Position numbers and translations under genes: made by a program. Shown piece after piece: positions 1 through 64,000 of a stretch of 64,000 bases of DNA. The first letter of the stretch is position 1. Every line of letters starts with the position of its first letter. The DNA comes from Dehalococcoidia bacterium (GTDB taxonomy: Bacteria; Chloroflexota; Dehalococcoidia; Lucifugimonadales; Lucifugimonadaceae). The DNA is taken from contig DUCO01000027.1 in the NCBI GenBank assembly GCA_012959765.1, positions 1-64,000 of the forward strand. Direction: 5' to 3'. The notes under the pieces were generated by a model. It was not told where the DNA came from and searched no databases. It worked only from the letters and a program-made list of their open reading frames with translations.

Positions 1-62
1 TACGCAGCAAAGTTTCGATAGGGGTTTGGGCGCCGTCAATTTTTCCGACGCACTTCATCTAC

Positions 63-91
63 TGTCATCCTGAATTCATTTTCAGGATCTA
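63..91. repeat. Short palindromic intergenic repeat (TGTCATCCTGA type)
   Basis: An inverted repeat ATCCTGAA (67-74) / TTCAGGAT (81-88) follows TGTC. The same TGTCATCCTGA...TCAGGATC layout recurs at 14568-14595 and 57402-57429, and in degraded form at 28578-28605, always between genes. The rest of 1-488 contains no ORF with a convincing start, family signature or conserved neighbour, so I see no gene in it. Confidence 0.6.
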
Positions 92-488
92 CTGATCAAT
101 TGAGAAATGAACGCACCGATTCTGGGCAGCGACATTACGCCCCACCCCCAGATCCAGCGCTCATCCGCGTAAAACACTCGTGCTGTCGAAATGTTCGACG
201 AGATCAATCGCACGACGGATCCGCTGATCTCTCATCTCCGAGATGCGCTGATCTGTCCCCACATTCCTACCCGATCCGCTCAACCACAACATCTGACCCA
301 GAACCTCAAGAGTCCCGATCTGGAACTCAGTCAGACACTGCGACCAGTCAAGGTTTTGAACACCTTCGTCAACGACCGTCTGCCAGTAATTTTCGACGTG
401 AACTCCGTAGGTTAACGAACGCGACAATAAGGCTGTAGAATTGGCGTAATAGTTCTATACTTGCGATATTGCTTCATCTTAGTTCCTT

Positions 489-3197
489 ATGGGTTCAGAT
501 AAAATCATGATCTTTAAACGTGTATTGCCGGCAATAATGTTCTCAATTTTGCTTAGCGCTTGTGGTCTCGTAGACACAGAAGCGGCTGGTGAGGCAGTCG
601 CTCTTAAAGAGCAGGTATTACGAATACAGACAGAACAACTGGATCCATTGCTCGACCAATTGTCTGATTTTCAAGCTGAAATCGAACCATTGGAACAGGA
701 AATCGATGATTTAGAGTCTCAACGGGACGAATTGGTTGACCAAGGCCGTAATCTTGCAAATGAGTTCGAGCGGGAAATGCGAGATAGGTTTGAGATGGTC
801 TTTCAAGATGAGGAGGGAGCAAGGCGAGAATTTGAGAACGATATAGAAGACCAGTTCAAAGATCTCGATATGCAGAGGCGAGACTTAGAGAGAGGTTTCG
901 AAGACCAGTGGGCAGACGTTGAAGTTCAAATGCAAGCGTTATTTGAAGAGTCACAGATAGAGATTGATGCCAAACGTGCTGAACTTGAATCAACCAACAA
1001 CGGTTCTACCCCCGAAATGGATGCTTTGGAAGAACAGCGCACACAGTTGAGAGCTGCTGAAACTGCCCTCAATAAGATGCGGTCAGAAATCCAGCTGAAA
1101 TCTATGGACCTTGAAGAGCGACAATTCGATTTGCAAGATCAAATGGAGCCGCTTAATGACCAAATAGAAGCTCTTCACAGACAGCAGCAAGCTTCTTGGG
1201 AAGGCGAATCATCGATAGATTATAATTTCCTTAGACAAGAAGCTTATGAGCAAATTAGGAATATCCAAGACGAACTCAAAACCTCTTGGGAAGCAGAAGA
1301 AGACGCTAAACAAGTCGATTGGGGACAACGGGGAGAAAGGCGTAGAGCAGCTGAGGACCAACATTCAGCCACACTACAGTCTATAAACGAACAACGATCT
1401 GAGGCTTATGCTCAAGCTGACCAAAGTGACATCGGCGCAGCCGCTGAAAGGGGCATTTCATCTCTCTCCGACGACTATGAAAACTCTCGAACAAAATACC
1501 AGAACCTCATTGTTGAAGTTGATGCAAAAATTGTCGGAATGGGTGGTGGGTCTGAGTCGGGTCAAGAAAGTTCCAGTGAACTTCGGGCTAAATTAGAATC
1601 AACTCGGTTGCAATACCAAGATGCTAATGACCTGCTGGGCACTCTAGATTCAATAATTAGAGGAGGCGAAGAGTCAAATCCTGAATTTGCAACAGCAAAA
1701 CAGGCGAGTGACGATGCAGCCCTAACTCTTCAGTCGGCTCAGGACACGCTGGCGAGTGGCGATGCAGCCCTAACTCTTCAGTCGGCTCAGGACACGCTGG
1801 CAAGCACCCCTGCGGAAATAGAGGGCCCTGCGGATCCTGATAATCCGACAGCCGATCCTGTGATGATAGTTCATCCGGATTACTTGACAGCACAAACTGC
1901 TGTTGCCGATGCTCAACTGGCGTATGACACAGCACAAACTGCTGTTGCCGATGCTCAACTGGCGTATGACACAGCCGAATCTGTTGTTGCGACAACTCCT
2001 GAGACTCTAGTAACCGAAGATAAACCTAATCCGGCTTATGATGCGGCTAAGAGCCAAACAGCAAATCTCCAGGCGAGCGTTAGGTCACTCGAATTACAAC
2101 AGTCGAGTATTTCAGTAGGAGCACCTGCGGTTGTAAATCCTGATCTGACAGCTGCGTATGCTGAAAAGACGGAATATGAATCGATAATCAAAGATCTCCT
2201 AAGTCAATACGCATTAGATTCTAAAGCGCTCGGCGATAAAGTGAGTGCCGGAGGAGAATCTGTCGATGTTTCGGATGTCGAATCAGATCTTGAATCAAAA
2301 GTTCAACTGGCAGACCAAATACTTCAGTCTCAATTATCTTTAATAGATACTGAACAACTCGGATCCGATGACAAATCCGGAACGATCACTGAACTCGAAC
2401 GCCAGATTAAGGCATTAGAAGATCAGGCACGTGCACTGGAAAAAGAAGAACAAACATACCATCGAACACGTGAGGCGAATTCTAAAGAGATACGTGGGCA
2501 AATTCGATCTCTCGAAGACGAACAGATAGGTCCGTTGCGGGATGCACAAAAAGATGTTGAAACAGAACGTAGGCCGCTGCGTAAGCAACAAATGGTTATC
2601 GATCGAGAGCAAATGCTAATTCAAGATCAGTGGCCAGCGCTTGAAGAACAACAACGCCCACTTGAAGAAGCTCGTCAGGAAATGCAACAAGCTGCATGGC
2701 AAGAATTTGAGACTTGGCAGCGGACTCGTATGAAAGAGACTGAACAGCAATCCAACCAAGCCCGAAATGATGTGCAAAAAGAAATTAAAGAAGCTCAGCG
2801 TGAAATAGAAGATCAGATGTACGAGCTGGAAGACAAGCGAGAAGGCTTGGAAGACGCCTTCCATGAGGAACGTGAAAAACGTATAGCTGAGCTTCAAGGG
2901 CTGCAAGACGGCCTACGTGAAGAAAAAATGCGCCCATTAGAAATTGAGGCACAAGAACTAGACGATCAGATTGCCGTGAAGTGGGAAGCACTTGATGTAC
3001 TTTATGCGGATCAAGGTGAATTGAAAGGTGAGATCAAAGAACTGCAGATCGTTGTTAGAGATCTCGATAGACAGGCCGAGTTTGGAGTCCTAAGCGTCAT
3101 TTCAGGTGCACTAGAAAACGCAGAAGAACTTGAAAAGTCTGGTGGAAGTCAAGCAGCTTTCGAAAGTCTGCTTCCGGACATTGGAATCGGAGAATAA
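489..3197 (+). CDS. Large coiled-coil lipoprotein, function unknown
   Basis: This is a 902-residue protein with a signal peptide ending in a lipobox (ILLSAC, Cys about residue 25), so it is probably anchored to the outer face of the membrane. Almost the whole mature chain is charged and Gln/Glu/Arg-rich with heptad-like spacing, as in SMC-like or septal coiled-coil proteins. The middle part (about residues 400-530) is Ala/Thr/Asp-rich and contains two pairs of in-frame tandem duplications. No catalytic motif is visible. A second possible start is the ATG at 507, which gives a more classical signal peptide; neither start has a good ribosome binding site. The gene stands alone, with over 350 bp of non-coding DNA on either side. 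A structural or cell-envelope spacer role is only an inference from shape. Confidence 0.8.
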   Translation: MGSDKIMIFKRVLPAIMFSILLSACGLVDTEAAGEAVALKEQVLRIQTEQLDPLLDQLSDFQAEIEPLEQEIDDLESQRDELVDQGRNLANEFEREMRDRFEMVFQDEEGARREFENDIEDQFKDLDMQRRDLERGFEDQWADVEVQMQALFEESQIEIDAKRAELESTNNGSTPEMDALEEQRTQLRAAETALNKMRSEIQLKSMDLEERQFDLQDQMEPLNDQIEALHRQQQASWEGESSIDYNFLRQEAYEQIRNIQDELKTSWEAEEDAKQVDWGQRGERRRAAEDQHSATLQSINEQRSEAYAQADQSDIGAAAERGISSLSDDYENSRTKYQNLIVEVDAKIVGMGGGSESGQESSSELRAKLESTRLQYQDANDLLGTLDSIIRGGEESNPEFATAKQASDDAALTLQSAQDTLASGDAALTLQSAQDTLASTPAEIEGPADPDNPTADPVMIVHPDYLTAQTAVADAQLAYDTAQTAVADAQLAYDTAESVVATTPETLVTEDKPNPAYDAAKSQTANLQASVRSLELQQSSISVGAPAVVNPDLTAAYAEKTEYESIIKDLLSQYALDSKALGDKVSAGGESVDVSDVESDLESKVQLADQILQSQLSLIDTEQLGSDDKSGTITELERQIKALEDQARALEKEEQTYHRTREANSKEIRGQIRSLEDEQIGPLRDAQKDVETERRPLRKQQMVIDREQMLIQDQWPALEEQQRPLEEARQEMQQAAWQEFETWQRTRMKETEQQSNQARNDVQKEIKEAQREIEDQMYELEDKREGLEDAFHEEREKRIAELQGLQDGLREEKMRPLEIEAQELDDQIAVKWEALDVLYADQGELKGEIKELQIVVRDLDRQAEFGVLSVISGALENAEELEKSGGSQAAFESLLPDIGIGE
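1703..1798 (+). repeat. In-frame tandem duplication, 2 x 48 bp
   Basis: The 48-bp units at 1703-1750 and 1751-1798 are identical except for one base (GTGACG versus GTGGCG). Each adds 16 residues (core DAALTLQSAQDTLAS) to the coiled-coil lipoprotein. Near-identity at the nucleotide level indicates a recent duplication or ongoing copy-number change. Confidence 0.9.
1887..1970 (+). repeat. In-frame tandem duplication, 2 x 42 bp
   Basis: The 42-bp units at 1887-1928 and 1929-1970 are identical, and a third copy begins (ACAGC) before diverging. Each encodes 14 residues (TAQTAVADAQLAYD). 42 bp is two heptads, so the duplication keeps coiled-coil register. Confidence 0.9.
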
Positions 3198-3555
3198 GTT
3201 TTAGAATATAAGGCCGTACTACACCGTCGGCACTACCTAACTCCCCTGCGAGACTGTAATGCTTTTTTCGCATCAACGTTCTAAGTCGCTGACTGACTAG
3301 AACTTTGATTGCTGACCTGCCTCCAGATCTATTTGTAGGGGAGTTGGTTTTTTAAATATGAGGTCATAAACTGGATTATTTGACCAGTAAATCCTTGTGA
3401 CGATGACATTCACCCGACCGACAGTCGGGCATGTCGAAATAGGCGAAGCCGACCAATCGTCAAATGAGATTGAGCCAATCTACGATGCAAGTTTCGCCTG
3501 ATTGCCTGCTAACCTCCTGAGTCAACAAGCTAATAGAGATATAGACGGCAGGTCT
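3198..3555. other. Non-coding gap with a long-range inverted repeat
   Basis: No gene is supported here. AACTCCCCT (3239-3247) is perfectly complementary to AGGGGAGTT (3337-3345), which is followed by GG and a run of six T. The 89-nt loop is long for a simple terminator, so this may be a terminator for the upstream lipoprotein gene or the fold of a small RNA. A second small palindrome, CCCGAC/GTCGGG at 3413-3429, has no T-run. Confidence 0.3.
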
Positions 3556-4722
3556 TCAGGCAACCCAGTCCGGATGCAGCGCGCCCTTCACGGCATCCAT
3601 GTCGAGGTCGATTCCTAGGCCTGGTTTGCCGTTCAGTATCAGTTTGTTGCCCTGCCAGTTGAACGGCTCTTGCATGAAGTGGTTGTAAGCCGGCTTGAAA
3701 TCGAGGGCGTGTTCAAGGCGATAGAAGTTTGGGGTACTCATCGAAACGTGTGCACCACCGAGAATCTGACCCGGCCCCTGAGCGTTGTGTGGGCTTATCG
3801 GGATGTAGTAAGTCTCGGCCATTGTTGCGATCTTCTTAATCTCCGAAATACCGCCAGTCCACGTCACGTCCGGCATTATGAAATCGGTCAATCCCTCGTG
3901 CAAAATCTGAGAATAATCCCAGCGCGTGAACAACCTCTCACCGAGGCACATCGGCGCCCGCATCTGCTGCCTGACCGACCGTAGCGCCTCGATACCCTCT
4001 GGTGGTAGAGGCTCTTCAAACCAGTCGATTTTTGACTCGTCATACAGCCGGTTCGCCAGCCGCACCGCGGTCTTCACGTTGTAGTGACCATGTGCGTCTA
4101 TCAACACCTCAACATCAGGTCCCACTGCATCACGAACTGCCGCCGTGATATCACATCCCAGATTCTCGCCGGCAGCCGAAATCTGACCATCCTGATACAT
4201 CGTGTGGAACGGTTGCATCTCGAGGAACGGGTCCATCTTCATAGCGTCGTGACCTTCAGCCACTGTCCGTTTCGCCGCCGCTGCGTAGTCGTCTGGAGTC
4301 GAGCACCCGCCAAACCATGCGTTGGCGTACATGCGAATGTCGTCTCGCATTTTACCGCCCAGCAAATCGTAAACAGGCCGACCTGTCGCCTTGCCCTTAA
4401 TGTCCCACAACGCAATATCTATGCCGCTGATAATCGTCGTCGGAAATCCACGTGAACCCATGTAGCTGTAGCGACGGAACAGTTTGTGCCACAGACGTTC
4501 TATATCGGCAGGATCTTCACCGATCAGTGCTTCTCGAACCGCCCGCACACCCGCTCCGGTTAACAATGAGCCTGAACGCGGTGAGCTAGACGATTCGCCC
4601 CACCCTGTGATGCCTTCATCCGTCTCGATCGTCACAAACGTCCACTGCCACTCGCCCTCGTAGTCGGACAAGCCCCCAAGATCCGGCACAACAACCCATG
4701 CTTCAACGTTGGTGATTTTCAA
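3556..4722 (-). CDS. Enolase-superfamily (mandelate racemase/galactonate dehydratase-like) enzyme
   Basis: A 388-residue protein with the N-terminal capping domain and C-terminal barrel of the mandelate racemase / muconate-lactonising group. Visible active-site residues fit the galactonate-dehydratase pattern: metal ligands D209 (IDAHGHYN), E236 (EEP) and E262 (GERLF), a His in DAHGH (H211), and the His-Asp dyad from D285 (PDVTW) and H312 (SPHNAQGP). Members abstract a proton alpha to a carboxylate and commonly dehydrate sugar acids; the substrate cannot be read from sequence. The start gives MKITNVEAW, typical of the family. It is a single gene in a non-coding setting. Expanded enolase paralogues are a known trait of SAR202 Chloroflexota, which fits the rest of the window. 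Confidence 0.88.
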   Translation of the reverse strand: MKITNVEAWVVVPDLGGLSDYEGEWQWTFVTIETDEGITGWGESSSSPRSGSLLTGAGVRAVREALIGEDPADIERLWHKLFRRYSYMGSRGFPTTIISGIDIALWDIKGKATGRPVYDLLGGKMRDDIRMYANAWFGGCSTPDDYAAAAKRTVAEGHDAMKMDPFLEMQPFHTMYQDGQISAAGENLGCDITAAVRDAVGPDVEVLIDAHGHYNVKTAVRLANRLYDESKIDWFEEPLPPEGIEALRSVRQQMRAPMCLGERLFTRWDYSQILHEGLTDFIMPDVTWTGGISEIKKIATMAETYYIPISPHNAQGPGQILGGAHVSMSTPNFYRLEHALDFKPAYNHFMQEPFNWQGNKLILNGKPGLGIDLDMDAVKGALHPDWVA

Positions 4723-5286
4723 GACGATTCTCCGATAGGGATTTTATTGCGAGCCGCGGTTGGATTGTAGCGACGATTCACCAGAGAGTGGGGGATGAAT
4801 CGGGTAGCGATGCTCTAGGCAGGGTCAGTAAGCGTTTGAAATCCGAGATGCAGAATGCAGCCAAAATGAATCACCAATGAATCATAAGTTCGACTCGATA
4901 AAACGCACCCGTGTTCTGCTGAACCTCGCTCTTGATCACTTCGATCAGTCGCAACAGATGGAGATTTCTGGTGATTCAGAGGACGCGCGCTACGAGCTCG
5001 CGACTGCCGAAGAATACCGAAACATGTACTGGTATCGGACAGAGGCGGGAGATCGAGGCAAGTCGGAAAGTTGAGATCTTCACGGTCGTACTCCAGCTTG
5101 CGCTGATAGTATTCGGCGCGCCTCAAGCAAACAGCACTCAACGTCGACTACGAAGAACGGTCACTTATCCCATTGACGAACTCGGGTTGCTGTCAAGCCT
5201 GCTGTCAATCGGCGTGTATTGACTCAAGAATGCGACGCAAGTTGGCGACGGGAATAACGAATATCAGTGGATTTTAGGAACGAACA
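4723..5286. other. Non-coding gap, no supported gene
   Basis: The longest candidates are ORFs of 65-108 codons on both strands with no ribosome binding site, no recognisable family and mutual overlap. A plus-strand ORF of 65 codons at 4877-5074 is charged and could be a small protein, but nothing in the sequence confirms it. Confidence 0.4.
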
Positions 5287-6180
5287 ATGGCAAAACGAAT
5301 CAACAGAGTGATAGAACTCGTCGAAGCTGGCGAGCCGGTTTACTACACCGGTACCGGGGATCTGACTTACGAAAACGGCTTGAAGCAGGCAAGTACCTGG
5401 GCCGACTTTCTGATTACAGATTTCGAGCACCATGCTTTCGATGTCGAGGGTTTGACGCAGTTCATGAAGGGTCTCGTCGATGGCGGCCCAACCAAAGCCG
5501 GACACCGTACTCCTGCTGTAATTTCAACACTGCCATCCAACTGCCGAACCATCGAAGAGGTTCGAGCGAACGCATGGCAAATTCGTCAGGTTCTTTCGGC
5601 TGGAGTCCACGGAATCTTGCACACCCATGCCCGACAGGCCGACGCCGTTCGAGCGTTCATCGAAGAGTGCCGATACCCGTTCCACAAAGAGGGGCGCGAA
5701 GGTCTGGGTGAAGGCCAGCGTGGTGCTGGTGGACAGGGCCGACCATCTGAAATCTGGGGCGTAACTCCGCAGGAATACACCAAGATCGCCGATCCGTGGC
5801 CTCTGAATCCGGATGGCGAATTGTTCCTCGGTCTAAAACTTGAGAACCAGGAATCGGCTGCCAATTCCGATGCCATCTGCCGGGTGCCCGGACTGGCGTT
5901 CGTTGAGTGGGGCCCAGGTGACATGGGAATGTCGTTCGGTAACGCCGACGCCCACGACCCGCCGTACCCGCCAGAGATGGATGCAGTTCGAAACAAGATC
6001 AAGGGCGCAGCTGATGCGCATGGCCTGAAGTTCCTCTGTTCGTGGAACGATCCAAGTCTTGACGACGCAGGGAACCTCCAGGTGCTCATCGATATGGGCG
6101 CTGGAATCTTCTCAGGCGGAGGCCCAGAACGAGCGGAGATCGGTCGAAAGATGACCAAACGCCAGATGCTCGTCGGGTGA
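5287..6180 (+). CDS. HpcH/HpaI aldolase / citrate lyase family protein
   Basis: A 297-residue TIM-barrel of the HpcH/HpaI class II pyruvate-aldolase group (relatives cleave 4-hydroxy-2-oxo acids or malyl/citramalyl-type substrates in aromatic and sugar-acid breakdown). The metal-binding Glu and Asp lie in KLENQES and WGPGDMGMS. A stretch of about 30 residues rich in Gly and charged residues (EGREGLGEGQRGAGGQG) sits where the family has a substrate loop. The ATG start follows AGGAACGA, a good ribosome binding site. The stop codon lies inside the first of three terminators. The natural substrate cannot be named from the sequence. Confidence 0.82.
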   Translation: MAKRINRVIELVEAGEPVYYTGTGDLTYENGLKQASTWADFLITDFEHHAFDVEGLTQFMKGLVDGGPTKAGHRTPAVISTLPSNCRTIEEVRANAWQIRQVLSAGVHGILHTHARQADAVRAFIEECRYPFHKEGREGLGEGQRGAGGQGRPSEIWGVTPQEYTKIADPWPLNPDGELFLGLKLENQESAANSDAICRVPGLAFVEWGPGDMGMSFGNADAHDPPYPPEMDAVRNKIKGAADAHGLKFLCSWNDPSLDDAGNLQVLIDMGAGIFSGGGPERAEIGRKMTKRQMLVG

Positions 6181-6194
6181 CATAGTCACGTTTT
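6177..6194 (+). terminator. Stop-codon-overlapping hairpin GTGAC-ATA-GTCAC, T-run
   Basis: The 5-bp stem GTGAC (6177-6181) / GTCAC (6185-6189) overlaps the TGA stop of the HpcH/HpaI gene and is followed by GTTTTCT. The same element is at 39845 and 43945. Confidence 0.5.
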
Positions 6195-6216
6195 CTAACG
6201 GCTAACCGCGTTTTCG

Positions 6217-6234
6217 AGCGCCAGAGCGCTTTTT
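6217..6234 (+). terminator. Short intrinsic terminator
   Basis: AGCGC (6217-6221), loop CAGA, GCGCT (6226-6230), then TTTT plus one more pyrimidine-rich stretch. Confidence 0.45.
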
Positions 6235-6246
6235 ATACGAAATCAA

Positions 6247-6282
6247 GGGAGATGGCTGATTCGTCAGCTGTCTCCCTTTTTT
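6247..6282 (+). terminator. Strong intrinsic terminator with UUCG tetraloop
   Basis: A 13-bp stem, GGGAGATGGCTGA (6247-6259) with TCAGCTGTCTCCC (6264-6276), contains two G-U pairs, closes on the extra-stable loop TTCG and is followed by six T. It is the last of three hairpins after the HpcH/HpaI gene. Confidence 0.9.
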
Positions 6283-6524
6283 ATTTCCTGACTCCTGAGG
6301 AAGAATCTTCGGTGATTGGCTGGAGTTGGGAATAGCCTCCCTCGTGTCCCGAGCGGAGTCTTCTAAGTCGAGGGATCTGGACGTGGGGACGCACTGCGAC
6401 GTTGGTGTGCGATGTGTGCGGTGCAATGCCCTAACAACCCTTCACGCCAAAGCACCCAATGCCCCTTATGCCAATATGGACTATCATCACCGCGTGTAAC
6501 CGGTGTAGACGGGGGCTTCCTAGA

Positions 6525-8012
6525 GTGACAACTTCGAGCACTGACCTTTTCGTTGGGCGCGAGCCAGAGTTGGCCGAGCTGCGCAACGCACTAGATGACG
6601 TGCAATCCGGGCGCGGCCGCATTGTCATGCTCGTCGGCGAGCCCGGCATCGGCAAGACCCGCATCGCTGAAGCCTTCGCCGATACCGCCGATGGCGGTGG
6701 TTTCACAACTCTCTGGGGTCGATGCTCCGAACAGCGTGGCACACCACCGTACCGACCCTAGGCACAGCTGATCCGTTCCTGTATCGACCAGTTTGATATC
6801 GAGGCTGTTCGTCGTGCGCTCGGTTCGAATGCAGGTGTTATTGCCGAAGTGGTTCCAGATATCGAGGCGGTGGTTCCGGACTTAAAACCGCCAACTGCGC
6901 CGGGTGACCCAGACTCCGGACGATTTCGACTTTACGACGCCTTCGACACGTTCCTTGACGTCATCTCGCGAGAACATCCCATCGTACTGATCCTCGACGA
7001 TCTCCACTGGGCCGACGAGGCATCATTGAGGCTGCTCGAATTCGTTGTGCAGGAACAGATTGATTCTCGAATCTTACTTCCTGGCACGTATCGAGATACC
7101 GATATAACGAACGACCACTCGTTGTTCCACACACTCGGAGATCTCGCTCGAAGTCGACTCTTCAGCAGAGTTACGCTGGGTGGACTCGATGTCGAAGGTG
7201 TGAGCAAGATCATCGAGGTCCAAACGGGGGCAAATATTCAACAAGACGTCAGTGTCGCGATCCATGCCCAGTCCGAGGGCAACCCCCTGTTCGTCGGAGA
7301 AATGGCACGCTCCCTCAATCAGGAGGGTCTGCTGACGGGCGATACGTCAATCGATCTGAACTCCCTGAAGCAGAGACACCCAGAAGGCATCCGAGAAGTC
7401 GTCGGCAGGAGACTGAGCCGACTTTCAGCGTATGCAAAAGACGTGCTGACCATTGCAGCTTTCCTTGGTCGTGAATTTAGCCTCGGGCAGCTGAGTGCGA
7501 TATCGACCGAGCAATCATCCGACGAGCTTATAGAGGTCCTCGGGGAAGCCCTATCTGCCCGCCTAATCGAAGAATTACCTTCGGAGGCTGGCGGCTACCA
7601 GTTCACCCATACGCTAATTCAGCAGGCGCTCAGAGAAGAGCTATAACTGATCGACCGCGTGCGTCTTCATGCCCGAATTGCGGAAACACTTGAAGGAATC
7701 TACGGCGTAAACGCCGCTTTGCATGCACCGGAATTGGCACATCATTATTCCGAGGCCGAGGCCGTATTAGGAATCGAAAAGCTGACGCACTATTCCGTCA
7801 CCACAAGTGAAGCCGCACTCGACGAATTCGCGTTCGAATCCGCGGGAAATCACTTCTCAATGGCGCTCGGGGCGCTAAATGAAAAGGAACTGGCATCGGG
7901 CAAGTCCAACCGCGAAATTGCCGAAACGCTGTTCATCACCCAAAACACCGTCATCCGCCATGTCGCAAATATCTTCAGCAAAATCGGCGTCAGCAACCGA
8001 ACCGAGGCGGAG
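6525..8012 (+). pseudogene. Broken LuxR-family AAA-ATPase transcriptional regulator
   Basis: All pieces lie in one frame from a GTG at 6525. The N-terminus has a Walker A (GEPGIGKT) after FVGREPELAEL, and the next piece has a Walker B (LILDDLHWAD). The frame is cut by TAG at 6759-6761, where relatives carry Trp (PYRP-W), so TGG to TAG is likely, and again by TAA at 7644-7646 after ALREEL. The last piece runs from RLHARIAETLEGIY to a C-terminal LuxR helix-turn-helix (SNREIAETLFITQNTVIRH). The several hundred residues of TPR-like sensor domain normally found between them are missing: GALNEK is joined straight to ELASGKSNREIA. Two nonsense codons plus a large internal deletion make this a pseudogene. 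The intact parent would be a MalT-like one-component regulator. Confidence 0.9.
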
Positions 8013-8048
8013 TCTACGCCGAACGCCAATTCCCGGCTGGTGAAAATA

Positions 8049-8084
8049 AATAACCGGATAGCTCGTACGAACTATCCGGTTATT
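8049..8084 (-). terminator. Terminator of the E1 gene group
   Basis: A perfect 13-bp stem (AATAACCGGATAG 8049-8061 with CTATCCGGTTATT 8072-8084) around a 10-nt loop. Read on the minus strand it follows the E1 beta stop and ends in ATTTATTTTC. Confidence 0.75.
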
Positions 8085-8111
8085 AGCACAGACTTCTCAG
8101 AAACCCAGTGC

Positions 8112-9182
8112 CTACTCTCGCCCGAGCAGCTTTTTTACTGTTCCTACCACGTCGGCTGGTTGCGGCATGAACTCGATCTCCAGATCACGGCTGTACGGAA
8201 CCGGAGAGTGAGGTGAAGTAACCCGCTTTACAGGAGAATCGAGATGATCGAATGCCTTGTCAGCGATCACGGCTGCAAACTCGGAAGCCATCGAAGCACG
8301 AGGGGTGTCCTCATCGACGATCACAACGTTGTTCGTCTTTGCAACCGACTCAATCAAGATGTCTTCATCAAACGGTGAAAGCGACATCATGTCGATCACT
8401 TCCGCATCGATTCCGATCTCAGCAAGCTGATCAGCAGCCTGCTGACATACAACCGATGTGTACGACATTCCAACCAACGTAACGTCAGTTCCGCGCCGCA
8501 TGTAGCGACCCTTACCGAGCTCGATAATGTATTCCTCATCAGGAACAAATCCGGTGAGGTTGATTAGCTTCTTGTCGTTCACGAGGAACACAGGATCATC
8601 GTCACGAATTGCGGCCGCAAGCAACCCCTTAACCGAGTAAGGATCTGAAGGCACAACAACTTTCAAACCAGGAATGTGCGCCAACATCGAATAGAAACTC
8701 TCCGAGTGCTGAGCAGCGTGACCCGTACCCGCGCCAGAACGTGCAAACAGGGTCAGTGGAACCTTGGTTTGACCACCAAACATGTAGCGACTCTTGGCTG
8801 CATTTGAAAGCAGTTGGTCAAATGCCACAGTTACGAAGTCGAAGTACATCAGGTCGACAACTGGACGCATGCCAGTGAGTGCTGAACCTACCGCCGCACC
8901 GACGAATCCCGCTTCTGAAATCGGTGTGTCACGGATTCGTTCGACACCGAATTCCTGAACCAACCCCTTGGTTGCAGCGAACGGTCCGCCCCACGCATCG
9001 AGTGGCTCTTTAGTGTCCTTGTCGAATCCGCCGGAAATGTCTTCGCCCATAAGGAACACATCATCGTCTCTGTTCATTTCGGCCCGTAACGTGTCACGGA
9101 AAATATCTCGGAATCTCATTTCCGAGCCGGCGACACCCTCGTATCCGGGTCCGAGAGGGTTATTTGCTTGTGAGGTCGTCAT
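8112..9182 (-). CDS. Thiamine-dependent 2-oxo acid (pyruvate/acetoin) dehydrogenase E1 component, beta subunit
   Basis: A 356-residue transketolase-like E1 beta subunit. It carries the family blocks RFRDIFRDTL, DVFLMGEDISG, TPISEAGFVG (cofactor-facing Glu), the potassium/thiamine region around FGGQTKVPLT and the C-terminal transketolase domain with ESVAKTNNVVIVDED. Together with the alpha subunit upstream it would decarboxylate a 2-oxo acid or acetoin and acylate a lipoyl E2. No E2 or E3 gene is in the window. It follows the alpha gene by 59 bp and is closed by the terminator at 8049-8084. The N-terminus has about 20 extra residues before the conserved domain. Pyruvate and acetoin cannot be told apart here. 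Confidence 0.9.
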   Translation of the reverse strand: MTTSQANNPLGPGYEGVAGSEMRFRDIFRDTLRAEMNRDDDVFLMGEDISGGFDKDTKEPLDAWGGPFAATKGLVQEFGVERIRDTPISEAGFVGAAVGSALTGMRPVVDLMYFDFVTVAFDQLLSNAAKSRYMFGGQTKVPLTLFARSGAGTGHAAQHSESFYSMLAHIPGLKVVVPSDPYSVKGLLAAAIRDDDPVFLVNDKKLINLTGFVPDEEYIIELGKGRYMRRGTDVTLVGMSYTSVVCQQAADQLAEIGIDAEVIDMMSLSPFDEDILIESVAKTNNVVIVDEDTPRASMASEFAAVIADKAFDHLDSPVKRVTSPHSPVPYSRDLEIEFMPQPADVVGTVKKLLGRE

Positions 9183-9241
9183 ATCTGTTTCTAATTCTTG
9201 AATTCTGGGTACTAGCTGATCTGGTTAGAAGGATTTCTTGG

Positions 9242-10240
9242 TTATCGCAGACCCGCAATTGGATTCGAGTAGTTGACGTAAACATCGTCATACACAGTTG
9301 AAACGTCCGGCATCGGGCTGTTCAGAGCGAACTCAACGGCGTCGAGCATTTCCTGCTCAATAGCATCACGAATGCTCTTCAGCTTCTTTTCCGTCATCAA
9401 CTTCTGTTTGGTAACAGTTCGCTCAAAATGCTTAATGGAGTCTAGCTTCTTGTAATACTCTTCTTCTTCCGGCTTTCGATACTTGCTCGTATCGTCGGCG
9501 TGGAAGTGACCGTGGTATCGGTAAGTCTTCATTTCAATGAGCGTCGGCCCTTCGCCAGCACGTGCTCGGGCAATTGCTTCGCCCGCTGCATCGTAAACAG
9601 CGAACACGTCCATGCCATCAACCACGACACCGGGCATTCCGTAACCCTCGGCTCGTGACGCGATATCTTCAGCAGAAACTGCGTACCAGGATGGAGTAGC
9701 TTCGGCGTAGCCATTGTTCTCGCAAGCAAAAATTACTGGAAGCTTCCAGACAGATGCGAGGTTCATTGATTCGTGGAGCACACCCTGCGAAGAAGCACCA
9801 TCGCCGAAGAACGAAACTCCAACTGACTCGTTTTCGATGCCCTTGAGCTTTGCGGTCAACGCTGCACCAACCGCGAGCGGAATTGAAGCCCCAACAATGC
9901 CGTTCGCTCCGAGCATCCCTTTCGAGAAGTCGGATATGTGCATCGATCCGCCCTTACCACCGCACTGACCTGTCGCCTTGCCGAAAACCTCAGCCATCAT
10001 CTTGTCGGTTTCGAGACCCTTAGAGATGCAGTGACCGTGTCCACGGTGAGTTGAGCCGATCCAGTCTTTATCGGTGAGATGCGCACAGATTCCGGTGGGA
10101 GGCGCTTCCTGCCCGTCCGATGTGTGTGCCACACCCATCGAGTTTCCCTTCAGGGTCTGTTCGAGCATCGTCTCCTCGAAGCGGCGGATTCGATACATCG
10201 TGGTGTAAATCCACTCCAGCTTCTTTTTGGAGATATCCAT
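9242..10240 (-). CDS. Thiamine-dependent 2-oxo acid (pyruvate/acetoin) dehydrogenase E1 component, alpha subunit
   Basis: A 332-residue E1 alpha subunit with the thiamine diphosphate motif starting at GDGASSQG and ending at ENNGY, the early block RRFEETML, and the phosphorylation-loop region with YRYHGHFHADD. It forms a heterotetramer with the beta subunit encoded 59 bp downstream. The ATG is preceded by GGAGGCACTTAAAG, a strong though rather distant ribosome binding site. The gene starts 168 bp after the TrpB2-like gene on the same strand, so all three may be co-transcribed. Confidence 0.9.
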   Translation of the reverse strand: MDISKKKLEWIYTTMYRIRRFEETMLEQTLKGNSMGVAHTSDGQEAPPTGICAHLTDKDWIGSTHRGHGHCISKGLETDKMMAEVFGKATGQCGGKGGSMHISDFSKGMLGANGIVGASIPLAVGAALTAKLKGIENESVGVSFFGDGASSQGVLHESMNLASVWKLPVIFACENNGYAEATPSWYAVSAEDIASRAEGYGMPGVVVDGMDVFAVYDAAGEAIARARAGEGPTLIEMKTYRYHGHFHADDTSKYRKPEEEEYYKKLDSIKHFERTVTKQKLMTEKKLKSIRDAIEQEMLDAVEFALNSPMPDVSTVYDDVYVNYSNPIAGLR

Positions 10241-10408
10241 CTTTAAGTGCCTCCGGGTGCGTTTTGCTCCAGTTGTAAACGAAAGTAATCAGGGCCGATT
10301 TCAGATCAGGACGTTAGCCGATTCTGCCGACAGCGTGTGCGACGGGAAATTCGACAGTGGAACTTTAGCATCGGTGAGCCGGGTTCGGAGCGGGAGTTCG
10401 GGCGGGAA

Positions 10409-11773
10409 TCAGCCTCGACCGATAAATCGGCCCAGCGAAACCTTAAGAGAGGCTTCTTCAGGTTTCTCATCGTGCATCACGCCGCCGAGCAGTGTGTCGT
10501 AAGGCGACGACTCTGTACTGACAGCCGGAGTGACGGTAAAAAGAATCGTGTCGTCGGCTCCTGTTTCCTTGCACCGCAGTGCCTGCTCAATAACTTCTTT
10601 CACCGTGTACATGGCGTGAGGTGAAAGCACGATGCCTTCAGAGCGGGTGAATATAAGCCCGGCACTGTACGACTCGATCTGCCCATGGGCGATGGCTTCG
10701 ATCAGTTTTTCTTTGAACATGGCAGAAACAATCGGGGCTACGCCGTGGTATCGCATGGCTCCGGCCAGCACGCCGGGAGGCGAGTATTCACGGCCCAACG
10801 TGTACATCGGAACCTGCGGCATCAGCCCCGCAGCGTCGGCCGACTCCTCGGTATATACACCACGAGTAAGACTCGGTGTCGATGATTCCTCAACCGCCAC
10901 GAAGCGTGTATTCCGACCCTGAATGCGAGCCGGAACAAACGGCGCAATTAGACCGCCAAAGTGAGACCCTGCGCCGATAGAACCAATCACATGATCGGGA
11001 GCTTCGTCGACCGCGGCGAGCTGTCGTTGCGCTTCGAGCCCAACGATTGTCTGGTGGATTAGCGTGTTGCCCATCAGAGTAGGAATCGCAAACTTCACAT
11101 CGGGGTCAACGGTCGCTTCTTCATATGCCTCGGCGAGAGCAGTGGCGATCGAGCCCGAAGCTGAGCCCCCTTTTTTCAACTGGAACTTTCCGACACGCGT
11201 ATTTTCCGACGGACTCGCCTGCACATCGACGCCCCAAACCCGACCATATGCATCGCCCCAGGCATGCTCCGAATCGGGTTTGCGCACGCTGTAGATTCTG
11301 CTTTTCAGTCCAAACAATGCCGTAGCGTGACCCATAGCGCTGATCCACACCCCGCCTGCCCCACCGCTTACGATCCCCTCGGCTCCGGCCTTCTTCGTGT
11401 AAAACGCCTGCGGTATCGCAGTGTTCGATTCGTACGACCCGCTCGGGCTTCCGCCTTCAACCTTGTAAAACAGTTTTGCTGGTGTGCCTAATTCTTTTTC
11501 CAGTGCCGTAGCCCTGAACATGGGCGTTGGTCGCCACTGCTGGTACGCCTCTCGAACCTCTTTGGGAATCTTGAAAGTACGACTCCGGGCGTTGAGTTCC
11601 TGCTCAATGATTTCACGAGGGAGCAACGGAGCCAGTTCGCGAGCAGTGATCGGATAGCCCGAAGGCGACATCATCGGTGGCACTCGGAACGGTAGATCGG
11701 CCTCTACGTTGTACCAGCGAGACGGCATTTCTCGAGGATTCAGCGTAATTCGATTTCCTGTAACTGTTGCCAT
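10409..11773 (-). CDS. TrpB2-like protein lacking the PLP lysine (probable non-PLP pseudoenzyme)
   Basis: A 454-residue protein that follows the TrpB2 form of tryptophan synthase beta from end to end: RPTPMFRATALEKELGTPAK, KVEGGSPSG, LHxx-type IHQTIVGLEA, IGSIGAGSHFGG, PSLTRGVYTEE, MRYHGVAPIVS, FTRSEGIV and ALRCKETG. The residues that bind and use PLP are changed: family GSHKPNTA is GSYESNTA here (Y114, E115, so the Schiff-base Lys is Glu), family ETGAGQWG is SGGAGGVW (catalytic Glu lost), and the C-terminal PAPE and SGHG blocks are also gone. The reading frame is intact, so this is selected divergence rather than decay. It cannot be expected to make tryptophan. The gene precedes the two E1 genes on the same strand. 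The true function is unknown. Confidence 0.8.
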   Translation of the reverse strand: MATVTGNRITLNPREMPSRWYNVEADLPFRVPPMMSPSGYPITARELAPLLPREIIEQELNARSRTFKIPKEVREAYQQWRPTPMFRATALEKELGTPAKLFYKVEGGSPSGSYESNTAIPQAFYTKKAGAEGIVSGGAGGVWISAMGHATALFGLKSRIYSVRKPDSEHAWGDAYGRVWGVDVQASPSENTRVGKFQLKKGGSASGSIATALAEAYEEATVDPDVKFAIPTLMGNTLIHQTIVGLEAQRQLAAVDEAPDHVIGSIGAGSHFGGLIAPFVPARIQGRNTRFVAVEESSTPSLTRGVYTEESADAAGLMPQVPMYTLGREYSPPGVLAGAMRYHGVAPIVSAMFKEKLIEAIAHGQIESYSAGLIFTRSEGIVLSPHAMYTVKEVIEQALRCKETGADDTILFTVTPAVSTESSPYDTLLGGVMHDEKPEEASLKVSLGRFIGRG

Positions 11774-12085
11774 CCGGGTGTTCGTCCTTATTTAGTGCGC
11801 CTGTTTCGAATCGCGACTTCGAACTCTGCATGAGCATGAAAACGCAAAGGTTATCGCGAACGTGCGCTACACAGCAGATCGAATCTCACAAGGTTCCATT
11901 TGCGAAAGTTTCCCAGCTTTCTCTGCGGGCGCCGTCACTCTGGCATTCTGGCAGTTGGGTTTGAACTCATGGTTTTTTTCTGGGCGACAGTACAATCCAT
12001 GTGACTGCGTCTCGCGTGCGGGTTCATTACGCAAGACGCAACAAAAAGACCTGCAACAAACCTACAAATATCAGCGTGGAAGTAC
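11774..12085. other. Divergent promoter region
   Basis: This 312-bp gap separates the minus-strand TrpB2-like gene from the plus-strand collagen-like lipoprotein gene, so it must carry outward promoters for both. I see no convincing operator or further gene. GTGGAAGTAC just before 12086 provides the ribosome binding site for the lipoprotein. Confidence 0.4.
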
Positions 12086-14014
12086 ATGAATCGTCGAGTT
12101 ATTAACACCTCGAAACTCGGAATCCTGGTTCTAGCAATCGCAATGACTGCCCTCGTCATTACGGCCTGCAGCGGCGATGGCGACGAGGATGACATCACGA
12201 CCCCGATTCCTACCGGTCAACAGGGGGACACCGGCAAGCAAGGCTCTGCTGGATCGACAGGGCTTCAGGGATTCCCGGGGCCGGCTGGTCCCGAAGGTGA
12301 TAGAGGTCCTGCTGGTGCAACCGGTACAACCGGTACAGCCGGTGCCGACGGTGCCGACGGTGCCGACGGTGCCGACGGTGCCGACGGCAAATCAGGCATT
12401 CTCACGATTGGACCGGGTCTTACGACGGAGGGTTCGATCGAAGGTGATGTCGCCTTTATCGATTTTGCAGGATCGGGCGAAGCCGACACCGTTGCCAGAA
12501 GTGACCACGACCACGATTCCGACTACTACACAGATCTAGAACTCTCATCAGGGAACGCTGACGTGGCGTGGAGTTCTCTTACAGGCGTGCCCGGTGATTT
12601 AAGTTCAGGCGGTGCAGCGGCATCGGTCGATTGGGACAACATTCAGAATCGCCCAGCGGGGCTGGACGATGGCGATGACGGGCTAACTTCAGTCGAATGG
12701 AACGAGATAGAGAATCGCCCAGGCGAACTGAACACCACTCTCGGCGGGATGACCTGCGCATCGAATGAAATACCGATTTTCAACAGCTCGACTTGGGTAT
12801 GTGGCGATGCTGGACCATCGGTTGGCGACTATGCAATATCGAGCCAGTCTTGCGGACCGGGACTTGTTGCTACGGGTGTCGATGGAACCGGAAATCTCGT
12901 TTGCACAACGCTTACAACGAGCGACACAGTACCGTTCCAGCGAGGCAAACACCTGATCACAACGCTTGCGATAGGGCCGGGTGAGGCAGGGCTTTGGAAC
13001 TCGGTGACTATTGGTGACGACGGTCTGCCCGTTATTGCGTACGAAGCGGATGAATCTCTGTATCTGGCGCAATGTGACGATGTCGCCTGCACTTCTATAA
13101 CCCCGTCGCTCGTCGAAGCAACTGGCACCGGCGGTCTTTACGCATCAGTGGTTATCGGCACCGACGGATTGCCTTTGATCGCCTACCGCGAATCGCTGAA
13201 TGCAAACATGAAAATTGCCCACTGCCAGACACCTGGCTGCGCAACGAGTTCGACAACGATTATCGAAAGCTCAGGCGATGTCGGATCATATGCTTCGATA
13301 GCTATCGGCACCGACGGGCTCGGAATTGTCAGCTACTACGACGCGACAAACAGCAATCTAAAAGTTGCTCATTGCAACAACACCGCGTGTACGTCGGCTG
13401 ATCTGGTCACCGTTGATAGTGCTGGTAACGTTGGCCAGCACACATCGATTACGATTGGCAGCGATGGCTTCCCACTGATCAGTTACTACGATTTCGGTGA
13501 AGCTTCCCTGAAAGTTGCCCACTGTTCAACTATTACCTGCTCTGTGAGCACGGTGGAACTGGTCGACGCTCCGGGCGATGTTGGCAGGAGTACTTCGATC
13601 ATTATTGGGATCGATGGGAAAGGGCTGATTAGCTACTTCAACGTAACGAGTAACGACTTGAAGATGGCTCATTGCTCGAACGTGTCGTGTTCATCTTCGA
13701 CCACAGCTTCAGCAGTGACGAGTGGCGGTGTTGGCAACTGGAACTCGCTGACTCTTGGAATCGATGGGCGAGCGATCATTAGCTACTACGATTCGTTCAA
13801 CGGTTCGCTCGAAGTAGCTCATTGCGATGACATTGCGTGTACATCTGCAACCGGGGTAGACGTTGATACCGCCGGCCATGTTGGCCAGCACAGTTCGATA
13901 ACAATCGGTGCCGACGGCCTGCCGCTGGTTATCTATCACGATGTAACTTCTCGCAACCTCAAAGCAGTTCACTGTTCGAACGCTAGGTGCATGCCGAACG
14001 TCAGGAACAGGTAA
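12086..14014 (+). CDS. Lipoprotein with collagen-like stalk and seven Cys-paired repeats
   Basis: A 642-residue exported protein. The signal peptide ends in a lipobox (VITAC, Cys about residue 28). Residues about 45-105 are twenty uninterrupted Gly-X-Y triplets, as in bacterial collagen-like stalks, the last ones repeated GAD. Next comes a linker with two WxxIxNRP motifs (WDNIQNRP, WNEIENRP), as found in phage tail-fibre-like and surface proteins. The C-terminal half (about 295-640) holds seven copies of a 46-48-residue repeat, consensus S-I-x-I-G-x-D-G-L-P-L-I-S-Y-Y-D then LKVAHC-N4-C. Seven repeats suggest a seven-bladed propeller, with a disulphide in each repeat from the CX4C pair. This would be a surface-exposed adhesin-like protein. 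It is monocistronic, and I know no named family that fits the whole. Confidence 0.85.
   Translation: MNRRVINTSKLGILVLAIAMTALVITACSGDGDEDDITTPIPTGQQGDTGKQGSAGSTGLQGFPGPAGPEGDRGPAGATGTTGTAGADGADGADGADGADGKSGILTIGPGLTTEGSIEGDVAFIDFAGSGEADTVARSDHDHDSDYYTDLELSSGNADVAWSSLTGVPGDLSSGGAAASVDWDNIQNRPAGLDDGDDGLTSVEWNEIENRPGELNTTLGGMTCASNEIPIFNSSTWVCGDAGPSVGDYAISSQSCGPGLVATGVDGTGNLVCTTLTTSDTVPFQRGKHLITTLAIGPGEAGLWNSVTIGDDGLPVIAYEADESLYLAQCDDVACTSITPSLVEATGTGGLYASVVIGTDGLPLIAYRESLNANMKIAHCQTPGCATSSTTIIESSGDVGSYASIAIGTDGLGIVSYYDATNSNLKVAHCNNTACTSADLVTVDSAGNVGQHTSITIGSDGFPLISYYDFGEASLKVAHCSTITCSVSTVELVDAPGDVGRSTSIIIGIDGKGLISYFNVTSNDLKMAHCSNVSCSSSTTASAVTSGGVGNWNSLTLGIDGRAIISYYDSFNGSLEVAHCDDIACTSATGVDVDTAGHVGQHSSITIGADGLPLVIYHDVTSRNLKAVHCSNARCMPNVRNR
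12341..12388 (+). repeat. 9-bp tandem repeat (GGTGCCGAC)x5
   Basis: Five direct 9-bp units encode five consecutive GAD collagen triplets. Such runs are prone to slippage, each step adding or removing one triplet without a frameshift. Confidence 0.9.
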
Positions 14015-14033
14015 ATAAAGGTGAGCGCTTAGT

Positions 14034-14548
14034 TTGCCGATTTCCATGAGGGCTTTCGAACGCGCCGATCTCGATATTGCCGTTGCGGCATGGCAACCGA
14101 TTTTTGCTTCGTCCAAAGAAATCGTCGGCGAAGAGCTGTTCGAATTTATTCACCCCGACCCTGATGCCAACAAACGCGCCCGTGTAACAGGTGCGTGCCA
14201 TGACGAAGACCCGAGACAGGTTTGAGTAGCCGAACTAAACAGCAACGAAAAACACGCGACCAAGGGCGAAAGCCCGCCCGGAGCTAACGTTGTCGACTTT
14301 ATAATCGTCCACATGTATCACGATAGGAAAGTGGCCGAAATCGGCAACAACGCAGTGGCTCCTGCATTCCATGGCCGGGGCGTGCGCAGATGTACGCCTT
14401 TGTTCTTGAGCGTATGAGAGAGGCGGGAATGAAGGCGGCGATTGTCAGCACCGGTGCTGACAACGCGCACGCACCCGCGAAACGAGCGTATGAAAAGGTC
14501 GGGTTTTCAGGTCCGGTGCCATCAGTCGAATATCACATCAAGCTGTAA
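14034..14548 (+). pseudogene. Broken GNAT-family N-acetyltransferase
   Basis: Translated pieces join into one GNAT protein of about 170 residues. The N-terminal part reads MRAFERADLDIAV up to DEDPRQV, then an in-frame TGA at 14223-14225, continuing in frame with VAELNSNEK. The acetyl-CoA loop region AVAPAFHGRGV is at about 14355-14385. Just after it a frameshift (about 14385) is needed to continue with MYAFVLERMREAGMK and the C-terminal AYEKVGFSG, ending YHIKL at 14548. One nonsense codon and one indel disable the gene. The first ATG that fits is 14046. Confidence 0.8.
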
Positions 14549-14567
14549 TACCGTCACCCTCTACCAC

Positions 14568-14595
14568 TGTCATCCTGATGAAAATCAGGATCCAT
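14568..14595. repeat. TGTCATCCTGA palindromic repeat, perfect copy
   Basis: ATCCTGAT (14572-14579), loop GAAA, ATCAGGAT (14584-14591): an 8-bp stem on a GNRA-type tetraloop, identical in its core to the copy at 57406-57425. It lies right after the GNAT pseudogene. The remainder of the gap to 14766 shows no gene. Confidence 0.75.
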
Positions 14596-14766
14596 ACCAA
14601 ACCACCAACAACCTCACACCCCCAACCATCACAGCAAAGGCAAGAAAAAGTGCCACTGGCACCCACCTGGCACTGACCTGAGAAGATAGTTGTAGGCGAA
14701 TTCAGCGTTTTGCCCGATGTGCCACCGCTGGGATATTTTTTGGCGAGTCGAAGAACAGGGAGATAT

Positions 14767-15129
14767 ATGGATCAGTTGATGATCGATATCGAAGATAACG
14801 AAAACAGCGGCTATTTTCCTATTCAGGTATTCGAGACGCAGAGTGAGCCTCGAACAACCGCGGTCATCACCGTTCCCAGCATTCCGAGCAGCGATGAACC
14901 TCACGATGTTGTCGGTTGGTGTTCTGACGGCGGTGGCGGGCCGTGTGAAGTGACTGCCGTGGTGGTCGGAGATTCGGGATCTGGGCAGGCATTATTGATT
15001 CATGGAGGGGACTATGGAGTGCGGTTACGGCCTTCAGAATCGGACTCTCCATGGTCGCTTGAGGCTGGTGACCAGATTGGCGAGCCGTACTTATTGCTAC
15101 AGACATCCATAAAACTAACTTTTTCGTAA
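14767..15129 (+). CDS. Hypothetical protein, 120 residues
   Basis: I do not recognise the family. The ATG at 14767 is chosen over an upstream in-frame codon at 14710 because GGGAGAT lies just before it. The protein is acidic, has no signal peptide or membrane segment, and contains a Gly-rich turn with a Cys pair (WCSDGGGGPCEV) and many predicted beta-strand stretches (TAVITVPS, LLLQTS). It lies alone between the GNAT pseudogene and the ACIII operon. Confidence 0.55.
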   Translation: MDQLMIDIEDNENSGYFPIQVFETQSEPRTTAVITVPSIPSSDEPHDVVGWCSDGGGGPCEVTAVVVGDSGSGQALLIHGGDYGVRLRPSESDSPWSLEAGDQIGEPYLLLQTSIKLTFS

Positions 15130-15174
15130 TAAACTTGTCGCGTTTTTACCTCGCCCTAATTGCCCGCCGAACTG

Positions 15175-15202
15175 TTGACACTGAAAAATGCCTCGTGATA
15201 GT
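15175..15202 (+). promoter_or_regulatory. Candidate sigma70-type promoter of the ACIII operon
   Basis: TTGACA (15175-15180), a 16-nt spacer, then GATAGT (15197-15202) as a weak -10. It lies about 100 bp before the first gene of the run. A small hairpin AGGGC/GCCCT follows downstream in the presumed leader. Confidence 0.4.
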
Positions 15203-15299
15203 TTTCACTTGCGCTACTTTTGAAGGGCGGCTGCCCTGCGTTCGCGTTCGCGTTTAGTCCTTCGTGTTTTTATCACTTCGGGAGCTTAGTCAACAGGGT

Positions 15300-15590
15300 A
15301 TGGATCCTAAACCGCTAACCACGGCCGAATGGGCTGAAGTAGGCATGGCACTTAAGTTCCTGTGGCTTGCGCTGGGCTTTGCCCTTGTAGCAGGGCCGTC
15401 GCTCCTTACTGCTCACGCAATTATCCCTTCGATTGTCGACACCAAAACTGTCGCAGCCAAGTGGTCAAAATTACGCGCACCCCTCTACGTAGTCGGCATC
15501 ATTTGCGTCATCGGTATTTTTGCATCGTTCTACATGGCGTCAGAAAACACCGATTTCTTGCACAGAATTTATTCACGGTGGTGGCAGTAA
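15300..15590 (+). CDS. Small two-helix membrane protein at the head of the ACIII operon
   Basis: A 96-residue protein with two clear hydrophobic segments (about residues 17-40 and 58-77) separated by a short polar loop, ending FLHRIYSRWWQ. The ATG at 15300 is preferred to a GTG at 15264 because it has AGGG shortly upstream and gives a sensible soluble N-terminus. It is followed 63 bp later by actA. It could be an accessory transmembrane subunit of ACIII, comparable to the small membrane subunits of characterised complexes, but I see no homology to prove that. Confidence 0.6.
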   Translation: MDPKPLTTAEWAEVGMALKFLWLALGFALVAGPSLLTAHAIIPSIVDTKTVAAKWSKLRAPLYVVGIICVIGIFASFYMASENTDFLHRIYSRWWQ

Positions 15591-15653
15591 GCACTGCCCC
15601 ATCCTTACTCACGTTAGTAGCTAGTTTCGGCTAGCAAGGACTGGAAAGAACGC

Positions 15654-16358
15654 TTGGCGTCGGAAAACGATAACTCGAACTCCAAATCGTCATCTTTACC
15701 CAAGATGCTCGTGTCGGTATTGGCTATTGGTGGCCTCGGCGTAATGGCGGTCATGGGTGTAGTAGCAGCGTTCATCATTACGGGTTGGATCGGTCAGCCG
15801 GTCCCCGTCTTGGGATTCGAACAGACCTTCGACCAGCCGATCGACTTCCCCCACACAGTTCACGCCTCACTGCTTCCCCTCGATCGAGTCGCAGCCGATG
15901 GAGAGAAGATGGACGGTCTCGGGCTCGACTGCACCTTCTGCCACCGAACCGTAACCACTCAGGCGAACGCTGGAATTCCGCCGGTGGGTTTCTGCGCAAC
16001 CTGTCATCAGGTGATCGGTGCCGCAGACAACGTCCAGATCAACCTTCTTCGTGACGCTGCCGATATCATCGGCGACGACGGCACCGAGCCGGTCAACTGG
16101 AAGCGAGTGCACCGCCTACCCGACCATGTTCGATTCGTTCACGAACCACATATTCGATATCTCACTCAAAACCCGTCTGAAGTCACAGGCACCACAGACG
16201 GAGTTACTCAAGGCGCTGCCGGCGTTTGCTCAACCTGCCACGGAAACGTCGCAGCTATGCAGCAGGTCGAGCAGGTTGAATCTCTCAAAATGGGCCAGTG
16301 TGTCGATTGCCACCGTGACAACGGTGCACCGACCGACTGTGTAGCCTGCCACCACTAA
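15654..16358 (+). CDS. actA: Alternative complex III subunit ActA, pentaheme cytochrome c
   Basis: A 234-residue protein with one N-terminal membrane anchor (about residues 18-42) and five CXXCH haem-binding motifs in the periplasmic part: CTFCH, CATCH, CSTCH, CVDCH and CVACH. This matches ActA of ACIII, which carries electrons from the Fe-S subunit toward the monoheme ActE. The TTG at 15654 is taken as start because GGAAAG lies eight bases upstream; an ATG is available at 15702 but lacks such a site. It starts the ordered run actA-B1-B2-(NrfD)-C-D-E. Confidence 0.9.
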   Translation: MASENDNSNSKSSSLPKMLVSVLAIGGLGVMAVMGVVAAFIITGWIGQPVPVLGFEQTFDQPIDFPHTVHASLLPLDRVAADGEKMDGLGLDCTFCHRTVTTQANAGIPPVGFCATCHQVIGAADNVQINLLRDAADIIGDDGTEPVNWKRVHRLPDHVRFVHEPHIRYLTQNPSEVTGTTDGVTQGAAGVCSTCHGNVAAMQQVEQVESLKMGQCVDCHRDNGAPTDCVACHH

Positions 16359-16438
16359 GGAATACCGGAACTTAATTACACGGGTTTGAACCCAGTCCCA
16401 GCAATAGAAACTGCGACAACAGGAACAACACTGACCAG

Positions 16439-18739
16439 ATGAAGCTAAATCGACGAGAATTCCTAGCGCTTACCGGTAAGACGGCTGCAGGAGCTGTGAT
16501 ATTCGCAGCCTGTGGACTACCTGAGCGCGAGCTAATTGTTCAGAGTCCTGTAGACCTCCCGGAAGATCTGGTTCGAGGTGAAGACGCCTGGTACGCCACT
16601 TCGATGGGCGATTTCACAAACGGCGATGGCGTGCTGGTTCGAGTCATGCAGGGACGTGCTAAGAAAATCGAAGGCAACCCCGACCACCCGGTAAACCGCG
16701 GCAAGGCGACGGCTCGATACGATGCCCCCTTGCAGCTGCTCTACCACCCCGACCGTATTCCGGAACCACAAATCCGCTACTCGAAGTCTGGAAACCTGGT
16801 AGGCATTAGCTGGGATCAGGCCGACACTCGCTTCCAGGAAGCGCTGAAGAACGCCAATGGTTCGCTGACTGTTGTCACGAACCCGCTTCGAGGTCATCTC
16901 GGTAGCGTGGCTAGCAAATTTGCCGCTCAATATTCTGGCAAGCACATGGCGTTCGATTCGACCGAGCAGGGCGTGCTTCATGGCGCTGTGAAATCGGTTT
17001 TCGGCCACGACCAGCTCCCAACATTTGATATTGCAAACGCACAGACGGTGCTTTCGTTTGGTGCCGACTGGCTCGGCACGTGGGGTTCACCCGCACAGTT
17101 TGGCGTGAAGTACGGTGAGTTCCGAAGTCAAAGCGACCGTGGATACTTCATTCACGCAGAACCTCGTATGTCGCTAACTGCCGCAGCTGCCGATCTCTGG
17201 CTTGCTCCTCGACCCGGTACCGAAGGCGACCTCGCACTGGGTATCGCTCGGGTTATCACCACCACTGCAGGTCTTGCCGGCCAAGACAACATCGATGCGT
17301 TCAACGCAGCCGTACCTGGCGGCCTAAATGACTACGGCATTGTTGATGTTGCAAACCGCACTGGCGTATCGATCGACCGCATCGAGAAGGCTGCACGGCA
17401 CTTCGCCGAGCACACACCTTCAGTTGCGTTCGGTGGCGGTTCAGCCGGTGCTCACACCAACGGTAGTTTCAACCTCGGTGCGATCTACGCACTGAACCTG
17501 CTGGTCGGCGCTGTCGATGCCAGAGGCGGTATTACAGCCAACCCATCTTCAGCACTCAAAGATATTCCCGCTTCAGCAACCGGTGCTTCGTTTGAAGCAT
17601 GGGAAGCTGAACTCGCACAGTGGCGTGCCGGCAACGTTGAAACCGTCATCATTCGTGGTGCCAATCTCGTTTACGGAATGCCTAACTCGGTAAACGTCAG
17701 GGAAGCGCTTTCGCATGTACCTAACGTTATTGCTTTCGGCACGGTTCTTGACGACACGATGGACCTCGCTGACCTCGTACTTCCCGAGCAGATGTTCCTC
17801 GAAGCATGGGGCACCGACATTCCAGAGCCAGGACCTGGCTATCAGGTTGTTGGCACACAGCAGCCGGTTGTCGGCCCAACTATTTCTCGGGAGGAAGCTG
17901 GCCTCATCAGCGATGCTCGCGGATTCGGCGACACCCTTCTGGCGATGTCAGACGGATCGTACGGTTCCAGCATGGAACGATTGGTCAAAGGCGCGCTTTC
18001 CGATCTACACAGCACGGGCAGTGGTTCGGTTTCTGCATCAACTGCAACTCTGTTTACCAACGGCGCACTCCAACGCGGCGGCTGGTGGGATACGAGCAAG
18101 GGTGGATCGAGCAAAGTCGGTAAAATTGGCGGCTCAGCTGCAACCCCAGAGTTCTCCGCAACCGATTCTCTGGGTAAAGGCGACGATTTCACTCTGATAC
18201 CGTTCCAGTCGAACTCTCTGGGTGATGGTCGATTAGCCGCTACCCCATGGGCACAGCAGACGCCCGATCCTATTTCATCGGCTTCATGGTCGACCTGGGC
18301 AGAGATCAATAGCGAACAGGCTAAAGAACTCGGAATCAAAGAAGGCGATGTCCTTCTGATTCGTTCAACCTCAGGTGAGATCGAAGTTCTCGCTTACCCG
18401 CACCCCGGCGTTCGACCCGACGTGATCGGTATCCCGATCGGTCAGGGTCACCACGAAAGTGGTCGATACGCCGAAGATCGCGGGTCAAATGTCCTTTCTA
18501 TTCTCGTCGACGAGAAAGATACTGAAACCGGCGCGCTGGCATGGGCTGCAACTCGAGTTCGAGTACAGCGTGCTGGTCGCCGAGTGAAGGTTCCGAAGTT
18601 CGAAGGTAACGTTGAGGCCCGACAAGTCGAGCCAGGTGTTCCGATTCTGGTTGTTGGTGTTGGTGAAACTGCCCATGATGCGCAAGAGGCGAACCACCAC
18701 CTGTATCAGCAGCAATTCCTTGGCGGAGACGATGAGTAA
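16439..18739 (+). CDS. actB1: Alternative complex III subunit ActB1 (molybdopterin-oxidoreductase-like, cofactor-free)
   Basis: A 766-residue protein beginning with a twin-arginine signal (NRREFLALTG) whose end, IFAAC, is also a plausible lipobox, so it is exported folded and may be lipid-anchored. It has the domains of molybdopterin oxidoreductases, including the C-terminal dinucleotide-binding domain (NSEQAKELGIKEGDVLLIRS). Apart from the Cys of the signal it contains no cysteine, so it can bind neither the usual N-terminal 4Fe-4S cluster nor a Cys-ligated metal. This agrees with ActB1, known to be an inactive molybdoenzyme scaffold. In well-studied complexes B1 and B2 are generally fused; here B2 is a separate ORF 42 bp downstream. 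Confidence 0.88.
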   Translation: MKLNRREFLALTGKTAAGAVIFAACGLPERELIVQSPVDLPEDLVRGEDAWYATSMGDFTNGDGVLVRVMQGRAKKIEGNPDHPVNRGKATARYDAPLQLLYHPDRIPEPQIRYSKSGNLVGISWDQADTRFQEALKNANGSLTVVTNPLRGHLGSVASKFAAQYSGKHMAFDSTEQGVLHGAVKSVFGHDQLPTFDIANAQTVLSFGADWLGTWGSPAQFGVKYGEFRSQSDRGYFIHAEPRMSLTAAAADLWLAPRPGTEGDLALGIARVITTTAGLAGQDNIDAFNAAVPGGLNDYGIVDVANRTGVSIDRIEKAARHFAEHTPSVAFGGGSAGAHTNGSFNLGAIYALNLLVGAVDARGGITANPSSALKDIPASATGASFEAWEAELAQWRAGNVETVIIRGANLVYGMPNSVNVREALSHVPNVIAFGTVLDDTMDLADLVLPEQMFLEAWGTDIPEPGPGYQVVGTQQPVVGPTISREEAGLISDARGFGDTLLAMSDGSYGSSMERLVKGALSDLHSTGSGSVSASTATLFTNGALQRGGWWDTSKGGSSKVGKIGGSAATPEFSATDSLGKGDDFTLIPFQSNSLGDGRLAATPWAQQTPDPISSASWSTWAEINSEQAKELGIKEGDVLLIRSTSGEIEVLAYPHPGVRPDVIGIPIGQGHHESGRYAEDRGSNVLSILVDEKDTETGALAWAATRVRVQRAGRRVKVPKFEGNVEARQVEPGVPILVVGVGETAHDAQEANHHLYQQQFLGGDDE

Positions 18740-18781
18740 TATGCAGTACCAGTACGGCCAGAAAATAAAGGCAGTTGCCCT

Positions 18782-19528
18782 ATGACAATAGCGAGCTTCG
18801 GTAGTCACAACTGGGGTATGGTTGTCGATGTAGATAAGTGCATCGGTTGCAACGCATGTGTTATTGCCTGCCAGGCAGAAAACAACATCCCCATCAACAC
18901 GCAGGATCGTGTTGAGCGAGCTCGTTCGATCTCGTGGATCCGTGTTGAGCGTTACTGGGAAGGCGACTTCCCCGATGCAAAAGCACGGTTCATTCCAATT
19001 ATGTGTCAGCACTGTGAAAACGCACCGTGCGAACCTGTTTGCCCTGTTTACGCCACGTATCACAACTCTGAAGGAAACAACGTTCAGGTCTACAACCGTT
19101 GTGTGGGTACCCGGTACTGCGCAAACGCTTGCCCTTACATTGTTCGATTCTTCAACTTCTGGGAACCAGTATGGCCGGAGTCGCTCCGTAACCACCTGAA
19201 CCCCGATGTAACCATCCGAAGTCGTGGAATCATGGAAAAGTGCAGCTTCTGCGTGCACCGAATTCGCCGTGAATCACGCAAGGCCCGAAGTGAAGGTCAT
19301 GAAATTGTCGACGGAGCAATTCAGACAGCATGTTCATCGGCTTGCCCGACGACTGCACTAAACTTCGGTAACTTCAATGACCCGAATAGCAAGGTGTCGA
19401 AGATGAGGGACGACCAGCGCCACTACACGCTGCTCGACCAGTTCGCCACCGACCCCAACGTTATCTACCTGGCACAGATCGATGCTGACAAGAAGGTCGG
19501 CGTAGGAGAAGCTGCAACGCATGGCTAG
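18782..19528 (+). CDS. actB2: Alternative complex III subunit ActB2, four-cluster ferredoxin-like Fe-S protein
   Basis: A 248-residue NrfC/PsrB-like protein without its own signal peptide. The cysteine groups are CIGCNACVIAC, CQHCENAPCEPVCP, CVGTRYCANACP and CSFC with CSSACP, giving room for four cubane-type clusters, one of them probably 3Fe-4S as in known ActB. It would pass electrons from the membrane quinol site to ActA. Because it lacks a signal, it is probably carried across the membrane with the Tat substrate ActB1. Its 3' end overlaps the next gene by eight bases, which suggests translational coupling. Confidence 0.9.
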   Translation: MTIASFGSHNWGMVVDVDKCIGCNACVIACQAENNIPINTQDRVERARSISWIRVERYWEGDFPDAKARFIPIMCQHCENAPCEPVCPVYATYHNSEGNNVQVYNRCVGTRYCANACPYIVRFFNFWEPVWPESLRNHLNPDVTIRSRGIMEKCSFCVHRIRRESRKARSEGHEIVDGAIQTACSSACPTTALNFGNFNDPNSKVSKMRDDQRHYTLLDQFATDPNVIYLAQIDADKKVGVGEAATHG

Positions 19529-20933
19529 TGAAACTGTGGCAGCAGGCCACGAAGCCACCGACCATCACGCACCGCCGCCTCAGGTGGCCGCTGAAGTGAT
19601 TGCACGAGAACTGGTCGCCACCACAATAGGTGCAAGCGGCAGGTTCAAGGCGTGGGCGTGGATTCTGGGCGCTCTTTCAATCGCCGGTATCGTTGCGCTC
19701 ATTCTGAAATTCATTGACCAAGGCGACGACTCCACCAAGTGGGGTTACGTTGCAGCAATGGTGTCGTTCCTGCTTTCCGTAGCCGGCGGCGCACCAATGG
19801 TGTCAATGGCTCCTGTTGTGGCGAAGGCAAACTGGGTGCGACCTGTTACGCGTATCGCTTCGATATTCTCGTTCGCCGGTATCGCAACTGTCATCATGCT
19901 TATCCCACTGGTGGCCATCCTGCCACCGCTGGTAACAGAAGGTGCTCGACGACGTACCGTCTGGTACATCGCTCCCGACTACTCACCACACTTCTGGACG
20001 ACTCTCGGACTTGTGCTTCTGTTGCTCACCGGCATCATGTTGTTCTACTCCGCAGCATTGCCTGACTTTGCATCGATGCGTGACCACTCGACTGGCTGGC
20101 GTCAGCGTTTGGGTAAACGACTCGCTCGCGGATGGGTTGGCACGGACGTTCAGTGGCGGACGCTGCGCATGCGTATCGGCATGTTCGGAACGTTCTACTT
20201 CCTGATCCTCGTATTTGTAAACTTCCTGATCTCAACCGACTTCGGGCAGAGTTTGGTTCCGGGATGGCGTGACGCTATCTTCCCGATGTACCACACGGTT
20301 TCTGGCTTCCAGGCCGGTGTAGCAGCTGTGGTTATCGCCCTCTACTTCTCACGTAAGTACATGAAGCTTGAAAAGTACGTGCACCTCGACGCCTTCTGGT
20401 CGTTGGGTCGACTCTTGTTCGCCCTAACACTTCTCTGGATTTATTTCTTCTACTCTTCATTCATTGTGTTCTGGTACGGCAGGTCGGCAAACGACATCGC
20501 CACGCTGGAGCTTTTGATCAAGGGCCCGATGATTTACGCCTTCATCGGCGGGCTCGTACTCATGTGGTTTGTTCCGTGGTGGATTCTCATCTGGAACAAG
20601 GTGCGTCGCGGTACCGGGGCGATGGTTGTCGGCTCGTTCATCATTCTTATTGGCCTGCTTCTCGACCGTATCCGCACATTTGTTCCTGCGTGGTCGGTTC
20701 CGCCGGAACGGATTCACGAGAAGTGGCTCACTGTAATTCCAGACACTTACTGGCCGACCGTCTTTGACGTTCTCATCATCGTCGGTGGTATTTCCATGGT
20801 TGCCGTGATCGTGATGCTCATGACGCGTGTAATCCCGGTCCTGTCGGTATGGCAGGTTCAGGAATTCAACCTTCTCGCAAAACCAATCAAATACATAAAG
20901 GGCCATGCAACACTGGTCGCAAAACCGGACTAA
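19521..20933 (+). CDS. NrfD-family membrane subunit of ACIII (ActF/ActC-like)
   Basis: A 470-residue polytopic protein with about ten membrane helices after a soluble N-terminus of some 40 residues (His/Ala-rich). It is homologous to the next gene: both have the loop SMRDHSTGW / LRDRTTGW, the quinone-site region and the end VLIIVGGISMVAVIVMLMTRVIPVLSV-like layout. Complex III enzymes of this class carry two homologous NrfD-like subunits, ActC and ActF; since the second one here is the more typical ActC, this one is probably the ActF counterpart placed upstream. It starts inside the actB2 end. Confidence 0.8.
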   Translation: MASETVAAGHEATDHHAPPPQVAAEVIARELVATTIGASGRFKAWAWILGALSIAGIVALILKFIDQGDDSTKWGYVAAMVSFLLSVAGGAPMVSMAPVVAKANWVRPVTRIASIFSFAGIATVIMLIPLVAILPPLVTEGARRRTVWYIAPDYSPHFWTTLGLVLLLLTGIMLFYSAALPDFASMRDHSTGWRQRLGKRLARGWVGTDVQWRTLRMRIGMFGTFYFLILVFVNFLISTDFGQSLVPGWRDAIFPMYHTVSGFQAGVAAVVIALYFSRKYMKLEKYVHLDAFWSLGRLLFALTLLWIYFFYSSFIVFWYGRSANDIATLELLIKGPMIYAFIGGLVLMWFVPWWILIWNKVRRGTGAMVVGSFIILIGLLLDRIRTFVPAWSVPPERIHEKWLTVIPDTYWPTVFDVLIIVGGISMVAVIVMLMTRVIPVLSVWQVQEFNLLAKPIKYIKGHATLVAKPD

Positions 20934-20998
20934 TTTCAGTAACAAATTGCGCACGTCTGTCATGATTTGGCAGACAACTACAGGTAACTAACTAACAG

Positions 20999-22378
20999 AT
21001 GCAACAGCGACGAGAACTAGATCAGGTTTACACCAACCGTAAGCTCCTTAACGGTCAGTTAGACACGCCCAAGTGGTGGCTGCCTACGGTAGTCACTCTG
21101 GGTCTCATAGTGATGATTGGTATCGCCGTCATCTTGGTGATGGTCAACAAGGGTCTTGGCGTAACGGGTCTTGCACGACCGGTTTACTGGGGCCTGTTCA
21201 TCACCACGTTCGTTTTCTGGGTTGGTATCTCTCACGCTGGAATCATGATTTCAGCCATTCTTCGCCTTACTCAGGCTGAATGGCGCCGACCGGTAACGAG
21301 AGCTGCAGAACTTCTAACGGTGTTCTCGCTGCTCACTGCTCTTGTGTTCCCGCTGATTCACGCAGGTCGCCCATGGCGCATCGCTTACTGGATCATGCCC
21401 TATGACGTTGCTCGTGGTATCTACCCGAACATCAGGTCGCCACTCATCATGGACCCGGTGGCAATTGGCACGTACCTGACGGGTTCAACCCTGTTCCTGT
21501 ACATCGCTCTGCTACCCGACCTCGGCAACTTGCGTGACCGCACAACTGGTTGGCGCAATGCCATGTACACCGTTCTATCGCTCGGCTGGAGAGGCAACCC
21601 TCGACAGTGGAAGATGCAGACCGTTGGTGGAATTCTTCTTTCAGCGTTGATGCTCCCGATTTTCGTTTCGGTTCACTCAATCGTTTCGTGGGACTTCGCA
21701 ATCGCCTCGGCGGTTGAAGGTTGGCACTCAACTATCTTTGCGCCCTACTTCGTTATCGGCGCTGTGCACTCTGGTGTATCGGCTGTGGTGACGATGATGG
21801 CTTTGATGCGATGGCTGTGGAAGTGGGACGATTTCATTCGCCCAGAACACTTCGACGCACTCGCACGACTACTTATTGTTGTTGCAACAGGGTGGCTCGG
21901 GTTCACGTTCCTCGAACTGACCTTCGCCCTGTACGGACAGGATGCCCCGGAAATCGCTCTGCGCGAAATGCAAATGTTCCAGTGGCCATGGAACGGGCTG
22001 TTCATTCTGTTCTTCCTGACCGCATATGCGATTCCAGTGCCCATGTGGCTGTTCAAGAGGGTTCGTACGAACATCGCTTTGATGTTCTGGACGTCGATCC
22101 TCGTGAACATCGGCATGTGGCTCGAGCGATTCCTGATTATCGTGCCCGGTCTGGCACGCAGGACGCCGTTTGTGTACACATGGGAAGCGTACCGCCCAAG
22201 CCCGGTTGAATGGACTATCTTCATTTGGTCGTTTGCATGGGTTACGTTCCTGATGCTGCTATTTTCAAAGTTCTTCCCACTCGTACCGTTGTTCGAGCAG
22301 AAGGAGAGCCAGGTATTTACTGATGATGTAATGATTGGCCGGGCAAAAGTTCCGGCAATCGTTAGGGAAGCTGACTAG
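20999..22378 (+). CDS. actC: Alternative complex III subunit ActC, NrfD-family quinol-binding membrane protein
   Basis: A 459-residue protein with about ten membrane helices and the ActC/NrfD signature PVYWGLFITTFVFWVGISHA and ILRLTQAEWRRPVTR. The family binds menaquinol near the Fe-S subunit. An N-terminal amphipathic stretch (DQVYTNRKLLNGQLDTP) precedes the first helix, as usual for ActC. It lies 65 bp after the other NrfD gene and 11 bp before actD, clearly in one operon. Confidence 0.9.
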   Translation: MQQRRELDQVYTNRKLLNGQLDTPKWWLPTVVTLGLIVMIGIAVILVMVNKGLGVTGLARPVYWGLFITTFVFWVGISHAGIMISAILRLTQAEWRRPVTRAAELLTVFSLLTALVFPLIHAGRPWRIAYWIMPYDVARGIYPNIRSPLIMDPVAIGTYLTGSTLFLYIALLPDLGNLRDRTTGWRNAMYTVLSLGWRGNPRQWKMQTVGGILLSALMLPIFVSVHSIVSWDFAIASAVEGWHSTIFAPYFVIGAVHSGVSAVVTMMALMRWLWKWDDFIRPEHFDALARLLIVVATGWLGFTFLELTFALYGQDAPEIALREMQMFQWPWNGLFILFFLTAYAIPVPMWLFKRVRTNIALMFWTSILVNIGMWLERFLIIVPGLARRTPFVYTWEAYRPSPVEWTIFIWSFAWVTFLMLLFSKFFPLVPLFEQKESQVFTDDVMIGRAKVPAIVREAD

Positions 22379-22389
22379 AGGACGTTCTG

Positions 22390-22899
22390 ATGAGCACGCA
22401 AAGTATTCTTGGTCTGTTTCAGCAGCCCGAACCCGCCGCAGATGCGATGGACGGGTTGAAGGAAGCTGGATTTGAACTCGGCACATTCGATGTGCTGACA
22501 GGCACTCCATACCCGGAGGGTGCGTTTGGGGAACATGTTCCGCAGCACCGTCTGTTCCGCTACCCCGCGTTCGGAGCAATCATCGGTTTCACGCTGTCGA
22601 TATTCCTGACATCGGTAACCCAGCTTGCGTACCCCATGGTCACCGGTGGTAAGCCGATCCTCTCGCTCTTCGCAATGCTGATCATCATGTACGAAATGAC
22701 GATGCTCTCCGGCGTTATTGCCACCGTTGTGGGAATCGTCATCGAATCCCGACTCCCCAACATGAAGCCGGGAATTTACGACACTCGAATTACCGAGGGT
22801 TGGATTGGCGTAGTAGTTACATTCGACGACGATTCGAAAGTCGCCGACGCCGAGGGCGTGCTCAATAGGGCAGGCGCTTTGGAGATCAAACACGCCTAA
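22390..22899 (+). CDS. actD: Alternative complex III subunit ActD (DUF3341)
   Basis: A 169-residue protein with the DUF3341 layout: a soluble ferredoxin-fold-like N-terminus (LGLFQQPEPAADAMDGLKEAG), two membrane helices (about residues 57-75 and 94-119) and a short C-terminal domain on the same side. It is a standard ACIII subunit whose catalytic part is unclear. Its stop codon overlaps the actE start (TAATGA). Confidence 0.9.
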   Translation: MSTQSILGLFQQPEPAADAMDGLKEAGFELGTFDVLTGTPYPEGAFGEHVPQHRLFRYPAFGAIIGFTLSIFLTSVTQLAYPMVTGGKPILSLFAMLIIMYEMTMLSGVIATVVGIVIESRLPNMKPGIYDTRITEGWIGVVVTFDDDSKVADAEGVLNRAGALEIKHA

Positions 22900-23477
22900 T
22901 GACTGCGTTTCCAGCAAATATTAAATCAATGCTTACACGTCGTTTCGCACTCATAGCCGGCATGTTGATGCTGGCAAGCGTTACTGTCTCTGCCTGTGCG
23001 GTTCAGGAAACCAACACCTACCCGGTCGAGATATTCTCTGAAATGCACTACGCACAGTCGTTCCGCATGCAAGAACCGCCCCGTCTCGCCCCTCCGGCAG
23101 ACTCGGTGGTCTTCGTATCGGCCGGTGATGCAAGTCAGGTCTTGGACGTGCCTGACAAGCGTGAGCGAAAGTACGACCCTGCGGTTGCTGGCAACCTGTA
23201 CCGAGTCAACTGCTCGGTGTGCCACGGCGATTTGGGCGATGGTGAAGGCAAGGCGAAACGACACCTGATCTCAGATGAAAGTTTCTACGCAATAACCAAC
23301 GGCACCGCTTACGGAGCACCGCCTAGCCTGATTGATTCGAAACTCGAACAAGACGTTATGGTTTCATTCGTCACTTCTGGTGCGATCGTCATGCCGTCCT
23401 TTGGGAAGCTACTTCCAGAAGAAGACATCAGGGACATAGTGAACTACATCTTCGATTCGGAAAACGGCCTTAGGTAG
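22899..23477 (+). CDS. actE: Alternative complex III subunit ActE, monoheme cytochrome c lipoprotein
   Basis: A 192-residue protein with a lipoprotein signal (TVSAC), one haem motif CSVCH and an axial Met in IVMPSFGKLLPEEDI. Family members receive electrons from ActA and pass them to a soluble carrier or terminal oxidase. The segment SEMHYAQSFRMQEPPR before the haem is typical of ActE. It overlaps actD and closes the ACIII set; cytochrome maturation genes follow within 100 bp. Confidence 0.9.
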   Translation: MTAFPANIKSMLTRRFALIAGMLMLASVTVSACAVQETNTYPVEIFSEMHYAQSFRMQEPPRLAPPADSVVFVSAGDASQVLDVPDKRERKYDPAVAGNLYRVNCSVCHGDLGDGEGKAKRHLISDESFYAITNGTAYGAPPSLIDSKLEQDVMVSFVTSGAIVMPSFGKLLPEEDIRDIVNYIFDSENGLR

Positions 23478-23573
23478 TAAACCGATTCGCAATTGTTCAG
23501 AGTGCGGCACGTTGCCGCACTGTTCTTTATTCCCCTTTATTTTGGGGTGACCCTGCACGGGGAAAGTAAAGTT

Positions 23574-24176
23574 ATGGCATCCCGGTTCCCGTTCGTATTG
23601 AGCGGATCGCGTGCGCTTCCCAACAACTCGGCTCTGCTCGTCGTGGCGGCTTTGTTCTTGATTATTTTCGTCTCAGCCATTGGCTGTATTCGAGAAGAAG
23701 ACATCACCCTTGAACAACGTGCCCATCAGCTGGCGGCTCAACTTATGTGCCCGGTTTGTGATGGCCAAACGATCGATGGCTCAAGCGCTCAGATTTCTCA
23801 AGATATGAGACTGAAAGTTCGCGAGCTGCTTGATGAAGGCCAGACAAACGCCGAAATAAAAGATTACTTCGTACTGCGATACGGCGAGGATATTCTTGCG
23901 GCACCCGAAGGCAGCGGGTTCAACCTGCTCGCGTGGGTGGTGCCAGTGTTCATCGTGTTTGGCGGAATCGGAATCGCTTTGGTAGCGATCAAAAACATGC
24001 GAAAAGCCGGTATTCAGGCGAAGAGTTCGCCTCTGCCAGCACAGAAAAACGGTGATTTATCGGATTTTCTAGCGCAGGTAGATCGTGATTTAAGCGGGCC
24101 GCCTGATTCGTTGACCTCAGATCAAGATCCGAAATCCCCAAGTCCGGCCAATCAAAACGAAGAGGCGAACTTCTGA
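23574..24176 (+). CDS. ccmH: Cytochrome c maturation protein CcmH (thiol oxidoreductase)
   Basis: A protein of 200 residues with the LMCPVCDGQTIDGSSA motif, the CcmH/CycL form of LRCxxCQ, which handles the reduced apocytochrome CXXCH cysteines. A lipobox-like VSAIGC ends the first hydrophobic segment and a second helix follows the redox domain (LLAWVVPVFIVFGGIG); the tail is low-complexity and polar. I start it at the ATG at 23574, which has GGGGAAAG upstream, and not at an in-frame TTG 27 codons earlier. It overlaps ccmF by one base (TGATG). Confidence 0.9.
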   Translation: MASRFPFVLSGSRALPNNSALLVVAALFLIIFVSAIGCIREEDITLEQRAHQLAAQLMCPVCDGQTIDGSSAQISQDMRLKVRELLDEGQTNAEIKDYFVLRYGEDILAAPEGSGFNLLAWVVPVFIVFGGIGIALVAIKNMRKAGIQAKSSPLPAQKNGDLSDFLAQVDRDLSGPPDSLTSDQDPKSPSPANQNEEANF

Positions 24177-26251
24177 TGGCCGATCTCGGAGTAATGGCGC
24201 TGCTTTTGGGCATGGCGTTAAGTGCATATTCGGTCGTCGGCTCCGTTGTCGGCGAAAAAATCGGCATGGCCGAACTTGTGGTGAGCGCAAGACGTGCGAT
24301 GTACATGACCCTCGCAGCAGCAACCGTGGCGTCGGCCGCACTCGTCAACGCCTTCGTGCAGAACGACTTTTCCATCAAGTACGTTGCCGATCACTCGAAC
24401 TCGCTTATGGATCGGGCATTCGTGTGGGTGGCCTTCTATTCAGGTAACGAAGGCTCACTCCTCTACATACTGCTCGTGCTGACGCTCATCTCGGTAATTT
24501 CTATCTGGTTCGCACCAAAACGACTCGCCCGCAGCATGCCCTGGACGATCGCCATTCTGGCAGCCATTCAACTCTTCTACTTCGGAGTACTGGCGTTTGT
24601 TGCAAGCCCGTTCGAGTTGCTCGATACCGTTCCGCTCGACGGACGAGGCATCAACCCCCTCCTCACTCACCCCGGCATGTTCAGCCACCCGCCTCTGCTC
24701 ATGGGCGGACTCATTGCGATAACAATCCCTTTTGCATTTATTTCGGGAGCCTTGCTGGCAGGAAACTACGGTGACGACTGGATCGACGTTGCGAGGGTGT
24801 TGGCAATCATCGCCTGGGGCGTACTCGGTGCGGGGATGCTGCTCGGCGCCTGGTGGGCGTACACAATTCTCGGGTGGGGCGGTTACTGGGCCTGGGACCC
24901 TATCGAAAACGTGGCGTTAATGCCGTGGCTGGTGCTGACGGCGTTTATTCATTCGATCATGGTTCAAAAACGCCGTGGCTTGTTCCGGATGTGGAACGTT
25001 GCGCTGCTGAACATAGCGTTCGTGCTGGCTCAGCTCGGAATGTTTATCAACCGTGGCGGACCGGTGGTAAGCGTTCACTCGTTCGCGGCTTCAACGCTCG
25101 GCATAATTTTCATGATATTTATGCTCGTGAGTTTGCTATTTGCCTTCGGATTGTTCCTATGGCGAATGCCGCATCTGAAATCGGATCGCGTAATGGAATC
25201 GTTCATGTCTCGCGAATCGGCGTTCCTGGTGAACAACTTCCTGTTCCTCGCAGTCATGGCCGTGACCCTGTGGGGCGTCCTGTTCCCCCTCTTCTCCGAT
25301 CTCGCACGCGACGTGTCGGTAAGCGTCGCTGCACCCTACTTCGATCGCGCCAACGGTCCAGTGTTGCTCGGGATCGTCGTGATGATGGGCATTGGTCCGT
25401 TGCTGCCATGGCGTAAGGCTTCGGCTCGATCGCTAAAACAGTGGTTCATCTGGCCAACCCTAACCGGCGCTGTGACGATAGGCACATTGCTGGCACTTGG
25501 GGTGGATCGGCCGATAGCTATCTTTGCATTTGGAGTCGTGGCATTTGTGGCTGCTTCGATCCTTGAAGAATGGTGGCGAGGAACCGCGGCACGTCACAGG
25601 TCAGGCGATAACTGGGCGATGTCGTGGTGGAGACTAGTAAACGGCAATCGACCTCGTCATGGCGGCTACATCGTGCACATTTCGATACTCATGCTCGGAC
25701 TGGGCATCATCGGTACGAACTTCTACCAACAACGCACAGATGGCGCACTGGAGCTAGGCCAGAGTCTTGTGATCGACAACTACCGAATCGAGTACGTCGA
25801 TAACGGGAGTTCGAATCGACCAGACCGAATAGCGCAGTGGGCGGAGATGTCGGTGTACCGGATCGATGAGGATGATTACGTCGTAGAGTTCGAAACTGCG
25901 CGTGCCGACGGCGCAACAGGTTTCACGCTCGAAGACAGCTCGATGAGAGCAAACGACGAGCTGTTAGGGGGAATCGAACCGTGGCACGGTTTCTACGTCG
26001 ATTTCAACATGGCGTCAGTGCGTTCAGGCATCAGATCAACAATAGTTGAAGACCTCTACGTGATCCCGCGTGATTTTCTGGCTGACGGTCGAGTGTCGCT
26101 TGCTGTGAGTATTAACCCGCTGGCATGGTGGTTGTGGGCATCGGGGCCATTTTTCATAATTGGCACTATGGTTGCTCTATGGCCGCAAGCTGCGGTGGAA
26201 CGCAGACCAACCATGAAGAAAATTCAAGCAAGCGCGGAGGGCGAAAACTGA
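24176..26251 (+). CDS. ccmF: Cytochrome c haem lyase subunit CcmF
   Basis: A 691-residue polytopic protein of the CcmF/NrfE type. The haem-handling WWD domain is intact (GWGGYWAWDPIENVALMPWL), and conserved periplasmic His residues appear in the blocks around HPGMFSHPPLLMGG and SVHSFAAS. CcmF joins haem to apocytochrome c on the outer face of the membrane together with CcmH. The product is needed here for the six haems of ActA and ActE encoded just upstream. It shares one-base overlaps with ccmH and with the next gene. Confidence 0.92.
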   Translation: MADLGVMALLLGMALSAYSVVGSVVGEKIGMAELVVSARRAMYMTLAAATVASAALVNAFVQNDFSIKYVADHSNSLMDRAFVWVAFYSGNEGSLLYILLVLTLISVISIWFAPKRLARSMPWTIAILAAIQLFYFGVLAFVASPFELLDTVPLDGRGINPLLTHPGMFSHPPLLMGGLIAITIPFAFISGALLAGNYGDDWIDVARVLAIIAWGVLGAGMLLGAWWAYTILGWGGYWAWDPIENVALMPWLVLTAFIHSIMVQKRRGLFRMWNVALLNIAFVLAQLGMFINRGGPVVSVHSFAASTLGIIFMIFMLVSLLFAFGLFLWRMPHLKSDRVMESFMSRESAFLVNNFLFLAVMAVTLWGVLFPLFSDLARDVSVSVAAPYFDRANGPVLLGIVVMMGIGPLLPWRKASARSLKQWFIWPTLTGAVTIGTLLALGVDRPIAIFAFGVVAFVAASILEEWWRGTAARHRSGDNWAMSWWRLVNGNRPRHGGYIVHISILMLGLGIIGTNFYQQRTDGALELGQSLVIDNYRIEYVDNGSSNRPDRIAQWAEMSVYRIDEDDYVVEFETARADGATGFTLEDSSMRANDELLGGIEPWHGFYVDFNMASVRSGIRSTIVEDLYVIPRDFLADGRVSLAVSINPLAWWLWASGPFFIIGTMVALWPQAAVERRPTMKKIQASAEGEN

Positions 26252-26616
26252 TGCCAATTGTCATCGGAACGCTGCTCGCACTGGCCGCTATAGCAGTGAT
26301 CGCGTACCCGTTTTTGGGGCGAACTCGTTACAGGCTCGTCTCAGAAACTTTCGTAACCCGCGAAAAACTTCGAGCGGAGCGTCTTCGGATTTATCGCAAA
26401 ATAAGTGACATAGAAGCCGACTTCACGTCGGGCGATCTTACGGAAGTCGATTACCAGCAGCAGCGAGACCTGCTACGAATTTCGGCTGCTGAAATATTAA
26501 GAGAAGAAGCCGGCTCGAAATCTAGCCGGGCCGAACGCGACCAAGAACTAGAAAAAGAAATATCACGTTTACGAGAAAAGACCGCCCAATCACCCGAGGG
26601 CGGGGACACCTTGTAA
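26251..26616 (+). CDS. CcmI-like single-helix membrane protein
   Basis: A 121-residue protein: one N-terminal membrane helix (MPIVIGTLLALAAIAVIAYP), then a charged, probably helical cytoplasmic tail. The tail holds a motif LxxIEADFxxGDLxxxDYxxQRDLL also found at the end of the next protein. Its place after ccmF and its layout resemble the N-terminal part of CcmI, but there is no TPR domain. The ATG at 26251 is fixed by the one-base overlap with the ccmF stop. Confidence 0.65.
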   Translation: MPIVIGTLLALAAIAVIAYPFLGRTRYRLVSETFVTREKLRAERLRIYRKISDIEADFTSGDLTEVDYQQQRDLLRISAAEILREEAGSKSSRAERDQELEKEISRLREKTAQSPEGGDTL

Positions 26617-27932
26617 TGAACTCCCGATTTCCAATTACCAAGAAAAATATCTCGATTTCTCTCCGGCTACGACTGCTGGCCATCACAGCGATTACCGTTC
26701 TTGCCATCACGTTCCCCACTCCGTTTCTACAGGGCGGGCTTCACGTAGCGAGTGCCCAGGCACCTGCCGACGAAATTATCGGCATAGTAGTGAACGGCAC
26801 CGATGGCGGGTCTGTGCCCACCGACATGGAAGTGCTGTTGATGTCGATCGATCTGTCAACGAACCAGATCATCCCGTCTTCATCGACGGTCGTCGATGAA
26901 GACGGGATTTTCCGATTCCGCGGCCTGTTATCAGATCCCGGGCTCAGCTATCGAGTTGTTGCAGACTCCGGTATCTACACTCCCTCGGTCGATATGGCTA
27001 ATCAGGAAAACTGGGGCAATGTTCAGCTAACCATATACGACGACACCACTTCTCTCGAAGACATCACTCTTAGTTCCTACGTGATGATGATCCCCACGAT
27101 CGACGCTCGAACTCGCCAGCTGGGTGTTCTTTCCGTTATCAATGTCGATAACAGGAGTGACCGAATTTGGATTCCAAATATCGACGATCCGAACCTCACC
27201 GGTCTGGATCTGCTCCGATTCAACCTGCCTGATGGCTTCACCGATCTTTCTATCGAGTCGGAGCTTCCGACAGGAAATATTCTTGAAATAAACTCCGGGT
27301 TTGCGATGACGAACCCAATCCCACCGGGTGAAGCGGCAATTCTGATCAGCTACATCATTTCCTATGAAGCTGATGGATTCGAGTTCGGCTTGAAGATGCC
27401 TTACGGCGTCGACAAGGTTCGCATGCTGCTCCCCGATGGCGGCGGCTCGATTACGGGTAACGGGCTTGGCGGAATCGAATCAGTCGTGGTTGCCGAAAGC
27501 GTCTTCAACTCTGTTGAGGGAATTAACTACGCCGTTGACGATGTGCTCAACATGGTCTTCTCTGAACTGCCTCAGCCAACGGCCCTTCAGTCGTTGTCCG
27601 AATTCTTCAAAGGCAGAACGTACGTGATCGTCATCATCTGGATAGTCGGACTCGCACTACTCGGAATTCTTGGTTGCGCACTCTATTCGTCACGACGCAA
27701 AAAATCTGATCCGAATAGCGATAACGATGATGTTCAGACGAATCGTTCCGACATCATCGCCGGGATCGCATCGCTCGATGAGGAGTTCGAGGCGGGTAAA
27801 ATCGAAGAAGATGATTACAACGATCAGCGGGATGAGCTTAAGCGGCTGGCGTTGGACGTAGGCGACGATGCTGACGCTGAATCTGCCGATGCGGAAAAAT
27901 TTACCTTCGATCCTAAAGAATCGGATAAGTAG
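26616..27932 (+). CDS. Exported beta-rich protein with one C-terminal helix and SHOCT-like tail
   Basis: A 438-residue protein. A signal peptide or anchor (about residues 18-48) is followed by an extracytoplasmic beta-rich region that begins like a carboxypeptidase-regulatory/SpaA fold (IIGIVVNGTDGGSVP...FRFRGLL), then a membrane helix near residue 335 (YVIVIIWIVGLALLGILGC) and a cytoplasmic tail with IASLDEEFEAGKIEEDDYN. That tail repeats the motif of the protein before it. It starts inside the previous stop codon and lies between ccmF and the thioredoxin gene, so a role in cytochrome maturation is likely, but I know no named function. Confidence 0.6.
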   Translation: MNSRFPITKKNISISLRLRLLAITAITVLAITFPTPFLQGGLHVASAQAPADEIIGIVVNGTDGGSVPTDMEVLLMSIDLSTNQIIPSSSTVVDEDGIFRFRGLLSDPGLSYRVVADSGIYTPSVDMANQENWGNVQLTIYDDTTSLEDITLSSYVMMIPTIDARTRQLGVLSVINVDNRSDRIWIPNIDDPNLTGLDLLRFNLPDGFTDLSIESELPTGNILEINSGFAMTNPIPPGEAAILISYIISYEADGFEFGLKMPYGVDKVRMLLPDGGGSITGNGLGGIESVVVAESVFNSVEGINYAVDDVLNMVFSELPQPTALQSLSEFFKGRTYVIVIIWIVGLALLGILGCALYSSRRKKSDPNSDNDDVQTNRSDIIAGIASLDEEFEAGKIEEDDYNDQRDELKRLALDVGDDADAESADAEKFTFDPKESDK

Positions 27933-27934
27933 TC

Positions 27935-28516
27935 GTGGGCCAGAGGCGCCAGGTTTCAATTGGGGTTGGAATACCAGTTCTGCTCGTTCTGGCGCTGTTC
28001 GCCTGGGGTGTAGTTCAGAACGATGGCGCAACCGGTCGCCCCGGCGTCAACGATAACTTCGGCGAGGTCGGGTTATCGGTCGAGCCGTTTTCTGATTTTG
28101 AACTGACCACACTCGATGGCGATGTGATTTCGATCGAAGACTTTCGAGGCAAAATTGTTGTCGTCGACTTCTGGTCATCGTGGTGTGCACCCTGCCGCGC
28201 TGAAGGCCCAGTTCTCGCCGAAACCTACAAGAAGTGGCGAGATCGTGACGTTGAATTCATCGGCGTTGCGATTTGGGACTCGGAAGAGCCTGTGCGAGAT
28301 TTCATTGAATTTCACGGCATCGAGTATGTAAACGGGATCGATCCTAACGGACAGATTTCTGTCAACTTTGGCGTGAGCGGGATTCCGGAAAAGTTCTTCA
28401 TTAACCCTGATGGCGAAATAGTTCGCAAAATCATTGGGCCCAACACTAGGAACACGCTCGACGGCATTCTGACTGAGATGACCGACGAGATGCTCGGGAT
28501 TACTTCGGCGGGTTAG
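27935..28516 (+). CDS. TlpA/ResA/CcmG-like membrane-anchored thioredoxin
   Basis: A 193-residue protein with an N-terminal anchor (VLLVLALFAWGVV) and a thioredoxin-fold domain of the TlpA/ResA/DsbE group with active site SSWCAPCRAE and the cis-Pro region SGIPEKFFI. Such proteins reduce the CXXCH cysteines of apocytochromes and feed CcmH. It starts at GTG three bases after the previous stop and is the last gene of the respiration/maturation run. Confidence 0.88.
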   Translation: MGQRRQVSIGVGIPVLLVLALFAWGVVQNDGATGRPGVNDNFGEVGLSVEPFSDFELTTLDGDVISIEDFRGKIVVVDFWSSWCAPCRAEGPVLAETYKKWRDRDVEFIGVAIWDSEEPVRDFIEFHGIEYVNGIDPNGQISVNFGVSGIPEKFFINPDGEIVRKIIGPNTRNTLDGILTEMTDEMLGITSAG

Positions 28517-28577
28517 TTAGTCGGTACACCCGATTCCCAACTCGTAGCTCTCGATGACTCGCAAACAACTCTCGAAT

Positions 28578-28664
28578 TGTCATGCTGAACTTGATTCAGT
28601 ATCTATTCCACGCGGGTACAACGTTCAGTCCGAGCGTCAACGTCCTGGCGAATACACCGCCAGG
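28578..28664. repeat. Degraded TGTCAT palindrome and a separate 7-bp hairpin
   Basis: TGTCATGCTGAACTTGATTC (from 28578) is a diverged copy of the palindromic repeat. CCTGGCG (28644-28650) / CGCCAGG (28658-28664) forms a perfect stem between the convergent thioredoxin and SDR genes; it may terminate both, but it lacks a T-run. Confidence 0.35.
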
Positions 28665-28678
28665 CGCAACACACCGAC

Positions 28679-29491
28679 CTAGTTCATTCGGATTCCACCG
28701 TCGACATTCAAAGCCTGGCCTGTGATCGAGCGGGCTCTGTCGGAAGCGAGGAATGCAACTGCTTTACCAATGTCTTCTGGGGTCTGTTCACGCCCCAGCG
28801 GAACCGACTCAGAAACTGTTTGTTGGAAAATCTGTCTCGGCGTCATCCCAGCGTTTTGCTCGTCGGTAGCTTTTCTCCACTTGGCGATATCCTGCCAGAG
28901 TGGCGTCCAGATCAGTCCGGGGCACACGGCGTTGACGTTTATTCCATGCGAAGCGAGCTTGTACGCCCACGCCTGCGATACATTTATGGCCGCCGCCTTC
29001 GAAGCTGCGTAAGAAGCGAATCCCGATCGTCCGACCCTTCCAGAGATCGACGAAATGTTCACTATCTTTCCGTACCCCCGGTCGACCATGTACTTCTCGA
29101 CCGATTGCGTGCCGTTCACCATTCCATACACGTTCACATCGAACGTTGCCTGCCAGTCTTCAACAAGCGGTTTCTTACGAGTCGTGAAGCCCGAAGAGCC
29201 GCCAACTCCAGCATTGTTCACCAGCACATCCAGTTGACCGTACTCTTCGAGGGCAGCTTCGACCATGTCGTCGGTCGACCACTGCTGGGTCACATCTGTC
29301 TCGCAGTAGTACGAACGAGTTCCGCCAGCCTTGATTTCGGCGACAACTTCTCGGGCCGATTCCTCGGCCATGTCGGCTATCACCACGTTCGAGCCGAGTG
29401 CCGCCAACTCGAGCGCAATGCCGCGCCCTATCCCCCGGGCGCCGCCGGTAACTACAGCTGTTTTTCCTTCGAAATCCATAGTCAAATACAT
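28679..29491 (-). CDS. Short-chain dehydrogenase/reductase (SDR)
   Basis: About 270 residues of a classical SDR: cofactor motif TGGARGIG, NNAG, and catalytic Ser/Tyr/Lys in ISSISG and YAASK, with the C-terminal DGGIRMN end. Asp in VVIADMAEE suggests NAD preference. Starts possible are ATG 29491 (AAGGCG upstream) or ATG 29479, which matches the start of its neighbour MNFTGQ. It is a close paralogue of the next gene (shared NAVCPGLIWTP and MTPRQIFQ blocks) eight bases upstream, so the pair arose by tandem duplication. The substrate is unknown. Confidence 0.85.
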   Translation of the reverse strand: MYLTMDFEGKTAVVTGGARGIGRGIALELAALGSNVVIADMAEESAREVVAEIKAGGTRSYYCETDVTQQWSTDDMVEAALEEYGQLDVLVNNAGVGGSSGFTTRKKPLVEDWQATFDVNVYGMVNGTQSVEKYMVDRGYGKIVNISSISGRVGRSGFASYAASKAAAINVSQAWAYKLASHGINVNAVCPGLIWTPLWQDIAKWRKATDEQNAGMTPRQIFQQTVSESVPLGREQTPEDIGKAVAFLASDRARSITGQALNVDGGIRMN

Positions 29492-29499
29492 CAAGCGCC

Positions 29500-30300
29500 T
29501 TAGCGCATATAGAAGCCGCCATCGACGTTGAGAGCCTGCCCGGTGATGTTCTTCGCATCGTCAGATACGAAGAACGCGACAGCATCGGCTACGTCTTCAG
29601 GGGTCTGTTCTTTTTGCATCGGAATTTTCTCCGCAATCATGGTGTCGAACACCTGTCGCGGGGTCATTCCCTCGTAGGCCGGGACGTCGTGTGCGTAGCG
29701 ATCGCCAACCTGTTCCCACATCGGGGTCCAGAGAAGTCCGGGGCAGATAGCGTTAACCGTGATGTTGAATCGAGCCAGCTCAAGTGCCGTCGATTGGGTG
29801 AGGCTGATGACCGCCGCCTTCGATGCCGAGTAGTGCGACAGTGACGGCCGCCCTTCCCTGCCAGCGACCGACGCAAGATTCACTATCCGACCCGATCGTC
29901 TTTTGATCATCTGTTGCTGAAACGCCGAAGTCACGTTCGACATTCCGATCACGTTCACGTGGTAGGTCAGCTTCCAGTCGTCTTCGGTTGAGTGGGAGCG
30001 GGTCTGCCATCCCGGTGACCCCGCAATGCCGGCGTTGTTAATCAGGAAATCGGCTGGACCAACAGAATCGATGGTCGCCTGTGCGAGTCCTTCGCAGGCG
30101 GCGACGTTCGTGACATCGGTGGTGAAGGCTGAAGAGCTACCGGATATCTCGGCCACTTCGGCTGCAGTGACTTCCGCGGCTTCCTCGTTGATATCCGCGA
30201 TCATCACGGCAGCACCTTTATCGGCCAATTTGAGCACGATTGCCCGACCGATGCCTGTCGCACCGCCGGTAACCACCGCCACCTGTCCCGTAAAATTCAC
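29500..30300 (-). CDS. Short-chain dehydrogenase/reductase (SDR), paralogue
   Basis: A 266-residue classical SDR with TGGATGIG, NNAG, the catalytic LASVAG and YSASK, and an Asp (IADINEE) favouring NAD. It shares with the next gene on the strand the unusual insert NAICPGLLWTPMW and MTPRQVF, which sets the pair apart from the two fatty-acid SDRs at 32885-34425. Probably a catabolic alcohol or hydroxy-acid dehydrogenase; not further assignable. Confidence 0.85.
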   Translation of the reverse strand: MNFTGQVAVVTGGATGIGRAIVLKLADKGAAVMIADINEEAAEVTAAEVAEISGSSSAFTTDVTNVAACEGLAQATIDSVGPADFLINNAGIAGSPGWQTRSHSTEDDWKLTYHVNVIGMSNVTSAFQQQMIKRRSGRIVNLASVAGREGRPSLSHYSASKAAVISLTQSTALELARFNITVNAICPGLLWTPMWEQVGDRYAHDVPAYEGMTPRQVFDTMIAEKIPMQKEQTPEDVADAVAFFVSDDAKNITGQALNVDGGFYMR

Positions 30301-30429
30301 TACCCACCGCGCTAAATAAAGCCGTTTACGTGCTTAGATTCGGGTAGGGATTATACTTGGATGCGTTTGAAATCGATGTACTCACACTGCGAGTTATGTG
30401 CAGGTTTGGTATGCGAACGGGAATGAGTT

Positions 30430-30801
30430 TTGACAGTTTCTAGAAAACAGGCTCTCGAATACGGGTACAAATTGCTTGAAAAACCTCGTTCTCACTTGAG
30501 GGTGGAATTGAATCAGGACAAAAGCGGAGTAACCGTCACGCACAAGGGCCGTGTGCTTACCCGGATGTACCTGAATCGAAGCGGAATGAACGCTGCAGTT
30601 GCGATTTCGGAAGCGATGGCAATCAAGCTTCCCGCACTTGGTGGCAGCACCAGCGGCCTAGTTTCTACGGGTCTGTTATACCGGGTGCTTGCGCTCTCAC
30701 AGCTTGATTTCCGTAACCCCACTTCATACGAGCTTGCAAGCGAGCTTGTTGACGAGGCGATTTCAATGCAACGGGGTGCGAGCACGACCTCTGGTGTGTA
30801 G
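30430..30801 (+). CDS. Hypothetical protein, 123 residues
   Basis: I do not recognise the family. It starts at TTG with GGGAATGAG upstream. The N-terminal half is basic and beta-rich (SHLRVELNQDKSGVTVTHKG), the C-terminal half helical, with no signal or membrane segment. It is in line with the fatty acid genes but separated from them by 107 bp that contain an inverted repeat. Confidence 0.5.
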   Translation: MTVSRKQALEYGYKLLEKPRSHLRVELNQDKSGVTVTHKGRVLTRMYLNRSGMNAAVAISEAMAIKLPALGGSTSGLVSTGLLYRVLALSQLDFRNPTSYELASELVDEAISMQRGASTTSGV

Positions 30802-30819
30802 TTTGTTTTCGGGTAGAAT

Positions 30820-30841
30820 TTTGCCCCGCTTGCAGGGCAAA
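30820..30841. promoter_or_regulatory. Inverted repeat TTTGCCC-N8-GGGCAAA before the fatty acid operon
   Basis: A perfect 7-bp dyad (30820-30826 / 30835-30841) about 70 bp upstream of the first dehydratase gene. It has no T-run on either side and could be an operator, or a weak terminator of the preceding gene. Confidence 0.3.
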
Positions 30842-30908
30842 TATACAATGTATCTTTTACGTTCAAATTCCTCTGCGCTTAATTAGCTGAAATTCACAAG
30901 GAACTTTA

Positions 30909-31325
30909 TTGGTCGAACCTCTGATTTCGACAGCAACAGTTGGGCATATCTTCGGTCCGTATGACGTGACCATCCCGTCGGACCGAGCACACGCTTATGC
31001 GACAGCTGTTGGCGGCGAAGAATCGCCCGACTACGGTGATTCGCTTGCCCCAATTCTGATAGTAGCCGCCGCGCTCACCAAATTAATCGAGGACCTCGGC
31101 CTGTATGCAGGCGGACTCCAAACGATCCACGCTGGTCAGGAAGTTAGCTGGTCCAGACGGGTGAAGATCGGCGAGCAGGTCGACGCCACAGGAAAGCTGG
31201 CTGCCAACTCGATACGGCGCGGAAATCACTTCGCCACGGTAGCGGTTTCGTACACAGATTCCTCAGGAGCCGAAATCGGGACATCCTCGACGACGATTAT
31301 CGTGAGCGGGGAGGTGTCATCGTGA
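30909..31325 (+). CDS. HadA-like (FAS1-type) dehydratase, MaoC N-terminal family
   Basis: A 138-residue hot-dog-fold protein of the MaoC-like N-terminal dehydratase group, recognised by the early block VGHIFGPYDVTI, the DSLAPILIVAAA segment and HAGQEVSWSRRVKIGEQV. Such proteins pair with a catalytic partner to dehydrate 3-hydroxyacyl-ACP (or -CoA). The catalytic D-H hot-dog motif is in the partner encoded next, whose GTG start overlaps the end of this gene. It starts at TTG with AAGGA upstream. Confidence 0.8.
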   Translation: MVEPLISTATVGHIFGPYDVTIPSDRAHAYATAVGGEESPDYGDSLAPILIVAAALTKLIEDLGLYAGGLQTIHAGQEVSWSRRVKIGEQVDATGKLAANSIRRGNHFATVAVSYTDSSGAEIGTSSTTIIVSGEVSS

Positions 31326-31741
31326 ACACCAACAAAGCCAGTAAGACCGTTGGCGATCAGCTCGCAGGATTCGAGCGCCAGATATCGCAAGAACGAGTCG
31401 ACGCCTATGCAGAGGCTTCTGGCGATCACAATCCCATACATCTTGATGAGTCGTATGCCACAACAACCCAGTTCGGTACGCGAATCGCCCATGGAATGCT
31501 AAGTCTTGCACTCGTCACCGAGATGCTTGCGACATCGTTTCCAAACACCTGGCACTCTGGCGGCAAGTTGAAAGTTCGGTTCACCGCACCGGTGTTCCCG
31601 GGCGAAACCGTAGTGACGTATGGCGAGATAACGTCGATCGCTGAAACAGAAAACGGATTGATCGCAACGTGCAACATCGGCTGCAAAAAACCCGATGGTA
31701 CGGATGCGGTTGCCGGGCGAGCAACCGTGCCGTTGGAATAA
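31322..31741 (+). CDS. HadB-like MaoC dehydratase, catalytic partner
   Basis: A 139-residue MaoC-family hydratase with the catalytic hydratase-2 motif SGDHNPIHLDESYA and GTRIAHGMLSLAL. It overlaps the HadA-like gene by four bases; GGGGAGGTG before its GTG start is an excellent ribosome binding site. The pair, followed by plsX, fabG and fabL, points to the dehydration step of type II fatty acid synthesis in place of FabZ. Confidence 0.85.
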   Translation: MNTNKASKTVGDQLAGFERQISQERVDAYAEASGDHNPIHLDESYATTTQFGTRIAHGMLSLALVTEMLATSFPNTWHSGGKLKVRFTAPVFPGETVVTYGEITSIAETENGLIATCNIGCKKPDGTDAVAGRATVPLE

Positions 31742-31795
31742 CATGAAGCAGGGCTTTGACAGCACGGGCCATGAGCCAATCAAACGGATCAAATA

Positions 31796-32812
31796 ATGAC
31801 GGGTACTCCTGAAGGCATAATTTCAATCGCTCTCGATGCAATGGGCGGCGACCACGGCCCCGTGGTCATGGTTCCAGCAGCATTGAAAGCTATTGGCGAA
31901 GGCGGTGTTGCTGTCACACTGGTCGGCGATGCTGAGGCAATTCAGGTAGAGCTAGATAAATACGACACCCCGGAAAAGCAGTTAGCTCAAATCGTTCCTG
32001 CCGAAGGCGTTGTCGAAGAAGGCGAAAGCCCTGCCCGCGCTTTCCGCTCGAAGCCCAAAGCTTCGATTTTCGTTTCCGCAGGTGTAGTGAAAATGGGCAA
32101 GGCCACCGGGTTTGTGAGCATGGGCTCAACCGGAGCTTCGATTGCTGCGGCAACCGTGATGTACGGCACACTCGACGGAATCGACCGTGGTGCTCTGGGT
32201 GGACCGGTAGTCGGCTACTCACCAAACACAATCATCATCGATCTCGGAACGAACGTCGACACCCGCCCCAGACTGCTCGTCGATTTCGCAGCGCTCGGCA
32301 ACGTGATGTCGAAGCACATTTACAAGAACGAGAATCCGCGTGTTGCCCTCCTGAGTGTGGGTTCAGAGAAGGGCAAGGGCAATGCCCAGATCAATGAAGC
32401 CACCGATCTGCTGAATTCAACCGGCCTAAACTTCATAGGCAACATCGAACCAAACGATCTACCCTTCGGCAAGGCAGAAGTTGTTCTTTGCGACGGATTC
32501 GTTGGTAACGTTATCCTGAAGCTGACAGAAGGGCTTGGCGACGCGATCGTCGATCACGTAAAGGAAGCTCTCGGAGAATCACCGGAAACCGAGAAGCTGA
32601 CCAAAGAAATCTTCGAACGCATGAATATTCTTGAAGCCTTCGGTGGCGGGCCACTTCTAGGAGTGAACGGCCTCGCAATCGTCGGACACGGAGCCTCTGG
32701 GGTCAATGCGGTAGCAAACGCCATTGGAACTGCCAGGTACGTGGTCGAAACGGGGTTGATCGAAGCCCAGCAGGCAGAACTCGATAAAATTAGAGCAGAA
32801 GTCAGCGAATAG
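31796..32812 (+). CDS. plsX: Phosphate acyltransferase PlsX
   Basis: A 338-residue PlsX with the N-terminal signature IALDAMGGDHGP and further blocks SMGSTGA, ALLSVGSEKGKGN and DGFVGNVILKLTEG. It makes acyl-phosphate from acyl-ACP for phospholipid synthesis by PlsY at the membrane. Length and start agree with the family. It sits in the middle of the fatty acid cluster. Confidence 0.95.
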   Translation: MTGTPEGIISIALDAMGGDHGPVVMVPAALKAIGEGGVAVTLVGDAEAIQVELDKYDTPEKQLAQIVPAEGVVEEGESPARAFRSKPKASIFVSAGVVKMGKATGFVSMGSTGASIAAATVMYGTLDGIDRGALGGPVVGYSPNTIIIDLGTNVDTRPRLLVDFAALGNVMSKHIYKNENPRVALLSVGSEKGKGNAQINEATDLLNSTGLNFIGNIEPNDLPFGKAEVVLCDGFVGNVILKLTEGLGDAIVDHVKEALGESPETEKLTKEIFERMNILEAFGGGPLLGVNGLAIVGHGASGVNAVANAIGTARYVVETGLIEAQQAELDKIRAEVSE

Positions 32813-32884
32813 CATTCCTTCTGACCGGCTCGTACGGCTAATCTTAATTGGCAGCGCGAAGCGAAGAGACTTGAGGGTTAAATA

Positions 32885-33631
32885 TTGAGTGGCAATACGC
32901 CAAGAAGTGCACTGGTAACTGGTGGATCTCGCGGGATCGGACGAGCAACAGCTCTTCGACTGGCAGCGAATGGTCACCGTGTCGCAGTGAACTACAACAC
33001 TCATCCTGAAGAAGCCGAAACGGTTGTCGAAGAAATTAGTGCGGCCGGTGGAACAGCGATCGCGATTGGCGGAAACGTCGCCGAAAAAGAAAGCGTCGTT
33101 GCGATGATCGACAAGGCCGTAGAAGCACACGGTCCGATCGAAATCCTGATCAACAACGCTGGTGTGATCCAAGATTCACTGCTGATGAGAATGAAGGACG
33201 AACAATTCGAATACACCATGAATGTGAACATGTACGGCACGTACTACTGCACTCACAAGGTGATTCCCGGCATGGTCAAAGGCCGCTGGGGCAGAATTGT
33301 GAACGTTTCTTCCGTAGTCGGCATGCGTGGAAACATCGGTCAATCGAACTACTCGGCTTCAAAGGCCGCTGTCTTCGGCTTCACGCAGTCGATAGCCAAG
33401 GAAGTTGCAACGCGTGGCATCACTGCGAACGTTGTTGCTCCGGGCTACATCACAACCGCTACTTCAGCCGATATTTCCGACAAGCAGCGAGACACCGTAC
33501 TCACGTGGATTCCGCAGGGTCGATTCGGAGAGCCAGATGAAGTGGCCCCGGCTATCGTTTTCCTGACCACTGACGAAGCGCAGTACATTACCGGCGACAT
33601 CATCCGCGTCGATGGCGGCATGGCCATATAG
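32885..33631 (+). CDS. fabG: 3-oxoacyl-ACP reductase FabG
   Basis: A 248-residue SDR with TGGSRGIG, NNAG, catalytic VSSVVG and SNYSASKAAV, and the FabG-typical block NVVAPGYITT and the end YITGDIIRVDGGMAI. It reduces 3-oxoacyl-ACP with NADPH. The start is TTG with GAGGG upstream. It is placed 72 bp after plsX and 17 bp before fabL. Confidence 0.9.
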   Translation: MSGNTPRSALVTGGSRGIGRATALRLAANGHRVAVNYNTHPEEAETVVEEISAAGGTAIAIGGNVAEKESVVAMIDKAVEAHGPIEILINNAGVIQDSLLMRMKDEQFEYTMNVNMYGTYYCTHKVIPGMVKGRWGRIVNVSSVVGMRGNIGQSNYSASKAAVFGFTQSIAKEVATRGITANVVAPGYITTATSADISDKQRDTVLTWIPQGRFGEPDEVAPAIVFLTTDEAQYITGDIIRVDGGMAI

Positions 33632-33648
33632 CCTCTGGGGGCACAACT

Positions 33649-34425
33649 TTGAGCGATTCCAATTCGCCTTCGAAGAATCTCACCGGCAAGGTTGCACTCA
33701 TCACCGGTGGATCCCGGGGTATCGGCAAGGCTATTGCACTCGAGCTCGGGCAGCGCGGTGCGACGGTAATCATCAACTATCTCAAGAACCACACCGCAGC
33801 GAAGGCGACGGTCGAGGAACTTGAGGCGCTTGGGATTTCGGCGACTCGAATCAAGGCTCACGTCGGTGACGAAGCAGCCGTGGAAAAGTTGATTGGTAAG
33901 ATCGAAGATCAGTTCGGTCGACTCGACATCCTGATCAACAACGCTGCCTCAGGCGTTATGCGGCCTGCGGCAGAGCTTTCGGCAAAGCACTGGGACTGGA
34001 CGCTGAACATCAACGCTCGCGGCCCCTGGATGCTTTCGATTGCGGCTTCTCGCTTGATGAGTGAAGGCAGCCGAATCATTAATCTTTCCAGCCCGGGATC
34101 TACTCGGGTTCTCCCCGCTTACTTCGCCGTTGGCGTTTCGAAGGCGGCCATCGAGGCGGTTACCCGGTATCTGGCTGTTGAACTCGGCGCAAAGGGAATT
34201 GCGGTAAACACTGTTTCGTCGGGATTTGTATTGACCGACGCTATAGATGCTTTCCCTGACGAGCTTGGCGTGAAAGAGATCGCTTCACGGGTCACACCGG
34301 CAGGCCGAACGATCACACCTACCGACGTTTCAAAAGTTGTTGCGATGATGTGCGGCGAGGACGCCGAAATGATTCGTGGGCAGGTGATCATGGTCGACGG
34401 CGGCGAAACCCTACGCCATCAGTGA
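33649..34425 (+). CDS. fabL: Enoyl-ACP reductase of FabL type
   Basis: A 258-residue SDR that fits FabL, not FabG: the catalytic Tyr and Lys are spaced YX6K (YFAVGVSK), followed by RYLAVELGAKGIAVNTVSSG, a TPAGR block and the end MIRGQVIMVDGG, all characteristic of Bacillus FabL. It would carry out the last reduction of each elongation round. The start is TTG with TGGGGG upstream. Confidence 0.85.
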   Translation: MSDSNSPSKNLTGKVALITGGSRGIGKAIALELGQRGATVIINYLKNHTAAKATVEELEALGISATRIKAHVGDEAAVEKLIGKIEDQFGRLDILINNAASGVMRPAAELSAKHWDWTLNINARGPWMLSIAASRLMSEGSRIINLSSPGSTRVLPAYFAVGVSKAAIEAVTRYLAVELGAKGIAVNTVSSGFVLTDAIDAFPDELGVKEIASRVTPAGRTITPTDVSKVVAMMCGEDAEMIRGQVIMVDGGETLRHQ

Positions 34426-34482
34426 GAGCCAGTGGGAGCCAATGGCTCGTTTTCTGTAGCCATTGAGTGAGACACCCGATGC

Positions 34483-34522
34483 TGTCATTGCGAGGAGCCT
34501 GCCCTGAGACGACGTGGCAACC
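34483..34522. repeat. Intergenic repeat of the TCATTGCGAGGAGC...GACGTGGCAA type
   Basis: TGTCATTGCGAGGAGC (from 34483) and GACGTGGCAA (34511-34520) reproduce the two conserved ends of a palindromic intergenic repeat found in many bacterial genomes. It lies between the convergent fabL and ygfZ genes. A perfect 8-bp dyad CAATGGCT/AGCCATTG nearby (34440-34465) may serve as terminator. The rest of 34426-34619 holds nothing further. Confidence 0.45.
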
Positions 34523-34619
34523 ACGTTAAAACCGCAACAAACACTGCGAACCAGCCATCAGTTGACTCACGGAAACACTCCCGTTCCCAAAAGTCGGGAA
34601 TTACAGCGTTAGACTCAAG

Positions 34620-35582
34620 CTACCGAACAGTCGCCACAACCCCATCCGCATCCAGTTCCATACCCGAACCCAAAAACGCTTTACGGACCAGCGCGAGACT
34701 CAGATAGCTACCGTCTTCGCTCGCCAGCGCTGATGCGCTCGTAACAACACCCGCCGGCCTGTCGTCTCCAACGAGCTTCGCCCCCTCAGCAAGCGGCGTC
34801 ACCGACCTCAACATTTTCACGTTGCGTTGAACTTTATCGTAGGCGTCGAGTCGTGCGATAACTTCCTGCCCCACGTAGCAACCCTTGTCCCAATCGATCA
34901 GGTGAAGCAGACCAGCCTCGATAGGGTTAGCGTGCTCACCGTACTCGCGATCAGCTCCAGGGATTTCGTTAGAAATTCGGAACAACTCGAAGTTGGCTGA
35001 ATCGGTTGCAACCGCCCCAGCGACCTCGAATGCTTCAACAAGTTGATCTGCAGCTCCGGATTCGATGACTACGTCGATCCACTCGACGCCACGGGAAGTG
35101 TCGGATGCGAGAGTGACCGCACTGCCACCAAACAAAGCCGTTACCACCCCATCAGCTTCAACATTTACACCCAGCACCGATTTGATCGACTGCCCGGCCT
35201 TCGGGCCAATCAGCGATACCCGCGTGTGCGTCCCAGAAATATCAGCAAGTTCGGCGTCCTCGATAATCGTATAATAGTCGATCGCCGAAACTGTGCGCTC
35301 TGAATCAGCCGAGTCCGAAATCAACAACAGTTGTTCTTCCGCAACATGGGTAACAAGAAACACATCGACTACACGACCACGGTCCGAAATCAGTGCCGTG
35401 CGGCGAGCATGCCCTTCTGTAACGCTGAGAAGCTCCTTGGTAGTAAGCCGATGAAGCAGATCAAGTGCGTCGGGGCCAGAGTGTTCCCCGAGGGTCGCTG
35501 CAACCCAGCGAACCAAACCACAGCCGTTTTCGAGCGCGTCTAGCTGCGAAAAATCTGCCGTCAGCGAAGTGGTGGATTGCAA
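34620..35582 (-). CDS. ygfZ: YgfZ/GcvT-like folate-dependent Fe-S maturation protein
   Basis: A 320-residue member of the YgfZ family, identified by the signature KGCYVGQEVIAR with its conserved Cys, within an aminomethyltransferase-like fold. YgfZ uses tetrahydrofolate in repair or assembly of certain 4Fe-4S enzymes. It lies 47 bp downstream of an A-type Fe-S carrier gene on the same strand, which supports the role. Confidence 0.85.
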   Translation of the reverse strand: MQSTTSLTADFSQLDALENGCGLVRWVAATLGEHSGPDALDLLHRLTTKELLSVTEGHARRTALISDRGRVVDVFLVTHVAEEQLLLISDSADSERTVSAIDYYTIIEDAELADISGTHTRVSLIGPKAGQSIKSVLGVNVEADGVVTALFGGSAVTLASDTSRGVEWIDVVIESGAADQLVEAFEVAGAVATDSANFELFRISNEIPGADREYGEHANPIEAGLLHLIDWDKGCYVGQEVIARLDAYDKVQRNVKMLRSVTPLAEGAKLVGDDRPAGVVTSASALASEDGSYLSLALVRKAFLGSGMELDADGVVATVR

Positions 35583-35629
35583 GGGCTAAACCTGCAGCTA
35601 GCTAATCAAGAAAAATTGGCTGAGCCGCT

Positions 35630-35992
35630 CTATACCGAGAACGAAGTGCCGCAACCACAAGTTTTAGCGGCGTTGGGGTTGGCGAATTCGAATCCCTTAC
35701 CATTCAGGCCATCCGAGAAATCGAGAACCGTTCCCGCAAGGAACACAAATGCCTTCTTGGGTATGTAGACCTCGATGCCATGTTGAATGATGACCTTGTC
35801 GTCTTCGCCAGCACCTTCAACAATATCCAGAACATACGTTAATCCCGAACAACCTCCGCCTTTCACCGCTACTTTCAGACCGAATTTCTCCATGCCTTTA
35901 TCGGCGGCAAACTGCGTAACTTTGCTTGCTGCTTTTTCAGTGATCTTAATCGTGTTGATCGGAACCGAACGCTGTGGCGACATCGTCGTCAT
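35630..35992 (-). CDS. A-type iron-sulfur carrier (IscA/ErpA/HesB family)
   Basis: A 120-residue protein with the three conserved Cys in GGGCSGLTY and TCGCGTSF. It accepts Fe-S clusters from the assembly scaffold and delivers them to targets, of which ActB2 in this window would be one. It forms a likely two-gene operon with ygfZ. The family is certain; the subtype (IscA, ErpA or SufA) is not. Confidence 0.92.
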   Translation of the reverse strand: MTTMSPQRSVPINTIKITEKAASKVTQFAADKGMEKFGLKVAVKGGGCSGLTYVLDIVEGAGEDDKVIIQHGIEVYIPKKAFVFLAGTVLDFSDGLNGKGFEFANPNAAKTCGCGTSFSV

Positions 35993-36197
35993 CGAATTTC
36001 ACCTGCTGTGGTAGTTCAACTTTGTATTGAAGGTACGCCTAATATTCTCGCGTGAAAAGGACTTTCGCGCAAAAATGCCGTGTTAACTCCGTAAGTACGT
36101 CGGTTAGATGATTTTCGAACTACAATTGATGCTTCGTGCTTTAACAGAGTCGCCCAGAACAATTCACTCCCAAAAAAATTCGTGATAAATCACCTGA

Positions 36198-36872
36198 ATG
36201 ACCGATAACTCTAAAAAACCTCGCATCGTCGTACTCAACACTCGTGCAGCAAACGTGCATAGCGTTGAGAAGGCGTTGCGCAAAGTTGGAGCCGACCCGC
36301 TGGTGACGAGTGATCCTGCCGATATCGCTTCGGCCGATGCGGTCGTTCTGCCCGGCGTTGGTGCCAGTGATGCGGTGATGAGAGCCTTGAACACCCTCAA
36401 CATGGCCGAGTCGGTAAAAGAATTTGCAGCTTCGGGGAAACCGTTGTTGTGCGTGTGCGTCGGGCTCCAAGTTCTGTTCGACAGCTCTGAAGAGGGCGAA
36501 CTACCCGGACTCGGGCTCGTCGAAGGCAGTGTTCAGCTCATACCCACCGGCATGAAGGACAAGCTTGGTGCGAGCATGAAGGTGCCGCACATGGGCTGGA
36601 ATGAAGTCCAGTTCACCGGTGAAGAGTCGGATCGCAATCCGCTTTTCAAGGGAATCCCTCAGGGCTCCCACTTCTACTTTGTTCACTCATACCGATGCGT
36701 GCCAGACGCCCAGGCCGAAGTTGCAGCAACTGCTCAGTACGGGGTTGAGGTTTGTGCCGCAGTGGCACGGGGCAATGTTGTGGGAACCCAGTTCCACCCC
36801 GAAAAAAGTGGCGAAGTGGGACTGCAGATTTACAAGAATTTCCTTGATCTTGCTTCGGCAAATCAGGAATAA
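36198..36872 (+). CDS. hisH: Imidazole glycerol phosphate synthase glutaminase subunit HisH
   Basis: A 224-residue class I amidotransferase of the HisH type with oxyanion strand LPGVGAS, nucleophile Cys in LLCVCVGLQVLF, and His/Glu in QFHPEKSG. It feeds ammonia to HisF, which is encoded 1.4 kb downstream. First gene of the histidine group hisH-hisA-(methyltransferase)-hisF-(HAD)-hisIE. Confidence 0.93.
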   Translation: MTDNSKKPRIVVLNTRAANVHSVEKALRKVGADPLVTSDPADIASADAVVLPGVGASDAVMRALNTLNMAESVKEFAASGKPLLCVCVGLQVLFDSSEEGELPGLGLVEGSVQLIPTGMKDKLGASMKVPHMGWNEVQFTGEESDRNPLFKGIPQGSHFYFVHSYRCVPDAQAEVAATAQYGVEVCAAVARGNVVGTQFHPEKSGEVGLQIYKNFLDLASANQE

Positions 36873-36915
36873 CCAGAAAACCAACCAGAACAAGCGAAAC
36901 GAATTAGAAACTCGA

Positions 36916-37653
36916 ATGGAAATCCTGCCAGCAATTGACCTGAGAGGCGGACACTGCGTCCGACTGACTCAGGGTGACTACGATCGCGAAACCGTATTCG
37001 ATGACGACCCCGGCGCTGTCGCAAAGCGCTGGGTCGATCAGGGTGCCCGGCGATTGCACGTAGTCGATCTTGATGGCGCCCGAGACGGTGTTCGCGGAAA
37101 CGCTAAAGCACTTTCGGCGATCATCGAGGCATCAGATGTTCCTATTCAACTTGGCGGGGGTGTTCGAGATTCAGCGGAAGCTCGTCGACTCATCGATATG
37201 GGCGTTGACCGAGTGATCTTCGGGACCGCTGCCATTGAAGCTCCTGACGAGGTTCAGGCTGCGGTGGAAGATCTGGGCACCGAGCACGTAATAGTTGGCG
37301 TCGATGCCAAAGATGGCATGATCCAAACCCGCGGCTGGATCACGCAGTCGGAAGTTTCGGCAATTGATCTCGCCAGTCAGATGGTCGAACTGGGTGTTCA
37401 CCGCTTTATCTACACCGATACCAGCCGAGACGGCACAATGACCCACCCAAATTTCGATGCAGTTGCCGAACTGAAGCACAACCTGCGATATCCTATTATC
37501 GTGGCTGGTGGAATCTCCTCCATCGATGACCTCGTCGGACTGGCGAAGTTGGGTGTGGAAGGTGCAATATCGGGCATGGCCATTTACTCTAGGGCGCTCG
37601 ACTTAAAGCGCGCCATCGAAACGATTGACGCAATGACGACGGCAAACAACTAA
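36916..37653 (+). CDS. hisA: ProFAR isomerase HisA
   Basis: A 245-residue TIM barrel with catalytic Asp in PAIDLRGGHCVRL and the second in GVDAKDG, and the phosphate loops GGGVRD and AGGISS. The reading frame is open further upstream into hisH, but the ATG at 36916 gives the canonical MEILPAIDLRGG start and avoids an overlap. Performs the fourth step of histidine synthesis. Confidence 0.95.
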   Translation: MEILPAIDLRGGHCVRLTQGDYDRETVFDDDPGAVAKRWVDQGARRLHVVDLDGARDGVRGNAKALSAIIEASDVPIQLGGGVRDSAEARRLIDMGVDRVIFGTAAIEAPDEVQAAVEDLGTEHVIVGVDAKDGMIQTRGWITQSEVSAIDLASQMVELGVHRFIYTDTSRDGTMTHPNFDAVAELKHNLRYPIIVAGGISSIDDLVGLAKLGVEGAISGMAIYSRALDLKRAIETIDAMTTANN

Positions 37654-37696
37654 ATTGCCAATAGCACGACTTATTGATTGAACGGAAAAGACACGA

Positions 37697-38272
37697 ATGC
37701 CAACGAAATCTTCACTAGGCAAAGTTGAAGCTCTGCTGCACCCAACAATTGAGGCGACCTACGATCCTCAAGCGATGATCGCGCTGGTGCCGATTCACAA
37801 CGACGAGAAAGTCGCCGACATCGGCTCCGGCCCCGGCTGGCTGACTATCCCGCTGGCAAAATACCTCTACTCCGGCAAATGCTATGCCGTCGATGTTCAG
37901 GACAAAATGCTGGTTCACGTCAAAGAGCAGGCCAAGAAAGCCGGCCTCGGCAACATCGAAACCATCGCTTCAAAAGAGAATCAGGTTCCACTGGACGATG
38001 AATCTCTCGACGGAGTCGTTTTCTCGAACGTCCTGAACGAAGCAAGCCGCCCGAAAACTCTCCTCAAAGAAGGTGCACGCCTGCTTAAGAAGTCTGGTTG
38101 GCTGTCGATAGTTGAATGGTTCCCTGTTGCAGGCAAGCCAGAATTTGGACCTGCGGCATCGAGCAGACTCGTTCAGCAGGGACTACGAGAAGCCGTCGAG
38201 GATCTCGGGTTCACGACTCTCACCTCACGCCAACTGACCCCCCATCGATACATCATCGTCGCTCGCAAGTAG
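37697..38272 (+). CDS. Class I SAM-dependent methyltransferase
   Basis: A 191-residue methyltransferase of the UbiE/Methyltransf_11 type with SAM-binding VADIGSGPGW, the acidic motif YAVDVQD and the post-motif VVFSNVLNE. The substrate is not apparent. It lies between hisA and hisF with gaps of 43 and 15 bp, so it is co-transcribed with histidine genes without an obvious part in the pathway. Confidence 0.85.
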   Translation: MPTKSSLGKVEALLHPTIEATYDPQAMIALVPIHNDEKVADIGSGPGWLTIPLAKYLYSGKCYAVDVQDKMLVHVKEQAKKAGLGNIETIASKENQVPLDDESLDGVVFSNVLNEASRPKTLLKEGARLLKKSGWLSIVEWFPVAGKPEFGPAASSRLVQQGLREAVEDLGFTTLTSRQLTPHRYIIVARK

Positions 38273-38287
38273 ACCGGAGACCCAACG

Positions 38288-39094
38288 ATGCTGACGCGCC
38301 GCGTCATTCCATGTCTGGACGTCGATAACGGTCGCGTGGTCAAGGGTGTCAGTTTTGTTGACATTCGAGACGCAGGCGACCCGGCGGAGCTTGCCGCCTT
38401 CTACAACGCAGAAGGTGCCGACGAACTGGTGTTCCTCGATATCACCGCATCGTCCGACAACCGAAACACCATGGTCGACGTGGTCGAAAAGGTGTCGTCG
38501 GAAGTCTTTATTCCCCTGACGGTTGGCGGCGGGATTCGTTCGGTCGACAATATGCGAAGAATGCTCGAAGCCGGAGCCGACAAGGTTGCGGTGAACAGCG
38601 CGGCAGTCGCGAATCCCCAGTTGATCGAAGATTGTGCAAAAGAATTCGGCAATCAGTGTGTCGTGCTCGCGATGGACGTAAAGCGGGTAGACGACCCGGT
38701 CGTGACCGAACTCGAAGGCTTCGGAGCCATTCCTGCCGAGGCAATGTGGCAGGTTTACACGCACGGTGGCAGGCGGCCGACTGCTCTCGATGCAGTGAAG
38801 TGGGCGCGGCAGGCGACAGATCTGGGTGCTGGCGAACTCCTAGTTACCAGCATGGATGCCGATGGCCAGAAGACCGGCTACGACAACGAGTTACTTTCGG
38901 TTATCTCAGACTCAGTTACGGTTCCGGTGATCGCCAGTGGCGGTGCCGGTGAACTCGATCATTTCTACGACGCTCTTGTTGAAGGCAAATCAGATGCCGT
39001 GCTTGCTGCGTCGCTTTTCCACTTCGGCGAACTACGGGTTTCCGAGGTCAAGTCGTATCTTGCCGAACGTGGCATTCCGATGCGGGAGGTCTAG
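38288..39094 (+). CDS. hisF: Imidazole glycerol phosphate synthase cyclase subunit HisF
   Basis: A 268-residue HisF barrel with [16 protein letters not shown] (catalytic Asp), the LDITAS block, GGGIRS and the second catalytic Asp in AMDVKR. An insert around [16 protein letters not shown] is slightly longer than in many HisF. Partner of HisH. Its end carries GGGAGGT, the ribosome binding site of the next gene. Confidence 0.95.
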
Positions 39095-39097
39095 TCG

Positions 39098-39844
39098 TTG
39101 GCAGTTACTTTGAGATCCGGGCAGCCCGAGTTGCCCGAGGCGATTGCGTTCGACTGCTACGACACGCTCTTTGCGAATAATCACGACGACTGGAAGATCG
39201 CCTTCGGTGACATCATCGAAGCCCAGAACTTACCGCTTGCGGCTGATGAGTTCTGGACTCACTGGCGCAAGTACGAGGTCAACTTTCGGAAGATTCGAAC
39301 TGATCTGGGCCGGCCTTACAACAGCCCGCCGTTCAAGTCGTACCGACAGGCATGGACCGAGTGCTTTCAACAGGTTTTTGATGATCTTGACTTGAAAAAC
39401 GCCGACGCCAACGCAGCCGGTGACCGCGCTTCATTACACATGACCGATCGAACGGTATTTCCAGAAACCGTCGAGGCGTTAAACCTGCTCAAGGGTCGGG
39501 TCAAGCTCGGTGTATTCTCGAACGCCGACGACGAGGGGCTGTTGCCTTTACTCGCAAGCGAAGGGCTCGAGTTCGACTTCGTCGCAAGCTCGCAATCAGC
39601 ACAGGTCTACAAGCCAGCACTTGCAGCTTTCGAGCATCTGTACAAGGGCCTTGGGTCAGAACCGAGCAAGATCTGGTACGTGGGTGACAAGCTATTCGAC
39701 GATGTGCTTGGCGGGTATCGTTCAGGTGCGACAACCGTGTGGATCAACCGCAACAACGAGGAAGTCGATCGAGAGCCAGAGCCCGATATCGAGATCAACG
39801 ATTTGCGAGAGCTCTCTGGGATACTCCAACATATCGACGGGTGA
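39098..39844 (+). CDS. HAD-superfamily hydrolase
   Basis: A 248-residue haloacid-dehalogenase-like hydrolase: nucleophile Asp in AFDCYDTLF, motif II Ser-type GVFSNADD, motif III Lys in SAQVYKP and motif IV WYVGDKLFDDVLGG. The start is TTG placed seven bases after GGAGGT within the hisF end. A phosphatase serving the histidine pathway (histidinol phosphate) is conceivable from position alone, but a 2-haloacid dehalogenase-like role is equally compatible. Confidence 0.8.
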   Translation: MAVTLRSGQPELPEAIAFDCYDTLFANNHDDWKIAFGDIIEAQNLPLAADEFWTHWRKYEVNFRKIRTDLGRPYNSPPFKSYRQAWTECFQQVFDDLDLKNADANAAGDRASLHMTDRTVFPETVEALNLLKGRVKLGVFSNADDEGLLPLLASEGLEFDFVASSQSAQVYKPALAAFEHLYKGLGSEPSKIWYVGDKLFDDVLGGYRSGATTVWINRNNEEVDREPEPDIEINDLRELSGILQHIDG

Positions 39845-39863
39845 GTGACAAAGTCACGTTTTC
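39845..39863 (+). terminator. Hairpin GTGAC-AAA-GTCAC plus T-run directly after a stop codon
   Basis: The stem (39845-39849 / 39853-39857) begins at the base after the TGA stop of the HAD gene and is followed by GTTTTCTTCTC. Second of three copies of this element in the window. Confidence 0.5.
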
Positions 39864-39972
39864 TTCTCGCCACTATTCAACCTCGCATAGTTCGATATTC
39901 AATCACCCCGAATCCCACTACTCCCTGAACAGATATTACATATCTAACTGAACTTAAAAAAGGAAGTCCGAA

Positions 39973-40599
39973 ATGATTCAGTTCGATGACCGCGGGCTGC
40001 TCGCAGCAATTGTTCAAGATGCCGACTCCGGTCGGGTCCTGATGCACGCGTACATGAACAAAGAGGCCCTCAAGCTAACGCTCGAAGGCCCCGATGCGTG
40101 GTTCTACTCCCGCAGCAGGCAGGAGTTGTGGCACAAGGGCGAGACGTCGGGGAACTTCCTGAAAGTTGTTGAAGTCGAGCAGGACTGCGACGGCGACGCC
40201 ATCGTAATCAAAGTAAACCCGGTCAGCCCCGCATGCCACACCGGCTCTGAATCCTGCTTCGACTCTGCTGTGCTCGACACTGCCCTGCTCGAAGCCGATG
40301 GTTCATCTGAGAAACTTGGACCCGGCGTGCTTCAGGAGCTACTCGATGTGATCAAGCAGCGAGCTACAGAAAAACCCGAGGGTTCGTACACGGTGCAACT
40401 TCTCGAAGAAGGTACCGGCCGGATAGCCCAGAAGATTGTCGAAGAGTCCGGTGAGACTGCCATCGCATCGGTGAGCCAGACTAAAGAAGACGTTGCCAAC
40501 GAGATGGGTGACATGCTCTACCACTGCATGGTGCTGCTGGCTTCGCTAGAAATGCCAGCCGACATGGTGTGGGAAGTGCTGGCAAAACGCCGCGGCTAG
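39973..40599 (+). CDS. hisIE: Bifunctional phosphoribosyl-AMP cyclohydrolase / phosphoribosyl-ATP pyrophosphatase HisIE
   Basis: A 208-residue fusion. The HisI part (1-105) has HAYMNKEALKLT, WFYSRSRQELWHKGETSG and the zinc-binding DCDGDA and CHTG...SCF cysteines. The HisE part (115-208) has the MazG-like EESGETAIAS and EMGDMLYH. AAAAGGAAG precedes the ATG. It catalyses steps two and three of histidine synthesis. Its end overlaps the convergent DUF1385 gene by four bases. Confidence 0.95.
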   Translation: MIQFDDRGLLAAIVQDADSGRVLMHAYMNKEALKLTLEGPDAWFYSRSRQELWHKGETSGNFLKVVEVEQDCDGDAIVIKVNPVSPACHTGSESCFDSAVLDTALLEADGSSEKLGPGVLQELLDVIKQRATEKPEGSYTVQLLEEGTGRIAQKIVEESGETAIASVSQTKEDVANEMGDMLYHCMVLLASLEMPADMVWEVLAKRRG

Positions 40600-41636
40600 C
40601 CGCCGGGGGTGTTCGCAGGCGGGTCTTCAGCAGCGGGTGCGACAGCGTCGTCAACGACAGTCATCATAGCTACTCCGTGAAGAGGTTCGTACGGGTCAGT
40701 TGAAAGCTGAGAAGCATCGTCGCTCGGAATAGCCCGTTCCTCGTCGATCGCAATCGCATACTCGATAGCCGTGATCGCCACTTCCATCATCCCATCGTCG
40801 GGCGGACGCGTGGTGAGATCCTGAAGTAACAGGTTCGGAGAGTTGAACATTCGCACCCAGAGATTCCCCTGATGAGTACCGGCAAACCGAATGAATTCGT
40901 AGCTGATCCCCGCGATGATCGGTACAAGAATAATTCGTGAAACCACCAGGAACCAGAATGGGTCGCGTGGGAAGAACATGAACATTATGATCGACACGAG
41001 AACAACCGTCATAAGGAACGAAGTGCCGCAGCGGGGGTGAGCCGGTGGGAATCGTCGAACCGATTCAACGGTAAGTGGCTCCCGCGCTTCGTGAGCGTGA
41101 ACAACCATGTGTTCAGCACCGTGGTAGCCGAATACACGCTTGATGTCGTTCATCTTGCCGATGCCCCACACGTAGCCGATAAACAGAACGAGTCGGATTC
41201 CACCCTCGATCAAGTTCGCCAGAAAATTATTGGCTCCGGCGTTTTCGGCTACTCGAGATACAAACACTGGTATCAGAAAGAAAATTACGATTCCCAGTAC
41301 CAGTGAAACGCCAAGCAATGTTGCCATAGCCACGTTCGAAAGCTGGGCGTCATCTTCGGGGTTTTCATCGGCCGCAGCTTCGTTGGCAGAAATCGTGAGA
41401 GATTTCATACCTACCAGCAGTGTTTCGAGTAGTACGAGCACTCCTCTGAGCAGTGCGATGTTACGCAGCGAGGAGTTTGCCCAGTTTTCGAGTGGAATAG
41501 ATCGGCGAACAATAACGCCATCGGGTCGGCGCACCGCGAGTGCCGCTCGACTCTGTCCTCGAATCATCACACCCTCGATGACCGCCTGCCCGCCGTATAG
41601 AACTGGGCGTTTTTGTGAGGGTTGTGATGTGGACAA
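40596..41636 (-). CDS. DUF1385 (YqhQ-like) membrane protein
   Basis: A 346-residue protein with the family opening YGGQAVIEGVMIRG, then several membrane helices and the conserved FGYHGAEHMVVHAHE and HPRCGTSFL blocks. This family is widespread in Gram-positives and Chloroflexota next to rpmE and prfA, as it is here next to rpmE, but its function is not established. The acidic, Pro/Ala-rich tail of about 60 residues is an extension beyond the usual end. Confidence 0.85.
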   Translation of the reverse strand: MSTSQPSQKRPVLYGGQAVIEGVMIRGQSRAALAVRRPDGVIVRRSIPLENWANSSLRNIALLRGVLVLLETLLVGMKSLTISANEAAADENPEDDAQLSNVAMATLLGVSLVLGIVIFFLIPVFVSRVAENAGANNFLANLIEGGIRLVLFIGYVWGIGKMNDIKRVFGYHGAEHMVVHAHEAREPLTVESVRRFPPAHPRCGTSFLMTVVLVSIIMFMFFPRDPFWFLVVSRIILVPIIAGISYEFIRFAGTHQGNLWVRMFNSPNLLLQDLTTRPPDDGMMEVAITAIEYAIAIDEERAIPSDDASQLSTDPYEPLHGVAMMTVVDDAVAPAAEDPPANTPGG

Positions 41637-41651
41637 TGTTAGGTGTAACTA

Positions 41652-41681
41652 AAAAAGGGGCGCCGGTTGGCACCCCTTTTT
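41652..41681 (-). terminator. Terminator of the rplU-rpmA-rpmE operon
   Basis: On the minus strand AAAAAGGGG-x-GCC pairs with GGC-x-CCCCTTTTT around a 4-base loop, with one mismatch, followed by T-rich sequence. It begins nine bases beyond the rpmE stop. Confidence 0.85.
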
Positions 41682-41689
41682 GTTTAGCT

Positions 41690-41905
41690 CTATTTGGAGG
41701 AGCCGCCCAAGTTGTATCGGCGCATCATGCGTTCGACACGACCCTCCGTGTCGACGATTCGTTGCTCGCCGGTCCAGAACGGGTGGCACTGGCTGCAGAT
41801 TTCAGTCCGCAGACTTTCTTGAGTTGAACCTATCTCCCACGTGTTACCGCATGCGCAAGTAACGACAGCGGATTTGTGGTAAGTCGGGTGAATATTAGCT
41901 TTCAT
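41690..41905 (-). CDS. rpmE: Ribosomal protein L31, zinc-binding form
   Basis: A 71-residue bL31 with [10 protein letters not shown] and two zinc-binding CXXC pairs (CACG, CSQC), so it is the C+ type. It ends the rplU-rpmA-rpmE run, 17 bp after rpmA. Confidence 0.96.
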
Positions 41906-41922
41906 ATCTATTTGTTACCTGA

Positions 41923-42183
41923 CTACGAAGTCATGGGGTCGACGTTGACTCGCTTGGTGTCCTTGCGAGCGTAGTCAAACCTTACTTGACCATCGATTAG
42001 TGAGTAGATGGTGTGGTCGCGGCCAATGCCAACGTTTGTACCAGTGTGGAACTTGGTCCCACGCTGTCGAACGATGATCGCACCGGCAGTTACCTGTTCA
42101 CCAGCGAATGCCTTGACACCCAGACGTTTACCTGCGCTATCACGACCGTTGCGGGAAGTCCCGCCACCTTTTTTATGTGCCAT
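41923..42183 (-). CDS. rpmA: Ribosomal protein L27
   Basis: An 86-residue bL27 starting [16 protein letters not shown], with [14 protein letters not shown]. The N-terminus reaches the peptidyl transferase centre. There is no N-terminal leader of the Firmicutes kind that needs protease removal. 38 bp after rplU. Confidence 0.97.
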
Positions 42184-42221
42184 TTAGATGTCCCGTTCTC
42201 CTGCAGCGATGCAGCGGTGAA

Positions 42222-42545
42222 CTATTTCGTCGAAATCGACGTGATCTTCACCGACGTGAAATTCTGTCGGTGGCCGCGCTTCACGCGCTGGCGTGTCTTG
42301 TTCTTGTAGCGCAGCGCAATGACCTTATCGGTCTTGCCGTGCTCCGCGATCTCGCCAGTGACCGTCGCACCCTCTACAGTAGGAACGCCGACACTTAGCT
42401 TGCCGTCTACTGAAGTCATCAGCACACGGTCAAATGTGAAGTCAGATCCGACTTCGCCTTCGAGGGTCTCAACAGCCAGAGTATCGCCTTCGCGAACCCG
42501 GTACTGCTTCCCGCCAGTGTTAATTATTGCGTAATCTGTTGTCAT
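42222..42545 (-). CDS. rplU: Ribosomal protein L21
   Basis: A 107-residue bL21 with AIINTGGKQYRVREGD and the C-terminal KRGHRQNFTSVKI. First gene of the minus-strand ribosomal run, divergent from the glutamate dehydrogenase pseudogene across a 157-bp gap that must hold its promoter. Confidence 0.96.
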   Translation of the reverse strand: MTTDYAIINTGGKQYRVREGDTLAVETLEGEVGSDFTFDRVLMTSVDGKLSVGVPTVEGATVTGEIAEHGKTDKVIALRYKNKTRQRVKRGHRQNFTSVKITSISTK

Positions 42546-42702
42546 TCGTCTTTATCCGTTCGTTGCCCAACCTAACTATTCTAAGTACGAGTGATCGGAA
42601 CGGTCAATTTTATTTTTGACTAATTTTCCATAACATTCGACCTGAAACAGCTTTCCCGCACCTAAATCACGGATTTTTAGAGCACCTGATAGGAGTCGCA
42701 AC

Positions 42703-43948
42703 ATGGCTACAGACAGTTCTATGCTCGATGGGACGATCGCAAGTATCGACACCGCAGTTCGAAGTCTCGGCCTCGAAGACGACATGCGCGAGGTACTCGT
42801 AGAGCCATGGCGTGAAATACAGGTAGGATTGCCAGTTCGTATGGACAACGGCGAAGTACGCGTGTTCCGTGGGTACCGTTCTCAGCACAACGCCGCCGAA
42901 GACCTTACAAAGGTGGGATTCGATACCACCCGAACGCCGATCTATAACACGTTCGTGCTCTCGGCATGCTGATAACCCGGAAAACCGCTCTCGCCGACGT
43001 TCCCTTTGGGGGAGCAAAAGGCGGTGTTTGCGTAAACCCACGAGAACTTTCAACAAGCGAGCTGAATCGTCTAACCCGCTGCTACACGATGAGCATGCAC
43101 CACGTACTCGGTGTGAATCGTGACATCATGTCGCCAGATCTCGGAACATCTGCCCAGACGATGGCGTGGATCATGGATGACTACGGTTCGATTCATGGGC
43201 ACACTCCGGAAATCGTTACAGGCAAGCCGATCGAACTTGGCGGTTCGCTGGGAAGAACTGAAGCACCGGGACGCGGTGCTGCGGTTGTAGGATGCCGGGC
43301 GATTGTCGATGGTGGATCGACACCAGAAGAGAACACTGTTGCGGTTCAGGGGTTTGGAGCGGTTGGCGCGGCAGCGGCACAAACGATGTCCGATGCAGGT
43401 GCAAAGGTGATTGCCGTTTCCGACGTCGACGGAGCGATCATCAACACTTCGGGTCTCAATATTCCTGCGCTTTTGTAGATAGTTCTAAACGGTGGAAGCG
43501 TTTCGATTTTGACGATGCGGATGCGCTGGACAACGCTGCTTTACTCGAACTCGATTGCGATGTACTGATTCCAGCAGCGATTGAAGACGTGATTACGGCT
43601 GAAAACGCACCTCGCGTTCGAGCGGACATTGTTGTTGAAGGCGCGAATCGCCCTGTAACATCTGCTGCTGACGAGATTCTGGTGGGTTCAGGTAAGAACG
43701 TGATTCCCGATATTCTTGCCAACGCTGGTGGGGTTGTTGCTTCTTATTTCGAGTGGGCACAGAACATCCAAGTATTCAACTGGGAGCTGGAGCGGGTCAA
43801 CCGCGAACTCGACAAAAAGATGAACGAAGCCTACGACGTAACCAAGGCGCAGGTCGATAAAAACGGTGGCTCAATGCGTGATGCGGCATTCGATGTGGCT
43901 GCGCAGCGTGTTGCAGAGACGATCAAGATTCGTATCTACGTGGGGTGA
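42703..43948 (+). pseudogene. Glutamate dehydrogenase (Glu/Leu/Phe/Val family) pseudogene
   Basis: The ATG at 42703 has AGGAG upstream and starts a normal GDH N-terminus reaching [13 protein letters not shown] frameshift at about 42895 moves the reading to [14 protein letters not shown], where a TAA replaces a sense codon (about 42951), then reading continues with RKTALADVPFGGAKGGV, the dinucleotide-binding domain (VQGFGAVGAAAA) and GLNIPALL, cut by TAG at 43476-43478. A second frameshift (about 43500) leads into DADALDNAALLELDCDVLIPAA and a normal C-terminus to 43948. Two nonsense codons and two indels disable it. An intact copy would deaminate glutamate to 2-oxoglutarate. Confidence 0.9.
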
Positions 43949-43963
43949 CTAGGTCACGTTTTT
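43945..43963 (+). terminator. Hairpin GTGAC-TAG-GTCAC plus T-run at a stop codon
   Basis: The stem (43945-43949 / 43953-43957) contains the TGA stop of the GDH pseudogene and is followed by GTTTTT. It also overlaps the end of the convergent glycosyltransferase gene. Third copy of the element. Confidence 0.5.
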
Positions 43964-45366
43964 ACGAAAACGAACTCAGGAATTAGTATTCCCCGGTCGA
44001 CCGCGAACCTGACTTCGGCATCTAGCGATGCGGAAAGCAATAGCGGGTCGGAGAGTACGAATCCGTTGCCTGATTCCAGTGCCTGTGTCAGTTCCGGGAA
44101 CTGCACCGACGCCGCAGCATAGTCATCGTAAATGCGGTCGTCTTGAACCTCACACCAGGGGGCGAGTTCGAGTCGACCATTTCCAGCCAGCGAAATTTTC
44201 CGTTCGCCGGGCAGGAATTTGGTGATCACCGATTCGAATTCTGAAACCATCACTTCAAGCGAAAATCGCTCCGTAATTTTTTCGCGCCCTGATCGCAATT
44301 CTTCATCCCGTGACGGGTTTGGCATCGGAACAATCACACCTACTACTGCGTGGGCAGAGGCGAGAGTGTTTCCGTACTCGACAAGACGTATTGCGTCGAA
44401 ATCGTCGAACTGTCTGAACCCACCGACTCGTGCGCAAACTGCGGGCGTGCCGTTTGCGAGCGATTCAACGGGCACCAACCCGAACGATTCGACAAATGAA
44501 CCCAAACACAGCGTTACGTCGCCCGCTGCGTAGTACCCGGGCATTTCAGCCGGACTGAGCCACTCGTGAAGTTCCACGGTGTCGCTCCCACCCAGTTCTT
44601 CGGCCAATGCCAGTATCTCCTGAGGAGACCCGGCAGCATCGTCGAAATTAGAGCCCGGCGGATAAGCAGGGATCAGCAATCGGACATTCTGCTCATTGCG
44701 GATTTCCTGCACCTTGACCGCGGTCAGTATCGCCTCCCGCACGCCCTTCGTTGCCTCTGGACGATGTGGAAATAGCAGTATCAGGTCAGATTCTTCCCGA
44801 GCGGAAATCCCGGCTGGAAGCTTCGGACTCGGCAAAGAATCCGGAACCTCTATCCCGTTCGGGACCACTATTATCGGCTCTATCGATGTTCGCCCCGAAA
44901 GAGCAACAGTCACCTCGATGCAGTTCTTCAGGTACTCGCTTGGAACCACGGTCACGTTTGCTGGAAGGCTGAGCGTCGAAACAAGGGCTTCCTCGTAGAC
45001 ATAGTCGTGGATCGACCGAATGATGTCGGTTCCAAGAAGGGCGTGGCGCAAGTAAATGGCGTCGGCATGAAGGTACACCCTGTCCGCCCAATCGGCGGCC
45101 TTTTTCAGCACATCAGATGTCCGCGCAAGTGCCACAGGTGAAACCTGATGGGTTGCGGGGAACGATCCCCGAAGCTTCAGATCGGGGTGAACGGGTACCT
45201 CAGATATCTCGAAGTCCCCATCATGGGCGTCGGTTCCCGTGCACCAGATTTGAATATCGTGCCCACGGTTCTTCAGGCCGGTAGCCATATCGACAAGAAT
45301 TTTTTGCGACCCGCCAATGACGTATTCGGAGAATACGGGAGCGACTGAAATAGCGGCTATTCGCAC
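43954..45366 (-). CDS. GT4-like glycosyltransferase
   Basis: A 470-residue GT-B fold protein. The N-terminus has the acceptor-domain opening MRIAAISVAPVFSEYVIGGSQ; the C-terminal donor domain has the GT4 EX7E motif in SFVESFGLVPVESLANG with FPHRPEATKG before it. The last 80 residues are extra to a typical GT4. Probably transfers a nucleotide-sugar to a lipid or polysaccharide acceptor; the substrates are unknown. Last gene of the MMPL/AttH/flavin reductase/GT group, eight bases after the flavin reductase. Confidence 0.8.
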   Translation of the reverse strand: MRIAAISVAPVFSEYVIGGSQKILVDMATGLKNRGHDIQIWCTGTDAHDGDFEISEVPVHPDLKLRGSFPATHQVSPVALARTSDVLKKAADWADRVYLHADAIYLRHALLGTDIIRSIHDYVYEEALVSTLSLPANVTVVPSEYLKNCIEVTVALSGRTSIEPIIVVPNGIEVPDSLPSPKLPAGISAREESDLILLFPHRPEATKGVREAILTAVKVQEIRNEQNVRLLIPAYPPGSNFDDAAGSPQEILALAEELGGSDTVELHEWLSPAEMPGYYAAGDVTLCLGSFVESFGLVPVESLANGTPAVCARVGGFRQFDDFDAIRLVEYGNTLASAHAVVGVIVPMPNPSRDEELRSGREKITERFSLEVMVSEFESVITKFLPGERKISLAGNGRLELAPWCEVQDDRIYDDYAAASVQFPELTQALESGNGFVLSDPLLLSASLDAEVRFAVDRGILIPEFVFVKT

Positions 45367-45374
45367 GTTGCCAC

Positions 45375-45902
45375 CTAACTGGATCCGTGGTTGGAGTTCT
45401 GATCTGTGAAGCCACCGAACTGGCGCTGGAACCAGACCAGCGGGTCGCCCTGCCCGACCTGAATGGCCTCTACTTCACCAATGAACAAGGTGTGGTCGCC
45501 GACCTTGTAAGCTGCCGACACTTTACAGTCCATCGCGGCGATTGCCTGTTTGATTACTGGCGAGCCAGCCAGCTTACCAATGTGCTGCGAATCGAGTTCG
45601 CCACGAACTTCGGGTGGAGTTGCAAAGTGCTTTGCGATGTCGGTTTGACCGGAGTCCAAGATGCTCATTCCGAAGCGACCCGTCGATTCGATCAGACCGT
45701 GCGTTTGCCGTTCTTCGCCTATTACCACCAGAACGAGCGGGGGATCGAGCGAAACCGATGTGACGCTGCTGGCGGTCATGCCGTGCACAGCCCCGCCCGG
45801 CTCGATCGTTGTAATTACAGTGACACCGGTAGCGAATCTCGACCACGCGTCGCGGTACATTTCGCCTATCGATTCAGCAGTTTGCAAGTCAGTCGTCCCC
45901 AA
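45375..45902 (-). CDS. Flavin reductase-domain protein (HpaC-like)
   Basis: About 175 residues of the FMN-binding flavin reductase fold: DAWSRFATGVTVITT, GMTASSVTSVSLDPPLVLV, and the C-terminal GDHTLFIGEVEAI. It would reduce FMN or FAD with NAD(P)H for a partner monooxygenase, or itself act on a flavin-dependent step. The reading frame stays open upstream, but that would overlap the AttH gene; I take the TTG at 45902, preceded by TTCAGGG. ATG at about 45860 is an alternative but would cut the first helix. Confidence 0.78.
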   Translation of the reverse strand: MGTTDLQTAESIGEMYRDAWSRFATGVTVITTIEPGGAVHGMTASSVTSVSLDPPLVLVVIGEERQTHGLIESTGRFGMSILDSGQTDIAKHFATPPEVRGELDSQHIGKLAGSPVIKQAIAAMDCKVSAAYKVGDHTLFIGEVEAIQVGQGDPLVWFQRQFGGFTDQNSNHGSS

Positions 45903-45963
45903 CCCTGAAGTACTTCTGAGCCTAATCAGCCCCGATGGCGAGATTATAGACGGCTCCCAGAAA

Positions 45964-47073
45964 CTACCTGTGCATCCACTCGATTGGTTCCGGGTCGACG
46001 TACCCTGAGAGTTCGACATAGGCACTGCCCGAGATTGCTTGGCCGTCTTGGGTTCCGCCAACCATGGACTGACCTTCCCAGTAGGTTGAACCTGCGGCAA
46101 GACCACCCTGTACTTCCTGATCGTCCGCGACCGGATCGACGATAATATCCAGTGCGAGTGATTCGATTTCGATCCCCCATCCCGATGGGTAAGTCGCGCC
46201 GGTAGCGGGACTTATCCACTCCCCAGTTTCGGTGAGCGTGATGCCATCGGTATCGCTTTTGAGGCTTCGAGCTTCACCCTCCGGTGACATATATGTGCCG
46301 TATGTTTCAGCGATTTCGCCATCGATGCCTCGAGACTCGGTAATCATCAGCGATCCACCGTCATCGAGTTGAATTGCGAACCACTGCCACCCAGCCGGCT
46401 TGCCTAAAACAAAGAAATCACCCCACTGATGGTCGAACCAGCTGGTACCCGTGACGTTGAACGTTTCACCATTGAGCGTGAGTTCACCAACAGCATCTTG
46501 ACGAGGCCACGAGTAGTAGTAAGTTGCACCAGCTTCAGTAGGCAGCCAGCCAATTTCGTTATGGAGCATAACCGGGGTGGTGGCTTCAAGATCGAGTGAA
46601 AGACCCAAAGCTTCACCGTTGATCGAGAATCCACTGAAACCTGGCTGGTCTCCGGTGAATAAGAACCATGGAGGTGCCCTGTCCAGCAACGGAAGGTCAT
46701 TCGAAGTATCTATGACCGCCCAGACTTTCGACATTTCATAGTGATCACCGGTTTCAACATCGAGTATTCCCAGTTGAGCAACGCGGTTCTGATCGCCGAT
46801 GCCATCATCAGATTCGAACACAACGAAATGGAATCCGAACGGCTTACTCGATTCCGATTTCAGGTGCCCACTGTAGTACCACCATTCGAGTCGCGAGTCG
46901 TAACCCTGATCGTCGACCGGAAATGTGATCGGCGCCGGAGTAGCAGTCGGATCGGGAGTTGCACCTGTCGCCACATCGCGTGGTTCGACCGACGACACGC
47001 AAGCGTTTGCCACCATAAGCAACAACGCAAGTAAAACGAGGCCTAGCCTCAGCCTCCTCCGAAGGCTAAACAT
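45964..47073 (-). CDS. AttH/CrtC-type lipocalin-like lipoprotein
   Basis: A 369-residue lipoprotein (lipobox VANAC) with the AttH / carotenoid hydratase (CrtC-like) double lipocalin fold: LEWWYYSGHLKSES, TGTSWFDHQWGDF and WQWFAIQLDDGGSLM. These proteins bind hydrophobic molecules and in other bacteria usually sit next to ABC permeases of the FtsX class; here the partner is an MMPL exporter, whose end this gene overlaps by eight bases. A role in handling an exported lipid or isoprenoid is inferred from fold and context. Confidence 0.82.
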   Translation of the reverse strand: MFSLRRRLRLGLVLLALLLMVANACVSSVEPRDVATGATPDPTATPAPITFPVDDQGYDSRLEWWYYSGHLKSESSKPFGFHFVVFESDDGIGDQNRVAQLGILDVETGDHYEMSKVWAVIDTSNDLPLLDRAPPWFLFTGDQPGFSGFSINGEALGLSLDLEATTPVMLHNEIGWLPTEAGATYYYSWPRQDAVGELTLNGETFNVTGTSWFDHQWGDFFVLGKPAGWQWFAIQLDDGGSLMITESRGIDGEIAETYGTYMSPEGEARSLKSDTDGITLTETGEWISPATGATYPSGWGIEIESLALDIIVDPVADDQEVQGGLAAGSTYWEGQSMVGGTQDGQAISGSAYVELSGYVDPEPIEWMHR

Positions 47074-49339
47074 CGTGCTTCACCTCCGGAAGAATGCGGT
47101 CGAGCCAGCCGGGCAACCACCAGTTCCACGGCCCAGCGATTCGCATAATCGCAGGAGCAACAAGTGCCCGAACTAATGTCACATCGACAAACACAGCAAT
47201 GGCAAGACCAAGCCCAATCGCCTTCACAACAACAACATCGGCAAGCACAAAACTGGCGGCCACAACGATAAGAATCGAAGCCGCTCCAGTGATAATCAAA
47301 CCACTTCGCTGCAGCCCCTCCGCAACACTGGCAACGTTGTCCCCAGTCCGCTCGTAGGCCTCAGTCACCCGCGACAACAGGAATATCTCGTAGTCCATGC
47401 TCAAACCAAAAATGATCGCGAACAGCAATATCGGCAACGTCGCTTCGATCACACCCATCGCCTCAAAATTCAGCACTCCACTGAAGTTACCTTCCTGGAA
47501 CACAAACACCAGCGCCCCGTAGCTGGCGAGTATAGAAAGCACGTTCAGCACCACCGCCTTCAAAGGCAGAATCACCGATCGAAACAACAGCATCAGCGAT
47601 AGATAAGTGACCCCGAGCACAGCTGCAACGATATAGGGGAACTTTCCATATAAAGCATTGACGAGATCGGTAATTTCACTTGCGCCACCGTTGACGTGAA
47701 GCGCACCACCGGAACCACCATCAGGCGGAATCAAAGCACGAATCTCAGTCACAAGCTGTCGGGTTTCTGGAAAAAACGGATGAAGGTCGCTGTGTACAAG
47801 AAACAAAATCGCACCCTCGCGAACCGATTCCCTGACGATACGGGCAGCAGTCACATCGGTAATCGCTTCCGGGTGTCGATACAGCAGTTCGTACTGCTCG
47901 GGCCCAAACGTAGGCTCAAGATTCACGATGCTCGTAACGTTCGTCACACCGTCGAGTCGATCAAGTTCTCGGCCGATATCGTAAGCCCGGGTCAGATTCT
48001 CTCGTGAGAATGGATCGGCTAGTCCGCTTCCAGGCCGTGCATCAGCACCGCCGCCAAACGTATAGGCGACCGGAATGATCGTCTGAAGTGCAAATCCAAA
48101 CTCTTCCCTCAGCACGTCAAAACCCTGACGTGACTCAAGCGAATCCGGAAGAATCGTCGCGTCAACAGTCCCCAGCCGCATCTGCAACGCCGGAACAGCA
48201 AGCAATATCAGCACCGTAGAAGTCGGGATCAGCACCATCCAGGGTCGCTTCATCACCCAGTTAGAAAGCGGCACCCAGAAGCTAATTCGCCCCTGCGACG
48301 ACCCACCCGAACCAGACCGCCACCGGGGCATAATCCTGAATCGATTCACCCGCTCCCCAAGAATGGCCAGTATCGCCGGCATCAAAGTTAAAGCGGCCAA
48401 CAGTGCGGCAAAAATCACCGCTACAGCCCCGATGCCAACAGAACGCAGCATCATCACATCGAACGCAATCAGGCTCAGCAATCCGATCAAGCTCGTAATA
48501 GCAGAAAACAGAATCGCTTTTCCGGCGTGGGAATGAGCGTTGAGAACTGCGCCTTCAACCGATTTGCCGTTGCGTAACTCTTCTTGAAATCTCGATGTAT
48601 AAAACAACGAATAGTCGATTCCAATGCCGATCCCCAGCAAGCTGACGATGTTCAAAGCAAACACCGACATGTCGGTGCCCTGCGACATGAAGAACACGAG
48701 CGCCAGCCCAACCAGCACCCCTCCGCCGCCAACTGCTGCAGGCAGAATCGCCGCAACCAGCGTGCCAAACACCAGCAACAACACGATAGTGGCGATTGGA
48801 AACGCTACCGATTCGCCCCGCCGAAGGTCCCGCTCGCTGGCGAGTGAAATGTCTCGATACAACGCCGGCCCACCAGTGATGATCATGTCGAGAGGCCCCG
48901 GATCGACTTCCGCCTCGACTATTTCCAAAAACTGTAGCGACGCGTCGAGCTCCAACGTCAGTCCTGCCGATACATGCGCCGTGTTGCTCATCGAAGACGC
49001 CCGCTGTGGATCATCGAGATGACTGGCGACGTAAGCGATTTCTTCGTGATCAGTAAGGCCGTCCACAGCGTTCTCGACCGCCGCGATAAATCGTGGATCA
49101 AAGGGCGACCATTCAGGGTGACTGAACACGAAATCAACGGTCAGCGTCGTGAGTTCGAGCCGCTCCTGCAGCACTTTTCGTGCCTGCACCGATGGGAACG
49201 ATTCGTTCGAGAATCCACCGGGCTTGAGAAACTCTTGCGCACGGTTGGCAAATGGCAGTGCCACAAGGATCACAATGACCCATGTCGCCAGCACTATGTA
49301 TTTTCGCCGAACAGCGAACGAGCCAATTGCCGTGAGCAT
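47066..49339 (-). CDS. MMPL/RND-family exporter
   Basis: A 757-residue transporter with the MMPL architecture: helix 1 (about 15-30), a periplasmic domain, helices 2-6 with the LLGIGIGIDYSLFYTSRFQEEL proton-relay block, a second periplasmic domain, and helices 8-12 with IFGLSMDYEIFLLSRVTEAYE. The two GxxxDY motifs carry the Asp-Tyr pairs expected for proton coupling. MMPL proteins export lipids or glycolipids. First gene of the four-gene group; the GT4 gene in the same group suggests the cargo is glycosylated. Confidence 0.9.
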   Translation of the reverse strand: MLTAIGSFAVRRKYIVLATWVIVILVALPFANRAQEFLKPGGFSNESFPSVQARKVLQERLELTTLTVDFVFSHPEWSPFDPRFIAAVENAVDGLTDHEEIAYVASHLDDPQRASSMSNTAHVSAGLTLELDASLQFLEIVEAEVDPGPLDMIITGGPALYRDISLASERDLRRGESVAFPIATIVLLLVFGTLVAAILPAAVGGGGVLVGLALVFFMSQGTDMSVFALNIVSLLGIGIGIDYSLFYTSRFQEELRNGKSVEGAVLNAHSHAGKAILFSAITSLIGLLSLIAFDVMMLRSVGIGAVAVIFAALLAALTLMPAILAILGERVNRFRIMPRWRSGSGGSSQGRISFWVPLSNWVMKRPWMVLIPTSTVLILLAVPALQMRLGTVDATILPDSLESRQGFDVLREEFGFALQTIIPVAYTFGGGADARPGSGLADPFSRENLTRAYDIGRELDRLDGVTNVTSIVNLEPTFGPEQYELLYRHPEAITDVTAARIVRESVREGAILFLVHSDLHPFFPETRQLVTEIRALIPPDGGSGGALHVNGGASEITDLVNALYGKFPYIVAAVLGVTYLSLMLLFRSVILPLKAVVLNVLSILASYGALVFVFQEGNFSGVLNFEAMGVIEATLPILLFAIIFGLSMDYEIFLLSRVTEAYERTGDNVASVAEGLQRSGLIITGAASILIVVAASFVLADVVVVKAIGLGLAIAVFVDVTLVRALVAPAIMRIAGPWNWWLPGWLDRILPEVKHDV

Positions 49340-49462
49340 CTGCTAATTCTGCGGGTCGCGAGCCAATATTTCACTTCCAGCCACGGTGTTTTAGCAAAGA
49401 GACTGTGTTTATAGTCCCAATTTTGGGCTAGCGATTGGGCAAGAGCGTGGCATCACGAGCGA

Positions 49463-50654
49463 TCAGACAATTCCAACACGTTCTGCAGCTGCTTTTAACT
49501 TCGGGAACGCCCATTCGAACACCGCGCGCCAGTGGATGGCCAACTCCTCAGCTGGTTGCCCCAGGTTGGTTTCCATCCAGGTAATCCACTTGGGGTCGTT
49601 GATCCATGTGGCAGTAAACATCGGTGGGTTAAAAGCCCGACGGCCAGCCACTGTCATATAGCCGAGCCAGACATTGTCCCTATCTTCGCTCCACGCAACT
49701 TCGTTCAATCCTTCGATGTAATTCTCGAAAATAAGTGGTTGCAACTGTTTCGCGCGGCTCACATCGACCTCGAACCAGGTCAACGACGATGCCATCAGAC
49801 TGGCAACGTCCATGCCAAGCGCGGCGTAACCGGGAGACGCACAGTCGATTGCGATCGTTTCAGGTTCTCCATCCTCTCGAACACCGGGGAAGAGGTTTTT
49901 TGGTTGGGCGTCGATGTGAGCAAGCGGACGCTCAGTCGTTTGCAGATGATCGAGGATGCGGGTGAAATTGGCTGACATCCAGTTGTTAGCGTCAATGTAT
50001 TCGTCGGTCAACACAATTTGAACGTATTCATCATCCGAGTTGTCGAGCAAGACACTGAAGCGGTCCGCTCCCGACAAAAAATCTTTCTCGGAATCCATCA
50101 TCATGAAACCACGTCTGTTTTTCCGGAGGATTCAACAGCCACGTTCCGCCAAAGTGCCCCATGTGTCTTGCAACATTGGAGAACATCACGTCATCCCACG
50201 GCGGGTTTGGCAGATGGCTGAGATCTTCGAGCCACAGTATGTGTAGCTCTCTCTCAGGCAACTCTGTCAAACCGTAAAACTTAGCACCCCTGAATTTACA
50301 ATTCGGTGCAGCCGGCCCAGAGAGTGAATCGAGAATCCCGCTGGAGTATGTGTCGATCTCCGATTTAGCAAAGTTTGACGCCGTAACCCTCTCAGCGGCG
50401 GTATCCATCACTTTAGCCACCATCGACCAGGAGCTCTGGTCTTCGGTTGTTGCTGCGTCCCCGGCAACGATGCATATACCGATCGTGCCGGTTCCGATGC
50501 TTTTGCCGACCGGGGTTGCTATCCAGTCACCAGTAACTTCGACTGTTGGGTCACCGAGGATATTCGAGACGATTTCGTTCATCACCGAGCGTTGAACTGA
50601 TTTGACTAGTTCGACTGCGCGGTCGTGATCCGTTGAAAGTAGCTCTGTTGACAT
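49463..50654 (-). pseudogene. Aminoglycoside phosphotransferase-like kinase, frameshifted at a T6 run
   Basis: Two overlapping frames (50654 to 50031 and 50104 to 49463) join into one APH/choline-kinase-like protein of about 395 residues. The first gives MSTELLSTDHDRAVELVKS to TWFHDDGFRERF, the second LSGADRFSVLLDNSDDE onward with the kinase catalytic loop HIDAQPKNLF (HxDxxxxN) and the metal-binding IDCASPG. They are joined exactly by removing one T from the six-T run at 50076-50081 (read as A on the plus strand). This may be a real one-base insertion, a slippage-switchable tract or a sequencing error. The substrate is unknown. Confidence 0.75.
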
Positions 50655-50721
50655 AGTTCGCGGATTCTAATTTAGATCACACATATGACACAACTCGACT
50701 AGCCGCTGTGTCCTCGTACGC

Positions 50722-50756
50722 AAAACCGGGCTGCCCCAATTTCTCAAGACAGCCCG
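50722..50756 (-). terminator. Terminator of gyrA
   Basis: On the minus strand CGGGCTG (50756-50750) pairs with CAGCCCG (50733-50727), followed by GTTTTGCG, starting 30 bases after the gyrA stop. Confidence 0.65.
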
Positions 50757-50785
50757 ATTCAGAGTTCTATTTTGTTAGCCGGAGG

Positions 50786-53428
50786 TTAGTCCTCAGATTC
50801 CTCTGTTGACTCTTCTTCGGCCGCCTCGTCAGCTCCGGATTCTTCGGCAGATGCCACGGCAACCGTGCCCTCTACTGTCGAATCGTCGTCGCCTTCACTA
50901 CTGCTTGCGCCACTACCGTTACCATTCCCGTTCACGAGAATTGAGGGGTCAATTTCTTCTCCGGCCTGACGCATATCGCCAATGACTCGGATGGCAGAAA
51001 TCTTGTCACCGGATTCTGGCTCCTGAATCTTCACACCCTGGGCGATTCGGCCTGTTGACCTGATCTCGCCAAGGTTCGTGCGAATAACCTGCGCCTTCTC
51101 GGTTACGAGTACCAGCATTCCAGTCGAGTCGGTCCGAATGTCTTCACTGACAATCGCCGAATCGGCAACCTTGCCGGTCTTCGTCGTAACTTTCAGCGTA
51201 ATCAGCCCCTTACCACCACGCTTCTGCTGCGTGTAGTGGCGCATGAGTGAAAGCTTGCCGTAGCCCTTCTGGCTAACGATGAGCAGGTAGCCCTCGTCAT
51301 CGACAACGTTCATCGAAACGATCTCGTCCTTGTTCTGAACGTTCATGCCCTTCATGCCACCTGCGGCACGCTGTCGGGCTCGAACCTCGGACGACTTGAA
51401 GCGAATCGACATGCCTTCCTTCGAAACGAGAATCACGTCCTCATCGTCGTTGGCAAGCACGGCGCCGATCAGTGCGTCGTCGCCCTTAAGGTTGAAGCAG
51501 CGAAGACCACTGCGGTTCATATTGCGCAGCAGCGGCAGGTGCATTCGCTTGACCTGGCCGTTCTTCGTTGCAAGCACGAGGTAGGTGTCTTCGAGATAAC
51601 TCGAAACAGCGACAACAGCGTGAACCTCTTCACGGGGCTCCATGTTGAACCCGAGGTTTTGCACCGGGGTTCCGCGGGAGTTTCGTGACTGATCTGCCGG
51701 AAGTTCGAATACACGAGATGCAAACACACGACCTCGGTCTGTAAAGAACAGCAGGAAGTCGTGAGTATCAGCTATCTGCAGGTGCGGCGTAACGTCGTCT
51801 TCCTTGGTCATTCGCTGACCTCTCACGCCCTTACCACCACGGTGCTGCTTCTTGTAAGTGTCGAGCTTCACCCGCTTTACGTAGCCGTTTCGGCTGAGAG
51901 TGATAACGACTTCTTCGTGAGGCTCAGTGTCCTCACGGCGCCAGTCGCCAAGCTCTTCGGGGTGAACCTCTGTGCGGCGTTCATCGCCATACTTTCGCTT
52001 GAGTTCGTGAGTTTCCTTGCGGACGACAGCGAGAATCTTCGTGGCGTCGGCCAAAAGTTCTTCAAGATCAGTAACAACTGCGAGTAGTTCTTTGTACTCG
52101 TTCTCGATCTTTTCTCGTTCAAGTGCCGCCAGTCGACGTAGCTGCATATCGAGAATGGCTTGCGCCTGAATCTCGGAAAGGCTGAACGTCGTCATCAAGT
52201 TCTGGCGGGCTTCGTCAACATCGGCCGATGCCCTGATCAACGCAATAACCTCGTCGAGGTTGTCTATGGCGATCCTAAGGCCTTCCAACACGTGCAAACG
52301 TGCCTTTGCCTTCTTCAGATCGAACTCTGCACGCCTCCGAACGACTTCTTCACGGAACTCGATGTAGTGGCGCAGCGACTGCTTCAGAGTGAGAATCCTT
52401 GGCGTGCCTTCAACCAGCGCAATCATGTTTACCGAGAACGAGTTCCGCAAGTTGGTGTGCTTGTACAGGTTGTTCAGTACAACCGGAACGTGTGCGCCAC
52501 GTCGAAGTTCGAGGACGATTCGCATGCCTTTACGGTCGGATTCGTCTCGTACTTCGCTGATGCTTTCGATCTTGCGAGATTTGACGAGATCGGCGATCTT
52601 CGCAACAAGGTTCGCCTTATTGACCTGGAACGGAATTTCATTGAAAACAAGGCGTTTTCTTTCGCCCCGTGCCATATCTTCGATCTTGTGATCGGCCTGA
52701 ACCATGATTCGGCCACGACCGGTTACATATGCGTTCCTTATTCCCTCTTGACCCCAGATGTGGGCACCGGTTGGGAAGTCGGGACCGGTAACGAACTTCA
52801 TCAGATCGTCGACAGAAGCATCGGGATGACCGATGAGATGAACGATCGCCTCGCAGATTTCTGTGGTGTTGTGCGGCGGAATGTTCGTCGCCATACCAAC
52901 TGCGATTCCCGATGCACCGTTTACCAGTAGCGCAGGTAAGCGAGCGGGAAGTACGGTCGGCTCCTTGAGCGACTGGTCGAAGTTTTCGCCCCAATCGACA
53001 GTATCTCGATCGATGTCGCCGAGCATCATCTCGGTGATCGAAGAAAGACGACACTCGGTGTACCGCATTGCAGCGGCAGGGTCGCCGTCGACAGAGCCGT
53101 AGTTGCCCTGGCCGTCTACCAGCGGGTATCGAAGCGAGAACGGCTGTGCCATGCGCACCTGGGCGTCGTAAACCGACTGGTCACCGTGCGGGTGGTACTT
53201 ACCAAGAACTTCACCAACCAGACGTGCGCTCTTCTTGTAGGAAGAGGACGGACGCATGCCCTGATCGTGCATGGCGTAAAGAATTCGCCTCTGCACCGGC
53301 TTGAGCCCGTCACGAACGTCGGGAAGCGCTCTGGACACGATCACGCTCATCGCGTAGTCCAGATACGACGCCTTCATTTCGTCCTGAATAGCAATTGGCC
53401 TGATATCACCGAGGTCGCTATTGACCAT
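50786..53428 (-). CDS. gyrA: DNA gyrase subunit A
   Basis: An 880-residue GyrA with the active-site Tyr in AAAMRYTE, the breakage-reunion domain and a C-terminal six-bladed wrapping domain with the GyrA-box QQKRGGKG ([11 protein letters not shown]; also [12 protein letters not shown]). The quinolone region reads [13 protein letters not shown], so the residue equivalent to E. coli Ser83 is Gln (residue 84) while Asp87 is kept. The last 70 residues are acidic and low complexity ([23 protein letters not shown]). gyrB is not adjacent. The upstream region has a striking palindromic tract. Confidence 0.97.
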
Positions 53429-53521
53429 AAATCACTCCGGCTTAGGGTTCTGCTTCGATTTCATCACGCGCCGAACTGGCGCGCAGATGAGGAAGTTAAT
53501 GACTCAACACTACACGTTCCC

Positions 53522-53569
53522 ATGCGTACGCGCAAAGCGCGCGCGTGCGCATGTATCGCGCGTACGCGA
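53522..53569. other. Alternating purine-pyrimidine palindromic tract upstream of gyrA
   Basis: ATGCGTACGCGC (53522-53533) pairs with GCGCGTGCGCAT (53541-53552) with one G-T pair, next to a second perfect hairpin TCGCG-CGTA-CGCGA (53556-53569). Almost the whole 48 bp alternates purine and pyrimidine in long CG/TG steps. It lies 94-141 bp before the gyrA start in the intergenic region. Such sequence can adopt Z-DNA or cruciform structure under negative supercoiling. Confidence 0.7.
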
Positions 53570-53589
53570 CGATGTTCGAAATTACGGCG

Positions 53590-54195
53590 TTACTGCTCGC
53601 TGCGTTCGACGAGCGCGAGCAGCAGGCTATCGAACCCTTTTGGAGTGCGGTCGCTGAGGTGAGCGGGCCACTGAACGCCGATCAACCATTCGCGACCTGG
53701 CTTCTCGATCGCTTCCACAACCTGATCTTTGGCATAGACCGATGGGAGCAGCCCGTCGGCAACGTGGACCGGTAGCAGGCCGTGGGTGTGGGCAGACGGA
53801 GCCGTTACCCAACCTGAACCAGCGATGGTGTAGCCGACCTTTCCTCCTGGTGCCATGAAGAGCGGGTGCTTTGCAGGATCTTCACCGGGTCCACCGTGTC
53901 CCTGGATCTTTACCGGACGCAGACCACCGAGTGCGACGTTAAGGGCATGCATGCCCCAGCCGATGCCAAGCACTGGGTATCTGGCGTCGATTGCCTGTGT
54001 GAGTGCTGGAGGTACCGTGTCTGAATTGTTAAATGCGCCTTCACCGGCGATGAGGAGGCCACCTGCAGCTTCTGGCAACTTGTCGGTGGCATCGAGCGTG
54101 ACAGCCTCGCCGTCGCCGTGCTCGATCGCATCGATAAACGGTTGGGGTGATTCGCCGGGGGCAACGAGTAGCGCTACTTTAGGTGGATTAGTCAT
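53590..54195 (-). CDS. Class I glutamine amidotransferase-like protein without catalytic triad
   Basis: A 201-residue protein with the peptidase C26 / class I amidotransferase fold. The nucleophile elbow that should read GICxGMQ reads LGIGWGMHALNVALGG, so Cys is Gly (residue 79) and Gln is His; the C-terminal HPE is replaced (GVQWPAHLSD). The flanking strands (GGLLIAGEGA, ALNVALGG) are well kept and the frame is open, so this looks like a preserved pseudoenzyme. It sits upstream of gyrA and downstream of pspAB, same strand. It may act as a binding or regulatory protein. Confidence 0.72.
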   Translation of the reverse strand: MTNPPKVALLVAPGESPQPFIDAIEHGDGEAVTLDATDKLPEAAGGLLIAGEGAFNNSDTVPPALTQAIDARYPVLGIGWGMHALNVALGGLRPVKIQGHGGPGEDPAKHPLFMAPGGKVGYTIAGSGWVTAPSAHTHGLLPVHVADGLLPSVYAKDQVVEAIEKPGREWLIGVQWPAHLSDRTPKGFDSLLLALVERSEQ

Positions 54196-54258
54196 TTACT
54201 GATTATGTTGCCCAGATGCTTTGTTCTGAGGCCAGAATTTTCTCGACCCGGGGCGGCT

Positions 54259-54855
54259 TTAGAAAGGTATGCCCCAGAGGCCCATCCACTCGGTAAGAGA
54301 TTTTTCAACTGCCAGACCGTGCTTCCTGAGGTCTTGACCTAGGCGTGCCTCGGTCGAACGGTCACGATCACCTTCGTTATCACCGGTTGGGACGAACGGA
54401 TAGAACGCTTTGCGGTCGTATCGGTATATCCAGTATGTACGCAGACCAGATCGGTAGGTGTTGTCTTCTACGGTTCCAGTGAAGTACAACTCGAACACGG
54501 CTGCCAGAAGATTGTCTTCTGCACCGTTGACTCCGATGGCGTTGCCAACGGTATATACGCTCGAAACGAGATCGCTGAAGTTGCCATCTTCGAGAACGAT
54601 CCAGCGCATGCCCCGGTCGTCGTCCTCAATTTCAAAAGCGGTTTTGGTCGCGCCTTCACCGACATACAAAATACTTTTCAGCTCAAATTCAATGTCATTT
54701 AGAAACGCGTTTTCATCGCTGTTACGGTAAATAACCCCTGCACGCCGAGACGGGGTAATTTCGCCAAGTGCCTGAAGCTTTGCTTCTGCCTTAACCACAG
54801 TCGACATCGCCGACCAGTCGTTTTTTGCAACCTTGTTGCTTCCGAATATTCCCAT
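54259..54855 (-). CDS. PspA-associated protein PspAB-like
   Basis: A 198-residue protein resembling PspAB of Actinobacteria: start MGIFGSNK, central WIVLEDGNFSDLVSSVYTVGNA, then YRYDRKAFYPFVPTG and the end LTEWMGLWGIPF. It has no signal or membrane helix. In other genomes this family is encoded next to htpX and is linked to membrane-stress response; here htpX lies two bases upstream. Its molecular role is not established. Confidence 0.75.
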   Translation of the reverse strand: MGIFGSNKVAKNDWSAMSTVVKAEAKLQALGEITPSRRAGVIYRNSDENAFLNDIEFELKSILYVGEGATKTAFEIEDDDRGMRWIVLEDGNFSDLVSSVYTVGNAIGVNGAEDNLLAAVFELYFTGTVEDNTYRSGLRTYWIYRYDRKAFYPFVPTGDNEGDRDRSTEARLGQDLRKHGLAVEKSLTEWMGLWGIPF

Positions 54856-54857
54856 GC

Positions 54858-55781
54858 CTATCGCAGCCCGTAGCGCATGCGCTGTTCTAGTTCACGGAGT
54901 CGCTTGATCCGTTCTTGCAGAGGCGGGTGGGTCGAGAAGAGGTTCATCGAACCTTCGCCTTTCAATGCTGCCGGAATAATCAGGAATGCGTTGGCTGTTT
55001 GCAATTTTCTCAGGTCTTTATCGGGGATTTTGGCGATCGTGCCACTGATCTTCTCAAGGGCGTCAGCAAGAGCACCCGGATCGCCCGAGATTTCAGCACC
55101 GGTATGATCGGCTCCGTATTCACGGTATCGGGTCAAAGCAAGAACAAGGAGCTGTCCAATGAAATAGACGATGATCGTCACCAGATAGACCATCATGATG
55201 CCGCCACCGCCGTTGTTTCGACGCCCACCCATGCCCCCGAAGAGCATGTTCCAGAACAGCATCGTCATAAGGAAACTGGTAAGCGTGACGAGGAAGTTGG
55301 CGATTGCCAGAACTCGCATGTCGCGGTTCGCAACGTGGGCGAGCTCGTGGCCGATAACGGCCTGAAGCTCACGCTCGCTAAGTCGTTCCTGAATGCCTTT
55401 AGTAACTGCTACAAGAGCGTTTTTAGGGTTACGACCGGTGGCGAATGCATTGGGAATCGCCGTATCAATAACTGCCACTTTGGGCATTGGCATGTCATAT
55501 CGATCTGCGAGCATTTTGACCATGCGATGGAGTTCAGGCTCTTGCTCGGCGGTTACCGCCTTTGCCCCGGTCGACATGAGGATCAGCCTGTCGGACATGA
55601 AGTACTGCACTGCAACTATGATGCCGATGATCGGTACGATGAAAATCATCGCCGTGCCGGCGGAGTACAGGAACAGGGCGAACACCGCGTAAAGGAAGCC
55701 GAGCATGAACATTGTGAAGTACATGCGGGTGACTAAACCACGGTCTTTATGGAATTTTCGGGTTGTTGGTGAACTACTCAT
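54858..55781 (-). CDS. htpX: Zinc metalloprotease HtpX
   Basis: A 307-residue membrane protease: two N-terminal helices, the zinc site HELAH in VIGHELAHVANRD with the third ligand Glu further on (REYGADHTGAEIS), two more helices, and the C-terminal LFSTHPPLQERIKRLREL. It degrades damaged membrane proteins. I start it at the ATG at 55781, which has AAGG eight bases before it, and not at the ATG 17 codons upstream. It is followed by pspAB with a two-base gap, so the two are co-expressed. Confidence 0.93.
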   Translation of the reverse strand: MSSSPTTRKFHKDRGLVTRMYFTMFMLGFLYAVFALFLYSAGTAMIFIVPIIGIIVAVQYFMSDRLILMSTGAKAVTAEQEPELHRMVKMLADRYDMPMPKVAVIDTAIPNAFATGRNPKNALVAVTKGIQERLSERELQAVIGHELAHVANRDMRVLAIANFLVTLTSFLMTMLFWNMLFGGMGGRRNNGGGGIMMVYLVTIIVYFIGQLLVLALTRYREYGADHTGAEISGDPGALADALEKISGTIAKIPDKDLRKLQTANAFLIIPAALKGEGSMNLFSTHPPLQERIKRLRELEQRMRYGLR

Positions 55782-55979
55782 AATCGATACCTTAAGAGCC
55801 AAGAAGGGCCAGGCAAAGATGTTCCTGTGCATTCAGGTTCAATCTTGCACGTAGAATCTTACCGGAGTGTCGGGCCAAGGCGAATAATTTTTCTTCACAA
55901 TCCCCTGCTCTTGGTTGTACATTTCAGCCGACCACATGAACTGTTGTGTCCGTTATTACGGAAATGGAGTCTTTTCAGA

Positions 55980-56927
55980 TTGACCGAATCGCCGCAGCAA
56001 AGCGCTTCAGCCGGATTTACCGATGCCGAACTCGAGCACATTGAAAAATCAGTAGTCCGAGCGGCGATGGAAGCCGGTGAGTTCGTTGCCAGCAGATTCG
56101 GCGGGGTTCTGGAGATTTCGAACAAAGGCGATAAACCCGGCAAGGATCTGGTTACAGATGTGGACAAAGCGAGCCAGCGCCTAATCGGCGAAATCATGGC
56201 CGAGACCTGCCCCGACCACCTATTACTGGGCGAAGAAGACCCGCCAGACGAAGAGCCAGATGCTGCCGATTGGCTGTGGGTTGTCGACCCGATCGACGGC
56301 ACCACGAACTTCGTAAACTCCTCGCTAATCCACGCCGTTTCTGTCGCCGCTCTATATAAAGGAACGCCAGTAGCCGCCGCGATGCGAATTCCATGGTCGA
56401 ACGACGATGGATATCTGCTAATGCATGCGCGCAAAGGCAACGGTTCATGGATCGACGGTTCTCGCGTGCACGTTCGCCCCTCGAGCGATTCGGGTGTTCC
56501 AGTTGCCGGTGTACACGCCGCCACTCCGAGATGGTTTCGCCGAGCGTTCCACATTCTCAAGCCCCTACAAGGAAACCTTGGCGAGCTGCGAGACGGCGGC
56601 AGCACATGCTACGACCAGTTCATGGTGGCCAGAGGATCAATGCAATACGCGATCACCGGCGTCGCATTCACGTGGGACTTCGCCGCAGGAATGCTTTTAA
56701 CGAAAGAATCCGGCGGGAAAGTGATGATTCTCGGTTCCAATCGAAAATTCAAGGAATTCAACGGTTGGGGCGAAGGTTATGCCAACGATTCTGCCACTTA
56801 CGGTCGTATCCGCAAGTGGAAAGGTCTGATACTCAGCGGTGCACCAGAAACAGTCGATTTCGTAGCGGCGAATCTTGGACCGCATATGCCGGGTTTGCTA
56901 CGCAAGCTAAAGTCGTTGTTCAGCTAG
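55980..56927 (+). CDS. Inositol monophosphatase-family phosphatase
   Basis: About 315 residues of the IMPase/FBPase fold with all metal motifs: GEEDPP, VVDPIDGTTNFVN and AFTWDFAAGMLL. Members act on inositol phosphate, 3'-phosphoadenosine phosphate or sugar phosphates. The TTG at 55980 (GGAG about ten bases upstream) is preferred to an ATG at 55827, which would add about 50 residues with no homology. Divergent from htpX. Confidence 0.87.
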   Translation: MTESPQQSASAGFTDAELEHIEKSVVRAAMEAGEFVASRFGGVLEISNKGDKPGKDLVTDVDKASQRLIGEIMAETCPDHLLLGEEDPPDEEPDAADWLWVVDPIDGTTNFVNSSLIHAVSVAALYKGTPVAAAMRIPWSNDDGYLLMHARKGNGSWIDGSRVHVRPSSDSGVPVAGVHAATPRWFRRAFHILKPLQGNLGELRDGGSTCYDQFMVARGSMQYAITGVAFTWDFAAGMLLTKESGGKVMILGSNRKFKEFNGWGEGYANDSATYGRIRKWKGLILSGAPETVDFVAANLGPHMPGLLRKLKSLFS

Positions 56928-57039
56928 AAGCAACAGCTAATCACCCGCTCAACGGCAAGCTTGGTCCAGATGCCTCCGCAAGCACAGCAATCAGCTAAAC
57001 ATCAATCAGCTTACGAACAACACCCAGCCAGCCGAACTT

Positions 57040-57374
57040 TCAGCCTTCGATAACCACCTGCGGATAAAACGCCACGTGGACTTTGATGTTGCTTGCAGCG
57101 TCCGAAGGCTCCGGGTAATACCACGCCACTTCACGTCACGAGCTTCCTGCCCATCAACGGTAACCGAGTAGTAACTCGCCAACCCCTTCCAGGGACAAGG
57201 CGTATTCAAGCCGCTATCGCTGAAATATTCCTGCTTGATCGACTCCGGCTGGAAGTAAACATTGCCTTCCACCACTTCGTAATCTTCGGTTTCAGCCACC
57301 ACTGTTCCGTTGAAAATCGGGATGTCCGCAGTACGAAGTACCTGCACAGCTTGTAGACCCAACCGTCTCAGCAT
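57040..57374 (-). pseudogene. DUF427-domain protein, frameshifted
   Basis: The N-terminal part (IFNGTVVAETEDYEVVEGN, PCPWKGLASYYSVTVDGQ) is typical DUF427. After ARDVK the frame is lost near 57130; one base restored gives the normal end VAWYYPEPSDAASNIKVHV to a stop at 57040-57042. The uncorrected frame runs on to 57006 with unrelated sequence. The start is uncertain (ATG 57374 or GTG 57347). The domain's biochemical function is unknown. Confidence 0.75.
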
Positions 57375-57401
57375 CCGCCAACTACTCAACCAACAACCCA
57401 C

Positions 57402-57429
57402 TGTCATCCTGATGAAAATCAGGATCTAT
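57402..57429. repeat. TGTCATCCTGA palindromic repeat, perfect copy
   Basis: ATCCTGAT-GAAA-ATCAGGAT at 57406-57425, identical in stem and loop to the copy at 14572-14591. It lies at the start of the DUF427 remnant. Confidence 0.75.
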
Positions 57430-57502
57430 GAAAACTCACCAACGAGCCAACTCACCAACACCAACACCACGCAATAACGAACTCGACCGGCAATCCCCGC
57501 AC

Positions 57503-58729
57503 CTACCCCTTCAACGCCACCCTCAGCGCCGGCATCAGGTCGCCCTTACGCCCCGTACCTACCCGCTCCAAACCCAACCACTTAGCCATCAAACGCAGCT
57601 CGTCAGCAAGATTCGCCGCCACGTACTCAAGGTCCTGCCCCTCCTCAGCAAACGCGCCTTTCACCCGAAGAATCCCCTTGTCCCGCTCAGCTTTCAAGTC
57701 GACACGCGCCACGAGTTCTTCACCAAGAACAAACGGGTAGACGTAGTAGCCGTACTGCCGTTTTTTCTCGGGGACATAGATCTCGATTCGATAGAAGAAA
57801 TCGAAAATTCGCTCGATGCGATCACGGTTCCAAACCAGCGGATCAAACGGCGTCAAAAGCGCACGTGCATTGGTTGGCTCTGGTGAAACCAACTCATTTG
57901 GAACATATGCCGGCTCGTCCCAACCTTCGACCTGTGCCTGCTGGATCAACCCCTCTTCAACCAACTCACCAAGCCGAGCCTCGGCGTCGCGATTCTTGAC
58001 GTGATAGTAATTGCCGAAATCCCCAACGGTCCCCACGCCGTGAGCCGTCACAGCAAGCCGCATCATCTCTCGATGTGCATCAACCGTAGAAAGAGTGGTA
58101 CCGTTCAGGTGTTCTTCGGGAATCACTCGCTCAGTTAGATCGTAATACCGAGCAAAATTCTTACGGTCTGCAACCGAAACGGATCCAACGGAAAAGTGCC
58201 ATTCCATAGCGACCTTGCCCGATGTATAACCCCACCACGGCCCTGCTCTCTTTCCAGCCCCATCCAGTTCTGAAGCAGTGAGCATTCCGCGGTCGCGAAC
58301 CTGCTCAAGCACCTCCTCCAGAAATCCCGGTTTCTCTGTAACAAGCTTAGAAACCCGGTGATTTGGCTTTTCCTTCACAAGCCGCGCAATGCGCTTCGTA
58401 AGATCTTCGGTTCCCATCCGCTGCCTGAACAATCGATGGTGTTCAACAGGTACAAAACAGGCGGCATGTGCCCAGGTTTCGAACACTGACTTGTCTTCGT
58501 ATGCCAGCTTGTCGAGCAGGTTGCGGTCGTAGTTGCCGAGTCGAGAAAATAACGGCACATAGTGCGAGCGTTCACACACGCTTACTGAGTCGATCTGAAG
58601 CAAGCCCATCGCCCTTATCGATCCACTCACATCGTCGATTGTTACCTGTTCGTCAGGCCGTTCGCCCGACAGTCCCTGGGCGCGGATAGCTATCCGTTTT
58701 GCTTCTTGTTTTGATAGAGATATCGGCAT
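57503..58729 (-). CDS. AlkX/YcaQ-type DNA glycosylase (winged-helix HTH_42)
   Basis: A 408-residue protein of the HTH_42 superfamily: AMGLLQIDSVSV carries the catalytic QxD motif of the AlkX (YcaQ) branch, followed by HYVPLFSRLGNYD and FETWAHAACFVP, then the winged-helix repeats and the C-terminal LLTPFDPLVWNRDRIERIFDF. AlkX enzymes excise alkylated bases and unhook interstrand crosslinks. It is 14 bp downstream of the SCO1664-family gene on the same strand. Confidence 0.87.
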   Translation of the reverse strand: MPISLSKQEAKRIAIRAQGLSGERPDEQVTIDDVSGSIRAMGLLQIDSVSVCERSHYVPLFSRLGNYDRNLLDKLAYEDKSVFETWAHAACFVPVEHHRLFRQRMGTEDLTKRIARLVKEKPNHRVSKLVTEKPGFLEEVLEQVRDRGMLTASELDGAGKRAGPWWGYTSGKVAMEWHFSVGSVSVADRKNFARYYDLTERVIPEEHLNGTTLSTVDAHREMMRLAVTAHGVGTVGDFGNYYHVKNRDAEARLGELVEEGLIQQAQVEGWDEPAYVPNELVSPEPTNARALLTPFDPLVWNRDRIERIFDFFYRIEIYVPEKKRQYGYYVYPFVLGEELVARVDLKAERDKGILRVKGAFAEEGQDLEYVAANLADELRLMAKWLGLERVGTGRKGDLMPALRVALKG

Positions 58730-58742
58730 AATTGTTGTTGAG

Positions 58743-59591
58743 CTAGACCATCGGCCAGGGAACGTTGCGATCGGGATCGAGGAAAGGATAATGCCCGAAC
58801 TCGATCATCTCTTTGGCCCGTGCCACAAGATCGCCGATTTCTTGTTCCGAAAGAAGATCTTTTAGCTCGCCACGAAGCTCCGAATCAGATTCCAATACCT
58901 TTACAAGCGATTCGACATCGGTCAGCAACTTCGCCGGGTAATCTGTTCCGTTGAATTCGAACATTATCGTGCGGCGACGCGCAATCTGGTTGAAAGTCAG
59001 GCCGTGATCTATCGCCCACAATTGCCCGTCTTCCGAGAGGATACAAGACCCACCTTTACGGTCAGCGTTGTGCACCAGAGCGTCGAACATTGCCATATCG
59101 CGAAAGTCGTCGAGCCCTTCGTCTCTGAGTGAGAAATAGTTGTCGGGCTCAGCGTCTTCTTCGCCATCAACTCCATCAGCAACCACAGGTGCGGCATCGA
59201 TAAACAACTGCACGCTCCCTTCGCCGTGCGGACCGGGTCGGATAACTGTCGGTGGAACTTTAGGCCAACCCAGTTCCTTCGATACCAGATACGCCGCACG
59301 CTCTCGATAGTGAAGCGTCCCGCCCGGAAAGTCCCTCAGCGGTCGCTCGCCAGCCTGTGGCTTGTAGATACCGAAGAACGATGCCGAATCATCGACCTCT
59401 TCGGGTGGATCTGCTTCGTCGTATTTTTCAGGGTCGGTGAGACGAACTACGAACACGTAATTAGAACCGCCGGGGTGAAGTCCCATGCCAGAAATTGGCC
59501 ACTCAGTTAACCGCCGCAACTGGGCACTCTCGTCGATCTCATGAATGCGCGGAACATCCACACCCGGATCGCCAGCCACCTCACCACTCAC
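58743..59591 (-). CDS. SCO1664-family kinase-like protein
   Basis: A 282-residue protein of the SCO1664 family, a PI3/4-kinase-like fold. Kinase-like residues are kept: FFGIYKPQAGERPL (Lys), DALVHNADRKGG (catalytic loop) and WAIDHGLTFNQ (metal-binding Asp). Opens with WPISGMGLHPGGSNYVFVV. In Actinobacteria it is found next to a DUF3090 gene, as here, where the two overlap by four bases. The substrate is not known. Confidence 0.82.
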   Translation of the reverse strand: MSGEVAGDPGVDVPRIHEIDESAQLRRLTEWPISGMGLHPGGSNYVFVVRLTDPEKYDEADPPEEVDDSASFFGIYKPQAGERPLRDFPGGTLHYRERAAYLVSKELGWPKVPPTVIRPGPHGEGSVQLFIDAAPVVADGVDGEEDAEPDNYFSLRDEGLDDFRDMAMFDALVHNADRKGGSCILSEDGQLWAIDHGLTFNQIARRRTIMFEFNGTDYPAKLLTDVESLVKVLESDSELRGELKDLLSEQEIGDLVARAKEMIEFGHYPFLDPDRNVPWPMV

Positions 59592-60136
59592 GATCGATCT
59601 TCACCCATTGGGTTTTCCGTGGGGTTGTAGCCGTTCACTTTTACACAGAAGTGGTTTTCACCGGGGGTAATCGGCGCTTCGCACAGGGGACACGGCTTGC
59701 GTCCGGCTGCGACAACTGCGGCTAAGCGATTTGAAATTTCTTCTGCCTGTGACCGCTGAAAGCTGAACGTGATTTCAGCGAGCGTGGCAGGTTCGGGCTC
59801 TTCCCTTGGGATGTCAGCAGCTACCAACGTAAAGACATCGGATGCGGGGTCGTGCTGTAGAGACATTTCGCCGGTTTTGAACTCGACATGAACTGGAACT
59901 GGTGAATCTACGGGCGGTGCGGGGAACGGAGCCGGATCGGGCGTCGATTCTCTTGTTGCCAAAAATTGTTTTATCGATATGCCAACCTGAAAAAGCTGCT
60001 CTTTTTCCATCCACACAACAGCTTCACCACGCTCGCTTCGCGCGGTGATGTTGAACGTTCGCTGGCCGGGTTCACCTATCGATTCGCAATGGAGGTAATC
60101 GACAAGTCCCAGATCGTTGCGTTCGAACTCGCTCAA
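59588..60136 (-). CDS. DUF3090 family protein
   Basis: A 182-residue protein with the DUF3090 blocks EPGQRTFNITARS, VVWMEKEQLFQVGISIKQFL and a C-terminal zinc-site-like CPLCEAPITPGENHFC. Its TTG start shares bases with the TGA stop of a small upstream ORF, and its end overlaps the SCO1664-family gene, so all three are translationally coupled. The function is unknown; conservation of the pair across Actinobacteria and Chloroflexota suggests a joint role. Confidence 0.85.
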   Translation of the reverse strand: MSEFERNDLGLVDYLHCESIGEPGQRTFNITARSERGEAVVWMEKEQLFQVGISIKQFLATRESTPDPAPFPAPPVDSPVPVHVEFKTGEMSLQHDPASDVFTLVAADIPREEPEPATLAEITFSFQRSQAEEISNRLAAVVAAGRKPCPLCEAPITPGENHFCVKVNGYNPTENPMGEDRS

Positions 60137-60303
60137 TCAATGCTCCAAGCCCGTGCAGGTTCTGAACCCATAGGAATTATTTCACTCAGGTTATCGCCAC
60201 ATTTTAGGCATCGCTCGGCCTTCTGGCTATCCGCTCCGGCCGTTGTCGAATCAAGTTGCATAGTTTTGACTATTCCGTACTCTATCTCTGCAAGTGATAG
60301 CAT
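60133..60303 (-). CDS. Small protein with CXXC motif, coupled to DUF3090
   Basis: A 56-codon ORF (ATG 60303; inner ATG 60261 gives 42 codons). The C-terminal half reads ERCLKCGDNLSEIIPMG, a CxxCG knuckle typical of zinc ribbons, although only one pair is present. The stop TGA overlaps the TTG of the DUF3090 gene (TTGA), a typical coupling arrangement. No clear ribosome binding site precedes either ATG. Confidence 0.4.
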   Translation of the reverse strand: MLSLAEIEYGIVKTMQLDSTTAGADSQKAERCLKCGDNLSEIIPMGSEPARAWSID

Positions 60304-60318
60304 TGGTGATTAAGGCGC

Positions 60319-60621
60319 TGTAGAACTCAGGTTCTACACCACGGAGAAGAGTAGGTCGTATCTATTCGGTTTGAGCGAGCCCGGTATGGTGAGAGCGGGC
60401 ACCTGACAGTCAACTGAAAATCACTCCTGAGCCGTTGTCTGAACGTGGGTTTTTGATTGAACCCGCAAGTAGGCGCAACCGGATTCGTGTTCCGTTAGCA
60501 GGCACGTGGGCATAACAACTGTGCTCTGCTGAGTGGCTAGTGATATCTGGTTAGATGCACTGGCAACGAGGGTGGTACCGCGAGTCATTTCGACCCGTCC
60601 CTTACTGGGGTGGGTTTTTTT
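60319..60621 (+). ncRNA. T-box leader, probably isoleucine-responsive
   Basis: The universal T-box core lies in GAGGGTGGTACCGCG (60568-60582), followed by a terminator ACCCGTCCC (60593-60601) / GGGGTGGGT (60607-60615) and seven T. Upstream, CTCAGG (60326-60331) can pair with CCTGAG (60427-60432) as the base of stem I, enclosing AGAAGAGTAG and an apical GGTATGGTGAG loop. ATC at 60421-60423, in the expected place on the 3' side, is the best specifier codon and fits the downstream citramalate synthase, which leads to isoleucine. Uncharged tRNA would stabilise the antiterminator and allow transcription. A perfect hairpin (TGTAGAAC-TCAG-GTTCTACA, 60319-60338) competes with stem I. Confidence 0.88.
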
Positions 60622-60685
60622 GTGCCCTAAAATAGACCGGGTCTGCTAAGGATCTGAGCGCATATATCAGGAGTTCGAGCGCGCC

Positions 60686-62311
60686 ATGACTAAAAAAGTT
60701 GAGCTATACGACACGACACTTCGTGACGGAACCCAGCAGGAAGGCATCTCGCTTTCTGTTGAGGACAAGCTCGCTATTACCCAGCGCCTCGATCAACTCG
60801 GAATCGATGTGATCGAAGGTGGATACGCTGGCGCAAACCCCAAAGACGACGAGTACTTCCAACGAGTGCAGTCGCTTGATTTGAAGCACGCTCAAATCGC
60901 CGCGTTCGGGAACACTCGCCGCGCCAACGTCGATGCCGATTCCGATCCCACACTCAAGGCTTTGCTCGACACCAACGCACCAGTTTTGACACTGGTCGGG
61001 AAGTCATCGGAATACCAGGTTCGAGACGTTCTTCAGACATCGCTCGAAGAAAATCTCGCCATGATCACCGACTCTGTTGCGTATCTGAAGAGCAAGGATC
61101 GTCGGGTTTTCTTCGACGCCGAACATTTCTTCGATGGCTACAAGATGAACCCCGACTACGCCGTCCAGACACTACGAGTAGCAATGGATTCGGGTGCAGA
61201 GCGCCTAATCCTGTGCGACACAAACGGCGGCACGCTTCCAAGCGAAGTCGCAGAGATCGTTACCCAGATCAAAAAAGATCTCGGCGAAGATGCCGTGATC
61301 GGAATCCACTCGCACAACGACACCGACACCGCTGTCGCCTCCGCCATTGCGGCAGTCGAAGCCGGTGCGTTCCAGGTGCAGGGCTGCATCAACGGCTACG
61401 GTGAACGAACCGGAAACGCCAACATGGTCAGCGTGATCGGCAATCTAAACTTGAAAATGGGAGTCTCAGCAATCTCCGACGACCAGCTAGCCACCCTGAC
61501 CGAAGTATCAAACTTCGTTTCGGAAAAAGTAAATCGAAGCCCATTCCAGTTCCAACCATTCGTTGGTTCCAGCGCGTTCTCCCATAAAGGCGGACTTCAC
61601 GCCGCAGCAACCCAGAAGTCGGTTCAGGCATACCAGCACATCGAGCCCTCGCTGGTCGGAAACTCAAACGACGTAGTAATTTCCGAACTCTCAGGTCGAG
61701 GCAACATCATCCACCGAATTCGCGAGATGGGACTAGAAGCCGACCTCGACGATGCCGATGCACGCCGCATCGTCCAGCACGTAAAAGATCAGGAATCAAA
61801 AGGCTTCTCCTACGAAGGCGCAAACGCCTCGTTCGATCTAGTCCTCCGCCGTGCCCTCCCAAACTACGAGGCACCCTTCGAACTGGTCGACTTCATGGTG
61901 GTGATCGAAAACCGACGTCGATCCTCGTTTGGCACCGGCTGGCGAACAGACGGCACCGAGCACCCGATGCTCTCAGAAGCCACAGTAAAAGTACGAGTCG
62001 GCGACAACATTCTCCACACAGCAGCCGAAGGCGACGGGCCGATCGGCGCGCTCGACGGCGCCCTACGCAAGGGCCTAACCGATGCCTACCCCGAACTAAA
62101 ATCGATTCGCCTAACCGACTACAAAGTACGCGTCGTAAACGAAGGCGTTGGCACCGGCGCAGCCGTTCGAGTAGTAATCGAATCCGCCGACGACAAGGAC
62201 GTTTGGTACACCGTAGGCGCCTCCACAAACATCATCGAGGCCAGCTGGCTGGCACTCACCGATAGCTTCGAGTGGTGGCTATTCCAGAACAACGTTGTTG
62301 GCGGGGCGTAG
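60686..62311 (+). CDS. cimA: (R)-citramalate synthase CimA
   Basis: A 541-residue member of the 2-isopropylmalate/citramalate synthase family: ELYDTTLRDGTQQEG (metal Asp, catalytic Arg), HSHNDTDTAVA (metal His pair), VQGCINGYGERTGNAN, HKGGLHAAA, and the C-terminal regulatory domain with GDGPIGALDGALRKGL and LTDYKVRV. The GERTGNAN form and the DALDxALRK-type regulatory domain match CimA, not LeuA. It condenses pyruvate and acetyl-CoA, giving the threonine-independent route to isoleucine. Controlled by the T-box just upstream; AGGAG precedes the ATG by 12 bases. Confidence 0.93.
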   Translation: MTKKVELYDTTLRDGTQQEGISLSVEDKLAITQRLDQLGIDVIEGGYAGANPKDDEYFQRVQSLDLKHAQIAAFGNTRRANVDADSDPTLKALLDTNAPVLTLVGKSSEYQVRDVLQTSLEENLAMITDSVAYLKSKDRRVFFDAEHFFDGYKMNPDYAVQTLRVAMDSGAERLILCDTNGGTLPSEVAEIVTQIKKDLGEDAVIGIHSHNDTDTAVASAIAAVEAGAFQVQGCINGYGERTGNANMVSVIGNLNLKMGVSAISDDQLATLTEVSNFVSEKVNRSPFQFQPFVGSSAFSHKGGLHAAATQKSVQAYQHIEPSLVGNSNDVVISELSGRGNIIHRIREMGLEADLDDADARRIVQHVKDQESKGFSYEGANASFDLVLRRALPNYEAPFELVDFMVVIENRRRSSFGTGWRTDGTEHPMLSEATVKVRVGDNILHTAAEGDGPIGALDGALRKGLTDAYPELKSIRLTDYKVRVVNEGVGTGAAVRVVIESADDKDVWYTVGASTNIIEASWLALTDSFEWWLFQNNVVGGA

Positions 62312-62368
62312 GGTTTTCGGGGTCGGTCCAAGTTCGAAATATGGTCAAAGCCACCCGAGCGGCCCCGC

Positions 62369-62809
62369 CTAATCGGAAGCCCTGTACGGCTCGCCATCGG
62401 TCTCGATCACCAACTCCGTAACCTCAGACTCCCCGTTGATCGAAAACGCCCGCACCACCGGTCGCGTCTTCTCCACCAGTGAAACGATAACGTGCCGCGT
62501 CGATATGCTCGCCACCTCGACAGCGTTCTTGATGTCGGTTTGTGATGGATAGCCCTGCGTGAACGTGTGCGAGTGGTAGATCGCAATAAACTCACGCCCC
62601 GACTTCTTCGCCTTTTCCTGCGCCTCAACCAGTTCACCCGGCTGCATGGTGTAACGACTGATCGGCTTTCTGGCCACGTTCGGCATGCGGTGTAGCTCGT
62701 CCGCCTCGTCGCCTTTGCCAAGCAGCAAGCCACAACATTCGTTGGGATCGTCTTCCATTGCGTGGGTAATGAGTTCGGCCAGTAGGTGGCGGGGAATCTT
62801 GATCGACAA
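62369..62809 (-). CDS. M67-family JAMM metalloprotease
   Basis: A 146-residue bacterial JAB1/MPN domain protein with a complete JAMM site: Glu in DDPNECCGLLLG and YHSHTFTQGYPSQTD (HxH, seven residues, S, two, D). Bacterial relatives (Mec+/CysO system) trim the C-terminus of ubiquitin-like sulfur carrier proteins. No carrier protein gene is adjacent. Convergent with cimA. Confidence 0.88.
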   Translation of the reverse strand: MSIKIPRHLLAELITHAMEDDPNECCGLLLGKGDEADELHRMPNVARKPISRYTMQPGELVEAQEKAKKSGREFIAIYHSHTFTQGYPSQTDIKNAVEVASISTRHVIVSLVEKTRPVVRAFSINGESEVTELVIETDGEPYRASD

Positions 62810-62974
62810 AGTTTTTGGAAAATACTCGGGTTCAGATGAGGAGAATTCGAAATAGGGTCAGCAACGTGCAGGCGAGTGCTGCGCGATTATACGTACAGCC
62901 ATAGAATCAGATGCTCGCAACAGCCCCGCGATTTCGCCAGTCGCAACCGAATCCCAACAATCTGAACTAAAAAA

Positions 62975-63775
62975 ATGAACCCAGAAGAACAGAAGATATC
63001 GGCCGGAATACTCGCCCTCAACCGGGTGCGAGTACAGACAATCGACGAACTCCCAGAAGAGGCCCGACCAGCTGACGAGGCCGAGGCCTATGAAGTTCAG
63101 GAAGCACTACACTCGCTTCTCGACGAGGCCGGCTACGGCAAACGCGTCGGCTACAAAATCGGCTGCACAACCCCCGTAATGCAGGAATTCCTCGGCATCG
63201 CAAACCCCTGCGCTGGCGGAGTGTTCAACACGTCGACCAACTACATCACTACCTCTGCCCAGTATCAAAACTTCTCGCATCCGGGAGTCGAATGCGAGAT
63301 AGCCGCCTTCATCGGCACCGATCTCACACCGACCACCGACGGCTCGCCATTCACAATAGATTCGGTTGCTCCAGGGGTGAAGGCATTATTCGGTGCTATA
63401 GAAATAGTCGACGATCGCTGGACCGACTACAAAGCCGTCGATACCCCGACCCTGATCGCCGATGATTTCTTCGCTTCAGGCATCGTTCTAAGCCAACCAC
63501 TACCAGTCGCCGAAGCCCCAGATCTAACAAAAGCAATCGGCCACATGACGATCAATGGCAAACGAGTAGGCGAAGGCACAACTGGCGACATTCTGGGGCA
63601 CCCCTACGAAGCGCTGGCATGGCTAGCCAACTCACTCGCAGCACGAGGCAAACACCTCAAAACCGGCGAAGTCGTCATGCTCGGCAGCGTAGTAGAAACG
63701 CAGTGGATAATGCCCGACGACGAAGTCCAAATCGACATCGAAGGCGTCGGCGGAGCACTCGTAAAGTTCGTTTAG
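62975..63775 (+). CDS. 2-keto-4-pentenoate hydratase / fumarylacetoacetate hydrolase-family protein
   Basis: A 266-residue protein of the MhpD-type hydratase group within the FAH superfamily: VGYKIGCTTPVMQEFLGI, metal-binding Glu residues in HPGVECEIAAF and AIEIVDDRW, and the end VETQWIMPDDEVQIDIEG. Relatives hydrate 2-hydroxypentadienoate in aromatic meta-cleavage or act on related oxo acids. It has no pathway neighbours. With the HpcH/HpaI aldolase at 5.3 kb it hints at breakdown of aromatic or oxo-acid compounds. Confidence 0.85.
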   Translation: MNPEEQKISAGILALNRVRVQTIDELPEEARPADEAEAYEVQEALHSLLDEAGYGKRVGYKIGCTTPVMQEFLGIANPCAGGVFNTSTNYITTSAQYQNFSHPGVECEIAAFIGTDLTPTTDGSPFTIDSVAPGVKALFGAIEIVDDRWTDYKAVDTPTLIADDFFASGIVLSQPLPVAEAPDLTKAIGHMTINGKRVGEGTTGDILGHPYEALAWLANSLAARGKHLKTGEVVMLGSVVETQWIMPDDEVQIDIEGVGGALVKFV

Positions 63776-64000
63776 CGAGCTACCCAACGACACTCCACGA
63801 GTCCGAGTCCGATCCCCAGCCCAATCCCCAACCCGCCCGCGACCAGCACACCCGGCCGCGAGCGTTCGGAGAATGTTTGTCGCCTAACTGCAACTGGGAT
63901 TATCGAAAATTCCGAATCCCTGCCCTCAAGGGGTTTGCAGCTGGAGCCCTATTGAACGCTGAGATCCGTCAAAGTGCGTATTTAAGTTCAACTTAGGAGT
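63776..64000. other. Trailing region, no supported gene
   Basis: Only frames shadowing the preceding gene continue here. No start with a ribosome binding site, hairpin or family signature was found before the window ends. Confidence 0.4.

Follow-up and report, generated by a model that had tools for sequence, protein, structure and literature searches.

The window analysed here, a stretch of 64,000 nucleotides of Dehalococcoidia DNA, carries on its minus strand a gene for a TrpB2 homologue without the PLP-binding lysine. This protein will be called TrpB*. It is followed by the two genes of a PDH-type E1 pair and a terminator-like hairpin:

10409 to 11773, minus strand: Lys-less TrpB2 homologue (TrpB*), 454 amino acids, open frame (NF009057, 450.9 bits; 6hul_B, E 2.5e-83)
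9242 to 10240, minus strand: E1 alpha, PDH-type ThDP enzyme, downstream of TrpB*, in conserved order (PF00676, 305.5 bits)
8112 to 9182, minus strand: E1 beta, third gene of the run (Transket_pyr and Transketolase_C; NF006667, 322.4 bits)
8049 to 8084, minus strand: terminator-like hairpin of 16 pairs after E1 beta (consensus scan only)

The reading frame of TrpB* runs uninterrupted from the ATG at 11773 to the stop at 10409. It is thus whole, as claimed in a preliminary description of this DNA, which had named no strand; the frame is that of the minus strand, and frame 1 of the plus strand holds several stops across the same positions. The likeness to TrpB2 over the entire length, claimed there as well, was borne out by the NF009057 score, which lies above the NCBIfam cut-off (366 bits), and by the alignments with solved structures, of which 6hul_B (query residues 16-428), 4qys_B (8-414) and 6hte_B (8-413) are the nearest. 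For TIGR01415 (trpB_rel) the protein stays below the cut-off (390.8 vs 518.85 bits). The AlphaFold model has a pLDDT of 90.2 and a pTM of 0.91 and is weak at residues 340-342, a stretch that includes the retained Arg341. When Foldseek was run with this model, TrpB2 structures came out on top (best 6hul_B, TMq 0.84, TMt 0.92). The predicted structure of L133, a Lys-less member from outside the genus, is confident as well.

Active-site residues and the pocket

In tryptophan synthase, the ETGAGQ loop binds the substrate carboxylate, a Gly-Ser loop binds the PLP phosphate and the Ser of SGHG contacts the PLP ring. H81, K82 and S371 are termed strictly conserved in TrpB1 and TrpB2 in PMC1854888. 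The corresponding and neighbouring positions of TrpB* are as follows (all by alignment):

11429 to 11431, minus strand: Glu115, codon GAA (read 11431-11429), in the column of the Schiff-base lysine
11432 to 11434, minus strand: codon of Tyr114, which is His in the Lys-bearing TrpB2 rows
11351 to 11368, minus strand: SGGAGG, residues 136-141, where canonical rows have TETGAG; the catalytic Glu is Gly137
10952 to 10975, minus strand: GAGSHFGG, residues 267-274, the retained phosphate-type loop, with G267, G269, S270 and G274 kept in Lys-less and Lys-bearing rows
10751 to 10753, minus strand: Arg341 of RYHG, common to Lys-less and Lys-bearing rows
10607 to 10609, minus strand: Tyr389, a Tyr shared by all 19 Lys-less rows, against His in all 32 Lys-bearing ones
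10517 to 10534, minus strand: VTPAVS, residues 414-419, at the position of the canonical (S/C)GHG block

The alignment agrees with what had been read from the single sequence: the Schiff-base Lys is replaced by Glu (GSYE), the catalytic Glu of ETGAGQ is gone, with Gly137 in its column, TPAVS stands where SGHG is expected near the C-terminus, and the Gly-Ser loop is intact. Judged by these residues, the label that comes with NF009057, a TrpB-like PLP-dependent enzyme, is very unlikely to apply to TrpB*.

When 19 Lys-less rows were compared with 32 Lys-bearing rows, K115E/Q (one Q), S232T, L340M and H389Y were found to be shared by all 19. A140, Q142, R173, P296, H336, G416 and H417 are wholly or mostly lost from the Lys-less rows. 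An acid, Glu or Asp, stands at position 142 in 11 of the 19, and Val or Leu in the g1 and g12 rows. His114 is retained in several members, and Tyr114 is the residue of the window genus. G267, G269, S270, G274, R341, Y342, H343 and G344 are unchanged in both groups, and W20, N22, Q58 and E59 are conserved and common to TrpB* and TrpB2. A substitute pocket lysine was sought in the 19 rows and none occurs clade-wide; the nearest change is at column 354, which is basic (14 Arg, 2 Lys). The loss of the catalytic Glu proves nothing by itself, because two Lys-bearing copies on Streptomyces plasmids have lost it too.

Distribution, single origin and selection

A TrpB2-like match was obtained in 35 of 100 relatives, the own genome counted (E 1e-20). 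In total, reading of the lysine column revealed a Lys-less copy in 33 genomes (Glu in 32, Gln in one): 16 from the SAR202 genus of the window, six from a second genus of the family and 11 from elsewhere in the class. Every one of the 33 also lacks the ETGAGQ Glu at column 137. Within the window genus, TrpB* is present in 16 of 19 genomes, with 83-91% identity to the window copy and Glu in 16 of 16; it was searched for in the other three (G001, G003, G005) and not found at E 1e-20. The six copies of the second genus show 60-63% identity, one of them (L065) being a fragment at a contig end. More distant copies with Glu occur in G084 (45% identity) and in G031 and G021 (42-43%).

The 30 loci read from a profile search of 393 genomes of the class comprise six known Lys-less, eight new Lys-less and 16 Lys-bearing ones (L142 and L151 duplicate L023 and L028). 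The new Lys-less loci L133-L139 have Glu and L140 has Gln (GSHQ). As the reading covered the stronger class matches, the class has at least the Lys-less copies counted here. Beyond the class, the 29 best matches besides the window's own among 400 genomes of the phylum all carry Lys. Three phylum-wide hits to the pattern GSYExNTA (L095-L097) were rejected as TrpB relatives, their frames of 10-108 codons pointing to chance. Plasmid relatives were found in 13 records, of which five were fetched and four aligned, with the lysine in four of four. The two Streptomyces plasmid genes mentioned above (L158, 5747-7401; L160, 3628-5350) combine the PLP Lys with GTGAGQ in place of ETGAGQ and adjoin acyl carrier protein genes. 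In the own genome, a quick motif scan, too crude to rely on, detected the lysine motif in only two of nine other PALP proteins.

In a tree built after removal of the pocket columns, all Lys-less rows fall on one side of a single branch with support 100/99, with one change. This tree comprises 51 rows (19 Lys-less, 32 Lys) without TSB or TrpB1 sequences, and its midpoint root serves for drawing only. The tree excludes 12 rows of the window genus and two rows from the second genus, the fragment L065 being one of these two. Also omitted are the interrupted paralogues L059 and L060, together with roughly a dozen near-copies that carry Lys.

None of the Lys-less copies contains an inner stop; one ends at a contig end. 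Compared with the window, omega of TrpB* is 0.022-0.038 in L032, L033, L036 and L038 (four of seven loci tested), values that are rough because dS is close to saturation throughout; in L037, L043 and L066 dS is saturated and omega could not be computed. For E1 alpha and E1 beta, omega is 0.019-0.064 where computable. Two members of the genus have an interrupted canonical TrpB2 paralogue: in the complete genome G013 it is split across two frames (L060) and in G008 it holds an in-frame TAA (L059). The TrpB* genes of these two genomes are whole.

The preliminary description had proposed to look for a clade in which Glu is conserved and the frames are intact. One was found (32 Glu, one Gln), with a single origin and strong purifying selection where measurable. 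The opposite outcome considered there, in which the Glu variant would be a lone case amid close relatives able to use PLP, was not observed; 32 genomes share it. Its proposal of a new role, not decay, is supported by the clade, the open frames and the low omega. We read the Lys-less TrpB2 proteins, on the strength of their sequences, as an old subfamily that has lost PLP-aldimine chemistry. Since a group of related bacteria keeps the Lys change, TrpB* very probably has another job. One event of lysine loss followed by long conservation would make the subfamily a clean case of the conversion of a cofactor enzyme.

Two gene neighbourhoods

Within the window genus, 15 loci were fetched in addition to the window. 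E1 alpha comes after TrpB* in the same orientation in 14 of them, L041 ending before this point, and E1 beta comes next in all 13 of these 14 that reach that far. The second genus shows E1 alpha after TrpB* in L066, L067, L068, L069 and L128, L065 being cut within TrpB*. The hairpin after E1 beta was one of seven found in the region, where 4.2 are expected from shuffles; the stems of the remaining six comprise 5-7 pairs. In SAR202, TrpB* is probably co-made with the PDH-type E1 pair.

Several variations on this arrangement were seen. L035 (7366-8103) and L036 (7372-8097) have an extra membrane-like ORF of ~240 amino acids between TrpB* and E1 alpha, and in L066 of the second genus acetolactate-synthase-like and transketolase-like ThDP genes (12409-16781) come after the E1 pair. 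In the window, an AAA/LuxR-type regulator on the plus strand (6459-8216), seemingly broken into three ORFs, adjoins the intact TrpB*-E1 run; AAA_16 was matched in the middle ORF and the LuxR part was recognised by eye. Six E1 alpha genes score over the cut-off in the own genome, which also has three E2 genes, with no E2 on the window's contig.

E1 beta was found in 68 of 76 genomes of the family, mostly in genomes where no Lys-less TrpB2 was found. In the window genus, E1 beta and TrpB* occur together in 16 of 19 genomes. At the cut-offs applied, both are missing from G001 and G003. The remaining genome, G005, has E1 beta but no TrpB*: its E1 pair is present, and the site in front of it is empty, with no recognisable remnant of TrpB*. 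Because E1 beta is widespread without TrpB* and this site is empty, E1 does not need TrpB*. Thirteen E1 loci were read from genomes that lack TrpB* in this position, and an adjacent TrpB* match appeared in none. A functional tie between TrpB* and E1 is weakened by the wide spread of E1 beta, by these 13 loci and by the empty site of G005, but the two genes do occur together in most genomes of the window genus. The E1 loci of other genera were also inspected by eye for a different gene at the position of TrpB*, and none was consistent.

A second neighbourhood appears outside the two SAR202 genera. There, a gene for MscS, OtsA, OtsB, CorA or glucan phosphorylase lies within 7 kb of seven of 11 Lys-less loci (MscS at five, OtsA at three, OtsB at three, CorA at two, glucan phosphorylase at two) and of none of 25 Lys-bearing control loci, 20 from the class and five from an earlier search. 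Ten of the neighbouring proteins were checked by Pfam, including nine that belong to the kinds listed; the remaining matches were made by phmmer, with queries from six of the seven positive loci. With queries from other loci only, the counts are still seven of 11 (MscS five of 11) vs none of 25, with Fisher p values of 4e-5 and 0.0012 that flatter the association, because the gene kinds were chosen after viewing the loci, contig ends cut some of them and two of the 11 belong to one genus. The loci near MscS are L192, L193, L194, L198 and L070, and trehalose synthesis genes are found in three of these five. In the two SAR202 genera, 17 loci were examined and none has neighbours of the MscS/trehalose type, so the two contexts do not indicate one pathway. 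Read from gene order, the MscS/trehalose neighbourhood is a lead, not a result.

Possible roles of TrpB*

We favour a repurposed ligand-binding protein over a new enzyme and rate as slightly better than even the chance that TrpB* is such a binder, in which PLP-aldimine chemistry was abandoned once and which was strongly selected thereafter. In this old TrpB2 subfamily of the Dehalococcoidia, Lys has been replaced by Glu (in one case Gln), the catalytic Glu has been lost, and the TGAGQ loop and the SGHG block are altered; the phosphate loop and RYHG persist, as does the fold in the predicted model. Since the phosphate loop and RYHG are kept and Lys, ETGAGQ and SGHG are changed, the pocket may bind, non-covalently, a phosphate-bearing ligand other than an amino acid. 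TrpB* would then be a metabolite-binding or partner protein of carbon or osmotic metabolism and not a tryptophan synthase.

A real enzyme with new chemistry is a genuine, if lesser, possibility. Glu115, the tyrosines and the acid at position 142 could form a cofactor-free or metal-dependent site for a phosphorylated substrate. Such a site is consistent with the clade-wide conservation of Glu115 and Tyr389 at the former active site, with a selection about equal to that on the neighbouring E1 genes and with the metabolic genes among many of the neighbours. However, given Val or Leu at 142 in the g1 and g12 rows, the one Gln115 and several His114, no complete new catalytic set is invariant.

A bolder form of the favoured ligand binder, which seems rather unlikely, would make a TrpB2 with reversed charge at the cofactor lysine a new kind of PLP-fold protein, a non-covalent receptor for PMP or a sugar phosphate, for instance from the trehalose pathway, coupling osmotic-stress genes or the ThDP E1 to the metabolic state. 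It is also quite unlikely that vitamin B6 is still used, in the form of PMP or non-covalent PLP. The retained phosphate loop would suit this, and a carboxylate opposite an amine is chemically sensible if Glu115 pairs with the 4'-amine of PMP, but SGHG has changed along with the lysine. YggS/PLP-BP is described as a non-catalytic B6-binding protein of PLP homeostasis; it belongs to a separate family (COG0325) and is likened to TrpB* by description only.

It is highly improbable that TrpB* is a partner-type pseudoenzyme that activates TrpA for indole release. The plant TSB-like protein, a pseudoenzyme derived from TSB, works in this way (PMC12727527), and TrpA is present in the own genome. The gene lies on a different contig (C29), however, and a TrpA match adjoins none of 28 Lys-less loci vs three of 25 Lys-bearing loci; moreover, the non-operon TrpB2_o is the lowest-ranked for TrpA binding in PMC1854888. 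Decay or a sequencing error has a practically negligible chance, as nothing was found in its favour and it is contradicted by a Lys-less clade of 33 genomes with no inner stops and strong purifying selection where measurable.

TrpB* resembles TrpB2 and TrpB-like PLP enzymes (NF009057; 4qys, 6hte, 6hul) in its full-length alignment, predicted fold, phosphate loop and RYHG, and differs from them in that the PLP Lys, the catalytic Glu, the TGAGQ loop and SGHG are replaced. For O-phosphoserine, a role as TrpB2 substrate is reported (PMC8756737 or PMC11917138). An earlier description of a Lys-less TrpB2 was not encountered among the open-access matches listed, a scope outside which most subscription journals lie. 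The nearest precedent for TrpB* is plant TSB-like, a beta-subunit pseudoenzyme without tryptophan-forming activity that lacks the catalytic Glu and serves as an activator of the alpha subunit (PMC12727527). Both have a small residue in place of this Glu, Gly137 in TrpB* and Ala in most TSB-like proteins. TSB-like arose from plant TSB and partners TSA, and the two key residues named for it in PMC12727527 do not include the PLP lysine; in TrpB* the lysine itself is lost, and the nearest relatives found are TrpB2 proteins.

Ca. Lucifugimonas marina JH1073, a cultivated SAR202 strain (PMC10444878), carries one of the Lys-less copies in its complete genome (CP046147, from which locus L036 was taken). 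With TrpB* present in a cultivated strain, the question becomes accessible to work on the protein itself and perhaps on cells of a lineage that is widespread in the ocean.
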